From: Physcia stellaris
Lineage: Eukaryota > Ascomycota > Lecanoromycetes > Caliciales > Physciaceae
DNA: 64,000 nucleotides
NCBI GenBank assembly: GCA_018902385.1
Contig: JABSSW010000015.1
Coordinates: 682,001 to 746,000 of the forward strand
Reading direction: 5' to 3'
Below the pieces are notes generated by a model that saw only the letters and a program-made list of their open reading frames with translations, had not been told where the DNA came from and did not search any database. Shown here piece by piece: positions 1-64,000 of this stretch; the stretch's first letter is position 1, and the number at the start of each line of letters is the position of its first letter. The position numbers were made by a program, and so were the translations under genes.

Positions 1-2
1 CC

Positions 3-557
3 AACAGCCCTCATGGGTATGCTCCACCGCATTATGCCCAGTTTGACGTCAGTAAGGGCAACAAGATAAACGAGGATTCTCTGCCAGCAATGCCAAGCTG
101 GGACTCAGCCCAACAGAAGAGGGTATTGGAGGAGGATAATCGTCATGACGATGTCGAGATGGGGAAGATGAAGGAGAAGGCGCCGATGCTGGCTCACCAG
201 GCGCCTTCACCTACGACCGGCTACGCAGAGATGGGGTCGGACATGCCATACCGGCAACATGGTGCCGAGCAAGGTGGAGATCTTCATGATCCTTATGTTC
301 CCAACCAAGGCTTGAGTGCATACAGCGGGCCTATGTCTCCGGCGGCCTCCCACCATTACGACTCGCCTAATGATTTTGGGAGACATCCAGCCTCACAGGG
401 AGGTTACGCGCCATATACTCCGTCAGTCAGCACGAAGTATGAACCAAGTTCCGTTTACGGAGGGCAAGAGACGGGAACGGCGTATCATCCGCAGTCGTAC
501 GATGCCCAAACCCCCAGTGTTCTGCGGGCCGGACGGCAGGCTGGGCCATCGTTTTAG
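3..557 (+). CDS. Fibroin-3-like fungal membrane protein, C-terminal part
   Basis: The frame is open from the window edge to the TAG at 555-557, so the gene is cut at its 5' end. The visible 184 residues are hydrophilic and rich in Pro, Ser, Tyr and Gly, with no membrane segment. Near the start they carry the block EDSLPAMPSWD, which I recognise from fungal proteins annotated as fibroin-3 related. In that family the block follows an N-terminal membrane part and marks the start of a disordered cytoplasmic tail. The internal ATG at 90 lies inside the block and is unlikely to be the true start. Function is not known. The family call rests on this one motif and the tail composition. Confidence 0.6.
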   Translation, partial: NSPHGYAPPHYAQFDVSKGNKINEDSLPAMPSWDSAQQKRVLEEDNRHDDVEMGKMKEKAPMLAHQAPSPTTGYAEMGSDMPYRQHGAEQGGDLHDPYVPNQGLSAYSGPMSPAASHHYDSPNDFGRHPASQGGYAPYTPSVSTKYEPSSVYGGQETGTAYHPQSYDAQTPSVLRAGRQAGPSF

Positions 558-938
558 GTCATGGCGTTTATCACAGCATTGATTTTTAGCTTCTTAATTA
601 TTTACTATTGTGTTTGGCTTTCTAGGATGTCTGTGGGTACAGAGATATCACTCGCGATAGTGGCGAATTTCAACACCCATGAAACATAAAGAGGTCCTGG
701 CTGTCTTCAAGAGTATCAGGACTAATAAGTCAATAGCATTTAGCGGAGTGTCAAAAATATGCCCCTAGGGTATCTAGCTTTTACCAAATCAAGTGATGCC
801 GCTCCAATATGCAAATATGTAAGGAGAATGCAAACAAGCATTGCTCCAAATTTTCAGAATGAAAACCTTCCGGTATTCTGGGACCGCATCCTCCAATGTC
901 GACATAAGTTAGAAAAAGGGCAGGGCGGTCTGAAATGC
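558..938. other. Intergenic, convergent 3' ends
   Basis: Between the 3' ends of the fibroin-3-like gene and the CWF19-like gene. I see only AT-moderate untranslated sequence and no RNA gene or repeat. Confidence 0.5.
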
Positions 939-2788
939 TCATTCGTCCAGGGAAAAGTCGAACTTTTTGAAAGCAGCCTTGAAGGTCTCGGCGTCCTTCT
1001 GCTCCTCCTGTTCGGTTTGCGGGCAATCCTTCCAATGCGCCCTTACCTCCAAACCTAAAAGTTTCGCCATCACCCTCCGCCCGAACTGCAGGTCAAACCG
1101 CATCTCCTGAGACAACGGCAAAACTAGCGATTTTTCTTTACCCCTTGTCTCACTCGTATCGTCTTCGCTTGAACAGTCGCCATTAGCAGCATCAGCTCCG
1201 TTGGTCTCGCCTTCCTTGGGGCACCAGATCCAGACACGAAAATAGTCGCCCTTCTCGGCGGTGCCGTCGCCTATGTCTTTCGCCTTAAAGGTGGGGTACT
1301 TCTCGTTTTCTGCCTGGACTTTGAATGCTGCTTCGACAAGGCCTTTTTGTATGAGTTCGGCACGCACAGGCAGGAATTGCCAGTGGAAATGGACGCCGTC
1401 GGCGCGACTGATCTCCCATGTGATAGCGCCGATGGAAGAATTAGCTTTATCGATCAACATGCTGTGGAGGGCGCGGCGGTAGCGCTGCATTTCTTTGTAC
1501 GTTGCTGAGCGTACCTCTTGCTCCGAGATACAACCCATAGTCGGGGAATGGGCCAGTGGTATTATCAGTATGTGAGCTGGACAGCCGAGCTGAGGGAAAG
1601 TTGTGGACATTGGAAGAGGGCCCTTCGAGATGGTGAGGTAGCTATCTGATGCAATTGAACTGATAAGATGCGCGGCTAGATTTGGGTTTGAGAGACAAAA
1701 GAAGCATTGCTGAGGGCCGGGCTGGCTACGACGATGAACAGGGCGCTTTTTGGGTCGATAGTGATCTCCTCCGTCGGAGAAGCGAGAAAACGACTGCACA
1801 TCTTCTTGGCGCTGCCGTTTCCTGACATTGAGTGGTGACGCAGTTGTGCCGGGAGTGATTGTAGTTGTTGCGGTAGCGTTTGGGTCGATCGAGAATGCGT
1901 AGAGCCATTTCTGCTTCAGAACACTCTCGAAAGCAGCGAGACTGAGAAAACGTGTAATTGACATTGGGTCTGGCTGTCCATCCTCGGTAAGGTGGAAAAA
2001 CGGCTCACGCTCGTAGAAGGCATCCTTCGATACACTGAGATGATACTTGGGCTTCAATGCCGAACAAAGATCGGCAACACACTGCTCAGTCTGCGGGGTT
2101 CCTACTCCATCTGGGAGGTCCACCTTGGAACCTGACCGGATCAAAGTTGGCCAGTGGGTCGTGATGAGTATGTCTGCGTTATTGGCACCTTTGAGAGATT
2201 TGGCGTCGTCTTCGGTATGGAAAGGTAAGTACTGATCTTTAGATAGACCTGCAGTGATCGCGGTGTCCAGCAGACCTCCTAGCGCTACGATTCTGAGACC
2301 TTCTGAGGTTTTGAATGTCGATCGTTTGCCCAAAAAGTGCAAATTCTCGCAGAGATCATTGTCGGATGTATTCAACTTCTCGACGACTTCCGGGGGCAAA
2401 GCGTACCTTCCAAGCGTAAAATAGACGGGTAAGGGGACAGTGATATTTCCTTTTACAAGGTTTGTGATATTGGCCTCATCTTCGGAGCTTGACTCTGCAG
2501 GGTCCCTGAAGAGATCCCCAACGATGATGGCTAGAGAGAAGCCATTCTTGGCGTGTAATTTTCTGAGCTTTTCGAAGACAGTAGTAAAGTGACCTTCAAC
2601 CGCCCCAACCACAACGCTATAACAAGTTCAGTCAAATGATAGGAATAGCTTAGAGAGCTTTTTGGAGGGATGCATGAGCGCAATGAAATGAAGCACAATG
2701 AAAAGTACCAGATTTTATAATCTCCTATCATCGAAAGTTTGTTGATAATTCAAGGAAACGAACAGTGAACTTACACCTTCAACGTCAT
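939..2788 (-). CDS. DRN1: CWF19-like protein 1 / Drn1, splicing and lariat-debranching factor
   Basis: A CwfJ-family protein. These bind the lariat debranching enzyme Dbr1 and late spliceosomes in the nucleus. Exon 1 is 14 nt (2775-2788, MTLKV) and is joined by a 158-nt GT-AG intron (2617-2774) to exon 2 (939-2616); the junction gives MTLKVVVVGAVEGH, matching the family's N-terminal phosphoesterase-like fold. About residues 1-230 form that fold without an obvious full set of metal ligands. The CwfJ_C_1 region follows, with a CFFCLSNP start and a HIT-like stretch ending LIIPLAHSP, and then the CwfJ_C_2 C-terminus. A basic linker (KKRPVHRR) precedes CwfJ_C_1. Length, about 561 aa, is normal. 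The divergent neighbour is UTP20. Confidence 0.9.
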
Positions 2789-3059
2789 TATGATCTGTTA
2801 ATTTAGACCGAAGTCGAGGGTGAAGTCATGGAAAAGGACGGCTACATCCTCTTCATTCCTCCCGTTGAAGTAGGTAAGCTAGTGAAAAGTAAATTAGCCA
2901 AGATTTGATTTGTTAGAGATTCAAGAATTGAGCAAAAAGTTCTGGCGAGGTAATAATCAGGGCAGTAAGATCATACTTAGTAATGAGTACCTCGAGAGTC
3001 ACAACTCACTCAGATAAAGTGGAACTCCAGGGTCACTTTCGCGTCGACTTGAGACATGC

Positions 3060-3075
3060 AACCCTAAACCCTAAA
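3060..3075. promoter_or_regulatory. Double telobox-like motif upstream of UTP20
   Basis: AACCCTAAACCCTAAA is two tandem copies of the telobox AACCCTAA. In ascomycete yeasts Tbf1 binds this motif at snoRNA and ribosome-related promoters. Its place before a ribosome-biogenesis gene fits such control, but binding here is inferred. Confidence 0.5.
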
Positions 3076-3233
3076 CTTCGGCTCCAATTCCATTCTTCTC
3101 AATCACACGCTAACACTCAATGGGCCTAGATCACTTGAGAATCAACCCAATTGGAAGAAAAATTTGCGGCTCAACCGCCCAAGCAAGCTGCTGCATCAAA
3201 AGTACCTTGGAAATTCTGAGGAAGTCTGTGATT

Positions 3234-6200
3234 ATGGCGGCTATGTCTTCAGGAAGGCAAAGTCGGCCGTCGAAAACGGTCAAAGGAGGGACCGAGTCAA
3301 GCCGGAAACACCGTTTTCAGTCTTTCAATCAACGTATCTCGAAGCTGAGAATCGACCCAGTTCATCGAAGTCGATTGATGGATCTCGATGCTGACGCAAC
3401 AGCATCTCATTTTCAAACCGCGTTAAATAAATGGAAAGATCTAAATATCTCTGAGTACTTTACAGATTTTGTGAAGACGGTTGAGCCATTATGCGAAAGC
3501 TTACCCCAAATCCTACATCATGAGGAGGAAATCATGGGTGCTCTCGTTAGCTCCATAGAAAAACGTCATTCTCTTTCTCTGGAACCTTTGCTCGATCTGC
3601 TGGCAAAATTCGCTCATGATCTTGGGCCGCGATTTGAGTTACATTTTCCAGTTGCTCTGCGCTTGGTCGCCAGTCTCGCTGCTATACATTCTGATGTAGA
3701 GGTCATTGAATGGAGTTTTGAGTGTCTGGCATGGCTTTTCAAGTACCTCTCACGATTGCTGGTGCCTGATCTGCGGCCTGTCTTCCAGATCGTGGCACCT
3801 CTATTAGGTAAGGAAGTGCAGAAAACACATACGACAAGATTTGCGGCAGAAGCATTGTCGTTTTTGATACGGAAGGCAGCCATAGTATATCACAAGAATC
3901 CAGCGCCGCTGGACAAGATTGTTCAACATATCATTGAAGATTTCAGCGCAGTGGACGACGCTGGCACGACTTACGAGTTTTACCAGCATGGCTTGATGAC
4001 CTTGTTTGTCGAGTCAACCAAAGGTGTTGAGAGGAAGCTGCATTCGTCTGGAGCCCAGGTTTATGCTTGCCTTCTTGACCATATCCTCGATTCGAATGGT
4101 GACCAATTGAAGCGAGGCGCAGAGATAGTGTACGGGACTACCGTAGGTGTGATTCACTTCACAGATGCGGACGGGTTTCAACCCATATTAAATGTCATTG
4201 TCGAACGAATTGGGAGGCTGAACCTAGGATCGAAGGATACCGCTATCGGCGCCTGTGGGCATTTGCTATTTATTGCGGTTTCTGTGAGGAAGAGCTCAAG
4301 GATTGCAGACTGGGCGGCAGTGCTCGACGCTCTTGTATGCTTGCTTGAGCTTTGTGACATTTCAAGCCATGATACTGTGACTGGCGTGTACAATGCCGCA
4401 GCTATGGCTTTGTCTTCCTCTCCGCTTGAGGTTATGATTCCCAGATCCCGTGCAGCAATGAATGTCATCACACTAAAGCGTCATAGCCAGCATTTCCTGG
4501 CCTTCTGCAATAATCTTTGCAGCCTAAATCGAGACCGTTTCAATGAATTAGTATATCCATACTTTCAGAAGTGAGTAGCGGCACAAGAAAAACCCTTCTT
4601 CGGTAGCTAACGTCACTCCAGATGGATAACAAGTCATTGGCAAGAACAGGAACTCCAGCTGTATTTAGCTGTGCCCCGAATCGTTGGAGAATCTGGGAAT
4701 AAGGTCACCTGCCCAGAGTCACAACAGCGGAGCGTCATCACAAGATTTGAGCAGCTAAGAAGAGACGGAGGCTCTGTCGCTCATTGCAATGCATTTCTGG
4801 CAGCAATACCTTTCTTGACTGTGGATCGAGCAACAATATGTGCGATTGTGGCCCACCTTGAGTCACTGATCAAGGCAAGATTGCATTCGCCTTTCGATAA
4901 CGATCCAAGGACTTTGTTTGCGTTTGGTGCTGGCCTTAGAGCATACGCCCAGCTAGACGTAGTCGAAAGTGGGACGTCGCAGATCTGGCCTGCGCTTTAT
5001 GAAGCGGTTGCCCATTTTGGGACCCTGCCGCCTTACTTAGAAGCTGTACTAACTTCACTGGAGACTCGTTCAGTCAAGGAAGCCAGTAACGTTTTAGAAC
5101 CGCTTATTGGGTCGATAGCGGAGAATTTGCACTCATCTTCGCATAACTTGCGGAGGCTCTCTCTGCAGATATTAGATGCATTGCATGGCCATATCTATCA
5201 TCAGCCTGCCGACATTCTAGCAACAGCCTTATTGATCGAAGATAACCCACTTACCCTGCAATCCGCGCGGGCAGGTTCCATGCATGTACGAAAGCTTTCA
5301 GTTCAATACAAAGCGATTGCACCAGATCATTGGTTGCTGAAGGCCATCCCGCACTTCTGCTTTGGTCTACTGACATTCAAGCTTTCACAGCTCGGCAGTG
5401 ATGCAATCGAGGTATTGAGAGACATCTCGGGTGCACAACCTGGTGAGGGTGTGATATCGACCCTTGCCTTCCAATGGTTAGATGGTACACCTTCTTGTGA
5501 TGAGGACCCAAATCTCCTGCCCAGTGCTTCAGGATATCGCAAGGCTTCAAGTGCCTTCCAATGCTCAAACCTATCTGAGGTAGAGGCTATGATGAGCGCA
5601 CATGCAATCGGGCTAAAAGATGCATCACAAGCGGTCTCTGAGAAATTTACAGTCGATCACCGAATCGTATCGCATGTACCGGCCAACGCGCCATCACTAG
5701 CTCTGAAAGTTCTGTTAGGGAATCCTCATATCGCCGAGAAATATTCAAGAAAACTTGTGCCAATTTTCCTGCGATGGGCGGCTGATGAATCAGAAGATAG
5801 TGTAGAGGTATTCCGCCCAGAAAAAGATACCGCGCAGGGTTTACCTGACTCGTCTGGCTCTCCACGTTTAGCTTGGAAGGACCGCAAGGCGATGTTGGAT
5901 CTCTTTGGTCATTTTGTCAATCCAAAGGTTTTGTATCGAGCATCAGAGGTTCATAAGGCGCTCTTGGATCTGCTAGCCAGCGGAGACGTCGCAATACAAA
6001 AATCTGCACTACAGGCAATTCTGGCATGGAAAGACTCAAGTATTGTTGCTTATCAGGAGAATTTGCTGAACCTTTTGGACGACGCAAGATTTCGTGAGGA
6101 GGTTGCGATATTTGTTAACGTGGATCAACGTGATAGCACGATACAAGGCGAACACCGTCAAATTCTCATGCCGGTTCTTCTACGAATTCTCTATGGAAAG

Positions 6201-9200
6201 GTCACCGCCAGATCAGGACCGACAGGCAGAAGAGGTCAAGGCATCAAGCGAAAGGCGGTACTTGAAGCGATTGCACGTTTTGAACCGCAAGACCTGGATG
6301 AATTCGTCAATATTGCCTTGGGACCACTTGCCTACGTAACTGTAGTCGATAAAAGCGGACTCGCCTTGCACACGATAGATTATGAGTATCTGGATACTCG
6401 AAAACAGGTCGGACTGGTCAATATGATGAAGAACATGCTCGAGGCAATTGGAGACCGACTTAAACCCCTCGTGAAGAAGTTGATGGATGCTTTACTCTAC
6501 TGTCTCATCAAAGCTGCCCGCGTCCTGAGCCGTGACCAGCAGGAGGAGGTACTACGTGATAATTCTGGACACTTCAAAACTTCAATGCTGAAGGACATCC
6601 GGCAACAAGGCTTGCAATGCCTTACACTAATATTCAAGCATTGCATGCTACAGGATCTTGAGCAGTACCTACCTGTGATATTCAACGAGCTGATCAACCC
6701 ACGACTGGAAAAATTAGCTATTGAGACGTCTCAATCCGTTTCAGGGTTATTGCAATTATTTTCCACGTGGGCTTCCTCACAAGCAACAGTCACTCTCTTT
6801 TCTGAGTATAATTCAACGGTCCTAAGGTCTATTGTAGCGTGTCTAGACATCGAGTCTGCTAAAGACGAGGTCAAACTCTTCATTCTGGACGAAATTCTAA
6901 AAAAGATTATTGAATCGTCAATAGCGTCTTCTGAAATGGAGGACGATCAACAAAGGTCTAGTAAAGTCATACTCCGTGGAGTGCTCGGCCCACACCTGGA
7001 CTACGTCTTGAAGTCCGTCGGTAACCTTCTTCACAAGAGTCCTGCCAGAGAAGTTCTTGAATCGGCCATCAGCCTTATTGCATCAGTAGCACCGCTTGTG
7101 GAAGGCTCGTCCGAGACAAGAAACCTTCTCGAGATCTCAAGCTTTCTCTTGGATCAACCTTCCAATCGGGTAAAGCCCAAGTCAAAGGGTAATTTATTAC
7201 AAGTCGTCGAGCATTTTGTGCCCTTACTTGATAATGAAACTGCTGGAGCATTGCAGGATCGTCTGTTCAACACGATCTCATCTTTATTCGCGTTTTTCCA
7301 AGATCGTGTCAACCGACAGTCTCTCGCAAGAATCCTAAATGTCCTAGCAGAACGAGATGTTGAACTTCAGAAGATTACGGACTTGTGTACAGACTTGAAC
7401 GCATTCTCTACACAGAAGCTCGATGAGCCAGATTTCGAGGCTCGCCTGAGAGCTTTCAGTAGTATCAATGAGGCCCAGTACCAGTCCTTGTCTTCGAAGC
7501 AATGGCGTCCAATCGTCTACAACATGCTGTTCTCCATCAGAGATCGTGAAGAATTAGCAATACGTGCCAGCGCATCGTATACACTTCGTCGGTTTGTAGA
7601 GGTAAACAAGGTGCCTACTGCGAGTAAAGACGACACAGATTATGGAATTGTACGCACGATTCTAATGCCAGCACTTCGTAAAGGCATACTAGATCCCTCA
7701 GAGCTAGTACGAGCAGAGTATTTATCCGTTATGGCGCATCTTGTTCGTTGCAATCCGGAATGGGGGAATTCAATGATATGTCTGCGCTTCTCTGCAACGA
7801 TGACGAGGAAGCATCCTTCTTCTTGAATATACTACATATACAGCAGCATCGTCGACAGCGTGCTTTACGTCGCCTAGCCTCGGAAGCCGGGAAAGGGAGT
7901 TTACGTAGTGCGAACGTTGCTCATTTCTTCATTCCCCTAGTAGAACATTTCATCTTTGACAAGGCTGACGACGAGAGCGCTCACAATTTGAGCGCAGAGG
8001 CTGTCATTACAATTGGCATCTTAGCACAGTCTCTCGAGTGGCCACAGTTTAGGGCCATGTTCAGAAGGTTTACAGCTGACATCCAAAGCAAACCAGACCT
8101 GGAGAAGACTGTCATCAAGCTTCTTGGAGTCATCACTGATGCACTGAACCGTGCGGCTGTGACTAAAGGGTCCCAGTCACCTCAAGATGAGGCAGGCCGT
8201 ACAGATTCTGTACGGCAGCCTACACCAGATATTCGGACTACCTTAGCCGCTACAATGCCCAGACAGGATAGGCTTACAGACGACCTGGTCAAAAACCTCT
8301 TGCCGCCTCTGAACAAATACTTACATGACAAAGATGAATCCACAGTCAGCCTTCGAGTGCCAGTAGCAGTTTCGATTGTCAAATTATTACAGCTCCTACC
8401 TGTCGCCATGCTCAAAGATTACCTGCCTCTAGTCTTGACAGACGTCTGCAATATTCTCCGTAGCCGAGCCCAAGAGTCCAGGGATTTGACCCGTAAAACG
8501 TTGGTAGAGATATCGACGCTCATAGGTCCCATTTGCTTCGGTTTCATCTTGAAAGAACTACGAACCTCACTCGCCAAAGGCTATCAGCTCCACGTTTTAT
8601 CATTCACAGTCCACGCAATTCTGGTAGCTACCGCAAACATCTATAAGCCTGGGGATTTGGACTATTGTCTTCCTCAAATCGTGTCCGTACTCATGGATGA
8701 CATTTTCGGGGTGACTGGGCAAGAAAAGGACGCTGAGGAATATATCAGCAAGATGAAAGAAGTTAAAAGCAGTAAAAGCTATGATTCCATGGAACTCATT
8801 GCCAAAGTCACGAGCATCGACAGCTTCGTCCATTTAATCGCGCCGTTGCAGACGTTGCTTCAAGAGCGCCTGGACCTGAAGATTGTGAAGAAGATCGATG
8901 AGCTGCTGCGTCGTTTAGGTGTTGGTCTCCTGAGGAACGAGAAGGTCAAGGACCGTCGGGTTCTGGTGTTTTGCCACGAGGTCATTCGTGAGACCTACAA
9001 GACTGGAAAAGAAGAAAAAGTGGCTAAGGAGGATCATCGCGTGAAGCGCTTCCTCATCAACATGAAAGGAGCGAGTAAGTACGGCAGCCGTGGCAGCACC
9101 TCGTCATACGGATACAAGCTCGCTCGATTTGCTCTTGACTTACTTCGCTCCCTCTTACACAAATTTGACGTGCTGCAGACCCCATCCAACATCCATGGTT

Positions 9201-11098
9201 TTATGCCAATCATTGGGGACTCAATACTCCAGTTGAATGAAGAGATCCAAGTGTCGGCCCTTCGCCTACTTGCAACCATAATCAAAACACCCTTAAAGGA
9301 GATCGACGAGAATGCAGGCGTTTACATTTCGGAATGTGTCAAGATCGTAAAAGGTGCAACGTCAATGAGTTCAGAACTGGCACAAGCAGCGCTGAAGTTG
9401 GTCTCCTCCATATTACGGGAACGGCAACGGATAGAAGTCAGGGAGCCCGACCTCGCCTACCTCCTTAAAAGACTGATACCCGATTTGGATGAGCCAGATC
9501 GTCAAGGGGTAGCTTTCAACTTCCTCAAAGCTATCTTGGTTCGAAAAGTGGTAATAACCGAGGTCTACGAGGTCTTTGATATAGTTGCTGCGATGATGGT
9601 AACGAATCAGACCAAAAGTACCCGTGATGTCGCTCGAAGCATCTACTTCCAATTCATACAGGACTATCCTCAGGCGAAGGGTAGGTTTTCGAAACAGATT
9701 GCTTTTCTCGTCAGCAATCTCGATTACAAGCATCAAGAGGGCCGGCAGTCAGTGATGGAAGCAATCCACTTATTCCTTTCAAAGATTGGTGAAAACCTCA
9801 TTCAGGACATTTTGAGCACTTTCTTCGTGCCTCTTGTGATGGTTATGGTCAATGATGAGTCCGCTGACTGTCGGGAAATGGCCGGCACATTATTAAAGAC
9901 GGTGTTTGAAAAAGCTGATAGTGAACGGAAACAATCTTTCCTGGTGATGCTTCGATCTTGGCTGGGTCAAACCGATCAAACTCTACTGGTTAGAGTGGCG
10001 CTGCAGGTCTATTGTATCTTCCTGGACTCTGCTGGGTCGAAAGGCGAGCGAGAGTTATCCATTCTTCAACCGCGATTACTGGAGATATTCAAGACTCCCG
10101 TCAAAGATAGTGCTGAATCTGACTGGGAGGTGCTTTATTTTGCTTTGCAAGCTTTCCTCAAGATATGCCAGGCTTACCCAACAATAGCTTTCTCCGCCAC
10201 GAACGCTCCGACCTGGGTCGCCATTCGACACTGTCTTGCTTTTCCTCACGTATGGGTGAAGCTCTCCAGTGCCAAAGTGCTAGGCGCATTGTTCGCGGAT
10301 TTCGCAAGGACGAATGCTGGCAGTGAAGGTGCTAGGCTTCCACTAAAAGGCTCGGGTGGCCTCTATCTTACAGCGGAGGAGATGATTGCGATTGCCAGGA
10401 TCTCCTTGAGGTCGCTTAGAGTCTCTAGCTCAAACGAAGATCTTGCAAGCCAGAGCGTTCGAAATCTGGTGTTTCTGGGCAGAAATTTTAGCGATATATC
10501 AACAGGCAGTGTAAACGACCACACAGAAACAAGTATGGAGATTATTGACAGCGATGCCGAAGAGGAAAATCCGAGTCCGAGCCCTGAAACTCGCAAAACC
10601 GCTATTCAATTCATATACGAGCGGGCCTCAGCTATCATTCGACGTGGGCCTGTGACAACCAAAGCTCAAGCCTTGACGCCCATGAAAGCAGCTCTGCAGA
10701 TTATTGGTGCGCTCTGCAATCACCTACACGAGTCTGTGGTCGCAGACTCCATCCAGACTATCTTATTACCTCTTCACAACCTGACTGACCCATCAATCCC
10801 TACACCGTTCTCCTCCGACGAGGCATTCAACACATCGTACAAAGCCTTAGTAGCGAATAGCACAGAGATCATGACCCTGCTGCAAAGGAAATTTGGTACC
10901 ACTAAATACATCGCCAACCTGGCTAAGGTCAGAGAAGGCGTTAAAGAAAGAAGAGAAGGCCGGAGAGTGAAACGAAGGATTGAAGTTGTCGCCGAGCCTG
11001 AGAGAGCTGGCGCTCTGAAGAAAAGGAAAGGAGAGAAGAAACGGGAAAAGAGGAAGGAAAGAAGTGGAGGAGAAAGGGGCAGACGGAGAGGCTGGTGA
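3234..11098 (+). CDS. UTP20: U3 snoRNP component Utp20 (small-subunit processome)
   Basis: A giant HEAT-repeat scaffold of the SSU processome, needed for 18S rRNA processing in the nucleolus. The N-terminus (HRFQSFNQRISKLRIDP), the WLFKYLSRLLVPDLRP block and the basic C-terminus ending GRRRGW are diagnostic. Exon 1 ends at 4570 and a 51-nt intron (4571-4621) joins exon 2 in phase. The start is placed at 3234 (MAAMSSGR) because related proteins begin just before this basic stretch; an in-frame ATG at 3120 would add 38 poorly conserved residues. At 7762-7766 the frame changes by one base inside a run of five G; six would restore the conserved WGEFNDMS reading. No intron fits there, so this is either a homopolymer error or a lesion in an essential gene. 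Length, about 2,600 aa, is normal. Confidence 0.95.
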
Positions 11099-11558
11099 TC
11101 TGTCAGACCCATGAATCCATGATGTACGTACATTTGAGTGTTGCATAGCGCGGCGCTTACTAGGAGAAACCGAGCATCTAGGCTCAGCTTAGGTTTTACT
11201 TCGTGCCAAATGTGATTATCGTATCAAAACTTTTACCTCAGGGAAGGATAAGCGGAGAGATGTCCTAGACTTAGATGCTTACTTAGCCGGATCCGTACGC
11301 CACAGAGATTTTGAGATCCTCATGATATTATTTCGAGGCGCATCTCCTAGTGGTAAGTGCCTCTTAACAGGCCGATGTAGGAGCCGTTCGATCAATATGT
11401 CGGCTCGTGTCGGCGAATTTGCCAACGGTCCCCCCTGGTGGGTTTCCGATGAAATAGCTAACTCCACAGTTCTTAAAGACATCAAAGGTCTATGTAACCT
11501 GGGCTAGAGACTGTAAATGCCTTAACCTCCGGGCAGTAATGAAAGGCTGCTCGGTATT
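11099..11558. other. Intergenic, convergent 3' ends of UTP20 and ZIM17
   Basis: No coding signal, RNA gene or repeat found. Short open frames here lack family resemblance. Confidence 0.5.
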
Positions 11559-12233
11559 TCAGTTGTCGGGTACTTTCCCTTCGTTGTCCCAGAATTCAAT
11601 GTCCCCGTCACTGTTAATGTTTCCTCTCCTAACGAGCTCACCCTTGTCTCGCATAAGGTCCTCTACCGTAAAGCTCTGATCCGCAAATATCTATAAGATG
11701 TGGATGTTAGCCATGTTCCGCTCTCGTGATAGAGTCTTGATAGAACGCTGCAGATGCTTGATGTTGAGTAGCATTACCTTCAAGTGGTCACTGATGGCAT
11801 GCCGGTTCTTGCAACCCGGACAAGTGATTAACACGGTTCCATAATGATATCCCTGCTTAGAAATCTCGTGCGTCGAGCGTTCCTTACAGGGTTTACATGT
11901 AAAAGTAAGTTGGTAAGATGGTCGTTTGATCGATTCTATGGGAGCTTCCGAGGATACAGTCGAAGAAGCCGAAGACGGCGCTGGAGATGACGCTGCAGAG
12001 GATGAAGTCAAACTTGGTGGGTGCGATGATGCTGTTGATTCTTCGTTATGTGGGGGGATTGCGGTTGGGGAAGTCGTGAAGCTGGCGGACGGGATTCGAG
12101 GTTTAGCTGTTGGACAGGCAATGAAGCACTGCGTGCGTGGGCGTGTGCAATATGAGCGTCGGACGGTGTGAGGAGAACACCGCAGAGTTTGAAGCTGCCA
12201 TAAGAAAGAACCTGGACCCCAATTTCGTCTCAT
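11559..12233 (-). CDS. ZIM17: Zim17/Tim15-type DNL zinc finger, mitochondrial Hsp70 escort protein
   Basis: Keeps mitochondrial Hsp70 soluble in the matrix and so supports protein import and Fe-S assembly. The DNL-type zinc finger has both Cys pairs (CKPC and CPGC) and the NRHAISDHLK segment, split by an intron. Exon 1 is 11778-12233, the 87-nt intron is 11691-11777, and exon 2 (11559-11690) supplies the rest of the domain (IFADQSFTVEDLMRDKGELV) and the acidic end DGDIEFWDNEG. The open frame runs on past the donor into the intron, so an unspliced reading gives a false C-terminus. The N-terminus is Arg-rich, as expected for a mitochondrial presequence, followed by a Ser/Pro/Ala linker. The exact start among N-terminal ATGs is uncertain. 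Confidence 0.9.
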
Positions 12234-12755
12234 GCTGGAACTTCTGTTGATGCCGTTGAAGCTTCTGACAGCTCAAGACTGATGTCACAACTTCTGAAAA
12301 AGCGGAGCGATTCCGCAGTTCAAGAATCGCGAATCAGTGAAGCTTCATTTATTCCTTTACTCACGAATAATTGACTGTAGAAACTACGACAGTGAGGTAA
12401 ACACGTATTGGTGAATCGCTCTTACGCTTGCTAACATCCATGTTTGAGCTTATAACCAAAGTTGAGTCACGATCAACCGCCCCTCTCAGTTCACATGCCA
12501 AAATCAACATCGGCGAAACATGGACTGAGGGCTCCGATAACTCATATTATTATAATTCACAGTAGGCAATCATGATGTTAGCAGGCAGAGGTCGGACAAA
12601 GATACGGCCTCCCAGAAGAGTAAGTGGGCTTCACCTCCCCATGCGCCTATCTATAAATGTCGTTCACCTCTCAACAATTCTCACAAGCTCACTGGGCCCA
12701 TGAACACTTTCTCCAGTAAATTCTCTCCCCATTATCCCTACCATTTCTCTCAAAC
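12234..12755. other. Divergent promoter region of ZIM17 and CUL3
   Basis: Shared upstream region of two genes reading apart. I see no RNA gene, repeat or strongly recognisable regulatory site. Confidence 0.4.
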
Positions 12756-15385
12756 ATGAAAATTAGCAACTGGTTACCAAACCGAACTAACGGCAAACTA
12801 CCAAAGGGTTTAGGCACGAACGATGCAGTCGACTTCGAGGAGACTTGGGCTATATTGGCCTCTTCTTTACGCGAAATACACACTAAGAACGCCTCTCAGC
12901 TCTCGTTCGAAGCGTTGTACCGTAATGCTTACAAGCTGGTGTTGAAAAAACTAGGGGAGCAGCTTTATTTTAGGGTCAAGGACTTTGAGGAAGACTGGCT
13001 CACAAAGAAGGTTCTCCCTCGAATCAAGGAGGATCTCTCACCTGCGCTCCTGGTAGAGAATCCTGGGTTATCGTCAGTCAATACAGCAAATGAGAGAAGA
13101 GCTGCTGGGGAAAAGCTGCTGGTAGCACTAAAGCGAGCTTGGGAGGATCACAACTTGTGTATGAACATGACTTCGGACATACTGATGTATATGGTAGGGT
13201 CTTTCAGTTTTAGCTTGCCCTTCTCTGAAAAGAGTGACAATAGCTGACAATGACCCCAGGAGCGCGTCTACTGTACCGACAACAGAAAGCCGTCTGTGTT
13301 TGCCGCTGCCATGGCCCAATTCCGCGACTTCATTCTTCGAGCGCCTCTTTCTTCAACATCAAATACCAAAATGATTAAAGTTCTTCTCTCAGTTATGCTA
13401 GATCAGATCCGGATGGAGAGGGAAGGCGACATAATAGACAAGCCCCTGATCCGATCTTGCGCCTATATGCTAGAAGGTCTTTACGAGACCGAGGAAGAGG
13501 AGGAGACTCTGAAGCTCTATTTGACTGAGTTCGAGCCAGCGTTTTTGTCGGCAACGCGGGACTTCTACAAGGCTGAAGGGGTAGCGTTAATCCAAGAAGC
13601 AGATGCCGGGACCTTCTGTAGGCATGCTATGAAGCGAGCTGAAGAAGAGCAGGATCGATGTCGGTCAACCTTGTCAGCTCTAACATCTCCGAAGGTTAAG
13701 CTCGTAGTCGACGAGGAGCTGATCATGAATAACATAGCGGTCGTGATCCAAATGCCAAGTGGAGTCAAATACATGCTGGATAATGATCGCTTGAGCGAGC
13801 TTCAACTGGTTTTCGAACTCATATCTAGGGTTGATCCCAAGAAGGATGAGCTGAGAAAGGCTGTCCAGACAAGGATCGTAGATTTAGGAAAAGAAATCAA
13901 CCGTTCTGCGCTCAATCCCAGCCAGGCGCCGGCGACCAACCCTTCCAAGCCTGAAGTCGATAAACCGGAAGGAGATGGAAAGGTACCAACAGATAAACCC
14001 GTGAATATGCAAACCACGGCCGCCATCAGATGGGTTGACGACATCCTCCAATTAAAAGGAAAATACGATAAAGTCTTGAATGATGCTTTCGCGGCCGATC
14101 AAGGCCTCCAGACTGCGTTTGCGCGGAGTTTTACTGATTTTATCAACGAGTTCGAACGGAGCTCGGAGTATCTTTCGCTATTTTTCGATGAGAACTTGAA
14201 GAAAGGCATCAAAGGGAAGACCGAGAACGAGGTTGACGCCTTGCTCGACAGAGGAATTACCTTGCTTCGATACATCCAGGATAAGGATATGTTCGAGCAG
14301 TACTACAAGAAGCATCTATCCAAGAGGTTATTGATGAAGCGATCGGTAAGCATGGACGCGGAACGCCAAATGATTTCTAAGATGAAGATGGAGGTTGGAA
14401 ACACGTTTACCCAACGCATTGAGGCCATGTTCAAGGATATGGCTGTCTCAGAGGACTTGAGTGCACAGTATAAGAAGCACGTTTGCCAACTGGGAGACCC
14501 CGATCCGAAACGAGCTGACATAGATGTCAATGTCTTAACGAGTACCATGTGGCCTCTAGACACCATGGGCCCTTCATATAGGGATGACGAAACACAACGG
14601 CCATTGTGCATCTTTCCTTCGCAGATTGAGAGGATAAAGCAGGGCTTCGAGAAATACTATCTTGACAAGCACAGCGGACGGCGACTTACTTGGCAAGCCA
14701 ACATGGGTACCGCAGACATACGTGCTTACTTTCCCGAAATGAAAGGTACCAAGAAGACTAGGGAGCTCAATGTCTCGACCTACGCGATGGTGATACTCCT
14801 TCTCTTCAACGACCTCCCCCCCGACGCTTCCTATACTTGTCAAGCAATCCAAGACAAGACCAACATACCCATGAACGAACTTATGCGCAATCTGCAGTCG
14901 TTGGCTGTGGCACCCAAAACACGCGTGTTGACCAAAGAGCCCATGAGCAAAGATGTCAAGCTCACAGACAAGTTCTTTTTCAACGAGCATTTCCACAGCC
15001 AGTTCCAAAAGATCAAAATAGGCGTTGTGACCAGCGGGAACAGGGTGGAAGAACAGAGCGAACGGAAGGACACCGAGAAGAAGATCGATGATGCAAGGAC
15101 CGGGACGATTGAAGCGGCCCTTGTGAGGATTATGAAGTACGTGCTCTCAATCCTCTCGTCTCGAATTACAAAACACCCAGGCTCTAGGTGTACTAACCTT
15201 GTATTTACAGACAACGGAAAGAGCTCTCACACCAGAACCTTGTAACGGAAGCGATCCAACAGCTCTTGTTACGCTTTAAGCCAGATCCTGTAATGATCAA
15301 GGCAAGGATTGAGAGCTTAATCGACCGAGACTATTTAGCAAGGATAGAGGATAAGGAGCCGGCAGCATATCGCTATGTGGCCTGA
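12756..15385 (+). CDS. CUL3: Cullin-3, scaffold of BTB-type ubiquitin ligases
   Basis: Scaffold joining BTB-domain substrate adaptors to Rbx1 and an E2. Three exons: 12756-13193, 13260-15136 and 15211-15385, with introns of 66 and 74 nt, giving about 829 aa. The N-terminal cullin repeats begin FEETWAILASSLREIH; the cullin homology domain contains FEQYYKKHLSKRLL; the C-terminal winged-helix block has IMKQRKELSHQNLV and RDYLAR, and the protein ends YRYVA as fungal CUL3 does. The Nedd8 acceptor Lys (in IMKQRK) is encoded across the last intron, AA before and A after. The 15137 donor overlaps an in-frame read-through that would lose the neddylation site. A NEDD8 gene lies at 35.7-36.3 kb. Confidence 0.95.
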
Positions 15386-15799
15386 TGAACACATCTGAAT
15401 TGATATGAAGGAGCACGAGGGTCATTACACGGGATATGAATGAGCTAAGAGGTCTGAAGATGTGGCATGGAGCATTTCTGAGGCTGGTAAGGCTTCTGAT
15501 AGCATCTAGCGTGGAGCTGGGGCGTGTTCTTAAGGCGTTCATATTCAAGCATGTGGAGTGAGGACTCCAAATCTACTTTGAGGGGTAGATTTCGAATTTG
15601 TAGGGCCCAGCAGCTGCTGGTGGAGTGTTCTACTAGTCGGACGCATGTCCTCAGGTCTCTTACACCATCTCTAGTAACAACAGCCCGTTCTATAGGTTTC
15701 ATTGTGGTAGTTCCCACTGCCCCGACTCAATAATCTGGAACCGCCATCGTGCTCTATGGTATCATCGCTCAAATATCTCAAGGCTTAAATGGAAGTGCT
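15386..15799. other. Intergenic, convergent 3' ends of CUL3 and the RRM gene
   Basis: No gene, RNA or repeat recognised. Confidence 0.5.
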
Positions 15800-17047
15800 C
15801 TATCCCAGAACCCTCAAACCACCCTTAGTCTTGTTGCTCTTCTTCTGGACACCAGCGCCACCCAACACTTTATTACCACCATGACCGCCTTTCCCTCCCT
15901 TCCCCTTCTTCTTGTCCTGCGGCACCACCGCCTTGATCTCGGTTGTGCTCTTCCGCAAAAGAACCGGGTGACTCCCAATGTACTTCCCCTGCATATCTCT
16001 GGCGGCTTGGAAGTACTCATCACCATCCACAAAACTCACAAACCCATAGCCTTTGCTCTTTGTTGTACGCTTATCCCGCACCACTCGTGCCTTTTGCACA
16101 GAAGGGAATTTGGCGAAAGCTTTCAGCAGAGAGTCATCTGTGACTTCCCCCGCTAGATTCCCAACGAAGAGTCGAAAGTGGGAGGGGTCCCATTCTAGCA
16201 GCGTAGGGTCCTGCCATTTCTCTCCACCCCCGGTTCGGATGACAGTTTTTTGCTTGCCGTCCGCCCCTGTCACTACAGCCGCCACGCCAGTGTCGTTATT
16301 TGCAGCAGAGCTGATCGCAGAGCTGGTCATTGGCGTGGCAGTACCATCGGCGCCACGCGTCCCGAGAGGTGTAGAGTTGGCAAAAGTCGCGGAGCCACTT
16401 CCTTCGCCGGTATTTCTGCTAAATGTCGCAGTACTTCCAAACGAGCGATTTTGGCTTCGCGAAGAGTCGTCTTTGCCGGCATATGCAGACTGCCACTGTG
16501 CGATCTGAGCCTCCATTTCCGGATCTATTTCTTGCCCTCGGCCCATACCTCGACCATTAGGTCCTTGTCCGGGGAGTGGAAATGGGTTCCGGATTTGAGG
16601 GGGCGTCGGTTCAACATAGGGCTGTTCTTGAGGCTGTTGGTAGTAAGATGGTGTTGGCGGTTGCTGGTAGCCGGGTTGCACTTGGTATGGGCCGTGAGGA
16701 TTGGCTGGTTGAGGAGCTGAGAAGCCTGTAGGTGGTGCAGGTGGCGCCGAAACAACTGGGGTATGGGTTCGAAATGACTGATTACCAGCGGCTACAGATC
16801 GAGGTTGAAATCCTGTGAAGCTGCCAAAGCCATTCGACTGCGAGCCGCCTCCTTTGCTCGGTGCCACATCGTAGCCTCTTGTTCCAGGAGCGCCAGGAGA
16901 AAATGATGGTGTGTTGGTAAAGGCGGGTTTGAAGGACAGAGATGGGCCGGCAGCTGGCGGGGGACGAGGTGGGAGTGAGGCATGAGGTTGAGGTGTGGAG
17001 GTAGTTGAGGGTTTCGGACCTGGACCTGGAGGTGGTGGATAGGACAT
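15800..17047 (-). CDS. RBM42-like RNA-binding protein with one RRM
   Basis: About 415 aa in one exon. The first 280 residues are low-complexity (Pro/Gln/Ser/Gly, many SYPPPPG- and PTPSYYQQ-like blocks). One RRM follows at about residues 290-370, with RNP2 LFVGNL and RNP1 KGYGFVSF, preceded by LLEWDPSHFR as in RBM42. The C-terminal tail is Lys/Gly-rich (KKKGKGGKGGHGG), like other RBM42 relatives. RBM42 proteins are linked to pre-mRNA splicing (tri-snRNP) and hnRNP K; a role in RNA processing is inferred. The start is set at MSYPPPP (17047). The frame stays open upstream to 17122, but that stretch has no family resemblance and is probably 5' UTR. It shares a divergent promoter with the 6PGD gene. 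Confidence 0.8.
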   Translation of the reverse strand: MSYPPPPGPGPKPSTTSTPQPHASLPPRPPPAAGPSLSFKPAFTNTPSFSPGAPGTRGYDVAPSKGGGSQSNGFGSFTGFQPRSVAAGNQSFRTHTPVVSAPPAPPTGFSAPQPANPHGPYQVQPGYQQPPTPSYYQQPQEQPYVEPTPPQIRNPFPLPGQGPNGRGMGRGQEIDPEMEAQIAQWQSAYAGKDDSSRSQNRSFGSTATFSRNTGEGSGSATFANSTPLGTRGADGTATPMTSSAISSAANNDTGVAAVVTGADGKQKTVIRTGGGEKWQDPTLLEWDPSHFRLFVGNLAGEVTDDSLLKAFAKFPSVQKARVVRDKRTTKSKGYGFVSFVDGDEYFQAARDMQGKYIGSHPVLLRKSTTEIKAVVPQDKKKGKGGKGGHGGNKVLGGAGVQKKSNKTKGGLRVLG

Positions 17048-17508
17048 GATGAATGGCTGATCTGATACGCCCTGGGGTTTGACAGGTACGTACCTTGGGC
17101 CCCAGAGACGCGACTCTAACAATCTGGCTGGGGATTGTTGTACCCGATATAATCCTGACGGGAATACGGGGGCTGTATTGACTGATGTGGACGAGTGCCA
17201 GATGGCTGGTCTTGTCAGTCGTGTGATGATGTTGGAGCAGGTGCAGCGAGGCTCGAGGCAGACTTGAAGCGGTGATGAAAGTGATGAGAAAGGTTCTAAG
17301 GATGGATTGGCTAATTCTATCGCGAGCGGGCCGTACTTCCGGATAAAGGTGGGATGCCCATGACTAAAAACCCCTCTACTCAGCTACTGCTTGAGGCCTT
17401 TTGTTTGCTGATGCCAGAGACAGTACAACGTTCACTTCACTACAACTTCAGCTAAACTGCAATCCAAAAAATACCAATCACCATTGACGACTTAGAGAGG
17501 AATTCAAC
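17048..17508. other. Divergent promoter region, RRM gene and 6PGD
   Basis: A 460-base shared upstream region. I see no RNA gene or repeat. Confidence 0.4.
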
Positions 17509-19344
17509 ATGGCTGACAAGGCAGTGTAAGTCCCCAGATGCCCTCGTTGTTCCCACTGCCACCACTACCGAATCCCTTACCCCGTCCACGTCACTTCTGA
17601 CATGCCTCTTTGATTGTTGGCCACTTCGAACTCTGTTGATAGAATTATGGGCTGACTGTAGCGCCCGTCTCGCCGGCATCAATGTCGGGGGACCTGCGCG
17701 CACTGTTCCAAGTGGTGATTTCGGCCTTATTGGTCTGGCCGTCATGGGCCAGAACCTGATCATGAATGCCGCCGATCATGGCTTCACCATCGTTGCTTTC
17801 AATCGTACGGTGGAGAAGGTGGACAGGTTTTTAGACAACGAGGCCAAGGGTCTGTCCGTCATTGAGCTCCATGTATTCCCATTAGAGCTGACGTCTGTCG
17901 TACTGTAGGCAAATCAATTGTTGGCGCTCATTCTGTAGAGGAGTTTGTCCTGAAGCTGAAGAAACCACGCCGCATGATGTTGCTAGTAATGGCCGGCTCA
18001 CCAGTGGACGATTTCATCAATGCCTTACTACCTTTCGTTGAAAAAGGAGATATCATCATTGATGGGGGTAACTCACATTTTCCGGACACCAATCGTCGAA
18101 CAAAGATGTTGGCGGAGAAGGGTATCCGATTCGTCGGGACTGGTGTTTCCGGAGGGGAGGAAGGTGCTCGCTATGGGCCCAGCTTAATGCCTGGAGGCAA
18201 CGAAGAAGCCTGGCCGTACATCAAGGACGTTTTCCAATCCATCGCTGCCAAGAGCGACGGTGAGCCTTGCTGTGATTGGGTCGGGGACGAAGGCGCCGGA
18301 CATTATGTCAAGATGGTCCACAACGGAATCGAATATGGCGATATGCAATTGATCTGTGAGGTAAGGATGTTAACGCGACTAGCTAGATCCACTGGAGTAT
18401 TTGGTATGACTGATGTTAATATAGGCATACGATATCATGAAGCGCGGTCTAGGGCTCTCAGCGAAGGAAATGGCTGATGTTTTTGAGAAGTGGAACAAAG
18501 GTGTTCTTGACTCATTCTTAATCGAGATCACTCGCGACGTTCTGAAATTTGACGACGACGATGGTTCACCCCTCGTCGAGAAAATCCTTGACTCGGCGGG
18601 TCAAAAAGGTACAGGAAAATGGACGGCAATCAACGCACTCGATCTCGGTATGCCTGTGACTCTGATTGGTGAAGCGGTCTTCGCAAGATGTCTGAGCTCG
18701 CTCAAGGAAGAGCGTGGTCGTGCAGCTAGCGTGCTGGATGGCCCCAAGCCGCAGTTCTCGGGGAATAAAGAGGAATTCATTGACAACCTGGAACAAGCCT
18801 TATACGCATCGAAAATCATCTCTTATGCCCAGGGGTTCATGCTAATCCAGAACGTAAGAAATCGCAAGCGTTTCAAGTCTTTGCAACGCTAACAGGTGCT
18901 CAGGCAGCAAGTGTGTACAAATGGAAATTAAACAAACCGTCGATTGCCCTAATGTGGCGTGGAGGATGCATCATCCGATCTGTCTTCCTCAAAGACATTA
19001 CCTCGGCGTATCGTAACAATCCGGATCTTGAGAATCTGCTCTTCGATGATTTCTTCAACAAGGCTATCCACAAGGCTCAGCCCGGGTGGAGAGACATTGT
19101 GAGCAAGGGCGCCTTGTGGGGTATCCCAACACCAGCTTTCAGCACCGCATTGAGCTTCTACGATGGATATCGTACCAAAGACCTACCTGCCAACCTTCTT
19201 CAAGCGCAGCGAGACTACTTCGGGGCACATACTTTCCAGATCAAACCGGAACACGCTAGTGAGAAGTATCCCAAAGGAAAATACAATCACGTCAACTGGA
19301 CTGGACGAGGAGGCAACGTGTCAGCATCGACTTATCAGGCATAA
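17509..19344 (+). CDS. GND1: 6-phosphogluconate dehydrogenase (decarboxylating)
   Basis: Oxidises 6-phosphogluconate to ribulose-5-phosphate with NADPH production in the cytosolic pentose phosphate pathway. Five exons: 17509-17525, 17662-17849, 17909-18360, 18425-18853, 18904-19344. The Rossmann motif GLAVMGQNL, the NADP-site AFNRT, the substrate loop VSGGEEGARYGPSLMPGG and the catalytic KMVHNGIEYGD are all present, and the C-terminus ends HVNWTGRGG. Two in-phase acceptors compete for exon 2. AG at 17660-17661 adds 17 residues (ARLAGINVGG...); AG at 17711-17712 gives MADKAVGDFGLIG and the usual length of about 491 aa. The second intron donor is an unusual GTCTGT. Confidence 0.95.
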
Positions 19345-19903
19345 AACAACGAGGCAAACACTTACGGGCAAGAATGATGTGCAATCAAAGAAGCGTGAAT
19401 TTAGGCCTGATGACTCTTTCTTGCTGCGAAGCGACGCAAAAACACTCAGGTTTTGGGCTTCAAATTGATCAAATCTTGTGCATAGATCTTGTACAGTCCA
19501 TAGAAGTTTCCAAGCTATTCAGATTGCCCCATATTGTCTTGTTATACCTTGATGTGATTGATTATGACTGTAAGTGACTTGAAGTGATCCAAATGACTCT
19601 GACAGAAGGTGAAGTCGCGATATGCCAGAAACGCCATGTCGGCTTCTTGTTTGAAATCAGCCTGTTGGGTCAGCTGCAGCACCACCGTCCTCAATAGTTT
19701 CCTAAAGCAGCATACACACCATAAAGACCACAGGGGCAGCTACCTTGATATGTTCTCTTTCGCTCACGTGTTCTCCTGGGTTAGCCGCGCCCTCGATTAG
19801 ATCGAATCCTTGTGCACATCAAATGCGGCTTAGGCACTAGTTCCAAGTGGCTTCCAAGGAACGTATTCATGCCAGGAACTTATCGAACAGCTAGACCACC
19901 TAC
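19345..19903. other. Intergenic between 6PGD and the SLC35C2-like gene
   Basis: 3' UTR and promoter sequence; no gene or repeat recognised. Confidence 0.4.
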
Positions 19904-21753
19904 ATGGACAACACACCCTTTAGAAAGGGTTTCCATAATGATTCCGAGCAGCATTACCCGGCCGATCGATTCCCCCTACCAACCATAAGCTCGCCCCGAC
20001 TCTCATCATCCAGTGGATCAAGTCTAGACAGCCAAGGCTCTAAAGTCTTCGCTCATGTTCACCCCCCAACACCACCTGACATGGACAGCGCAGGCGACGC
20101 GCGAAGAAGGAAGGCATTGATGAAGCATGCAAACGGCAGCATTGCGGATACCCGACAGACCAAATCCAAATCTCGTCGACAGCGCGGAAAAGGCGCGAAT
20201 GGCTCCAAAGATCTATCTGGCCGCAAGCACATGACCCATTCCTCAGACGACGGGGAAAGTTCCGACTTTTCCTCCTGGACTACAAGCGATGATGTGGAGC
20301 TGAGTAACATAAGCTCCGAAAATGACTTTACAGATGATGAAGAGGCCGCGTTGGCGAAGAAGGACATCGGGAGAAGAAAACGAAAGCGGCGGAGAAACAC
20401 TCTTCTTAAAGAGCGAGTCATTGGTGTTCCCAGTGTCTCAAAGCCAGAACATGACTCAGCGGATAGGAGTGTTATCAAAGCATTGTTGATTAATTCCTTG
20501 CTCATTGCTTCTTGGTATGCCTTTTCACTTTCGATTTCAATCGTAAGTCCTGAGTCCTCTTTTAATGCAGCCGTCGCCGCTGATGGTAGTTCTAGTATAA
20601 CAAGTGGATGTTCTCAGACAAATTTCTTGATTTCCACTACCCTCTATTTACGACCTGCTTGCACATGCTTGTCCAATTTACCCTAGCTTGCGTTGTGCTC
20701 TACTTTGTACCAAGATTTCGTCCGAGGGCAGACGGCATTTCGAATCCCCACAATCATGGTCATGCCAGGAAAGACCTATCTCAACCCGAAAAGCCACTCA
20801 TGACACGGATGTTCTATCTGACCCGTATTGGGCCCTGTGGGGCTGCCACTGGCTTGGACATAGGCCTTGGAAACATGAGCCTGAGATTCATATCTCTCAC
20901 CTTCTTCAGTGAGCCCGTCCTCTCCCTCCGTTCTTGTGATCCACGCTCATGGTCCGTGTTAGCCATGTGTAAATCTTCCGCTCTAGCGTTTATCCTTATC
21001 TTCGCATTTCTCTTTCGCCTTGAGACACCATCGATAAAGTTGGTCCTCATCATAGCAACAATGACCGTGGGAGTTGTAATGATGGTCGCCGGCGAGACTG
21101 CCTTCAACACTCTCGGATTCGTTCTAGTGATTTCCTCGTCATTCTTTTCTGGGTTCCGATGGTCATTGACCCAGATCCTTCTGCTACGTAACCCTGCCAC
21201 CAGCAATCCATTCAGTGGCATATTTTTCCTCGCTCCTGTCATGTTTCTGGCGTTGACAATTATGGCCATTCCCATCGAGGGTTTTGGCCCTCTCGCCAAA
21301 GGCCTGAGCAAGCTGGTACACGAAAAAGGCATACCCGAAGGCATTGGTATCCTGCTTTTTCCCGGCGTTCTGGCTTTCCTCATGACTGCCTCCGAGTTTG
21401 CATTACTCCAGCGGACCTCGGTCGTCACACTAAGCATTTGTGGCATTTTCAAAGAAGTTGTTACGATTTCAGCGGCGGGCATAGTCTTCCACGATCCATT
21501 GACCCCAATCAACATTAGCGGTCTGATTGTCACTATTGGCAGCATCGCCGCTTACAATTACATCAAGATCACGAAGATGAGGGAGATCGCCAAGTCAGAA
21601 GCTGAGAAAGCCAATGCCGGGGAGGGTGAAGCTGCTGAGCCAATGCTTACTGATCGGGATGATCATGGCGAAGCACGCGATGATCTTCCAGACGGACTAC
21701 GAGAGGGCCCTCGGCTTCCTGTATCAATCAAAGAAGCTCGACAGCAAGACTGA
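19904..21753 (+). CDS. SLC35C2-like nucleotide-sugar / triose-phosphate transporter family protein
   Basis: A TPT/EamA-type membrane transporter, probably of the Golgi or early secretory pathway. Three exons: 19904-20542, 20596-20908 and 20963-21753. The first ~190 residues are a cytosolic Ser-rich, acidic then basic (RRKRKRRR) leader. Helices follow, starting LLINSLLIASWYAFS and then YNKWMFSDKFLDFHYPLF, the family's second-helix signature. The second intron (20909-20962) is 54 nt, a multiple of three with no stop, so the frame looks continuous through it; removing it restores the conserved SLTFFTMCKSSALAF. Later helices include GFRWSLTQILL. The C-terminal tail is acidic and soluble. The sugar or phosphate substrate cannot be told from sequence. 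Confidence 0.85.
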
Positions 21754-23077
21754 GCTAGGGGTTATAGATGCCGGGCAGGCGCATGGACGGAGTTCATGAG
21801 GAGGCATTACTACGGTAGGCCGCAAGGCGTTTGATTGCTCGATGGGTGAAATCGAGCGGGCTTTCAATCTTCTGTAAACAGGCTCACACCTTCAATGCTA
21901 TTTCTTACGAAAGACTACAGACATGTATGTGCTTGAAGATCTTACCCAGGACGTACGAGGCATATGGGCAGGCTTATAAATTATTGTGTGCAGCGACGCT
22001 CGGATTGCACTAACATGCCCTGCTACTTGCAGGTCTGATCTTGGTATCAATACTCGGAAACGCTCAGCTCTAACGCTTCCACGAGTTTAGAACTTCCTTT
22101 CGACGAAAGAGAGTACGAAATCCAAGCCGAGGTTTCCGAGGAAACCCTGTCGGGCGGTATGTACTTTTCCAATGTCGAGTAACCGCTGGATTGGCATTTG
22201 CGAAATCAGTCAAACACGCCGAACACGTTTTCCCGACATGGGCCAACCATCTGTTTTCAATAACTCTAGTCTATCTCAAATCAATTGCAGTCTGATCGCT
22301 AAGTACCTGACTGACGGCAGGAACCGGTTTTCTCTTATGGTCATTGTACTCTAGTCACGAACATGTAACCTGCGAGAAGACATTCTATAATAAGATGGCA
22401 AAGTTTTACGCTTTTGTGCTGTCGCAATACTGATAATTTTCTACAGTGATAGCTTGCTGACCTGAGGACTTGGTGGTGGGAAAGCTTCCATGACTCGGTA
22501 GGAGCCTGATTCACGGTTTGGTGAAAATAACGATGAGGCTAGACGGATGGCGACCGTGGTAAGATGGCATACCGGCAGAATCACAACTTCATGCTTCAAA
22601 TGATGTGGCGACGTCTACATTGTTCGAAAAGACGTGCTCTGCAAGAATTGGTCATCTGCCGCTTCCAATCTATCCCATGCTGCTCGTGTCGGACACTTTC
22701 ACCAAGAACAAGGATGGAATAATAAGCTCCCAATTTTCCACTTAGATGTCAAGTGCGATGGGGTCTGCTGTAACGTAGTGCGATAAAGCGTAGCACCGAA
22801 AGCAGTAAGGGGCTTATGCGAGTGATTGGTGTCGAATTCTTTTGGATGATTGTTCATTCCGCGGTCCGCCTCGGTGTGTGGAATTTTTTTCAGTTCTTGG
22901 ATTTGACGACTTCATCTGGGACACTCGCCTACATGTTTACTTTGCACCCGTTGTGCAAGTCCTTGAGTTAACCCTCGCTTCTCCGTCTCGCTGTGTCATC
23001 ACTCGTCGATTGATTTCATCGTTGGACTCACGACATCATCTGGTATTCCTCAACCGGATTTCCACTCTCGGTCACTG
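21754..23077. other. Gene-free stretch
   Basis: Over 1.3 kb with only short open frames that lack family resemblance and splice support. No tRNA, repeat or AT-rich mutated block seen. It adjoins the decayed gene at 23078-23965, so it may be a slowly eroding intergenic region. Confidence 0.4.
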
Positions 23078-23965
23078 TTAGTCCTCCCATTCCTTAAACC
23101 ATCGAGGAATCTCCTTGTCGTACTTCTTTAGCTCAATATTGTCCCGGAGAAGGGTACGATGTAGTTCCCGCAATCCATGACGATTTTGCGTCAGACGAAG
23201 ATGATCGAATGGTCTCAAAGGTTCAGGCATTATTCGACGAACTATGATAAGGATTGAACAAAAAGGAGAATCTACTACAATCCATGGGCAGGTGTAGCCA
23301 GCTCTTTCGGTTTCTACGGATCATGATTTGAAACGCGAAGGCTGACCCAAAGGAAAGAACCCATACATAGGACGTCAAACTCGGCTTACCTCCATGAGGC
23401 CGCCCATAGAATAGTCATTGTGGGCCGCCGTTCTCTTAAGACTGTATACTTCTTTTTGCACAAGATATTCCTCAAGACGGGGAGCATCATGCCGGTTAAC
23501 GAAGATGTCAAGGTCGGACTTTTCCAAACGATTCGTTCGAAGAACTGTAAGACAAAACTTCCACTGATTAATGTATTGCACTGGCCTAACTGGCTACGAA
23601 GCCTGCGGGGATTGTCCACAAATCGCCTTAGACCATTGTCCACATTCCAGTGTTTAGACTTTAATAGAGTCTCGTGAACGTGAGATAGTGCTCTGCACGA
23701 TATCCTTTATTGGAAGGTGAAAGCATAGACTGTTGAAGACTGGGTTGTACTCAAAAAGGTCCAGGAGGTTTAACGCTGCCGCATGACCAACGGGTGCAAG
23801 CCTTTTCTCTGACATTCTGTGTTTTATTGGACTTGCAAGCATTATTTGTCTTCGAGCGCCAAGAAAAAGTAGACGAGCGACGAGTGAGCGAATTAGCCTA
23901 CTAGTAGCACTAACAAGTGTCAGGTCGTAGCATTTAGCATTAAAAGGTCCCGCACGAGTCAGCAC
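23078..23965 (-). pseudogene. Decayed F-box / nucleotidyltransferase-like fungal gene
   Basis: Pieces of one fungal protein family lie in order on the minus strand but in different frames. First comes an F-box-like segment (FNSLCFHLPIKDIV, 23654-23965). Then WNVDNGLRRFVDNP and LISGSFVLQFFERIVWK (about 23520-23650), followed by SDLDIFVNRHDAPRLEEYL in another frame (to about 23395). Last is a C-terminal piece (VVDSPF...LRPFDHLRLTQNRHG ... FKEWED) ending at 23078. The SDLD motif resembles a nucleotidyltransferase metal site. Frame changes near 23520-23523 (a four-T run) and near 23655-23660, a stop after SIKV, and the absence of the family's usual middle region suggest a pseudogene. A gene damaged by assembly errors is possible but would not explain the missing middle. 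The family identification is from memory of fungal hypothetical proteins. Confidence 0.5.
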
Positions 23966-24101
23966 GGTATTTGAAGAGGGTGAGGCTCCGATTCGAAGAA
24001 CCGATGAAATTGTCTACATTTTTATCGAGCCTGCGCCGGTATTTTACATTTTGCGCCAAAACCATATGCATCAGCCAGCCTTTTGAACATGCATCCGTCC
24101 T

Positions 24102-26705
24102 CTATAGCTCATCATGACTCCCCGCAGGCTCATCGTCGTCCTCTGTTGGCGCTTCTCCCGCGCCACCACTGTATAACTTGCTGGTGATCGGGTAGGCGAC
24201 GTTGCTAAGCTTCTCCTTCTGCTCTTCAAAGTCCTCAGTCGTGGCTGAGGCCGCGTTTTCGTCAAGCCAGTCAGTAGCCTCCTTGACCGCCTCCAAAAGC
24301 TAGAAAGGAGTCATTAGTCATTTATCATGTTCGAAGGGAACGACATATTGCTTACAGTCTCCTTATCGTCCTCATCAATCTTACCACCGAGACCCTCTTC
24401 ATCATTAGCCTGGTTTTTCAGGCTGAAAGCGTAATTCTCAAGGCCATTCCGGGCGGTAACCCTCTCTGAAGTAGCCTTATCTTCTTCGGCGAAATCTTGA
24501 GCTTCCTGAATCATGCGGTCGATCTCCTCCTGAGAAAGACGACCTTTATCGTTAGTGATAGTGATTGTTTCAGCTTTGCCGGTCCCCTTATCGCCAGCGG
24601 TAACCTTAAGAATACCGTTGGCATCGAGCTCGAAAGAGACCTCGATTTGAGGAACGCCACGAGGAGCTGGAGGAATGCCAGTAAGATCGAATTTGCCGAG
24701 AAGATTGTTGTCTTTCGTCATTGAACGTTCGCCCTCAACTGCAAAGTTTATCAGTGGCGGTAAATGCTTGAAAGGGAACAGTAACCTACAAACTTGAATC
24801 AACACGACTGGCTGGTTGTCGGCAGCCGTGGAGAAGATCTGGCTTTTGCGAGTGGGGATGCTGGTACCGCGAGGAATCAACTTTGTCATCACGCCGCCAG
24901 TGGTTTCAATCCCAAGAGTCAATGGGTTCACATCCATCAGGATGATATCCCCGGTGCCCTCAGCGCCAGACAGAACGCCACCTTGGACGGCTGCACCGAA
25001 AGCCACAGCTTCGTCCGGATTAATGTTCTTACTGGCTTTCTTACCACCGAAGAACTCTTCTAAGAGAGATTGAACCTTAGGGATACGAGTAGAACCACCA
25101 ACGAGCACAATGTCGTTGATTTCATTCTTCTTGACTTTACCGTCTTTGAGCACTTGCTCGACGGGCTTGAGGGTCTTCTTGAAGAGGTCCATGTTCAGCT
25201 CCTCGAATTTGGCCCGGGTAAGGGTTTCGGAGAAGTCATTTCCTTGGTGGAAAGACTCGATCTCAATACGAGTGGACATTTGCGACGACAGGGTTCGCTT
25301 AGCCTTTTCGACTTCGCGCTTGAGTTTGCCCATTGTTTTGAGGTCCTTCGTGATGTCGACACTATTCTTCTTGTTGTACTGTTTGGCCAAGTAGGTGATG
25401 ATTCGTTGATCGAAATCTTCACCCCCCAAATGGGTGTCTCCAGCGGTTGCCAGGACCTCGAAAACGCCATTATCGATAGTGAGAAGAGACACATCAAAAG
25501 TTCCTCCTCCCAAGTCATAAACGATGATCTGGCGTTCGTCGCCTGTCTTATCCAAACCATAGGCGATTGCAGCCGCTGTGGGCTCATTGACGACGCGAAG
25601 AACATTGAGACCAGCGATGACACCGGCGTCCTATATTTCTAGGTTAGTCACTGGCTGGTAATGTAATTTTTGGCGGCGTTGAGCATAGTAGCGGAGGTTG
25701 CTAAGGGTAGTGAAGACGACATGATTCCATATCCTCGTGTTCGAAGGAACCACTCAAATATCAGAAAATCATGCATACCTTCGTTGCTTGACGCTGGTTA
25801 TCGTTGAAATACTATTCGGAATTCAAGAGTCAGCATTTCCGTTTTCGGTCAGACGTTGAACAGCACGGTGCGTCTCATGAAGCTCATTGCTCCCGTAACA
25901 CGTCTTCGTGCTCGAGTGAGGTGCCAAGAATGGGAAAAGGGCTCGGAAAATACGTACTGCTGGGACGGTGACAACGGCGTTGTCGACCTTCTTACCCAGA
26001 TAACTTTCGGCGATCTCCTTCATCTTCCCAAGGACCATGGCGGAAACCTCCTCAGGGGTAAAGGAACGGTCCTTGCCGTTGACTTCCACGGTAACCGCCG
26101 GCTTGTCATTGCTGTTGGTGACCCTAAAAGGGAAGTGCTTAACATCGGCTTGGACGTCTTTGTCGGACCATTTGCGGCCAATCAGTCGCCTGCACATGTA
26201 CATTAGCTGAAATAATCATGTCACTAGGGGCGTATGTTCTCACTTGATGTCGTAGATCGTCCTTTGGGGATTTGAAGCGTATTGATTCTTCGCCGCGTCT
26301 CCGACTAGCCGTTCCTCATCGTTGAAAGCGACATAGGAAGGCGTTATTCGGTTTCCTTGGTCATTGACTAGAATTTCGACTTTTCCATTCTGCATCACAC
26401 CAACGCAGCTATGTCGTTATTAGTGTTTGTGATGTCTACGGAACTACCTGGGAGGACTTACGAATATGTTGTACCGAGATCAATACCGATAACTGATGAT
26501 TCAAGACTAATATCAGTGCATGCACTTCCGAGCTCCCTTCCAAAAAGAACTACTTACCTGTGCCCAGATCTTTACCTAGTGGAGCTTGCTCATCTTGTGC
26601 TTGGGCGGGTTGGAGAAGAGCTAGGGGGGCGATGAAGACAAGGAGAAGGTAAAGGACAGTTGTCCAGGCAAAGGGCGACGACGTCGCTTTTGGCCGTCCG
26701 GCCAT
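24102..26705 (-). CDS. KAR2: ER Hsp70 chaperone BiP / Kar2
   Basis: Folds and translocates proteins in the ER lumen and controls the unfolded protein response. Eight exons: 26558-26705, 26462-26492, 26244-26408, 25958-26189, 25779-25811, 24790-25630, 24356-24738 and 24102-24299, about 676 aa. The signal peptide is the hydrophobic stretch [13 protein letters not shown] ending near AQAQD. The ATPase motifs [24 protein letters not shown] and [11 protein letters not shown] are intact, and the protein ends in the ER-retention signal HDEL. Exons 2 (31 nt) and 5 (33 nt, [11 protein letters not shown]) are microexons. A CCAAT box in gene orientation lies about 240 bases upstream (near 26945); I could not identify a convincing UPR element. 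Confidence 0.97.
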
Positions 26706-28966
26706 TTTGACTGGAGGATGTAAAGGGCGGGCCAGGTATGAGTGAAGGGGACAAGTGAAGGGGAACAGCTGATATGGCACAGTGATGTCTCAACGGAGGA
26801 TCGTTAGAAGACAAAGAGGAATGAGCTGAGCCCTTTCTTGGTGCGGCTTGCGGTGTATTTGAGAGTGTGTGAGGAACATGTGGCCTCTACCAAATATATC
26901 CTGCACAAAAAGTTAACACCTGGCCCTTTGATCCCAGACGCGCTATTGGTCGCTTAGCGCGAGTCTTCCCTTATTGCCGCGCTGAGCTAACCGTGCTCGC
27001 CGTGCTAACCTAAACCTAATCCATCTGATACACGCTTCGGGAACTTTCTGTAACAACCTCTCTATATTTGCCAGTCTGCGGCCTGACCGAGTACGCCTGG
27101 AGCATACCTAGCGGCAAAGGATGATGCACGCTTGAATACACACCGTGTCACCGTGAATGGCCTACTGTGAGCAGACCTATCACAGGATGCGAGGCAGCAG
27201 CTCCTTGATGGGATGCAGCAAACGTCAATTGCTTGGCCTTGCTAGGCTGCAAAGTTGCCTCTCTGATTCTAACCGTACCGAAACCCCTGGTCCTACATTC
27301 AGGTGTTATTGTTGGTAGCGTCAACAGGAGCCACCTCGCCCCAAATTGTTGAGCTAGGCCTAAGTAATCACTGCACCTCTTAAAGTGTTTTATGCGGTCT
27401 TGTGGTCGTCATTGTACTAGGGAATACTTTGAAGCCCCCGAAATTGAATCACTCTCACAAAATGAAAAGTCTTGACGTCGCCTCTTCGCATCCAGATCTG
27501 GCATTCAAGCCACTAGCTAGTCTTCAGACGGAGCCGCATCGTTCTACCACTCTTCAAGTGATCTCTGTCGCTGATGCCAGAGATTATCTTGTGTACCTTT
27601 ATGTACTGGCGCACGGACTCAACTATTCCGGTGGTTGAACAATTGAACGTCAAAGGGGTTGGACGTTGGTTGATAATGCTAATCAAAGACTGTCGAATAA
27701 AGCGCGAACTGGAAGTTGAGTCTTGAATGTTGCTGTGCCCTATCAACCTGTAAGGTACATATGAGCCTCTTCATGAAAGGTCTTCTACGCTGACTCATTA
27801 TTGTATCACTTATTTCACGTTTGAACCAATCTGAAGTACTGACTCTGCATCCAAGCACATGAGAACGCTCATCACTTGTACACAATCTCTCCCCAATATA
27901 TCAAGGCTGACGATGAACCCTTCATCTCCATCTGGAACCACTTTGCCTTAAGGTGCGGAGCGCCTGTAGCCCGATCCACAATTTTACCGTGACCCAGCTT
28001 CATTGAACAGTCTACTCTCGACGCTACACACACCCGCTGCGATTATATACTGATACTGATCATCGGGACTTAGTAATTAGACGTTCATTAATATCATGAG
28101 GATTTCGCTACAATCGTTCCTTGAGCACACGTTCTCAACGCCATCGCGATGATGGAGATTGTGTACTGCTCAAGTTGATTTGCAGTGTGACGAGTGTTAC
28201 CTTAAGATGCAAGGTCTGCATACACGTGCAGTGGTGGCAAGCAGATTGTGGCGTTTGGTCCCTGAGCCGTCCCTGAGCCAGTGCAGGCGAGGAAAGAGGT
28301 CGCGTGCGCATTGAAAATGTCTGCACTGCTGCAGCTCCAGCATGATAGATCGTTGCTACCTTTTGTAGACACTGGAGTTGATTGAGCTCCCAGTAGCATA
28401 CAGCGAACAATCGCCTATCGTTTTGATAGATTTCTCGGCAGATGCTGACGAAAATCAATGTGCAAATGGTTTCTTTCTCATCATCGTGCCAAAAGTGGGG
28501 GAACCGCCGACTTTTCAATCGCGACAATGGGGCAACAAGATCGAGATCATAGTACTGATGATAACATCGCACCTGTACACGCGAACAATGTTCCATGCAT
28601 CTTGTTAAAGACTTGATCCAGGAGCCCACGGATCTTACCACCGAGCTGATGGTATCCCGGTTCGCCTGACTCGCCTGAGTCGGACCCTGAGAAAGTGGCG
28701 GCTCTTTTGGGCATGCCAAGAGTTGTGCCAAGCTTTGCGCCACGATTCAAGGAATTAGGTTGGACTGGAAAAATAAACCCCAGTCAGAAATCGCCATTTC
28801 AATGGATCGATCAACGGAAGTCCGACCAACCCCGCTTCAGGATATCAATGCATTCATATTCTGCTTCTACCTGCTCCCCTCGATGCCTTTAGCTTCCACG
28901 TCAGCATATTCGTCCAGGACATCAGTTTAATTTGCTTCGTCTGCGAGAACGCGCATTCTAGCCATC
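26706..28966. other. Divergent promoter region and gene-free stretch
   Basis: A 2.26 kb gap between BiP and the Mg transporter, both reading away from it. Proximal parts should hold the two promoters. A minus-strand frame at 28135-28743 and another at 28547-28750 (MNRGAKLGTTLGMPKR...) overlap each other. Neither resembles a family nor has a clear intron structure, so I leave them uncalled. No tRNA or repeat recognised. Confidence 0.4.
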
Positions 28967-31753
28967 ATGGCGGCACCTCGCTCAGGTAGTAGAATCAAGA
29001 TTGGTGATAACGCCGATGTGTTTAACCATCCGTCTACAGGCTCCCAGAGACCCTCAGAACCTTCCAACAACACAACAAATACGTCAGACACAATCGGTAT
29101 TGGACAAGTCGAACAAACTGCCGCCAGCAAGAGACGCCGGAATCATCGCGGCGGTAAGAGGAAAAAGGGCAGAAGACAATCCTTTGCGCTCGCTGCTGAG
29201 GATGGTGACGATGATCACCCGGTAGCTACGAACCATAACTCACGAGAGCCCTCGAGCTCGAATACTCCACGACCGCCTTTCTACAGACTCGGGCAAGCTG
29301 GGAGGAATCTAAGCTCAACTAGCTTAGACAGCGAAGCACTCCTTGATCATCGAGAACACCCATTGATGCGCCCTCGTCGAGAAAGCAAGTTGAACCAAAG
29401 CACTTACGGCTCTCGACCTGGACAGACAAACACAGGTCGACCGTCCTATACAAGTCATCAAGCTTCAAGCGAAGGGGTCCATCGACGCCACCAGAACCAC
29501 CACGCACACATATCGGATGGAGCCGAGAGCGAGGCTGATGACCTTCTGACCAATGACCGCACGCCCCTTCTCGCGTCTTCCCATCATGATGGTGCTACGT
29601 CGGGGCATGGATCTAGCTATGGGATGTTCTCAGGTCAAGGCCTGTCTTCCCGCCATGATTCACAGTTACGAAGGTCTTCTACTACTACTTCGACCTCTAG
29701 TAGACGTCGAAACGGCGGCCCGAGTCGACAAACCTCAGCAGGCCCCCATCAAAGCTATGATGTTAATAATCCACCTTCGGTGCCTGGCAGTCCAAAGCTT
29801 GGGCCTGACATGGGATATGACGACGTCATGGTGACAGGGTCTATACCCACTCGTTCTCCGGACCACCGTCGCGCAAGCGTTCCAAACGGTGAGCAGATTA
29901 TCAACGTTGATCACCATGAGCGTGACCAAGGTTCTATCAATTCGTCTCCTTCGTCACCCCAGAAGGATTCTATGTTACATAGACGCCGAACCGTCGCGCT
30001 TCCGGCCGAGGAAGATGTTTGCTTTCCAGTTGAAGGGATGTCAGTGATTGGTGAAGACGAATACTCCATCCGAGAACCGGAGATCAATGGCTCGAGTGCA
30101 CAGCGTAGAAGGAGACACCGACAATGGCCGGATTTATCGATACTAGACGAGTGGAGCAGAGAAGAAAAGGAAGTGCGAAGCGAAGGTATCCGAGCAAAGA
30201 AGATAAGTGAGCCAGTGCTTGTTGGCGGTAGGTTACGTCCACAAAAGCATGGCTGGCATCGTGCGGAGGAGGACGCACCATATAGATTCACCTACTTCAA
30301 CGAAGAGCTTCCGAGTACAGTCCACAGCCTGACCATTTCGGAGCTCTTGCAACCTGGCCAGGATTTCCGAGAGCTTTTCATCCCAGACCCCCCGGAGCTC
30401 AGTGATTCGTCCTCAGATGAAGAAGAAATCACGAGCCAACAAGGGAATGCGAGCGGGAAGCCGGATCGGCGAGGATTGAGCCCAAACAGTCAATCCAGAA
30501 CGGAAACGAGACACTCATCAATCATGGGCGAGGTGGAATCGTACTCTCGAGATCGCTCCGGCGATGCGACCCCACAGCAGTCAAGCTCAGCCCTTCCTAA
30601 AGAGAAGGCAAAGAGATATGGGCAACGCCCTACCTTTTGGCTGGATGTTCTATCGCCTACTGACGCTGAAATGCGTGTCTTATCCAAGACATTCGGTATC
30701 CATCCGTTGACAGCTGAAGATATCATGATGCAAGAAGCACGCGAAAAAGTTGAGTTGTTTCGGAACTACTACTTCGTCAACTACCGAACATTTGAGCAAG
30801 ATGCCAGAAGCGAGGACTATCTCGAGCCAGTGAACATGTACATCGTGGTATTCAGGGAAGGAGTCCTCAGCTTTCATTTCTCAATGACTCCTCATCCGGC
30901 CAATGTGCGACGACGGATCCGACAATTAAAGGACTACTTGATACTTAGTTCCGACTGGATATCTTATGCTATAATTGATGATATTACCGATGTCTTTGCA
31001 CCTCTTATCCAGTCGGTTGAGGAAGAAGTTGACGACATTGATGACCAGATTTTACAGCTCCATTCGATTGACAAGGACGAGAATGAAAAGACACCAAACA
31101 ATAGCGAAAAGCGATCTCTCAGCGGCGAACCAACTTCAGGCGGTTCTGGAGGTGACATGCTCCGTCGTGTAGGCGAAGGCCGGAAGAAAGTCATGGGCCT
31201 CTACAGACTGTTGGGGAATAAAGCGGATGTCATCAAGGGCTTTGCGAAGAGATGTAACGAACATTGGGAGATCGCACCACGCAGCGAGATCGGCTTATAC
31301 CTCGGTGATATCCAGGATCACATACTGACCATGACGAGCAATTTGAGCCATTACGAGACGTATGTTTCAGTAGTCTCCTTTCAAATGCTATTTCCAATCA
31401 TCTATGCTTACACCATTTTAGATTACTCTCCCGGGCTCATTCCAATTACCTCGCACAGATCAATATTCGCATGAATGAGCGCCAGGAGCAAACCGCCGAT
31501 GTACTCGGCAAACTCACTGTTCTAGGTACAATCGTCTTGCCGATGAACATTGTGACCGGCATGTGGGGCATGAACGTCTTGGTGCCTGGCCAAGACGTTG
31601 GAAATCTGGATTGGTTCTGGTGTAGTAAGTCTCGCGCTGTAGCATATCGAATTCGAAAAACACTACTAAACAATCTTGCTAGTCAGTGCTGGCTTGCTGA
31701 TATTCGGCATCTCGTGTTTCTTCATCGCAAAAAGGGTCTATGGCATCGTGTGA
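28967..31753 (+). CDS. MNR2: CorA-family magnesium transporter, MNR2/ALR type
   Basis: Two-helix Mg2+ channel of the CorA superfamily; MNR2 acts at the vacuole, ALR1/2 at the plasma membrane. Three exons: 28967-31359, 31422-31624 and 31683-31753, about 888 aa. The long N-terminal ~500 residues are disordered and contain KRRRNHRGGKRKKGRRQS, the basic block typical of MNR2. The CorA domain starts near RPTFWLDVLSPTDAEM, and TAEDIMMQEAREKVE is the conserved cytosolic segment. The pore helix ends GMWGMNVLVPG with the invariant GMN, and the second helix is followed by AKRVYGIV at the stop. Assignment to MNR2 rather than ALR rests on the N-terminal block and C-terminus. Confidence 0.9.
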
Positions 31754-32001
31754 ACACCTTTGGAGGAGTTGGATTAATGGTGGTTATGACCTTAGACTGG
31801 AACAGAGTCCACACAATTTGTGCTTCCAACGACGGACTTGTAGCAAAGAATGTAAATAAGCGGCTGCTGGGATAGACAAAATAGTAATTGCATGACTTTA
31901 TGACCTTGCATTCAGAGTGAGCCAACTCGGTCAAACATTTTGAACCACATCACCTGTAAAGGAATTCTCAAAATACCTATCCTGCAACACATCGACGCAA
32001 G

Positions 32002-32507
32002 ATGGCACCCCCTTCTCAGCTCTCCATAGCGACCTCCTCTGTGCTCCGTCTGCTTAAGGAGGAAGCTTCATACCGCACCGAGCTCGAAGGCCAAAAGAAG
32101 CGTCTCCAAACGCTGGAAACAGAGAGTGATGACGATGAGGAAGGCAATCGAGCATGGAATATTGGGCAAGAGGTTCTCACTTCTACGACATTTCTGTTGT
32201 TGTTAAGGATGTACATCATGATCAATGACAATTCAATGCTAATGGATGAAATCTATTCTAGAAACGAGCGATGAAAGAAACCGAGGCTGTGTTTGCGCCG
32301 TTGAAGGAGAAGGTTGTTACGGCAGTGGAAGCTTTGGAGTCATTATTGGTAGGCACACGATCCCAGGACTTCATTTCGTTTGTCTGTATCAGCTGACAGA
32401 TGGGGACGATGTAGCTAGCAAGCGAGGAAGGGAGGGGAGATGGTGGTGGGGAAGATGAGATTGTGAAGGCTCGCAATGCCGTCGAGAAATCGAAGAATGT
32501 AACGTGA
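32002..32507 (+). CDS. RBL2: Tubulin-folding cofactor A (Rbl2)
   Basis: A small helical chaperone that binds beta-tubulin in the cytosol. Three exons, 32002-32172, 32262-32348 and 32415-32507, give about 116 aa, the usual size. The N-terminus MAPPSQLSIATSSVLRLLKE and the segment KRAMKETEAVF are family hallmarks; the C-terminal helix reads EDEIVKARNAVEK. The first donor is a weak GTTCTC, but only this splice restores QEKRAMKE. The final acceptor (AG at 32413-32414) is chosen because it keeps the EDEIVKARNAVEK frame; an earlier AG gives a Trp/Arg-rich tail without resemblance. Confidence 0.85.
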
Positions 32508-32672
32508 ATCTAGGTAGAGGTCCTCAATGCAGACTTCCGGGGGGGAGAGGACGGGGAACGAATCGATGATACCCAGGGGGAGTACATAAAAGTGGCACAG
32601 CTAGAAGAAACGCCTGTAGATCACTGTGGCTGCGTGAGGGTATCAAGATTCTGATCAAATGACCCAGATAGG

Positions 32673-33790
32673 TCAAGAGGTATCCATATGGTCTTTACTA
32701 TCAGCCTCAACTGCCCCATCGTCTTCCTCGCCGCGTTCCTTCTCATCTTCGGCAACGAGACCCTCTACTGGCGCAGCGACGACATCTCCATCTGGCTCCA
32801 CCTCGCCATCTTCTGCCATACTCGTATCCTCATAGGTCACTGCCGGCGTCTCCGCTCTCTCCTCGTCCATGGTTTGCACACTCCTCAACGGCGACTTCTC
32901 ACGTTTCGCCAGATGACCATCAGGCGCAAGCCTTCCGAGGTCGACTTCTATCTCCTGTGCGCGGTTACTCTGTGATGGAGTTGCAGCACCTGGAGTGCTG
33001 GCCCTGCTGCTCCTTCCTCTCTGACTTCCTTCGTCTCCGTCCTCCCCACCTTCCATTCCTTCCCTGCGCTCGACTTCCTCCTTTTCAGCCCGTATCTGCC
33101 GTCTCATCTCCATCCCTTCATCTATGATCCGACCGAATTGCGACCGTCGTTCAGCCCATGTCTGTGCATAGCCTTGACTTTCCCGTTGCAGGTCCGCGAT
33201 CTCGCCATTTAATTTCGCAATATTGACGTGCTGGTCTTCCCGCGGCCGAAGCAGGCGATTCGACGTGATCTTCTCGGCCAGAACGTCGTATTCTTTCCTC
33301 AAAGCAAGCTGACGCTGGGCATCCTCCAATTGCACCCTCAGATCGGCAGTGTTATCTTTTACGGCTTGCGCTGCAGCCTCAATCTTCAGCTTCTCAGCCG
33401 TGTAACGTTCGCGTTCCTTGATATTGCTGGTGAGAAGGAACTGTATGCGGACGATGCTGCTATCAAAGGCTGCAAAGTCGAGAAGCACATCTTCGCGCCA
33501 TTGGCGGCGAGCTTCGAGCTGTTGCTGTCTGCGAGCTTCGTGAGCGGCAGCTTCTTCGTCGGCAGCAGATGCGTCTGGTGGTGGGGTGGGTGGTAATTGA
33601 GGAGGAGCGTGGATGAGGGAATTTTGAGCCAGGAGGCGTTTCGTGATGCGTTTAAAAGGTTTCTCTTCTACGTTAAGGAGGCGGGATTTGTGCAGCGCAT
33701 CTGGAGAAATCAGTAAGTATTCTTTGGCCAAGCCGAGGCTGTGAAAGCCAAACCTTCTTCTGCTTGATCAAGCAATGCAAAAGTTGCCAT
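32673..33790 (-). CDS. THO complex subunit 7 (Tho7/Mft1-like)
   Basis: Member of the THO/TREX complex that couples transcription to mRNA export and limits R-loops. Exon 1 (33754-33790, MATFALLDQAEE) joins exon 2 (32673-33700) across a 53-nt intron to read MATFALLDQAEEDALHKSRLL. Without splicing a false upstream reading MAKEYLLISP appears. Residues ~20-220 contain the THO7 core with KPFKRITKRLL and a long coiled coil (ERERYTAEKLKIEAAAQ, RPREDQHVNIAKLNGEI). The C-terminal third is acidic and disordered. Length, 354 aa, is typical for filamentous fungi. It faces TBCA tail to tail. Confidence 0.85.
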
Positions 33791-34299
33791 CTGGACAGCC
33801 TGCTGGACAGTCGAGAATAGGATTATACCTCAGTCCCGATGGCTCACCTGCAGGGCACAATACTGTAGGCCTTTGCCAGAAGTTAAAGTAGATCAAGCCG
33901 AAATTCATCGAGCGGACGCCAAGAGCGGGCGGAAACAGGCGAGGCTGTCTCGGCTATTCCCATGTCACATGAATGATGAGGCTGTGAATTGCCTTGGCGC
34001 TTTGCAATAAAGCCACCGACCTCACACAGCTTCTTATTGTTGAGATGTTCAAATGAGTCACGAGCGTAATAAAAAAATTACTTATCTCTAGCAATTGTTA
34101 TGCTTTCGTTCTTCCCCTATCATCCGCTACAAATCTACATCGACCATTCCTCTATTTGTGAACGCCAAAGCTAGCACTACAGTAGCACCAAGTCGAAGAT
34201 ACACTTTGTCACCCAGATTATCTGCTCGATCAACGCCGTTTGCTACATTCATTTTTTTGCCAGGAACCGAATCAGTTCTCGGGATCAATCTTCGCCAAG
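33791..34299. other. Divergent promoter region of THO7 and elongin A
   Basis: AT-rich shared upstream region without recognised gene, RNA or repeat. Confidence 0.4.
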
Positions 34300-35333
34300 A
34301 TGCCTGCAAGATCTTTACTTCAGATGGCGCAGAAGGCATGCATCAAGGACATCAAATGTAAGCTCACCATTAGATATATACAACTTACAAACGACTCAAT
34401 TCAAAGACTGACCTTATCATCTAGATCTCGATTCCGTAGGCGACATGCCTTTGAAGATAGATGGTGCTTACGGCGCAATTAAGCCTGTTCTTTGGGCAGT
34501 TGAGAGACCTGATCAGCTTGTTCGTGTCCCGTTTTTCCACGCACAAAGTCCAGGCCTAACGAATATCACAGTACTTAATTGAACAGAACTCGCCCCAGAT
34601 CATCGGAGATGACGCGGAGCTCTGGATCAAGCTTATCCAACGAGACGTCGACAAATACGCCGATCAACTGCCTCCGCAACCCAAGAACCCCAGAAGCTGG
34701 TATAAGCTGTATAAAATACTTCTTCAAGAGCACCAGCGAGATATTGAAGCACAAGCTGCTCAGTTGAAGGCAACAAAGAACGTCCTCCTGGATGCGAAAC
34801 AGAAGAACCAAGTTCAGTCCAAGGACAAGGCGGAATTGCCGAAGCTCCCCAAGCTCGAGGGAATGCAGTATCTGAGGCTGCGTGATTATGACATGCCCGC
34901 ATACTTGGCCAAGGAGAAGCGTGTTGCCGAGCGTAAAAAGGAAGCAGTTAATCGTGGTACGGCTGGTTCAAAAACGAAGAATATCTTCGTCAAGCTTCGC
35001 AAGGAAAGGAAGGTGGCATGTCGTTCAGTCATGTCAACGCCCACCCATTTACTCCACAACAACCTTGTAAGGAACAAGACTGGTGCACAATCACAACGGC
35101 CCATCAATATGCAACCTTTCCAGTCATCCCGAGGCCGAAACGCAAGCGATGTTTTGGAACGAGGTGCAAGGATTGCCAGTACATCATCGATCTCGCCGAC
35201 CACCTCTACTCTCGAATCTTCCTCTACCCTCGTTGAGGTCGGGGAGAGGAAAGCAGTCGAAAAGCCAAAGATCATAAAGAAAAAGGCGCCAGTTGATATC
35301 TTCATCCCTACAAAGCGTCGTAGACTTTCTTAG
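34300..35333 (+). CDS. ELA1: Elongin A
   Basis: RNA polymerase II elongation factor SIII subunit A; it also serves in an elongin-cullin ubiquitin ligase acting on stalled polymerase. Three exons: 34300-34357, 34425-34519 and 34572-35333, 304 aa. The N-terminus MPARSLLQMAQKACIKDIKY and the spliced segment GDMPLKIDG...LWAVERPDQL form the BC-box/F-box-like part. SWYKLYKILLQE and the basic helix (AKEKRVAERKKEA) complete the elongin-A domain. The Ser/Thr-rich tail ends KKKAPVDIFIPTKRRR, a conserved fungal C-terminus. The second donor GTTCGT is non-consensus, but the frame continues correctly only with it. Confidence 0.85.
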
Positions 35334-35692
35334 CCAATGTACAGCATTTCATGTGAAGCTCAATGGCATTTCTAGCATGGCGTTAGGTGAACCAATGTAG
35401 CATAACGAGCGGAATAGACAACGGGGATGGATCTGTGGATGCAACAGCCACTTTGGGTGCTTTCAGTACTTTTTAGGTAGCCGTGGCACCAAGGTAGCTC
35501 GGTGCTAAATTCTAAATGTAAATAATTTCAGAGAGTGTATCAACAGCGAGCTTCGTGATATCATACCATAGCTGGTGATGTCTCTTTTCTTGCACGCAAC
35601 ATGCCTCTAACCATCAATATCATGATTTGACATGTACAAGCCCGGCGCGTTGGGCACCGCCATGTCCCTTTCCTCGAACCCAATTCCGATCT
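35334..35692. other. Intergenic, convergent 3' ends of elongin A and NEDD8
   Basis: No gene, RNA or repeat recognised. Confidence 0.4.
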
Positions 35693-36270
35693 TCAATCGA
35701 AAACCCCACCACGTAGCGCCAATACTAAATGCAGCGTCGCTCCAGCTTCCAGATTGTACTCGGAGGCCATCTTATCGTCTGCCCTAATCGTAAAAGGCAT
35801 TTAGTAAGCATACACGCTCCCGTGTCTAGAATTCAGTAAAGAGGGAGTTGTACATCTGCTTCCCACCAAATATCAACCGCTGCTGGACCGGTGGTATGCC
35901 CTCTTTCTCTTCTACTCGTTCCTTGATGCGTGAGACCTAGAAGTCAAAGGTTAGGCCTGATATCGATGCGTTTGACAGAACACACAGTAGGCAAGAGAAC
36001 GAACCTTGTTGTCTGGCTCGATATCTGCGAGAAGTGTACAGTCAGCGATACTTCTTTGCCAAAGAGTGAATGTAAAAGGTGTCGCGGGGAGCTTGCTGTT
36101 TTCAGGACGGCCCCACTAAGCCTCTTAGGTGGAGTAGATTGGTGAGAGTCTTACCAAGATCTATTTCCTTGCCGGTGAGCGTGCGAACTCTGCGGACAAA
36201 GATCAGCGAATTCGTTACGCAGATGTAGCGAGCGTGGATTAGGCACAAGAATAGCATACTTTATCTGCAT
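35693..36270 (-). CDS. RUB1: NEDD8/Rub1 ubiquitin-like modifier
   Basis: Covalent modifier of cullins. It is easily missed because no exon exceeds 91 nt. Five exons: 36260-36270 (11 nt), 36155-36189, 36005-36024 (20 nt), 35854-35936 and 35693-35783, summing to 240 nt and 79 aa. Joined, they read [56 protein letters not shown] and then [10 protein letters not shown] followed by VFD and stop. Ala72 (in LALRGG) is the NEDD8 mark that separates it from ubiquitin, which has Arg there. The three residues after the Gly-Gly are removed in maturation. All four introns have GT and AG ends and every phase fits. Confidence 0.93.
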
Positions 36271-36919
36271 TTTGAACTGTGGTCCTGGTACTTTTGGATA
36301 TTGTCTAACGGGAAGCTGTGAGTTCGTTAAAATGCAGAAAATATTTGAGGAGCTAGGAGCTCTTGTATGACGCTTTGGAACCTGTGACAGGCAGTGATGA
36401 GGGTTTTGAGGTGATTGGATATGATTGTAGGTGTTGCACAACGATGCATTAAATGCATACGCAAGGGTGCACAATTTTGGTGTTTCAAGTCGGAACTCTC
36501 TAAGCCGTCTTTACTACCGTACTGCATAACACATTTCAGTGTCCCGGCGTTACATTTCATTCAAGTCTGAGTAGCTACAATTGTGTCCAATTCTAGTAAA
36601 AGGATCGCATGCATTTGTTCATTATTGTTAAGAACGTGTTCCACCACGCCTAATGATTGATACAGCTACTAATGAAGTGAGCATCAAGACGCCCGGACAA
36701 GGCAAAAGCAGCTCAGCATTTGCCAGGACCCAGCAAAATCTCCGCAAGTACCAGCTATTAAGCCTGTGCTTACTCTCCCAAACCATCCAAACGGCAGAGT
36801 CAGGATAACACCGAAGAAGCCCCATGTCTCAACTAACCACCTATCCAAAGCTGATATTCTGTACAGCGTCCTTCACCTTCCATACGTAAATTGCCCGTAG
36901 CCCATTCCGTGCTCAAGTA
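36271..36919. other. Intergenic upstream of NEDD8
   Basis: Contains the NEDD8 promoter and the 3' flank of the next gene. No other gene, RNA or repeat seen. Confidence 0.4.
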
Positions 36920-37543
36920 TCATTTACTCATGTCCCTCAGAAGAATTTTCTTCAAAGTGTCTCTCTTAGCTTGACCAAGGGGAAAGAATTTCCCAGTCTT
37001 GCCCGTGTATCTTACGAGATCGAAACAATTACTAAAGACTCTGACTTTGGTCTTCAATCGCCTGCTATCAATCAGATCGATGAGATTGACATGGACACTT
37101 GTCTTCAGGACCTGAGGATGCAATGTCAGCATGCGTCTAAAGTCAGCTGCCACTCACCATACTTACTAGCTTGCATTGTCGGATTGAGTCTGGTGGATCG
37201 TCGATTCCCAACTCACGGCATAGAGCTTGAAATTGCTGGAGGTTTCCTCCTTGATCAATAACGCCTATGTGCAGGTCATACTCGGACGTAAGGCATTGAC
37301 GACGCTCTTTCTTGTACCGCTTGCTTCCTTTTTGCCAACCGCGCAAGCGTGCAAGGCGTGCAAACTCTTCCAAAAGCGTGGCGCTTGGATCTGTAATGAA
37401 GTCCGGAAATCTCGCGGAATACGCCGACATTTGTAAATTGGACTGAATCAGAAATAAAGAGGGTCTCTTCCTTTGGCTTGTACCTGAAAGCAGAGCAGAG
37501 CAAGGGTTTTATACATACCTTTCTTATATCTAAACGTGGCCAT
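36920..37543 (-). CDS. Conserved fungal hypothetical protein
   Basis: Belongs to a widespread ascomycete family of unknown function. Three exons: 37519-37543 (MATFRYKK), 37167-37483 and 36920-37111, 177 aa. Family landmarks are FARLARLRGWQKGSKRYKKE, LCRELGIDDPPDSIRQCK and, after the last intron, VHVNLIDLIDSRR; it ends with a basic helix (KRDTLKKILLRDMSK). No membrane segment or enzyme motif is seen. The first exon is supported only by splice sites and an open frame. An ACGCGT lies about 80 bases upstream (37622-37627), which alone means little. It reads away from RMT2. Confidence 0.75.
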
Positions 37544-38756
37544 ACTACTCCTACTTTGTATCAGGACTTCAAAGGATGTCTCGGCTTCTTGCAGCTTCAA
37601 TTGTGATTCCTAGAACGAGCTACGCGTATTTGTTTGCCATTTTCTGGAGAGTGGCTCATTTTTGAAAGGAAACTGATCCATCATGTTCCATACCCCATTC
37701 GATTTTTCGTCTTGCTTCTGGATTGTTTCTGATATGATTATCAAAATACAGCTCTCCATGCAGCTAATAATCGAGGATAATGCTCTAATCCCAGACCGTT
37801 GCTGCCCGGGATTAGCCCTCCTTCGTTTTCAGACACATGGAGTCGGCTTCGGAGCAAACGGGTGATTACATTTTTTTGAATCACATTTTGTCGGGAGCAG
37901 TGCGCCATTTGGTCTACCATACTTGGGTAATAAGAAATATCATACACACCAACGGCGGTCACGATCTTCGGATCATCTCATCCTGCAAATTTCGCCCTGG
38001 TTGCTGAATGCCCAAGTCAGTCAAATATAACAGCTATTGCCCTTGACCAGCAGTATCAAGATCCTGTCTTCGTGACTCTTGCTCTAGAACCACCAGACGG
38101 ATTTCAAGCAACCAGTGGCCCGAGCACAGGCAAATTTCGTGCAAACCCACTTCTTCGCTGCTCAATTGGATGTCTTGTCTTGACCAATACTCTGGAATCC
38201 CCAGTTCCCAGCAACCACCGTTTCACGTGGGACAGACTGAGCTTCTCATGATCAGGACCTCTTAGTCAGCAGAAGGGTCGTTACCGGTTTTGCCAATATC
38301 TGCCGCATAGTTTGCTACTTGTTGCAAGAGTCATCTTGGCCCAGCCTTCAAGCTTGGCGATCGGCTTCCAACGATACCATCACTATTCCAGAATTTCGGG
38401 GGCTGGGGTCTGTGGAGCGACAACTGGGTGCCATGCCCCAGCTTTATGCAAACAGGTAGCCATATGGTATTGTGTCTTGCTCGTGATCGCGGTTGGAGAA
38501 TGTTTTGTTCAACCGGTTTGAAACTGAACTATAGAGCTTCTCAAGTAAGTAAATTATGTTATGGAGACGCTATCTTTGCCTAAACACAAACCTTGGTTAG
38601 CATTACTCACCAGCAAAGAAAAGTCTCTTGTCCATTTATTTGTCGTTGTTTTCCAACCCCTGAACCCCTTTTTGGTTCCTCGAGGAGGTTAGGGTTATAG
38701 CAGGTTGAGGTCGTCCTTAAACGGTAGCTTTTTCGAACTCTTTCATCGCTGCGAAC
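37544..38756. other. Divergent intergenic region upstream of RMT2
   Basis: A 1.2 kb gap without recognised gene, tRNA or repeat; it holds the promoters of the hypothetical gene and RMT2. Confidence 0.4.
38687..38696. promoter_or_regulatory. Telobox-like motif upstream of RMT2
   Basis: GGTTAGGGTT, the reverse complement of AACCCTAACC, lies 60 bases before the RMT2 start codon. Known role of such motifs: binding of Tbf1-type telobox factors at ribosome-related promoters. Function here is inferred. Confidence 0.4.
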
Positions 38757-40025
38757 ATGGAGCTCTCGGACTTGACTTCCGACACTGACCTGGAGACGCA
38801 GCAAATATTGCTTGCCGCATCTCAACACGATACTTCTCAATTGCGAATACTCCTGCGTACGGGCTCCGCCAGCGTTCAAGATCCCGAGACTGGCTATACT
38901 CCCCTTCATTCCGCTATCGCCGCCTGTAAGCCTTCGTTATCACCAGAACAGGATTCTGGTAAAGTGAATGGTCACGAACTGAATGGCCTGGCCGATGGTA
39001 CCAGCCTGGATGAGAGGCAAGGAACGGAAGACGACGAGATCAGAAATGCTGCGAAAACCATGAAGCTCTTGCTTGAAAACGGAGCTATATGGAACGATGT
39101 AGACAAGAACAACGAGACACCAGGCTGTCTGGCTTTGCGGCTAGGCTTCGAAGAATTGTATACCATCATGGTCGATGCCGGTGTAAGGGCTGAGATACTG
39201 CTCAACCGTCTGGAAGAGTATGAAGCGCTAGCCGACGGCTCAGACGAGGATGAAGAGGCCGCTGTTGATTCAAAGAAAGAAGAAGCAGGCAGTGAAAATG
39301 GGAGCCCATCAAAGTCCAACGTACAAGCCCAGGATGTGGCTTCCGAGTTGAAGGTAAACACAGAACCGAATAGTGAAGATTATCTGCGTTCGAATCTTCA
39401 AATACAAAATGATAGTATTCTAGACGAGTCACGTAACGGTGTCATGATGGCTTGGGAAAGTGGTATCATGAAGCATACTGCCGATTTGCTCGTTCCCAAG
39501 GCAGGTTTACGGGTTCTGAATATTGGCCATGGCATGGGTATCATTGATAGTATCCTCCAAGCAAAATCACCAATGGCTCACCATATCATTGAAGCACACC
39601 CTGATATCCTGGCGCACATGAGGAGAGACGGCTGGTACGAGAAAGCCAATGTCACCATCCACGAGGGTAGATGGCAGGATGCTGTACCCAAAATCATCGA
39701 CCAATCTCTTCTCTTTGATGCTATTTACTTCGATACGTTCGCCGAGGATTACAAAGCTCTACGAGATTTTTTTAGCGATCAGCTCATTGGTCTACTCGAG
39801 GACAGTGGGAAATGGAGTTTCTTTAACGGACTCGGTGCAGATCGACAGATATGCTACGATGTCTACGCCAAGGTAGTCGAGATGGATCTCTTCGAAGCTG
39901 GGTTCGATACAGAATGGAAAACCGTTCCGGTTCCAGACCTTGGAGAAGCAACGTGGAGGGATGTCAAGAGAAGATACTGGATGCTTAACAGCTACAGGCT
40001 GCCGATCTGCTCCTTTACTGGTTGA
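38757..40025 (+). CDS. RMT2: Protein arginine N5-methyltransferase 2 (Rmt2)
   Basis: Methylates the delta nitrogen of an arginine in ribosomal protein Rpl12; found only in fungi and plants. Single exon, 422 aa. The N-terminal third has ankyrin-like segments (TGYTPLHSAIAACK, AKTMKLLLENGAIWND, ETPGCLALRLGF), then an acidic linker and the class I methyltransferase fold. That fold carries the SAM motif VLNIGHGMGIID, the acidic post-I residue in HHIIEAHPDILAHM, DAIYFDTFAEDY and the end KRRYWMLNSYRLP. All are intact. The 3' end faces the DLH-like gene 100 bases away. Confidence 0.95.
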   Translation: MELSDLTSDTDLETQQILLAASQHDTSQLRILLRTGSASVQDPETGYTPLHSAIAACKPSLSPEQDSGKVNGHELNGLADGTSLDERQGTEDDEIRNAAKTMKLLLENGAIWNDVDKNNETPGCLALRLGFEELYTIMVDAGVRAEILLNRLEEYEALADGSDEDEEAAVDSKKEEAGSENGSPSKSNVQAQDVASELKVNTEPNSEDYLRSNLQIQNDSILDESRNGVMMAWESGIMKHTADLLVPKAGLRVLNIGHGMGIIDSILQAKSPMAHHIIEAHPDILAHMRRDGWYEKANVTIHEGRWQDAVPKIIDQSLLFDAIYFDTFAEDYKALRDFFSDQLIGLLEDSGKWSFFNGLGADRQICYDVYAKVVEMDLFEAGFDTEWKTVPVPDLGEATWRDVKRRYWMLNSYRLPICSFTG

Positions 40026-40125
40026 GGAGCTGCTGCAGAATGAAATTATTCGGATGTGCTGGGATAATCTGGTAATCCATTCCCATCCTCCGTGAAAATC
40101 CAGGCTCATGAGTATGATACTCGTA

Positions 40126-41343
40126 TCACCACCCAGGGATCAACTCATTGCTTTGCGTACTTCTCGCATCTAGGACCTTTCTAGCTCCCTCCTTTCCGAC
40201 TACCGGCAATTGCTGCTTTCCCTTGTTTCCTGGCGCAAGCTTAGGGTCTAACAATCCAACCTGGACCAACACGGTAGCCTGGTCCCAGTATATATGCTCG
40301 CAATACAACTTTCCGCCTCTGATGCACACAATGGCGACCAATGCAACCTCCACCTCTCTATTGGTCGGCTCAATGCCTGGCAGCATCCATGGTATCTCCT
40401 GCGTATGACGAAAAGAAACATGCATCTCGTCAACCACTCGATTAACCCCGACAGTCCTTGACACAAGTCGCATTTCCAACGAAGGTGGATTTCCAGGTAT
40501 GAAGTAATCGCGATAGAAGCGGTGAAGATCTCGATATCCCATCCCACCCGTCAGAGTCGGTATATGGTTAACGTAGGGCTCCTCCACCATCGTCATCATG
40601 GTGGCATCTGCATTTTTGCTCGCAAACTCCAGTGCCACATGATCCTCCCAAGTTGCCTCTAGATCTACCTCTATCTCAAGAGCTTTCCTTACCAGCCCCA
40701 ATGTCCTTGTCCATGCAAGGTCAGCGCTGATCTGGTCGAAGTCGTCGAGATCACTCTCCGCAAAGCCAGGTGCCACGCCATTATACACATAAGTTTTGTA
40801 TTTTGCGCCCATCGTCTGTTTTTCTGCCAGATGCACGCAGACATTCAAGCTTGGCGGAAACCCAGCAGCAGGGTTCGGTAACTTATCAGGGTAGTAGGCA
40901 ACGAGTGCGCAGAGCTTGTGCATCGGTTTCTGGGCGAGTTCAAGAACTACTCCTGCGGCTTCGCCGTATGCTGCGGGTCATCGGTATGAGCACTGCTACA
41001 TCTAGGGCTCCCGCACGAGACCGACCTACAACAGCATATTTCTCTCCTAATTCTAACGGATCAGATAGCTGGTCTATCTCTCTTATGTAGTCTTTTCTAC
41101 TACCTCTGAATGGAAGGTAGGAAACTTGGAAGCCTTCCTCCTTCCATTGTGTAATTGTGGCTGGGTCGAAAGCCTCATCCTCCGCAGTGAGGACGACAAA
41201 GGGAGAAATCATCTCATTTCTGTTCCAAGAGAATTTCATGAGGCTCTTCGTGGAGAAAAGCCACCCTCACTGCAATTCCTAAGGGGTAAATATGATGCGC
41301 CCGACCGGCCATTTGCAGCTGCAAGTTCAGTAGCGGACGTCAT
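40126..41343 (-). CDS. Dienelactone-hydrolase/SnoaL-like fungal protein
   Basis: A conserved fungal protein with an N-terminal alpha/beta-hydrolase-like part and a C-terminal SnoaL/NTF2-like part (MTMVEEPYVNHIPTLTGG ... FYRDYFIP, MLPGIEPTNREVEVALV). The last intron (40971-41025) joins EKYAVV to AYGEAAGVVLELAQK. The usual DLH nucleophile position reads YGEAAG, without Cys or Ser, so hydrolase activity is doubtful. The 5' end is a problem: a plausible N-terminus MTSATELAAANGRSGASYLP starts at 41343, but the conserved run SPR-EPHEILLEQ-NEMISPF crosses three frames between about 41217 and 41250. The secure coding part is 41026-41239 plus 40126-40970. Either two extra bases or unusual splicing explains this. 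Confidence 0.75.
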
Positions 41344-41808
41344 CACGGCGAGGTTACCGGCTTTTCCCACCTACCTTATGTAAGCGAAACGTCACGTGCC
41401 AATGGTGCAGGTTCCCGTCATCAAGCAAACGAAGAGATTGTGCCTTCCTCTGCTATATTGTAACCGCATTGGAATCGCAACCAGAAACCTGAACGCTAAT
41501 ACTTTGAGACTCGTTTGTTGTGATCTGGGTTGGATGTCCAGGGCCTATCATTATATGCAACGGCTAAAACCTGTAGTCATATCTACAGCTCACTCAGGTC
41601 AGTCACTTTACCTATGTTTCCGTGACATTAATATCGTAACCACACAGAACTTTTCCGACATGAACTCGGACCGAGTGGGTCTGTCCAAGGCCCCAGTCGC
41701 TCGACAGGATCATGGGACTCCATTAGCTCTTCTATGCCTACAGCTAGTTCAGACGAGTTGCTATTGGTCATCAAGTATGAGATTCGATGAAGAGGCTGTT
41801 GGAACTCA
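41344..41808. other. Promoter of the DLH-like gene and 3' flank of the IndA-PfkB gene
   Basis: No gene or repeat recognised. The plus-strand open frame at 41396-41887 has no family resemblance and partly overlaps the 3' end of the minus-strand gene. Confidence 0.4.
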
Positions 41809-44551
41809 TCATAACAGTGATCTCAAGACAGAGATACCCGGACTCACGGATTCTTTGCTTTTTAGAGTCATGATGCTTCCTCGCTGAGCTACACCAATGA
41901 GATATGGCCAGTTCTTGGGCTTCTCCTGGCTAGCCCTGCGAGAATAATACCAAGAAACGTGTCGCCTACGCCGTTAACGCTTACGACGTCGCCCTCGGCT
42001 AATACTTCTGCAGGGGGGAACCAGCGCATATAGATGCCGCCCACACAATTATCTCCACCAGCCGAACGACTGAGGATGTAAGACGCGGAATCTCTGCATG
42101 TCAAACGTACATCATTCTTTTCAAGCAGCTGGGTCATGAGCACGCCTTGACTTCCCAACTTTGTAAGGATTGTTGGGATGAAGGGCAGCAGTTGTATGCT
42201 CTGTTGAGGCACTCCTTCATCCACAAGTACGGTACTCGTCATAGAGACTAATCTGTCTCGGGACCCGGAGCTCGACATACCCATTGCGTCTATTATCCGC
42301 CACCAATCCTCGCCCTCGAAAAGACCAGCTTCCGCCGCGGCGCTGTGCATCGAGGCCAATTCTATCGCATTGGGTGTTGCTAATGACACCAGGTTATCTG
42401 GGACCGTAGCAAAGTCTCCGAGGGTCGTGGACATTGGTTGAAACAGACGTTTGCATTTCGCAACAGACACGGGCTCGAATGCGATTTTTGAACCCAATGA
42501 CTTGCCCTCAGACATCCATTTACGGAGTGCCTCAGAAGTCCAATTTGAGTCGACAGCAAGCCATTTAGGCCTTACAAGATTCAGCTGAGGTTTCCATATC
42601 TTGTCAAAATCTCTTGATGCGACTTCCTGGATTTTCATATCTGCCATGCCAAGAACTAGATTCTTTCTTGCGTCGTTGACAGTGACGTACTGGCCAGTTC
42701 GTGCTCCGTCACTGATCTGATGGACACCTGCCACTTGCATGCCTCGTTGGTTTAGCATCTCTAAAGCCGCTAGGCCTGCTGCATCTCCAGCTACTGCAGC
42801 GCAAAGCCGGACTGGAGTGCCACTGTAATGCACTGCTGTGGCGATGTTTTGGGCTACTCCACCTAAACTCTGTGTAATCACTGCTGGATTCGAAGTTGCA
42901 AGTTCTGGTGCCTGGCTTTCAGGCGAGCGACATAGAGGCGTATAATCACAAGCTAAATCTACGGCTATTGAGCCTGCAGAGATCACATCTGCTGAGGCTT
43001 CGAACCGAGAGCTGCTTACAAATGGAGCGAGCACGGTCTTTCTACTGGAAAGCGATGCCTTCGCCTCTGAAACTCCCAATGCTCCTGGTGTAGAGAACAT
43101 TGCATTTCGGCTGATAGAACCCAGCTCAGTGATTCCTCCATGGCTACTCCTGTTTAGTGCCTTCAGCTACTGTATATACCTCTGTGGCCTACCATACCTT
43201 TGCACACTTTTCTCGATTTTTTGGTACTCGATAGCTAGCCTGGTTCCCCGGATCACATTTGCTTCGATCAAAGCTTTGTTAGCTGGTATGGAATCTCCGT
43301 CAGTAAGGTCGCGAATCCGGTTTAGGATGAAAGGCGTGTTAGCATGCCCTGATATACCAAGTTTCTCCGCGTCAAAGATCGCTTCAGAAATGACCTTATC
43401 GATTCGATGCTTATCAATTGAATGATATGTGGGTATGGGATTTGCGAAAAATATTGACGGTCTAATGCCTAAACATCTTCTTGCGTCTTTTTTATATGTA
43501 CACAGTGTCAGCTAACACTCGGCATAATTTCGAGCTTACGTGAAAGGAGTGCTACGGCACTCTCTATATGACATCGAACAGGCAAATTTTTGTAGGAAGC
43601 CGTTGGGATATCGCGAAGAATTACGAAGGGGTGGGACCTAGGTGTTACTCACACATCATAGCTGCGCCTTCCGCCTCGTCTTGAACGACCATTGGACTCG
43701 GTACTCCACTATCCCTTGTCCAGAAAGCCGGAAAATCAACATTACCCTCTCGTCCATCGGCAAACGTCGCTACCGCGACGCCTTGGGTTTCGAGGAATTC
43801 GAGCGTTCTTGGAATATCGAGGAAGCTTTTGCAACCGCTGCTGACGACAGTAACAGGTGTTCGCTCAAGCTCTATCAGATCAGCGCTGATATCCATGGAG
43901 TTTTCTGCTCCTCGGTGTACACCTCCGAGACCACCCGTTGCAAAGATTCTTATACCAGCACTGTGAGCCAGCACCATCGTACCCGCAACCGTAGTCCCAC
44001 CATTCAGCCTTTTCCCACTTAAACCCTGGTTTCAACACTCAGGATACGGTTCTACGGTTAAAAACGCGGAAGATCCTCACCAAGCCACAAACATGAGCCA
44101 AATCCCGAGTTGAGACTTTCTTAGTTTCTGGTTTGCCTGCAGAACTTGCAAGCTCAATAAGCTCGTCGTTTTCGAAGCCTATGCGTGCAATGCCATTGAG
44201 GACCCCAATAGTGGCTGGAATCCCGCCATTCAGGCGAACAATGGATTCCAAATGAGAAGCAAGTTCTACATTTGCCGGGAAGGGAAAACCTAAGGTTTAG
44301 ATCAGCTACTTTTGCACTCTATTGCATTCGTCCAATGTACCGTGAGTGTATATCGCAGTTTCAAGAGCCACAACTGGTGGCGAGTTGGCATTGTGACCCT
44401 CGATTGCCTCACGAACCTCCTCCGAGACCTTCACGAACTGATCGTTACTGTTTTTCGTGCTCAAACGGTTATGTCTTATAGTAAGAAAGGGGGACCTCCA
44501 TTTCTGGAGGGGAAATTTCAACCATCTACCTGTTTGGTGACATAATGGCAT
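41809..44551 (-). CDS. Bifunctional pseudouridine-5'-phosphate glycosidase / PfkB sugar kinase
   Basis: Fusion of two steps of pseudouridine breakdown: a PfkB kinase that phosphorylates pseudouridine and an IndA-type glycosidase that releases uracil. Exons: 44341-44551, 44081-44289, 43653-44025, 43198-43486, and a last exon from 43149. The glycosidase half shows VVALETAIYTHG, TRDLAHVCGL, NGGTTVAGTM, FATGGLGGVHRG, SSGCKSFLDIP, FFANPIP and TPFILNRIRDLT. The intron at 43150-43197 joins it in phase to the kinase (SAGSIAVDLACD, GGVAQNIATAVH, VNGVGDTFLGIILAGLA). After GLA the conserved end (EKPKNWPYLIGVAQ ... TLKSKESVSPG) continues in another frame, an apparent one-base loss near 41924-41932; without it translation stops at 41889. 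The N-terminus may be a mitochondrial presequence. Confidence 0.9.
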
Positions 44552-44839
44552 GTTGATAGCTTCATGACAAGTCGAGGCAATGTATGTCCATTAAATGTCC
44601 ATCGCATTGAATTGCGAGAAGTCTCAAACCAAAGACTGCCTAATAAATTGGTGAACCTCGAACAACCCACGATGTCCATGTTGTGCATCGGGATTATCGA
44701 CTTGTAACGTTACACCGCTAGCGGAATATCTTACAACGCTAGTTCTGTTTGAACCTTCCCTAAGGCCACCTCAAGCTCGTTCTGAAGCACTGCTTTCAAC
44801 TCCTTGTCACCAATCGCGCAACCTGCGCACCTCCACAGC

Positions 44840-46459
44840 ATGAGATCGCTATATTATCTGGCGGCCTGTTTCTCGGTCCTTTCATCCTCAAACGCCGACG
44901 ATTCAAACCTCAGGAAGCCACTATTCTCACATCAGATCCTCCCAGATAGTTTTAAACCACCGGAAGTCTTTAAACATGTCAACTTAGTACGAAACATTAA
45001 CCTCGAGAAAAGCTATGTTCGCGAAACAATCAACGTGCTCGTGGAAAACACCGACTCAAGTCCACAGAGCGAGTATTATTTGCCATTCGATGCCGAAACC
45101 ATTGGCCATGTCGGTGGTTTCGAGGCCAGAGACAAGAAAGAACCGTCGAAGGCCCCTTTTCCAGCTGAAGTAGTCGAATATGATCCTTTCAGGTGGGCAG
45201 CAGCGATCTCAGCTTATTCCTGCCACCGTCTTGACATTAGTTGACATTGCTAACTCCTGGACAGCCCAACACAGTTTTTCCGCATTACCTTTCCTGGACC
45301 CCTTCAACCATCCTCCCAAGTCACTCTCTCAATAACCTACCACATTCTGTCCTCCCTAGTCCCTCTTCCAGCCCTAATTGAGCAGAACGACAAGCAATAT
45401 CTAAAACACACCTTCTCGACTTACTCCCCTTCCTGCTACCCCACTTTAAAACAAAAAACCAAAGTCAAGTTTCCCACCGTTGACATTCCAGACTACACCT
45501 CCTCCCCAGATCGCCAAGGCTCAACATTCACCTACGGCCCCTATGAAAACATCCCCGCAGGCGCGTCGCAAGATGCCAGCGCCCGCTACGAATTCACTAA
45601 ACCCCTCATCTACGCCTCTCTTCTCGAGCGAGATATCGAAATTAGCCACTGGGGCGGCAATCTCGCTACCGAAGAACGGTACTGGCTCACGAACAAAGGC
45701 GCAAACCTCAAAAGCCAGTTCTCGCGCGTGCACTGGGCAGCCTCTAATAACCAGTACTACAGCGCGCCCACGAGTGCGATGAAGTCACTAAATGTCCCGC
45801 TCAAGATCGGAAGTCTGGACCCCTATTTCACGGATGATATTGGGAACGTGAGTACGAGTCGGTACAGGAGTAATGCCAAGGAAGCGAATCTGGAGCTCAA
45901 GCCACGGTATCCCGTGTTCGGGGGGTGGAAGTATAGTTTTCGGATTGGGTGGAATGGGAGCTTGAAAAACTTTCTGAGGAAGCTGAAGACTGGGGAGGGG
46001 TATGTGCTAAAAGTGCCGTTCCTGGAGGGACCGAGGATGGGTGAGGGCGTATCGTATGAGAAGGTGGAAGTGAGGGTAATTTTGCCCGAGGGCGCAACCA
46101 ACGTTAAGTTCGAGACTGCAGTGCCGTTGGTGGCAGAGGAGATAACGTCGCACAAAACATTTATGGATACGTTGGGGCGGACGACGTTGAAGCTGACGGC
46201 TATGAATGTGATCGACGGGTCGAGGGATCAGGATCTGATTGTAAGTTCGAAATGTACCTCTTACTGATTTTGGGCTTCCATCGTTCTACATTCTCGTCAT
46301 CTGGCTCTAGCATGGATCTAACCTTGTTTTTAGGTGACATACGACTACCCCTTTAGCGCTGCTTTCCGAAAACCCGTCACTATTTTCGCTGGTGTAGCGA
46401 GTGTTTTTACAACGGCGTGGGTGATTGGGAGGATAGACGTCAGCATTGGAAAACCCTAG
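44840..46459 (+). CDS. OST1: Oligosaccharyltransferase subunit Ost1 (ribophorin I)
   Basis: Subunit of the ER complex that transfers the glycan to Asn in nascent proteins. Three exons: 44840-45192, 45265-46240 and 46334-46459, 484 aa. The start MRSLYYLAACFSVLSSSNA is a signal peptide. The lumenal domain contains NLVRNINLEKSYVRE, YYLPFD, FFRITFPGPL, EISHWGGNLATEERYWL and TSRYRS. Near the end a single membrane helix (FRKPVTIFAGVASVFTTAWV) is followed by the short tail IGRIDVSIGKP, typical of Ost1. It shares a 288-base divergent promoter with the IndA-PfkB gene. Confidence 0.95.
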
Positions 46460-46879
46460 TAATATGGACTACGGAGTATAAGTTGATGATTTGGCCAATG
46501 TCGCTCGAAAGGTCTGTGTATTGTACACTATCTGTAACATGGAAAGCAGCTCATCCAGCACTGTACAAAGGCAGACATTTCATGATCGGTCTGCCCAAGC
46601 AAACCAGTTCCGAAATCAGGCAGTCGTTCATGGGTTTCGCCTCTTTGTGCTGTTCGAACATCGTGCACATGCTCTGCCGTTTGAGATTGTATTCATCGAG
46701 TGTATCGACATGCTTTTATTGTGGTTCATGCCGGTGAACGCTATTTAAAGAAACGATGCAAGTAGCACTTGCTTGTCGATGGTTGCCGATCACTACCATG
46801 TCCACGGTTTTCGACCCTACCTACATGTAGATAATAGCCTAACCATAAGTACAGCCTTCTCCTACTTTGTCCGGTTTCC
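46460..46879. other. Intergenic, convergent 3' ends of OST1 and VTC4
   Basis: No gene, RNA or repeat recognised. Confidence 0.4.
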
Positions 46880-49434
46880 TCAAAAAGACTTCTTTCCTCC
46901 TGACCCAAGGACCAACCCGAAGTTGATCACCACGCTGACCAGTAAGCCCGCACAGAGCAAGCTTGGCCCAATCGCGTCGTGATACCTCACCGCTGTCCTC
47001 TTCCTAATCATCCGGACTCTCCACAGATAAAGCCCTGCGCTGTACAGCAGCACCGCAAAAGCCACTATCGTGAATGCCCAGGCGCTATAGAAGCTCACGT
47101 TGTCGCCAAAATTCAGCAAGGCAGCGGAAATGGTGCCCAGGTAGATGCCGAACTCGAGCCATGAGAGGAAAGTGCGCTCGGCTGCGAAGTACACTTTTGG
47201 CTCCACGCGGACGGGAACGTGGATACGTTTCCCCTTGGGTGCTTTAAAACGCTTGGCTTCCACGTTGCCGCCGAGGACATTGTCTTTGGTATTGGGTGGG
47301 ATCGCAGTGGGACGAGGTACAGGGGCGATGGTCCTGAGGCTGCGCCAGAGGTAGTCGCGAGCAGTGATAAAGTGATGTTCCACGACTCTCCGTGGCCAGA
47401 ACCACGATCTCTTACGGTTAGCATCTTGCTCAGAATGGTCCTCGTCGTCAGAATCGTAGAGTGGGTAATCATTTGTGTTTGTTATCGGCGCATTGGCTAT
47501 ACGCTCTTCAATGTCGAGTGCATTGGCTGTAGTCGGATGCTCATCCATGCCACGTGCCATGTCATACTCTTCCATAGCATCACGAGCCTGGCGGAGGCGT
47601 TGAATGTTGGGGTCGCTTTCCGCGTCTGTATTATCAATTGGTCTATGATTGTTCGCGGAAGGACCATAGTCGTCTCCCTCCTTGACCTCCTCGTCTTCAT
47701 CATCGGAATCATCCTCAAGTAGGTCGTCGCTCGTGCTGTAGCTCGCTGTCTGGCCCGGACGCTGAATGCCAAACCCGCGCGTGATGGGTTTGCGAATATC
47801 GACATCCATTTGTGGCATCCAGAAAGGGAGAAGATTAATCCTATCAGGAAAGAGTGTTGCGGTCCCGTGAATGAATTTGCTGAATTTAGGAACGGCCTCC
47901 ACGAGATGGCTGCTGATTAATTCTCGTACCCATGTTGGAGGCTCATTCCCTTCTGTAGTCTGCAACTTCACCTCAAGCACAGCGTAAGGGAAGCGTTCAA
48001 CGTCCTCGGGGCGTAATTGAGAGAATGGGTAATCAATCCCAATGTCCATGCGGCGCCAGTTCTTGCCCGCTCGGTCGCGGCCATCCAGATTGTCTTCGCG
48101 GGTCATCGTCAGCTCGGTGTCAAGAGATATTCGGACGCGAGCGTCTCCTGGTAATTGGAAGGCGGTGCGGTTGTAGAACGATCTTGTGACCGGCACGTAT
48201 TTCCTCGTAATAACTCGGAACTGGATCTCCCTTGCCAATTGCTCAAGGTCAGCAATCTCCTGTTCGCTCTTCTTGCCATCCTTCCTCATCTTCTCGAACA
48301 CACTCTCGACCGTGATTCTGCCTGCTAAAAAGTCATTGACTTTCTTTTCCTTCAACGAAAAGCGCGCCTTGACTGATTTTTCGCCTGTCCAATCCTCTCG
48401 ATGCGTTTTCCTTTCGATAAAGATGGTCTCCGTGTCCATGCCGCCGTACCACCTTAATCGTATTGCTTCTGCTCCTTCTGTCTTCTTCAACCGACCAGTG
48501 TATAGCTCCCATGTCTGAGGGTTATCGTAGTAAATCGACGAAATCGCTGAATCCTTGGCCTCAAACTCCTTGCTAGGGTTGAAAACTAGCACTGGTAGGT
48601 GCTTTGGGAAGTCAGCTTGTACATTTGGTGGTAGAGGCCATCACGGATTAGCTACCTTTAGGATAATAAGCTTCAATTCGGTAATGTTATCCGGATGTAC
48701 CCAGTATTTTGTTGTCTGGCGGACAAAGTTTTGCTGTCCGCCTCCGGCGGCACTGTCACCCTTGGTCGGATTGCCTCTAGTTCGTACATCATCGTAGAGC
48801 TTCGATAATTTGACTATCATGGCATCGTAATTGTCTTTGAAGAACGGCTTTGCCTTCAACCGTGTTGCGAATACGGGCTTTAAATGCCATTGCGTTTGTT
48901 TCTGGGTTTGTCAGCGCAATGACTTATTATTTGCATCTCGTCGACACTCGATGTCTTACATCGTGCTTCTTGATAATTTTCTGAAAGCCAGTGTAATTGA
49001 GTCGAGTAAACTGAGCCAAGTCGTGTACATCAGCGATGATGTCGTTTATGTCATCCTCTAGCAGCTGGAAGTCTTCCTCGGTATCCTCATCAATTTCTTT
49101 TTGTGGAAGATTCCCGTTGGCAGACGGCCTGCGCTGGCCATTTTGCTCTACACGACTGATGACGTCCCCTACTTCCCTTTCCGTCGCTCTTAGCCGTCGG
49201 ACAACTTCCTCTGTCTTGACACGCTGAAAGGTGAAGACTTTGTCGAGCTCACCCTCGAGTTCGCCCACGAAAGCCTTCTCATCATCCTCGTCCCATGATT
49301 TTCCTTTGGGATGGGGATTGTCTGGGCTTGGCTCGGATTGGTGCGGAGCCTTGAGGCGATCCTTGAGGTCGTCGTAGGCGATATAATAGTAGTAATAATC
49401 CTTGATGAGCGATGTCCGCAGCTGTTGACCAAAG
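46880..49434 (-). CDS. VTC4: Polyphosphate polymerase Vtc4 (vacuolar transporter chaperone complex)
   Basis: Catalytic subunit of the complex that makes polyphosphate and moves it into the vacuole. Exons seen: 48960-49434, 48656-48901 and 46880-48601. An SPX domain (from [11 protein letters not shown] to [10 protein letters not shown]) senses inositol pyrophosphates. The tunnel polymerase domain has [46 protein letters not shown] and the catalytic [10 protein letters not shown]. An acidic linker and three C-terminal helices (DUF202-like, [16 protein letters not shown] onward) follow. Basic catalytic residues are present, supporting Vtc4 rather than Vtc2/3. The first coding bases (usually MK) sit in an upstream exon I could not place: no ATG between 49435 and 49856 gives MKFG. 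ATG at 49599 with a weak GTGGAG donor would give MSGRFGQQ. Confidence 0.9.
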
Positions 49435-49856
49435 CTATAACACAGGCGATTAGCCTGTGGAAAATAGCAAAGGCAGGGAAGAGGAAGTTAGATTACTGCA
49501 TTGTTCCACGATTCACCAAGGACGAAGGGCAATACTGTTATGATATCCCCGCTCGCAGCAATGAACAGCGACAATCATGACACTCCACCGTCCGGACATG
49601 GCCCTCTCAGTGTCCCTTAAGTATACGGACCTTGAGAATAGAGGAAGAGAAAAGGTTGGGATGGGAAGGTGCAATGCTCCTTAATTGACCAATCACTGCT
49701 CTCCTCGCCTTGCACGTGCTCACTTGCTGCAACGGTATGATTTGACTGCTTCGCGTGCGTGGCATCACTTGGAAACAACAATCCCCCTCCCTCTGAGAAC
49801 CCCCTTTGCGCCTCGTACTATACATAATACATAACATCTGGCAAAGCGTGATTGGA
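49435..49856. other. VTC4 promoter/5' end and MCM4 3' flank
   Basis: Must contain the unplaced first exon of VTC4. No other gene recognised. Confidence 0.4.
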
Positions 49857-52800
49857 TCAGACCACTCCAGTTACCCTCCTAATGCTTCGACGTGCTCCCT
49901 CACCACTGACCGAGACCTGCCCTTCTTGCTCCAGAGAGCGCAATGCGTCTGCAAACTCAACGCCTTCCACTTGAGCACTGCCTTGCTCACTGATACGCCG
50001 GAAAACCTCCGAGTACCGCGCTGCTCCGCCTTGCCTCGTCATCTCGTCCAGGAGATCCGTGATCGCCTTCTTCAGGTCTGCCTTTCTTCGTCTCTCGCTA
50101 GCACTCGTCCCTTCCGTCAGCAGGCCCATGTCAATCAGACCAGTCCGCGAGTCAGTAGCTGCTTGTTTGAGCGCAGACTTGATCAAGCGAACCGCTTCCG
50201 ACACGTCGTTTGCCGTCACCTCGTCTGCTAATCGCATCTTCGCGTGTGCCTCTGCCAAACGGATCATCGACTCCAGCTGCCGTGTGGTCGCAGTGATCCG
50301 TCGTTCCGCTGCCCGCACGTCTTCTCCCAGCTTGCGCATCTCGATATAAGAACGCACAAGCTCATCCGACGCCGCCTGCGTGATACGTGGCTGGCATTTC
50401 GTCCGTGCGTACGAAATGTAAGACGTGAGAAATTCGACCGGCTGCCTCACGTTAGCCACCCCAAGGTCGAGAAAGCGAAAGCAAGGTGACCCACCAAGAT
50501 TTCCTGCTTGCTCGCGTTCTCAGGCGTGTCCTCTAAATACATACCCACCAGATGTCGCGCCAACCTTCGATCGTTTTGCTCGTCGATCCGGTCCAAGACT
50601 AAATAGACCAAATCAAACCGGGACAGCAAGGTAGGGGGTAAGTCTATGTTCTGTGGAACAGGCAGGTTGATGTTGTATTTGCTTCCAATCGGGTTCGCGG
50701 ATGCCAAAATGCTGGTTCGGGCGTTCAAAGTAGTAATGATACCAGCTTTCGCAATAGAGACAGTTTGTTGTTCCATGACTTCGTGCAACACCGATCTTGT
50801 CGAATCAGACATCTTATCGAACTCATCGATACAGCAGACGCCACCGTCAGAGAGGACAAGGGCTCCAGACTCGAGCACTACTTGACGTGTCTCGGGGTCA
50901 CGGCTTACATAGGCGGTAAGACCAACGGCCGACGACCCTTTGCCACTGGTGTAAACTCCTCGGGGCGCGATCTTGTGGACATATTGCAGGAGTTGGGATT
51001 TCGACGTAGAGGGGTCGCCGCAGAGTAAGACATTGATATCTCCCCGGTACTTTGGACTCCCGCCTTTTTCAAACGATTTGTTGGTTCCTCCAAATAGCTG
51101 TAGCAGAATGCCTTTTTTCACATCGTCCATTTCATACACGCTTGGTGCTAGAGATCTTGAGAGAAGCTCATACACGTCTCCTCTTGCTGCTGTGCTTTTA
51201 ATCTTTTGTTCTTCTTCTTCGGTGACTTTCCTTGTCTGTTGTACGTCGCCGGCCACTTGCTCAGAAAGCTCTTGTTCGATGGTTGACACATCAATACCGA
51301 GTCTCTTCTTATCAACTTTCTGGATGTGTAGGACGTCAATGTATGTCTTGAACAAGGCTTTGATTGTCCGCTGTCTAGGGTTGATCCGGACTGGATTGCT
51401 TCGAAAGATACCTGTTACTTCAATTCGATCACCCGCTTTGCACACGTCAACAAGCTCTTCGTATGCGCAAAGTGAGACGGAATGCGGTGTCTGTCCATCA
51501 GGTACATTATCAGGCGTTTCCTGGAGTTTGATTATTTGCTTATCTGCAAATTCACATCGATTGTGCACAATCTGCATTGAATTTTGAGACTGACAGGCTT
51601 GTCGAGGACACCGTGTGGGCTCTGCGATCTTGCCCCTATCGAGCGTTACGTTGACTGCGTGGTTGCATACTTGACAGCGGAAGAATGCAGTTTTCATGTC
51701 CGGTATGACTGGCGTCGTTCGAATAACGAGACCTTTGATGCTGACCATCTTATCCATATCTTATCATCTGTTAGTAAAGAACGTATCAAGCTCATGCAGT
51801 TTGCGCAACTACATACCATTAGGATTCAGCTCTCTCATATTGACGGATGTTTCCAAACCGAAGGGTTTAACTTTGTACACCTTGGTCTCTGCTTCCATCA
51901 CGAGATCCGGAATCAGCTGTGTCTGATTAACAGACCCATTTGCCTCAGAGCTAGGCATCACAGGCATGGAGCTATTGGGTCTCTGGTTTGGGTGGGCCTG
52001 CTGTTGCTCGGCACGTAATCTATTCATCTCTTCCTCTGCTTGATCTACAATAATGTCCTTAATGGCTTGGTCCATGAGCGGAACGATTTCGTGAGGGTAA
52101 GCTTGAAGTTGATGCCAGAGCTTGACCGTTGAAGGAAATGCTTTTAAATTCCGCACGTCCAAGTTGAAGCCAGTCACTCCTAAATGACGCATCGTGGTCA
52201 ACATCTCGATGTACTCTCTCTCATTTCCACCGCTTTCAGGTTGAGAGGTTTCGTCTTCCGTGGCACCGTCCGCCCACATTCTATACTTCTTTTGGTAGCC
52301 GAGCAAGAACTCTTTGAAAGTAGACATAGTGTCCTGAATAGATATGTTCGTTCCCCATATCACTCTGGTCGAAGATCCTCCGATAGCATCAGCTTCAGAT
52401 GTATTGGGGTCGAGGTTTGAAAAGGTATCTGTGTCGGAATTTGGCATTCCGTCCCGCACTGGTACGCCATTCTCATCCACGAACAACCGTCGACGACGAC
52501 TTGTTGAGGAGCTGAAAACGTCGGAGTGGATGTCACTTCTCCTGGAGTTGTTAAGGGTGGACGGACCTCGCCCGTTCGACCTTGAAGACCGTATGAAGAG
52601 CCCGCTGCTACTGGTCGGCACATCTGCCTCATGCTGGACGTTTCCATTTGCGGCGCGCGTAGGGCTAGAGCTTGAGGCGTAGTGTATAGGCGACGATTCT
52701 GCGATTAAGAGTCAGAAGAGCTTGAGGGAAAGCTTGGTTGAATATTTTACCTCCAGGAGCTTGGACTCTGCCTCTAGGAGTACTCTCCGCGACGGACATT

Positions 52801-53066
52801 TGCCTCAAAGGGGAGCTAACATCCATTTCCCCTACCCCATTATGGCCAGCGGGGTCATTGGGTCTACTGACACCGTTTAAAGCTGAAGTGCCATGGGCAG
52901 GTGATGAGTTAAAAAATAAGGGAGAGGACGATGGGATGTTATTCTGCCGAGAAGATCGGGGAGTTGCATCAGGTTCATTTGCTTGCAAGCGGTTACTGCG
53001 CGTGGATCGTGCTGGAGTCGCAGACGAAGGATTTCTTTGGGATCTTCGCGAAGCTGGAGAAGACAT
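49857..53066 (-). CDS. MCM4: Replicative helicase subunit Mcm4
   Basis: Subunit of the MCM2-7 helicase loaded at origins. Four exons: 52751-53066, 51817-52698, 50495-51759 and 49857-50441; every junction is in phase, giving 1,015 aa. The N-terminal ~170 residues are Ser/Pro/Arg-rich with many SP sites (target-type region for CDK/DDK). Then come the MCM N-domain with a zinc finger (CQVC ... CPRQAC), Walker A GDPSTSKSQLLQ, Walker B CCIDEFDKM, the Arg finger in LLSRFDLVYL, and a C-terminal winged helix. The start MSSPASRRSQR fits the family; an upstream in-frame ATG at 53105 lies in likely 5' UTR. Its promoter holds two MluI cell-cycle boxes beside a transposon. Confidence 0.95.
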
Positions 53067-53148
53067 TGTTGGATAAGGTAGATAATTGACTGAGTCCGCA
53101 GACAAGTATCACTTACCTTTACTGTAGCGAGAATAGTCTTTTAGTGTG

Positions 53149-53165
53149 ACGCGTCCCAGACGCGT
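53149..53165. promoter_or_regulatory. Two MluI cell-cycle boxes (ACGCGT) upstream of MCM4
   Basis: ACGCGT occurs at 53149-53154 and 53160-53165, 83-99 bases upstream of the MCM4 ATG. In ascomycetes MBF binds this box and drives G1/S expression of replication genes, including MCM genes. The pairing and the gene's identity make function likely. Confidence 0.7.
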
Positions 53166-53181
53166 TCGCGTTAGGAGCGAG

Positions 53182-53225
53182 TACGGAGACTGACACCATT
53201 AGTCCTGCCCGCGCCCTAACCCTAC
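53182..53225 (+). repeat. Left terminal inverted repeat of the transposon
   Basis: Starts TACGGAGACTGACACC and ends CCCTAACCCTAC, so it carries a telomere-like CCCTAA pair. It differs from the right end by one base (G here, A there, read on the right-end strand). Confidence 0.85.
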
Positions 53226-54594
53226 GGGGGCATCAAATGGGGATAAATATCGCAATTTTCGCAGTACGGGTGCAAAGCATTTTCACATATCACGAATCAG
53301 ATCAAATCGTTCAATTTCGATGTAATATGTGTAGCATAGAATGATTATTATTATCTGATTGAATTTAATGCAATCTGATGTTGAATTTCGTCGCTGTTTT
53401 CATGAAATTGCGTAATATCGCAATATCGTTTTTCGAGTCTTCAATTTTTTTCATTTATTTTTATAATTTGATCGAATTTCTGCTTTTCGTCTTGTATAGA
53501 TCAATTTTCTTTTTTTGAATTGTAAAGACGTACATGATTTTTGTTTGAAATCTCAACGATTTCATCGTGTTCGTTGATTTTCACGATTTTCGTTGCTTTT
53601 TTCTGTATTCATTTTCTCTTTTTAATTCGATAAATTTTTTGATATGACGTGACATTCGCTCAATTCAATGCTGTATGCGTGTTTGAATGAATTTTTTGTA
53701 TCATAAACGTTTGAAAGTCGTCGTCATATCATGTTTAGTCTTCGAAACGTCTTAATTAGATTAGCGAGTTTGATACATCGAATTCTGTTGTATCGAAACA
53801 AACTCATCTTTTTCGTCAACTTTGCGTTTCATTCATTATCAACAAAACTCTATCATGTTCAAATCGGGCGAATTGTCGCATCAAAGAAATTTCAAAATTT
53901 CGACATCGATGAAGACTTTGCGCAAAATCAACGAAACGTTGTGAAAAAATGAAATAACTCATTGATTTTGCATTTTCGAAACATGTGAAAAAGCATCGTT
54001 TTTCATAACAAAAATGTTGAATTTATTTTTTTGACATTTTTGAACAAATGACATCAACAATGAAAAAAAAATTTTCTTTTGATAGCGAAATCAATCAATA
54101 TCGTTTTTGTTTTTTCGTTTTATTTTGTCGTGATTTTTGTTTCATTTTCATTCAAATTTCTTGTCAAACAAATTATGCAAAGCAAATTTTCGAATCGCGT
54201 TATTGAATTTTCATTCGATTTTCATTATTGATTTCAAGCGACGATTCATTTCATTAATAATTTTGTTTGTTAGTTTTCGATTTTCGACAGTCTCGTTTTT
54301 GAAAATGTGACAAAAATTTTTTTTGTCATAAATGAAACAATTTCAGAACATAAATTTCGAATAGTTTGTTGTTAATCAATACATCGAAAACGACGAATTC
54401 AAAAAACAATTGATTTTTTCAACGAAATTTAACACATGTTTTTTCATACATTTCATCAATTTTGCGTCAAATTCGTGTTTCATTTCGACGATTTGTTTTT
54501 GACGTCAATAGAAATCTTTACATAATATAAAAAGTTTACACATGATCACGTTCGTTTCATCAATTCATATGACGTTTTTTCAGTTTTCAATAAT
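53226..54594 (-). pseudogene. Decayed 3' half of the Tc1/mariner transposase
   Basis: After the first catalytic Asp (in IDET, minus strand about 54556-54567) the frame cannot be followed with confidence. Composition stays strongly mutated to about 53230. I could not find the second Asp (DNA-P-H type motif) or the third acidic residue. Confidence 0.5.
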
Positions 54595-55027
54595 TCAATT
54601 TTCATATTTCAAAACAAACTTCAAACGAGTCTGTTTCATTTTATCGATGAAATCTGATTTACGTGTAAATTTGACGCAATGAAAGTCGTTCTTTTTGAAT
54701 ATGCGACGTATCGTGAAAATCGAGACATCGTGTTCATATTTTAAAATTTCAGCAAACATTTCGCGATCGTTGCGATTCTTTTGCATTGAAATTGTTAATA
54801 GAATTATCGTTCTTAATCAAAGAAAGAGATGATTTATTTGAAATCAAAATGATTTTCTTTTTCGCAAAGTCACAAATAATTGATCGATTTGAACGAGTCG
54901 CATTCTGTACATACTCGAATTTTAATATTGTAGAGATTTTTGAATCGAAATTTCGATTTTTCGTTTTTTGCAATAAACGTCGAATTGTACGAGAATATTT
55001 GATGTCGATTGATATACAAACATTCAT
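54565..55027 (-). pseudogene. Decayed 5' half of the Tc1/mariner transposase
   Basis: Two overlapping minus-strand frames (54749-55027 and 54595-54786) make up the DNA-binding part; the second reads FTIRRIFKKNDFHCVKFTRK, the paired helix-turn-helix pattern of fungal Tc1/mariner proteins. It then continues through stops as N*IIEN*KNVI*IDET. This matches the family pattern NWT-EDWKNVIWSDET, with the first catalytic Asp in the last block. The three Trp positions are all TGA (54595-54597, 54580-54582, 54565-54567). There is also one frame change between the two pieces. Confidence 0.8.
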
Positions 55028-55268
55028 TTCAAATACGTCATGTACGTAAAGAGCAAAAACTTGAAATCGTTGAACATCGATGTAATTGACGTTTTGAAAT
55101 CGTTTCTGAATAAATTTGACGATTTTTTTGATTTGATGTAAATTGTAAAAAACACAATGACGAGAAATCTTTACATTTTCGTCAATAACGACGTGTTTTC
55201 ACGCGTTATCGTTTGTTTTTGTTTTGTTCGCAATCTTTTGAGCTCGTATATTCACAGAGAAAGCGACA

Positions 55269-55976
55269 TTGATCGCAACAATAATGACAGTTGCAATTGA
55301 AACGATTGCAACAAATTCAAAAATTTGTCGAAATTCGTCATTTTCGTATCAAATGCTCGAATTCAGATCAGCTTCGAGAGAGAAAAAAGCAGAAAAAATT
55401 CTAAATCTAGATGAAACTTTCTCAATCGAAGTCGAAAAAATCGCTAATTCGATCGCAACAAAAGTCGAAAACTCGTCAAAAGAAAAGAATTCGTCAAAAA
55501 AGAACGATTTTTCATTAAAATTTTCAAATTTCGAGAAGTTTGATGATTCAATCATTGCAAAAAATGTGAAAAAAACGACAACAAAAAATCGACGTGAAAT
55601 CACAACAAAAAATTGTATTGACGTCGAAAAAGATGAATTCGAAACATTTGCACGATTTTTTGATCGAGTATTCGAAACAACAAACGATTGTATTGAAATC
55701 GAAATCGTGATATCGATCGAAAAAAATGAATTCGAAATATTTGCAATTTTTCTTGATCGAATGATCATGATAAAAAAAACAACATTGAAATTGAACGACA
55801 TATTGATTGAAATTCGAATGAGTTCTCGATTCACAAATGAAAATTTTGAAATGAAAAATAGAAATTTTGCACAGAAATTGCACGAAAAGATCACGATATT
55901 TATGAAAACTCATCTATTTTCTCGTCTGAATATCAAAGAATTTCAAATGCTCGAATGTTTTTTTTTCGATCATTGA
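55269..55976 (+). other. Long AT-rich open frame inside the transposon, with an internal duplication
   Basis: An open frame of 235 codons of low complexity (Glu, Lys, Phe, Ile, Ser). Its openness follows from the base composition, which lacks CT/AG and therefore TAG, and I see no family resemblance. It contains two imperfect ~50-base copies (55621-55670 and 55712-55763) both encoding an EF(E)TFARFFDR-like segment. I do not call it a gene. Confidence 0.35.
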
Positions 55977-56568
55977 AAACTCAAAGAAAAAGATCTGAAT
56001 TTTTTTCAAATCGACGATTACACATTCAAATTTCTGGAGACATACGAGATTTTTCACGCATGAATGAAAGCTTCACACTCTTTCAATGATGATGATATCA
56101 TTGAAATCTGAGATATCTCGTGTTCAGAAGCCGATTTAGCTTGATAAGAGCAGAGATAAACGAGATTTCTCGAACTCTAGAAGTTGCACAATTACTCAAT
56201 AAATGAAACAAACAAGATGAGATCATTGCAGTTCGAGAAACGGACTGTTTCTCGATTTTTACATCTGTTTTCACATCAAAATCGCAGAAGATGTACGAGA
56301 TGTCTCACGAAAACTCTCGGTTTTTCTGCGGAAGTGCTCGATTTCTGCATTGTAGATCTATCACTCGATTTTGTGACTCAATCTGGGCTGAGAATGAAGC
56401 CATATTCATTCAAATTGAGAGAAATTTACATACAAAAGAGAATGAATCATTCGAGACTCTCCAGAACGTGCACGCCTCGTTCGAAAGATCACACAATATC
56501 AGATGAGTTTGAAACTCTAGTCACCTGACATCGAGCCCTAATTGTGGGGGTGTATGCGCAACCCTATT

Positions 56569-56612
56569 GTAGGATTAGGGCGCGGGCAGGACTAATGGTG
56601 TCAGTCTCCGTA
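56569..56612 (-). repeat. Right terminal inverted repeat of the transposon
   Basis: Reverse complement of the left end with one mismatch (GGATTAGGG here against GGGTTAGGG). Ends GTCTCCGTA at the TA target. Confidence 0.85.
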
Positions 56613-56917
56613 CCCCGCTCGGAGTATAATTAGTAACTACTGTAACGTATCCGTATTCCGGTCTCCGCTGCGCAGCTCAAGCAAGAGGAAAAATACTCGT
56701 AGAACATGATGGACCGAAGTGGGCTCGGCGGGGTACTCGTACTTTACCTTAAGGTAGTAGTGTATGCTAATGTTCATTCAGTAACTCGAGTGATAGCGAA
56801 CAGCTTGGGACGTCTGTCATTTGCTACATCCGTGGACTATCCATATCTTCAGGTGATACTCGGACCAGTAGGCCCAATGCGACTGGCATTGCAGATTCCT
56901 GTCCCACTCGCTTGGAA
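56613..56917. other. Sequence between transposon and REV1 3' end
   Basis: Normal base composition, no gene seen; contains the REV1 3' flank. Confidence 0.4.
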
Positions 56918-59900
56918 TCAAAAGTCCACCCGACCTAGTCCCCGTCCTTGGAGAGCCCTCTGCATACCCTCCCGGATCTTCTTCAATGAAGAGTCCCATC
57001 TCTCCATGCCTTTCCAAAGCTCTTGTTTCGTGTTCAGTCGCTTCGCTTCTTCCACCGTCCATGCAAGCCATTTGCTTACACCGACAGCTTTAGCCATATT
57101 GTGCTCTTCTTGTACCACCTTCCGGAGATATTCAACGAGAACGTCCACATCTTCCTCATACGGTCCCTCGCCGGCAAATTCGTCAAACCATTCGTCGATA
57201 GCCTCTCTTAACTCAGGTAGCTCGGAAAGCTTCCTAGATGTGAACGTAGGCTTGGGGGGACGTGGTGCCAATTGAAGTTTGCGTTGACCCGTCTTCGCCG
57301 TCTGGTGAGATTGATTTCTTTTATTCTTTTTCGACGTAGAAACGTCGATTCCACCACGTGCCTGTAACCTTTCACGACGTATCTGCGCAAGGACTTCGCT
57401 GCGTAGCTCTGGGGGCAGGGCTGAAAGGAATTCGTCTGTTATCTCCGCTGATTTTGCCTGCTGTTGCTCGTCGGATTTACTTTTTGGCGGATTAGGACTG
57501 TTTGCAACAAAGTTCGATTGTGTGAGTGTCGAGAATGCGGAGTCTCCTTTGATACGAGAGAGGAGGCCAAGACGTTTTTTGTTCTTGGTTGGTGTGGTCT
57601 GCTTCTTGGTATTGACGATACGACTCTTATGGGGAGATTGGGGAAGTCGCGTCTGAGCATTGGGCTTGCGCGGGGAAGTCTTGTAGAATGCTAAAACCTC
57701 AGCGCGAACATCCTCCGGGAGGGCTTCCAGAGTTTCGGCGTCAATTTGCGAATGGGATGGAATGTTTTCCACGGCGAGGAATGGGGACGTTGAACGCGAG
57801 TTGGTAGGTGTTGACGCAATCGCCTTGGTTTCGTATGAGTCCAATGCCTCCTTGCACATAAGCTTTGATCGTATATCCTCTGGAAGCTCAGCAAGAACAG
57901 TAGCATCAAGCTGACTTGGTACTACGAATTGTGTTCCAGAGGTGTTCACTGTTGAACGACGCTTGCCACTTGGGGATTCGTCTGATGCCAACGAGGCTGC
58001 AGGATGTTGTATTTGAGCTCGAAGGTTTTCCGGAGTGACAACCTCATGAATAGTATCTTCTTGAGGAGGTGAGACGATTGAAACTTTACGAGTCGAGAAC
58101 TGAAGGCGCCTTTGACTGCTAGCTATCGGACTCTCAGCAGCGCCCTTGAGCGGCTCCAATCGAGTCATCTGAACGCCAATGCCTCTGAGTTCCCCAGGAG
58201 AAAACCCCCAGCCACGCATAATTGAAATGGCTTCGCGGGAGAGTATTTCTTTTTCATTGGTAGCGACGCCAAGTACGACGCTCTTATTGAAGGTGTCACA
58301 TTTACCATGCCCCAAGTGCTTAGGAGGATCTAAGGGTGCATCTGCAGCTCGTCGCATTACCTTCATAGTAAGCTGGCGACCTTTGACCTTCTCTGTCATC
58401 AATCGCTTGTGCAACTCCTCGCAAAGACTCTGGACGAACTCGTCGGCCTGATCTTGGGTAACAAATCGTATGCCCCAGTTCACCTCTGCCGAAACAGACT
58501 TACGTATCACTTGCTCTCCGACTTCGGCTTTATCAATGCCACGTGAATAGTCCCAGACCTTCTCTCCCGTTCTGGGTCCAAGGGTAGACATCAATCTCTC
58601 TTTCGTCAACCCTCTCAGGTCTTTTACAAACTTCACCCCGAGTTCTTCCAACTTCCGACCAATGCTGTAGGCGACTCCAGGTAACTCTTGGACAGTCAGA
58701 TCACCTATAAAGCCGAGTACTTCTTCAGGCTTGATATGATATTGGCCCGCAGGCTTTGCTCTTCGCAAGGCCACCTTGGCGAGTAATATGTTACCTCCTA
58801 TTCCAACAGAGACGGCACAGCCGGTAGTTTCCTTTATCGTCTCTCGGAGATTTTTTGCCATATCGTCCGCCTTGGTCTGCTCGCGCCAGATGCTCCCTTC
58901 GTGTATTCCAATGCCGTTGTGTCCTCCAGCTTCAATGCATGCATTGCTCACGTCTACAAGTGCTTCGTCTACACTGACGCTTTGGACAAGGCCTCCAGTG
59001 GCCATCATGGCATCGTAGAAGAGTCTACTAGCTTCTTCATAGGCTTTGAAATCATACGGTAGCACTTTGAGATCTGGACACATCTTCTGGGCATGCTTCA
59101 TCCACATACCGTTCCTGACTCCGAATTTTCGCGCTGGATAATTACAACTGGCAATCTCGCTGCCCGGCCCACCACCGTGAGCAACCACGACGGGCTTATC
59201 CACGTATTGGGGGGACTTCTTGAGAGACACAGCAGCGAAGAAGCTATCAAAATCCACGTGGAGTATGTAACGCCTTGAGCCAGGGGGCCGTTTCTGTTTT
59301 GATTTCTGTGATGAAGACTTTTCTGCCGCTAGAGCCTGAAGCTTCGATTTCAAATCGGCTTTCCAAGCAGACAAGTGGTGCAACCGTGACTCTTCGTAGT
59401 ATTGCTTCAAGAAGCCGGGGTTGACAACGGTGGATTTCCAAACCTTCGGATCAGCCAAGAGATAAGCATTATGCTCTTCCGCAGAGACGTTAGGCTTGGC
59501 AGGCTCCGGACTTGACGACAACCTTCTATAGCTTTCTTGTGTCTGAAACGCCTGGGCAGCTTTTACCTCCGATGGGCTAAACGAGGAGTCGCATGACGTT
59601 GTCGGGCTATAGTTTGCTTCTTGGGCATTATCTGAAGGTACTGCAGGTAATGCCGCAGGTACAGCGGAGGCTGTACCTGTATGGTTATTAAGCTGATCCT
59701 GGGTCTGTGAAGCGTCCGGCTTAGCGGGCGACGAGTATGTTTGCTCAGCCGTTCTTTTGCCTGAATGGTCATCCAGGCGCTCAAAGTCCGACGGGGCTTC
59801 AAATTGGTCCTTATCATGGCTTTGTGTCGGGCTTTCTGACATGTCACGTATATCGGTAGACGTGCCTACATTTGTCGCTCTCTCGGCATATTCGTTGCTT

Positions 59901-60577
59901 CCCGTCAAAATCCCGGAATGTTTCACAGCTCCTTCCTGCGTTAGAGCTTTGCCATCATTCGAAATGGTGTCACTAAGTTGGTCGTTTAGCTGATTAGCCA
60001 ATTCCTGGATCTGACCTGTGTACCAGCTCGTGTTTGTCTGATCTTTATAGCCCGTTTGGGAGCGATTGGCCTGGCTGACAACATTGCCATTGTCGAAGCC
60101 TAGTACCTGTTGGCCCATGCCTTCATCGACAACCCTGTACGCGTCCCATGGTAAAAGCTTCCCAGCTCTGATGCTATCTACAATCCATGCTGGCTTCACG
60201 ATCCTGTACTTGCTGAACTCGACCTTCTTCTTTGGCGTAAGATTACTCGCGATAATGTGCGTCACAACTGTCTTTCCATCAAGGTATTGCATGAAGCCGC
60301 CACCGTAGCTCACAACCATATGGTGCAAGTCATTCAATGAGGGCTGCGTGTAGCCGTTGACATGCGCGACGATGCCACGGAAAATTGGAGGGTTCTTTGA
60401 CAAAGAACCACGTAGTTCAGCATCCAGATTCTGTAATTTGATTTTTTTCCTTCTGAAATACTCAGTGAAGCCTCCAAACTTGGACCCTCCATATTCTTCT
60501 CCTTCTTCACTCTCGAACTTGTGTTTTTCAATGCGCTTGCGGACATTGGATGAGTTGGTCTCCAACCGTGAGCCCAT
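56918..60577 (-). CDS. REV1: DNA repair protein Rev1, deoxycytidyl transferase
   Basis: Y-family polymerase that inserts dCMP opposite lesions and recruits Pol zeta. One exon, 1,219 aa, with no internal break. A BRCT domain lies at about residues 60-150 (GIVAHVNGYTQPS, GGGFMQYLDGKTVVTHIIA, KPAWIVDSI). After a long Ser/Thr/Gln linker comes the polymerase: YILHVDFDSFFAAVSLK with metal-binding Asp residues, SVDEALVDVS with the catalytic Asp-Glu, VSVGIGGNILLAKVA and the little-finger VNWGIRF. Three ubiquitin-binding motifs follow (LPEDIRSKLM, LPEDVRAEVL, LPPELRSEVL), then the C-terminal domain that binds other polymerases (about residues 1100-1200). The start MGSRLETNSSNVRKRIEKHKFE is a good family match. 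Confidence 0.96.
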   Translation of the reverse strand: MGSRLETNSSNVRKRIEKHKFESEEGEEYGGSKFGGFTEYFRRKKIKLQNLDAELRGSLSKNPPIFRGIVAHVNGYTQPSLNDLHHMVVSYGGGFMQYLDGKTVVTHIIASNLTPKKKVEFSKYRIVKPAWIVDSIRAGKLLPWDAYRVVDEGMGQQVLGFDNGNVVSQANRSQTGYKDQTNTSWYTGQIQELANQLNDQLSDTISNDGKALTQEGAVKHSGILTGSNEYAERATNVGTSTDIRDMSESPTQSHDKDQFEAPSDFERLDDHSGKRTAEQTYSSPAKPDASQTQDQLNNHTGTASAVPAALPAVPSDNAQEANYSPTTSCDSSFSPSEVKAAQAFQTQESYRRLSSSPEPAKPNVSAEEHNAYLLADPKVWKSTVVNPGFLKQYYEESRLHHLSAWKADLKSKLQALAAEKSSSQKSKQKRPPGSRRYILHVDFDSFFAAVSLKKSPQYVDKPVVVAHGGGPGSEIASCNYPARKFGVRNGMWMKHAQKMCPDLKVLPYDFKAYEEASRLFYDAMMATGGLVQSVSVDEALVDVSNACIEAGGHNGIGIHEGSIWREQTKADDMAKNLRETIKETTGCAVSVGIGGNILLAKVALRRAKPAGQYHIKPEEVLGFIGDLTVQELPGVAYSIGRKLEELGVKFVKDLRGLTKERLMSTLGPRTGEKVWDYSRGIDKAEVGEQVIRKSVSAEVNWGIRFVTQDQADEFVQSLCEELHKRLMTEKVKGRQLTMKVMRRAADAPLDPPKHLGHGKCDTFNKSVVLGVATNEKEILSREAISIMRGWGFSPGELRGIGVQMTRLEPLKGAAESPIASSQRRLQFSTRKVSIVSPPQEDTIHEVVTPENLRAQIQHPAASLASDESPSGKRRSTVNTSGTQFVVPSQLDATVLAELPEDIRSKLMCKEALDSYETKAIASTPTNSRSTSPFLAVENIPSHSQIDAETLEALPEDVRAEVLAFYKTSPRKPNAQTRLPQSPHKSRIVNTKKQTTPTKNKKRLGLLSRIKGDSAFSTLTQSNFVANSPNPPKSKSDEQQQAKSAEITDEFLSALPPELRSEVLAQIRRERLQARGGIDVSTSKKNKRNQSHQTAKTGQRKLQLAPRPPKPTFTSRKLSELPELREAIDEWFDEFAGEGPYEEDVDVLVEYLRKVVQEEHNMAKAVGVSKWLAWTVEEAKRLNTKQELWKGMERWDSSLKKIREGMQRALQGRGLGRVDF

Positions 60578-61037
60578 ACTTAGTCAATAATCAGGAGATC
60601 AAGCTCACTCTTCTTCAAATCCCTGCTTGACCAAAACTTGAGGCCATCGTTTTATCATCATTTCTTGAACACCGATACTGATTGAGATATTCGTTCATCC
60701 ACCAAGGAAGAGGTCTGAGTAGCTGAGACAAATGACTCCACATCCTTGGCACACAGAGGAATAAATTCCGCCTTATGCGCCTTATGCGCCTTTCAATACC
60801 GGAAAATTACCTCTAGGGCCCTGGATGCACAAAGATGATGTATCAAAAAATAAATCTCTAATTGCTCATGTGTTTACTCTGATCGCCGAAGCTAATATTG
60901 ACTCAATAATGTCATGAACTCGAATTCCTGATCAAAAGTAGTAGGTAATTGAAGCAAAGCCATCTCGTGGTTTACTAACATTCCTATCCTATCGTTGGAA
61001 TTCGATTGAATTAGCAGTTCAGTACCCATCTCTACAG
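60578..61037. other. Divergent promoter region of REV1 and the FKBP gene
   Basis: Contains a small direct repeat, CTTATGCGC twice in tandem near 60772-60790. No gene or RNA recognised. Confidence 0.4.
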
Positions 61038-62823
61038 ATGTCGAGTATGCTTCCTGTAGCTCTTTATGGGCTCAAAGTCCCAGCCGGAGATGTCATGGTA
61101 CCAGCTATTGTTGATTTTCCAGCCACGGTGAGGTCAAATCATTTATTAAACCGCTTTATTTCTGCATTGGAAGATTTTAATGAATATGTCCTCAGTTTCA
61201 CCTCACTATGGCTGCCATTGACCCGAGCGCTACCCCGGCGCATACTGGTACTTTAAATGGAGATACACCTGCACGTGCAACTCTTAGAGTTGTCTATGAT
61301 TCAAGCGCTCATAGGGACGATGATGAATCAGATCTTGACTCGGAAGAGGAAGCAATGCAAATGCAGCAATTATTGGGGGCTGACTCAGACGATGATGAGG
61401 AAGGTGAAGAGTCATCAAGTGACGATGAAGAGAAGAATGGGGGCCCTAGCGACCCCTCTAAGAGCAAGAAGGCCCGTAAAGAAGCTGCTGCTGCGCAATT
61501 ATTGAAGACAATGAAGCAGGAGAGTAGCGATGAAGAAATGGAAGACACATCATCCTCGCCTGTAACCAATGGCTTATCTTCCAAGAAGAACAAAGGTAAG
61601 GCTAAGGCAAGCATGCCTGAAGATCAAGAGAGTAGTGAGGAGGACCTGGATGACGATGCTGGAGGGCTCGAGGAGCTTGTGCTCTGCACACTTGACCCAA
61701 ACCAGGTCAGTTTTGTCCCGTTACTTTTCATTCAATGCATGCAGTACTGATGGCTTCACTAGCACTATCAACAGCCCCTGAATATCACAATTCCCGAAGG
61801 TCAAGCCACGTTCTTCAAGGTTTCTGGGACTCACGCTGTTTATCTCACTGGCAACTATGTCGTCGCTCCAGACGAACCTCACGATCATGACGAAGGCGAT
61901 TCCGACTACGATATGTCTCCTGACGAGGATGAGCTAGAAGCGGCACTGGAAGACGAAGAGAGTGATGAACTCGACAACCTTGAAGATCCTCGTATTACCG
62001 AGGTTGGGAGCGAAGACGATGAAGCCCCGAAGCTAGTTAAGGATGATGTTACGGACAAGGTAGCCGGGAAGGGAAAGAATAAGCGCGCTGCTGAAGAATT
62101 GGATGAAGAAGCAGCCACTCTCGACGCCATCATGGACAAGTCGCTCAAGCCTGCTGAGCCAGCCGCACCCACAGAACCAAAGCTTAGCAAGAAGCAGATG
62201 AAAAAGCTCAAGAACAATGCTGGCAAAGCTGTCGAAGCAGCAATTGAGAACAAGGATGTCAAGAAAGATGACCATAGCACTGCAAAGGGTGATAAAAAGT
62301 TCAATTTGCAAAGAACCTTGAGCAAGGCCCCAGTGGCGCAAAGAAGGAGGCAAAAGCTAATGCAAAATCTCAGTCCAAAGAAGACGCCAAGGCCGGAAAG
62401 AAAGAGAATGCGAATGAGAAATTGAAGGCTACCCTGGGCCCGAAGACCTTGCCAGACGGCGTCATCATTGATGACAAGAAGCTCGGCACTGGGCCGGCTT
62501 GCAAGAAAGGAAACAAAGTTGCTATGCGATATATTGGGAAACTGGAGAATAGCAAGGTCTTCGATGGTACGTCTCGAATTCCCAATCCTTCTATTTCTGT
62601 ACTTACTTTCATCCCAGCCAATAAAAAAGGCCCGCCATTCACCTTTACTCTCGGCGGCGGCGAAGTGATCAAGGGCTGGGACAGCGGCATTCCCGGCATG
62701 TCCGTAGGCGGTGAGCGTAGAGTAACTGTACCCGCAAAGCTCGCCTACGGCAGCAAAGGCACCGGCGGTATCCCACCCAACTCCAACCTCATCTTCGACG
62801 TCAAGCTTCTTAACATCGTCTAA
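61038..62823 (+). CDS. FPR4: Nucleolar FKBP-type prolyl isomerase (Fpr3/Fpr4 type)
   Basis: Histone-chaperone-like FKBP of the nucleolus. Exons: 61038-61127 ([18 protein letters not shown]), 61196-61705, 61775-62576 and 62618-62823. The nucleoplasmin-like N-domain spans the first introns ([34 protein letters not shown]), followed by long acidic tracts and a Lys-rich part. The C-terminal FKBP domain ([46 protein letters not shown]) is complete. In exon 3 a run of five A (62294-62298) breaks the frame; six would give [13 protein letters not shown] and lead into the FKBP domain. As read, translation stops at 62425, before the FKBP domain. The rest is intact, so an under-called homopolymer is the likely cause. 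Confidence 0.9.
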
Positions 62824-63599
62824 AGCGACACTCAACGCAAATACGTTATGCTGCATCCTGATTCCCGCCACCTAACCGTCGAAAATTCAGTCCCCTTGTC
62901 AATACCTTTTTTCTCTGTGCTTAGATTGACGAAGCAGTTTGCTGCCTTGTCTATGCATGTTTTGCAATAGCGTTCTAGCGTGCTACGCGTTCGAGATATC
63001 CGACTTGCATTGTGAAATTTAGCATAGCAGGAATGAGGATACCCTTCGGATCGGAAAAGTTTGTACGTATTTAGATGGGCGTTCAAGAGGAAGGCTCCGT
63101 AGATAAATATTGACCTATATCTAGCCCTTTCATGAAAGACTGATCGCTTTTAGATTGCTATGAGACATCCGTCTAATCACATCTACAACGTAGTCGATTC
63201 CTCGTTTCGCCAAAAAAAGTCTGTAAGACTGGGGGACTACAAATTACCGTCAGAGGTACACAAGTCGACTCACACCGCTGTAATTGAACAAGGTACCCTA
63301 GTACTTTCTTTTTTTCGGCATGGGACCTCTGAGGCATACTCACACACGATCCATTCAGGACTTTTACTTGTATTTCGCAAGACACTGTCTTAATTCAGGT
63401 ACCTTACCTCGGTACGTATGTGCACGCCAAGACTAACCCCGTGTTTTTTAGAGCTCAACCCTAGAGATCCTCGCAAGTTCAGGGTTAGGGCATTGAAGAC
63501 GACTTTTGCTCTGGAGAACGACTCTCCCTAGCGTGCCTCGAGTTTCTATCGAGCACTTCCTGTCGTCCCGGTCCCCAAAGAAAGGATCCAGCAGTTGCA
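62824..63599. other. Intergenic between FPR4 and the MICOS gene
   Basis: No gene or tRNA found; includes a telobox-like motif near its right end. Confidence 0.4.
63482..63490. promoter_or_regulatory. Telobox-like motif upstream of the MICOS gene
   Basis: GGGTTAGGG lies 110 bases before the ATG, with an inverted CAACCCTAG about 20 bases upstream. Role inferred by likeness to telobox sites. Confidence 0.35.
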
Positions 63600-64000
63600 A
63601 TGGCATTTAGACCACTCATAGGCAAGGTACGGCTTGCAACCGCTGTTTCTGAGCCGCCGCATACTTATACCATGCAGCGTGTTTTAGTTCCTGCTGCCGC
63701 CGCGGCCATTGCAGTGTATTCCATTGTCCATCCAAGGACCGCTATACATGCCGAAGAACCTTCGGAGCAAGCTGTACGCGACCGTCTCTCCGCACAACTC
63801 TGAAAAGTTTCAACCTAACTGTCATACAGCTCATCCGAAAGCCTATATACTCAGACTTCCCTTCTATCACTCGGCCGCAAAAGCCCGAGCCCTCCTCCAA
63901 TCTATCTTCTTCACCTACGCCGACTGATCACCTTGCTACGCAAATAAGAAGGGCTCGCCTTTACATTCACGCGCACGCCAAAGTAGCTGAGGACCAGACA
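63600..64000 (+). CDS. MICOS subunit of the apolipoprotein O (Mic26/Mic27) type, 5' part
   Basis: Inner-membrane protein of the cristae-junction complex. Exon 1 (63600-63773) begins MAFRPLIGKVRL and contains a hydrophobic helix (VLVPAAAAAIAVYSIVHP) followed by the AEEPSEQA linker. A 56-nt intron (63774-63829) leads to exon 2, which reads LIRKPIYSDF, a Pro/Ser/Thr-rich linker and LATQIRRARLYIHAHAKVAE, the start of the conserved apolipoprotein-O domain. The gene continues past the window end. Assignment rests on RKPIY and RRARL-type landmarks in a short visible stretch. Confidence 0.75.

Follow-up and report, generated by a model that had tools for sequence, protein, structure and literature searches.

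Repeats of Physcia stellaris carry C-to-T mutation at CpC and CpT instead of CpA, probably through a RIP-type process

The window analysed here, a stretch of 64,000 nucleotides of DNA from the lichen fungus Physcia stellaris, contains a decayed transposon, probably Tc1/mariner-like, at 53181-56613. It is flanked by a piece of an MCM gene (50447..51757, minus strand) and by a REV1-like gene (56918..60577, minus strand; Pfam IMS, REV1_C and BRCT), both recognised by Pfam matches and both with normal dinucleotide composition. The terminal inverted repeats of the element keep CpC: the left 45-nt arm (53181..53225, plus strand) is 98% complementary to 56569-56613, and the right 45-nt arm (56569..56613, minus strand) pairs with it. 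The left end is matched at 98-100% by several further genomic sites. Between the arms lies a core depleted of CpY on both strands (53272..56035), with its sole CC/GG at 53866-53868; over 53280-56020, CC and GG together number 2, where base composition would predict 114. The right internal part (56036..56568) is weakly mutated, with CpC lowered and CpT about normal, as read from the CC/GG positions and a 300-bp profile of the window copy (C15).

A sequence-only reading had placed the block of lost CpC and CpT at 53230..56000; the depletion stood, and the limits were corrected to those of the element given above, whose first 90 or so bases retain CpC and whose last 580 or so retain CpT and some CpC. 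For the retention of CpC at the ends (53181-53270 and 56036-56613) and its absence from the core, gene conversion, missing homology or protection are conceivable. The observed/expected ratio of CC was at least 0.68 in 61 of the window's 64 one-kb bins, so that the presumably non-repeated genes in the window are unaffected, as in canonical RIP; it fell below 0.6 only in the three bins holding the element (0.51, 0.00 and 0.00 in bins 53001, 54001 and 55001).

Within 53230-56000 (GC 0.291), the observed/expected ratios were 1.25 for CA, 2.64 for CG, 0.46 for CT, 0.06 for CC and 0.34 for TA. Hand counts from three rows (53881, 54421 and 55681) proved exact, with CA 22, CG 28, CT 3 and CC 0 on both strands, and TpA 5 against ApT 23 on one strand (10 against 46 on both strands). 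The sequence-only reading had also expected standard RIP indices to call the block unmutated, and for the core they do, TpA/ApT being 0.36 and (CpA+TpG)/(ApC+GpT) 1.46. Likewise, alignment to the copies C40 and C53 confirmed that three Trp positions of the transposase remnant read TGA (54529..54630, minus strand); the third is still TGG in C40, the least mutated long copy. TGA arises from TGG by a CpC change on the opposite strand, and TAG from TGG would need a change at CpA. The C40 transposase matched HTH_Tnp_Tc3_2 with an E-value of 3.8e-5 and 24.3 bits, below the curated cut-off of 31.5.

The P. stellaris sequence searched for copies comprised 44.0 Mb in 147 contigs, the published assembly being described as 184 scaffolds and 46.57 Mb (PMC7513301). 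It holds two further long copies of the window element (C53 and C40), along with fragments on C47 and short derivatives left by deletion; no undecayed long copy of this element was found in the 44.0 Mb. From C40 to C15, C>T changes affected 69/113 CpC (.61), 163/308 CpT (.53), 43/407 CpA (.11) and 43/326 CpG (.13) sites, and from C40 to C53 the counts were 84/120 (.70), 202/316 (.64), 28/423 (.07) and 15/350 (.04); sites adjoining alignment gaps are dropped from these and all other context tables. The reverse tables to C40 show CpT changes as well (79/200 from C15 and 52/161 from C53; CpC 9/41 from C15), indicating that C40 itself is partly mutated, and alignments that start from an already mutated copy leave few CpC sites to test. 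In this family CCC was changed at 12/38 sites, against.66-.79 for ACC, GCC and TCC. The deletion derivatives (339-544 bp) lie on contigs C26, C3, C4, C2, C43, C74, C10, C75 and C5 (L018-L022 and L024-L027). In the nine scored, L023 being left out, the CC ratio was near-normal (at least.86) in five and.11-.55, that is, partly mutated, in the other four, so a length threshold like the several hundred bp of canonical RIP does not stand out.

Because no undecayed long copy of the window element turned up, undecayed references were taken from two other families. The DDE_1 transposon L032 (C12) has a 493-codon open stretch and normal dinucleotides. From L032 to its decayed relative L038 (C43), C>T was found at 221/277 CpC (.80), 185/305 CpT (.61), 20/294 CpA (.07) and 18/309 CpG (.06), with 446 C>T in total against 37 T>C and 66 transversions; the reverse table gave.04-.07 for every context. 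In the L032 frame all eight TGG codons had become TGA in L038, and none of 27 codons that could yield stops from CAA (n=10), CAG (n=9) or CGA (n=8) had done so. Elements of about 150 bp, both ends of which match the L032-family ends at 84-98%, occur at many sites (e.g. C22:245431-245581).

The second reference family is a LINE with 41 listed copies, two of them undecayed (L049 on C5 and L050 on C12, 95% alike, with normal dinucleotides) and 39 others at 69-81% identity to L050, of which the three fetched, spanning 79-71% identity, were all decayed. Between L050 and L049,.02-.05 was changed at each of the four contexts in both directions. From L050 to L064, changes were found at CpC 416/478 (.870), CpT 212/422 (.502), CpA 17/439 (.039) and CpG 11/458 (.024); to L065, at CpC 438/485 (.903), CpT 310/421 (.736), CpA 33/443 (.074) and CpG 13/462 (.028); and to L066, the most decayed copy fetched, at CpC 482/488 (.988), CpT 420/427 (.984), CpA 53/447 (.119) and CpG 19/463 (.041). 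L066 is thus nearly saturated at CpY, with a GC content of 24.7%, and over 3472 columns it carries 978 C>T against 14 T>C and 30 transversions, other changes amounting to 1.3%. Expressed as -ln(1-p), this corresponds to 4.1-4.4 hits per CpY site against 0.013 non-C>T changes per column, a ratio above 300, which suggests that an enzyme aimed at repeats fits better than slow decay. CpA is weakly hit rather than fully spared, since 11.9% was changed in L066 against a background of 2-5%. CpC and CpT rise in step across L064, L065 and L066, with a CpC:CpT rate ratio that differs among copies (about 2.9 in L064 and 1.1 in L066).

CpC was changed more than CpT in all six comparisons with an undecayed or least mutated reference (C40, L032, L050). 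Over these comparisons the changed fraction was.04-.12 for CpA against.61-.99 for CpC and.50-.98 for CpT, and the canonical preference for CpA was not found. Pairs of decayed copies gave CpC 39/40, CpT 90/162, CpA 9/303 and CpG 5/296 (L037 to L033) and CpT 63/71, CpA 8/224 and CpG 6/262 with zero CpC left to test (L046 to L045). No clear rule appeared between the copies L041 and L044, both of near-normal GC (.48 and.47; from L041 to L044 CpA.13, CpC.10, CpG.18, CpT.18), nor from L037 to L036, a 56% identity alignment that includes non-matching parts (CpA.23, CpC.37, CpG.27, CpT.43). All copies were chosen from best matches in one genome, with the undecayed ones as stand-ins for the true ancestors.

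These alignments support the suggestion that the bias reflects a preference for CpY, and neither of the two findings named in advance as refuting it was obtained: the copies differ by CpC and CpT changes, not mainly by CpA to TpA, and the undecayed copies of both other families lack the bias. A CpY-poor composition from the start, or descent from a host with such composition, would be compatible with the missing undecayed long copy of the window element. The normal dinucleotides of L032, L049 and L050 and the fact that their decayed relatives differ mainly by C>T at CpY speak against it; this origin was rejected for the two families aligned and appears highly improbable overall.

In the pooled LINE copies (L064, L065 and L066), the changed fraction of CpC was.94 after A,.91 after C,.90 after G and.94 after T, and that of CpT was.72,.80,.68 and.75, respectively, with.07-.09 for NCA and.02-.04 for NCG. 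The effects of positions -2, -1, +2 and +3 were smaller than that of the 3' base. Exceptions were the first C of CCC, which was hit less in L064 and L065 (.76 and.75) than other CpC (.89-.98), and GCT in L064 (.38 against.60 for CCT). The 3' base decides, and the 5' base matters little though not nil. A 3'-neighbour rule is typical of RIP and methyltransferases and not of APOBEC-type deaminases; both APOBEC-type deamination and UV damage depend on the 5' base. An AID/APOBEC-type DNA cytosine deaminase or UV damage could alter repeats by C>T on both strands, as seen here, and lichens are exposed to UV, but a 5'-dependent process would not spare TCA (.09) and TCG (.04), and UV would not halt at element borders. 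The APOBEC_N profile had no match in the genome in a weak search that also found none in the control genomes. The 3' dependence led us to reject such an origin, which seems barely credible.

Both strands were mutated in every 500-bp bin holding sites in the four copies tested, with some bins of L038 unequal between strands (e.g. 49/51 against 48/80). Strand-wise patches, as left by one-strand events, were considered for L064, where runs of top- and bottom-strand changes were fewer than in shuffled data (259 against 317), and were rejected: the ratio is no different in the saturated copy L066 (369 against 453), so the deficit reflects the placement of sites. The stops scored in transposon remnants across the genome were mostly TGA. 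Among the DDE_1 matches, 9 of 10 contained stops (44 TGA, 3 TAA, 0 TAG), among the DDE_3 matches 21 of 23 (47 TGA, 6 TAA, 2 TAG), and among the RVT_1 matches 140 of the 150 scored out of 527 candidates (250 TGA, 33 TAA, 3 TAG), giving a total of 341 TGA, 42 TAA and 5 TAG. The presence of TAA and TAG stops indicates that the CpY rule is not absolute.

Several repeat families carry the bias, which is spread over a number of contigs. On C47 (361500-377200), which partly consists of the window's own family, the CC ratio was at most 0.11 in 30 of 32 segments of about 500 bp, and two 500-bp segments had 13-18% GC. The first 5 kb of the stretch on C81 were depleted like C47. Of five small contigs sampled over their opening 2 kb, two had no CC, one was partially depleted and two were normal; the stretches from C47, C81 and the small contigs are not a random sample.

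A search for RID and DIM-2 homologues, proposed from the sequence-only reading, recovered both classes: the PF00145 profile gave four rows representing three genes. One has an open frame of 1118 codons with motif VI ENV, and we take it to be DIM-2-like from its motifs. The other two, RID-A on C5 (motif VI EQT) and RID-B on C6 (motif VI EET), are presumably paralogues of the RID/Masc1 class expected under canonical RIP, a label assigned from PF00145 and the EQT/EET triad rather than from comparison to Neurospora RID itself. Both frames are open except at gaps resembling short introns, and the in-frame TGA of RID-B falls inside two such gaps. RID-A is best matched by a published P. stellaris gene model (99% identical), and residues 14-523 of RID-B align to a 524-residue Heterodermia protein.

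A tree of 138 rows (from 235 domains cut from 237 proteins, plus RID-A and RID-B) placed RID-A and RID-B in two different clades (supports of 99/96 and 98/93), each with Physcia and Heterodermia, the latter being the sole other named member of the RID-B clade; a third clade (99/92) consisted of Teloschistaceae and Bacidia rows. Deep placings are unsure owing to several long branches, and the RID-B rows were unresolved in a smaller tree of 34 rows. Among the RID-class proteins collected (P0001-P0237, many from lichens where named), the three supported clades carry EQT, EET and ENT variants of motif VI. EET is listed for Rid of Botrytis cinerea and P. destructans (PMC6709928), and B. cinerea, Sclerotinia sclerotiorum and Magnaporthe oryzae combine CpT signatures beside CpA with a common RID motif (Amselem 2015, PMC4352252), so EET may be associated with pyrimidine targets. 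It cannot by itself be the cause of CpY targeting, as EET rows fall in several clades. Nor does a second RID gene alone yield CpY, since RIP is of the CpA type in Phialocephala subalpina, which carries two RID-like genes (PMC5148876).

We consider it probable that P. stellaris repeats are subject to a RIP-type process that has CpY rather than CpA as its target, likely via a RID-class enzyme. The alignments show C turning into T on both strands before a pyrimidine, most rapidly at CpC and next at CpT, with CpA and CpG near background. The enzyme proposed for this, a RID/Masc1-class cytosine-5 methyltransferase, would attack duplicated DNA during the sexual phase, its target having shifted from CpA to CpY. 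The divergent RID-B is a candidate; RID-A or the DIM-2-like enzyme may be responsible instead. That RID-B itself switched the target, giving an opposite neighbour rule in this lichen lineage, is a tentative proposal with somewhat less than even prospects.

Two RID-class enzymes might instead act jointly, each with a context of its own, CpC for one and CpT for the other. Two paralogues are present, and the CpC:CpT ratio varies between copies, so two activities are conceivable; a single CpC-preferring enzyme acting over several rounds would, however, explain most of the data, with both contexts rising together in the LINE copies, and we regard a division of labour as rather unlikely. Distinctly unlikely, in our view, is methylation of repeats by the DIM-2-like enzyme, of the heterochromatin branch, after which CpY 5-methylcytosine would become T either in a DIM-2-dependent form of RIP or spontaneously, through slow deamination. 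CpG, which elsewhere is methylated most often, is near background here, CpC is consistently changed more than CpT, and the excess of CpY hits over other changes in L066 would exceed ordinary methylcytosine decay. The DIM-2-like gene is nevertheless present with an open frame, and Neurospora DIM-2 is described as methylating all CpN with CpT preferred (2026 review, PMC13297926).

The proposed CpY-directed process resembles canonical RIP, the RID pathway of Neurospora crassa, in its C:G to T:A changes on both strands of repeats, its sparing of neighbouring genes and the accompanying RID-class and DIM-2-like genes. It differs in that CpA, the preferred canonical target, is near background, CpC and CpT are changed at up to 98-99% and TpA/ApT is low. 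As a major class, CpT to TpT is shared with the CpA+CpT RIP of B. cinerea, S. sclerotiorum and M. oryzae (PMC4352252) and of Anisogramma anomala (PMC10998396), and the EET triad of RID-B with B. cinerea Rid (PMC6709928); in those fungi, however, CpA is a target too and CpC goes unnamed in the available text, in contrast to P. stellaris with CpC strongest. The CpT class in itself is not new: in alignments from fungi capable of RIP, van Wyk 2021 names CpT to TpT as the dominant change (PMC7882544). CpC appears in work on Monilinia, as a class of double mutation (PMC8959702), and on S. nodorum, among the depleted dinucleotides (PMC2621366). The CpG or TpCpG signatures of Microbotryum and Tuber (PMC4352252) likewise involve C>T in repeats with a neighbour other than A, but CpG is near background in P. 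stellaris.

Among Lecanoromycetes, the lichen Cladonia rangiformis also has homologues of RID and DIM-2, AT-rich transposon blocks with sharp borders and, as a further likeness, two small DNA transposon families that are often unmutated; in contrast, the GC content of its transposon-derived DNA has its peak near 16%, against the higher GC of L066 (though not of the two C47 segments at 13-18%), and no dinucleotide context is named in the available text (PMC12542154). CpA dominated in a study of rRNA pseudogenes (PMC5555474), and a kingdom-wide k-mer survey of 2025 describes a CpA preference shared by RIP-like defences (PMC12543289). In the literature found, whose coverage is incomplete, the contexts were CpA, CpA+CpT, and CpG or TpCpG, with no case of CpC+CpT in which CpA was spared.

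CpY-directed mutation leaves CpG and yields stops that are mostly TGA, which alters how decayed transposons should be sought, and RIP indices based on TpA can give false negatives. If a switch in RID-B is true, searches relying on CpA/TpA indices would miss such RIP. What determines the neighbour rule of RIP has, to our knowledge, no settled answer; a genome in which that rule is reversed and two RID-class paralogues can be compared opens the question to testing.
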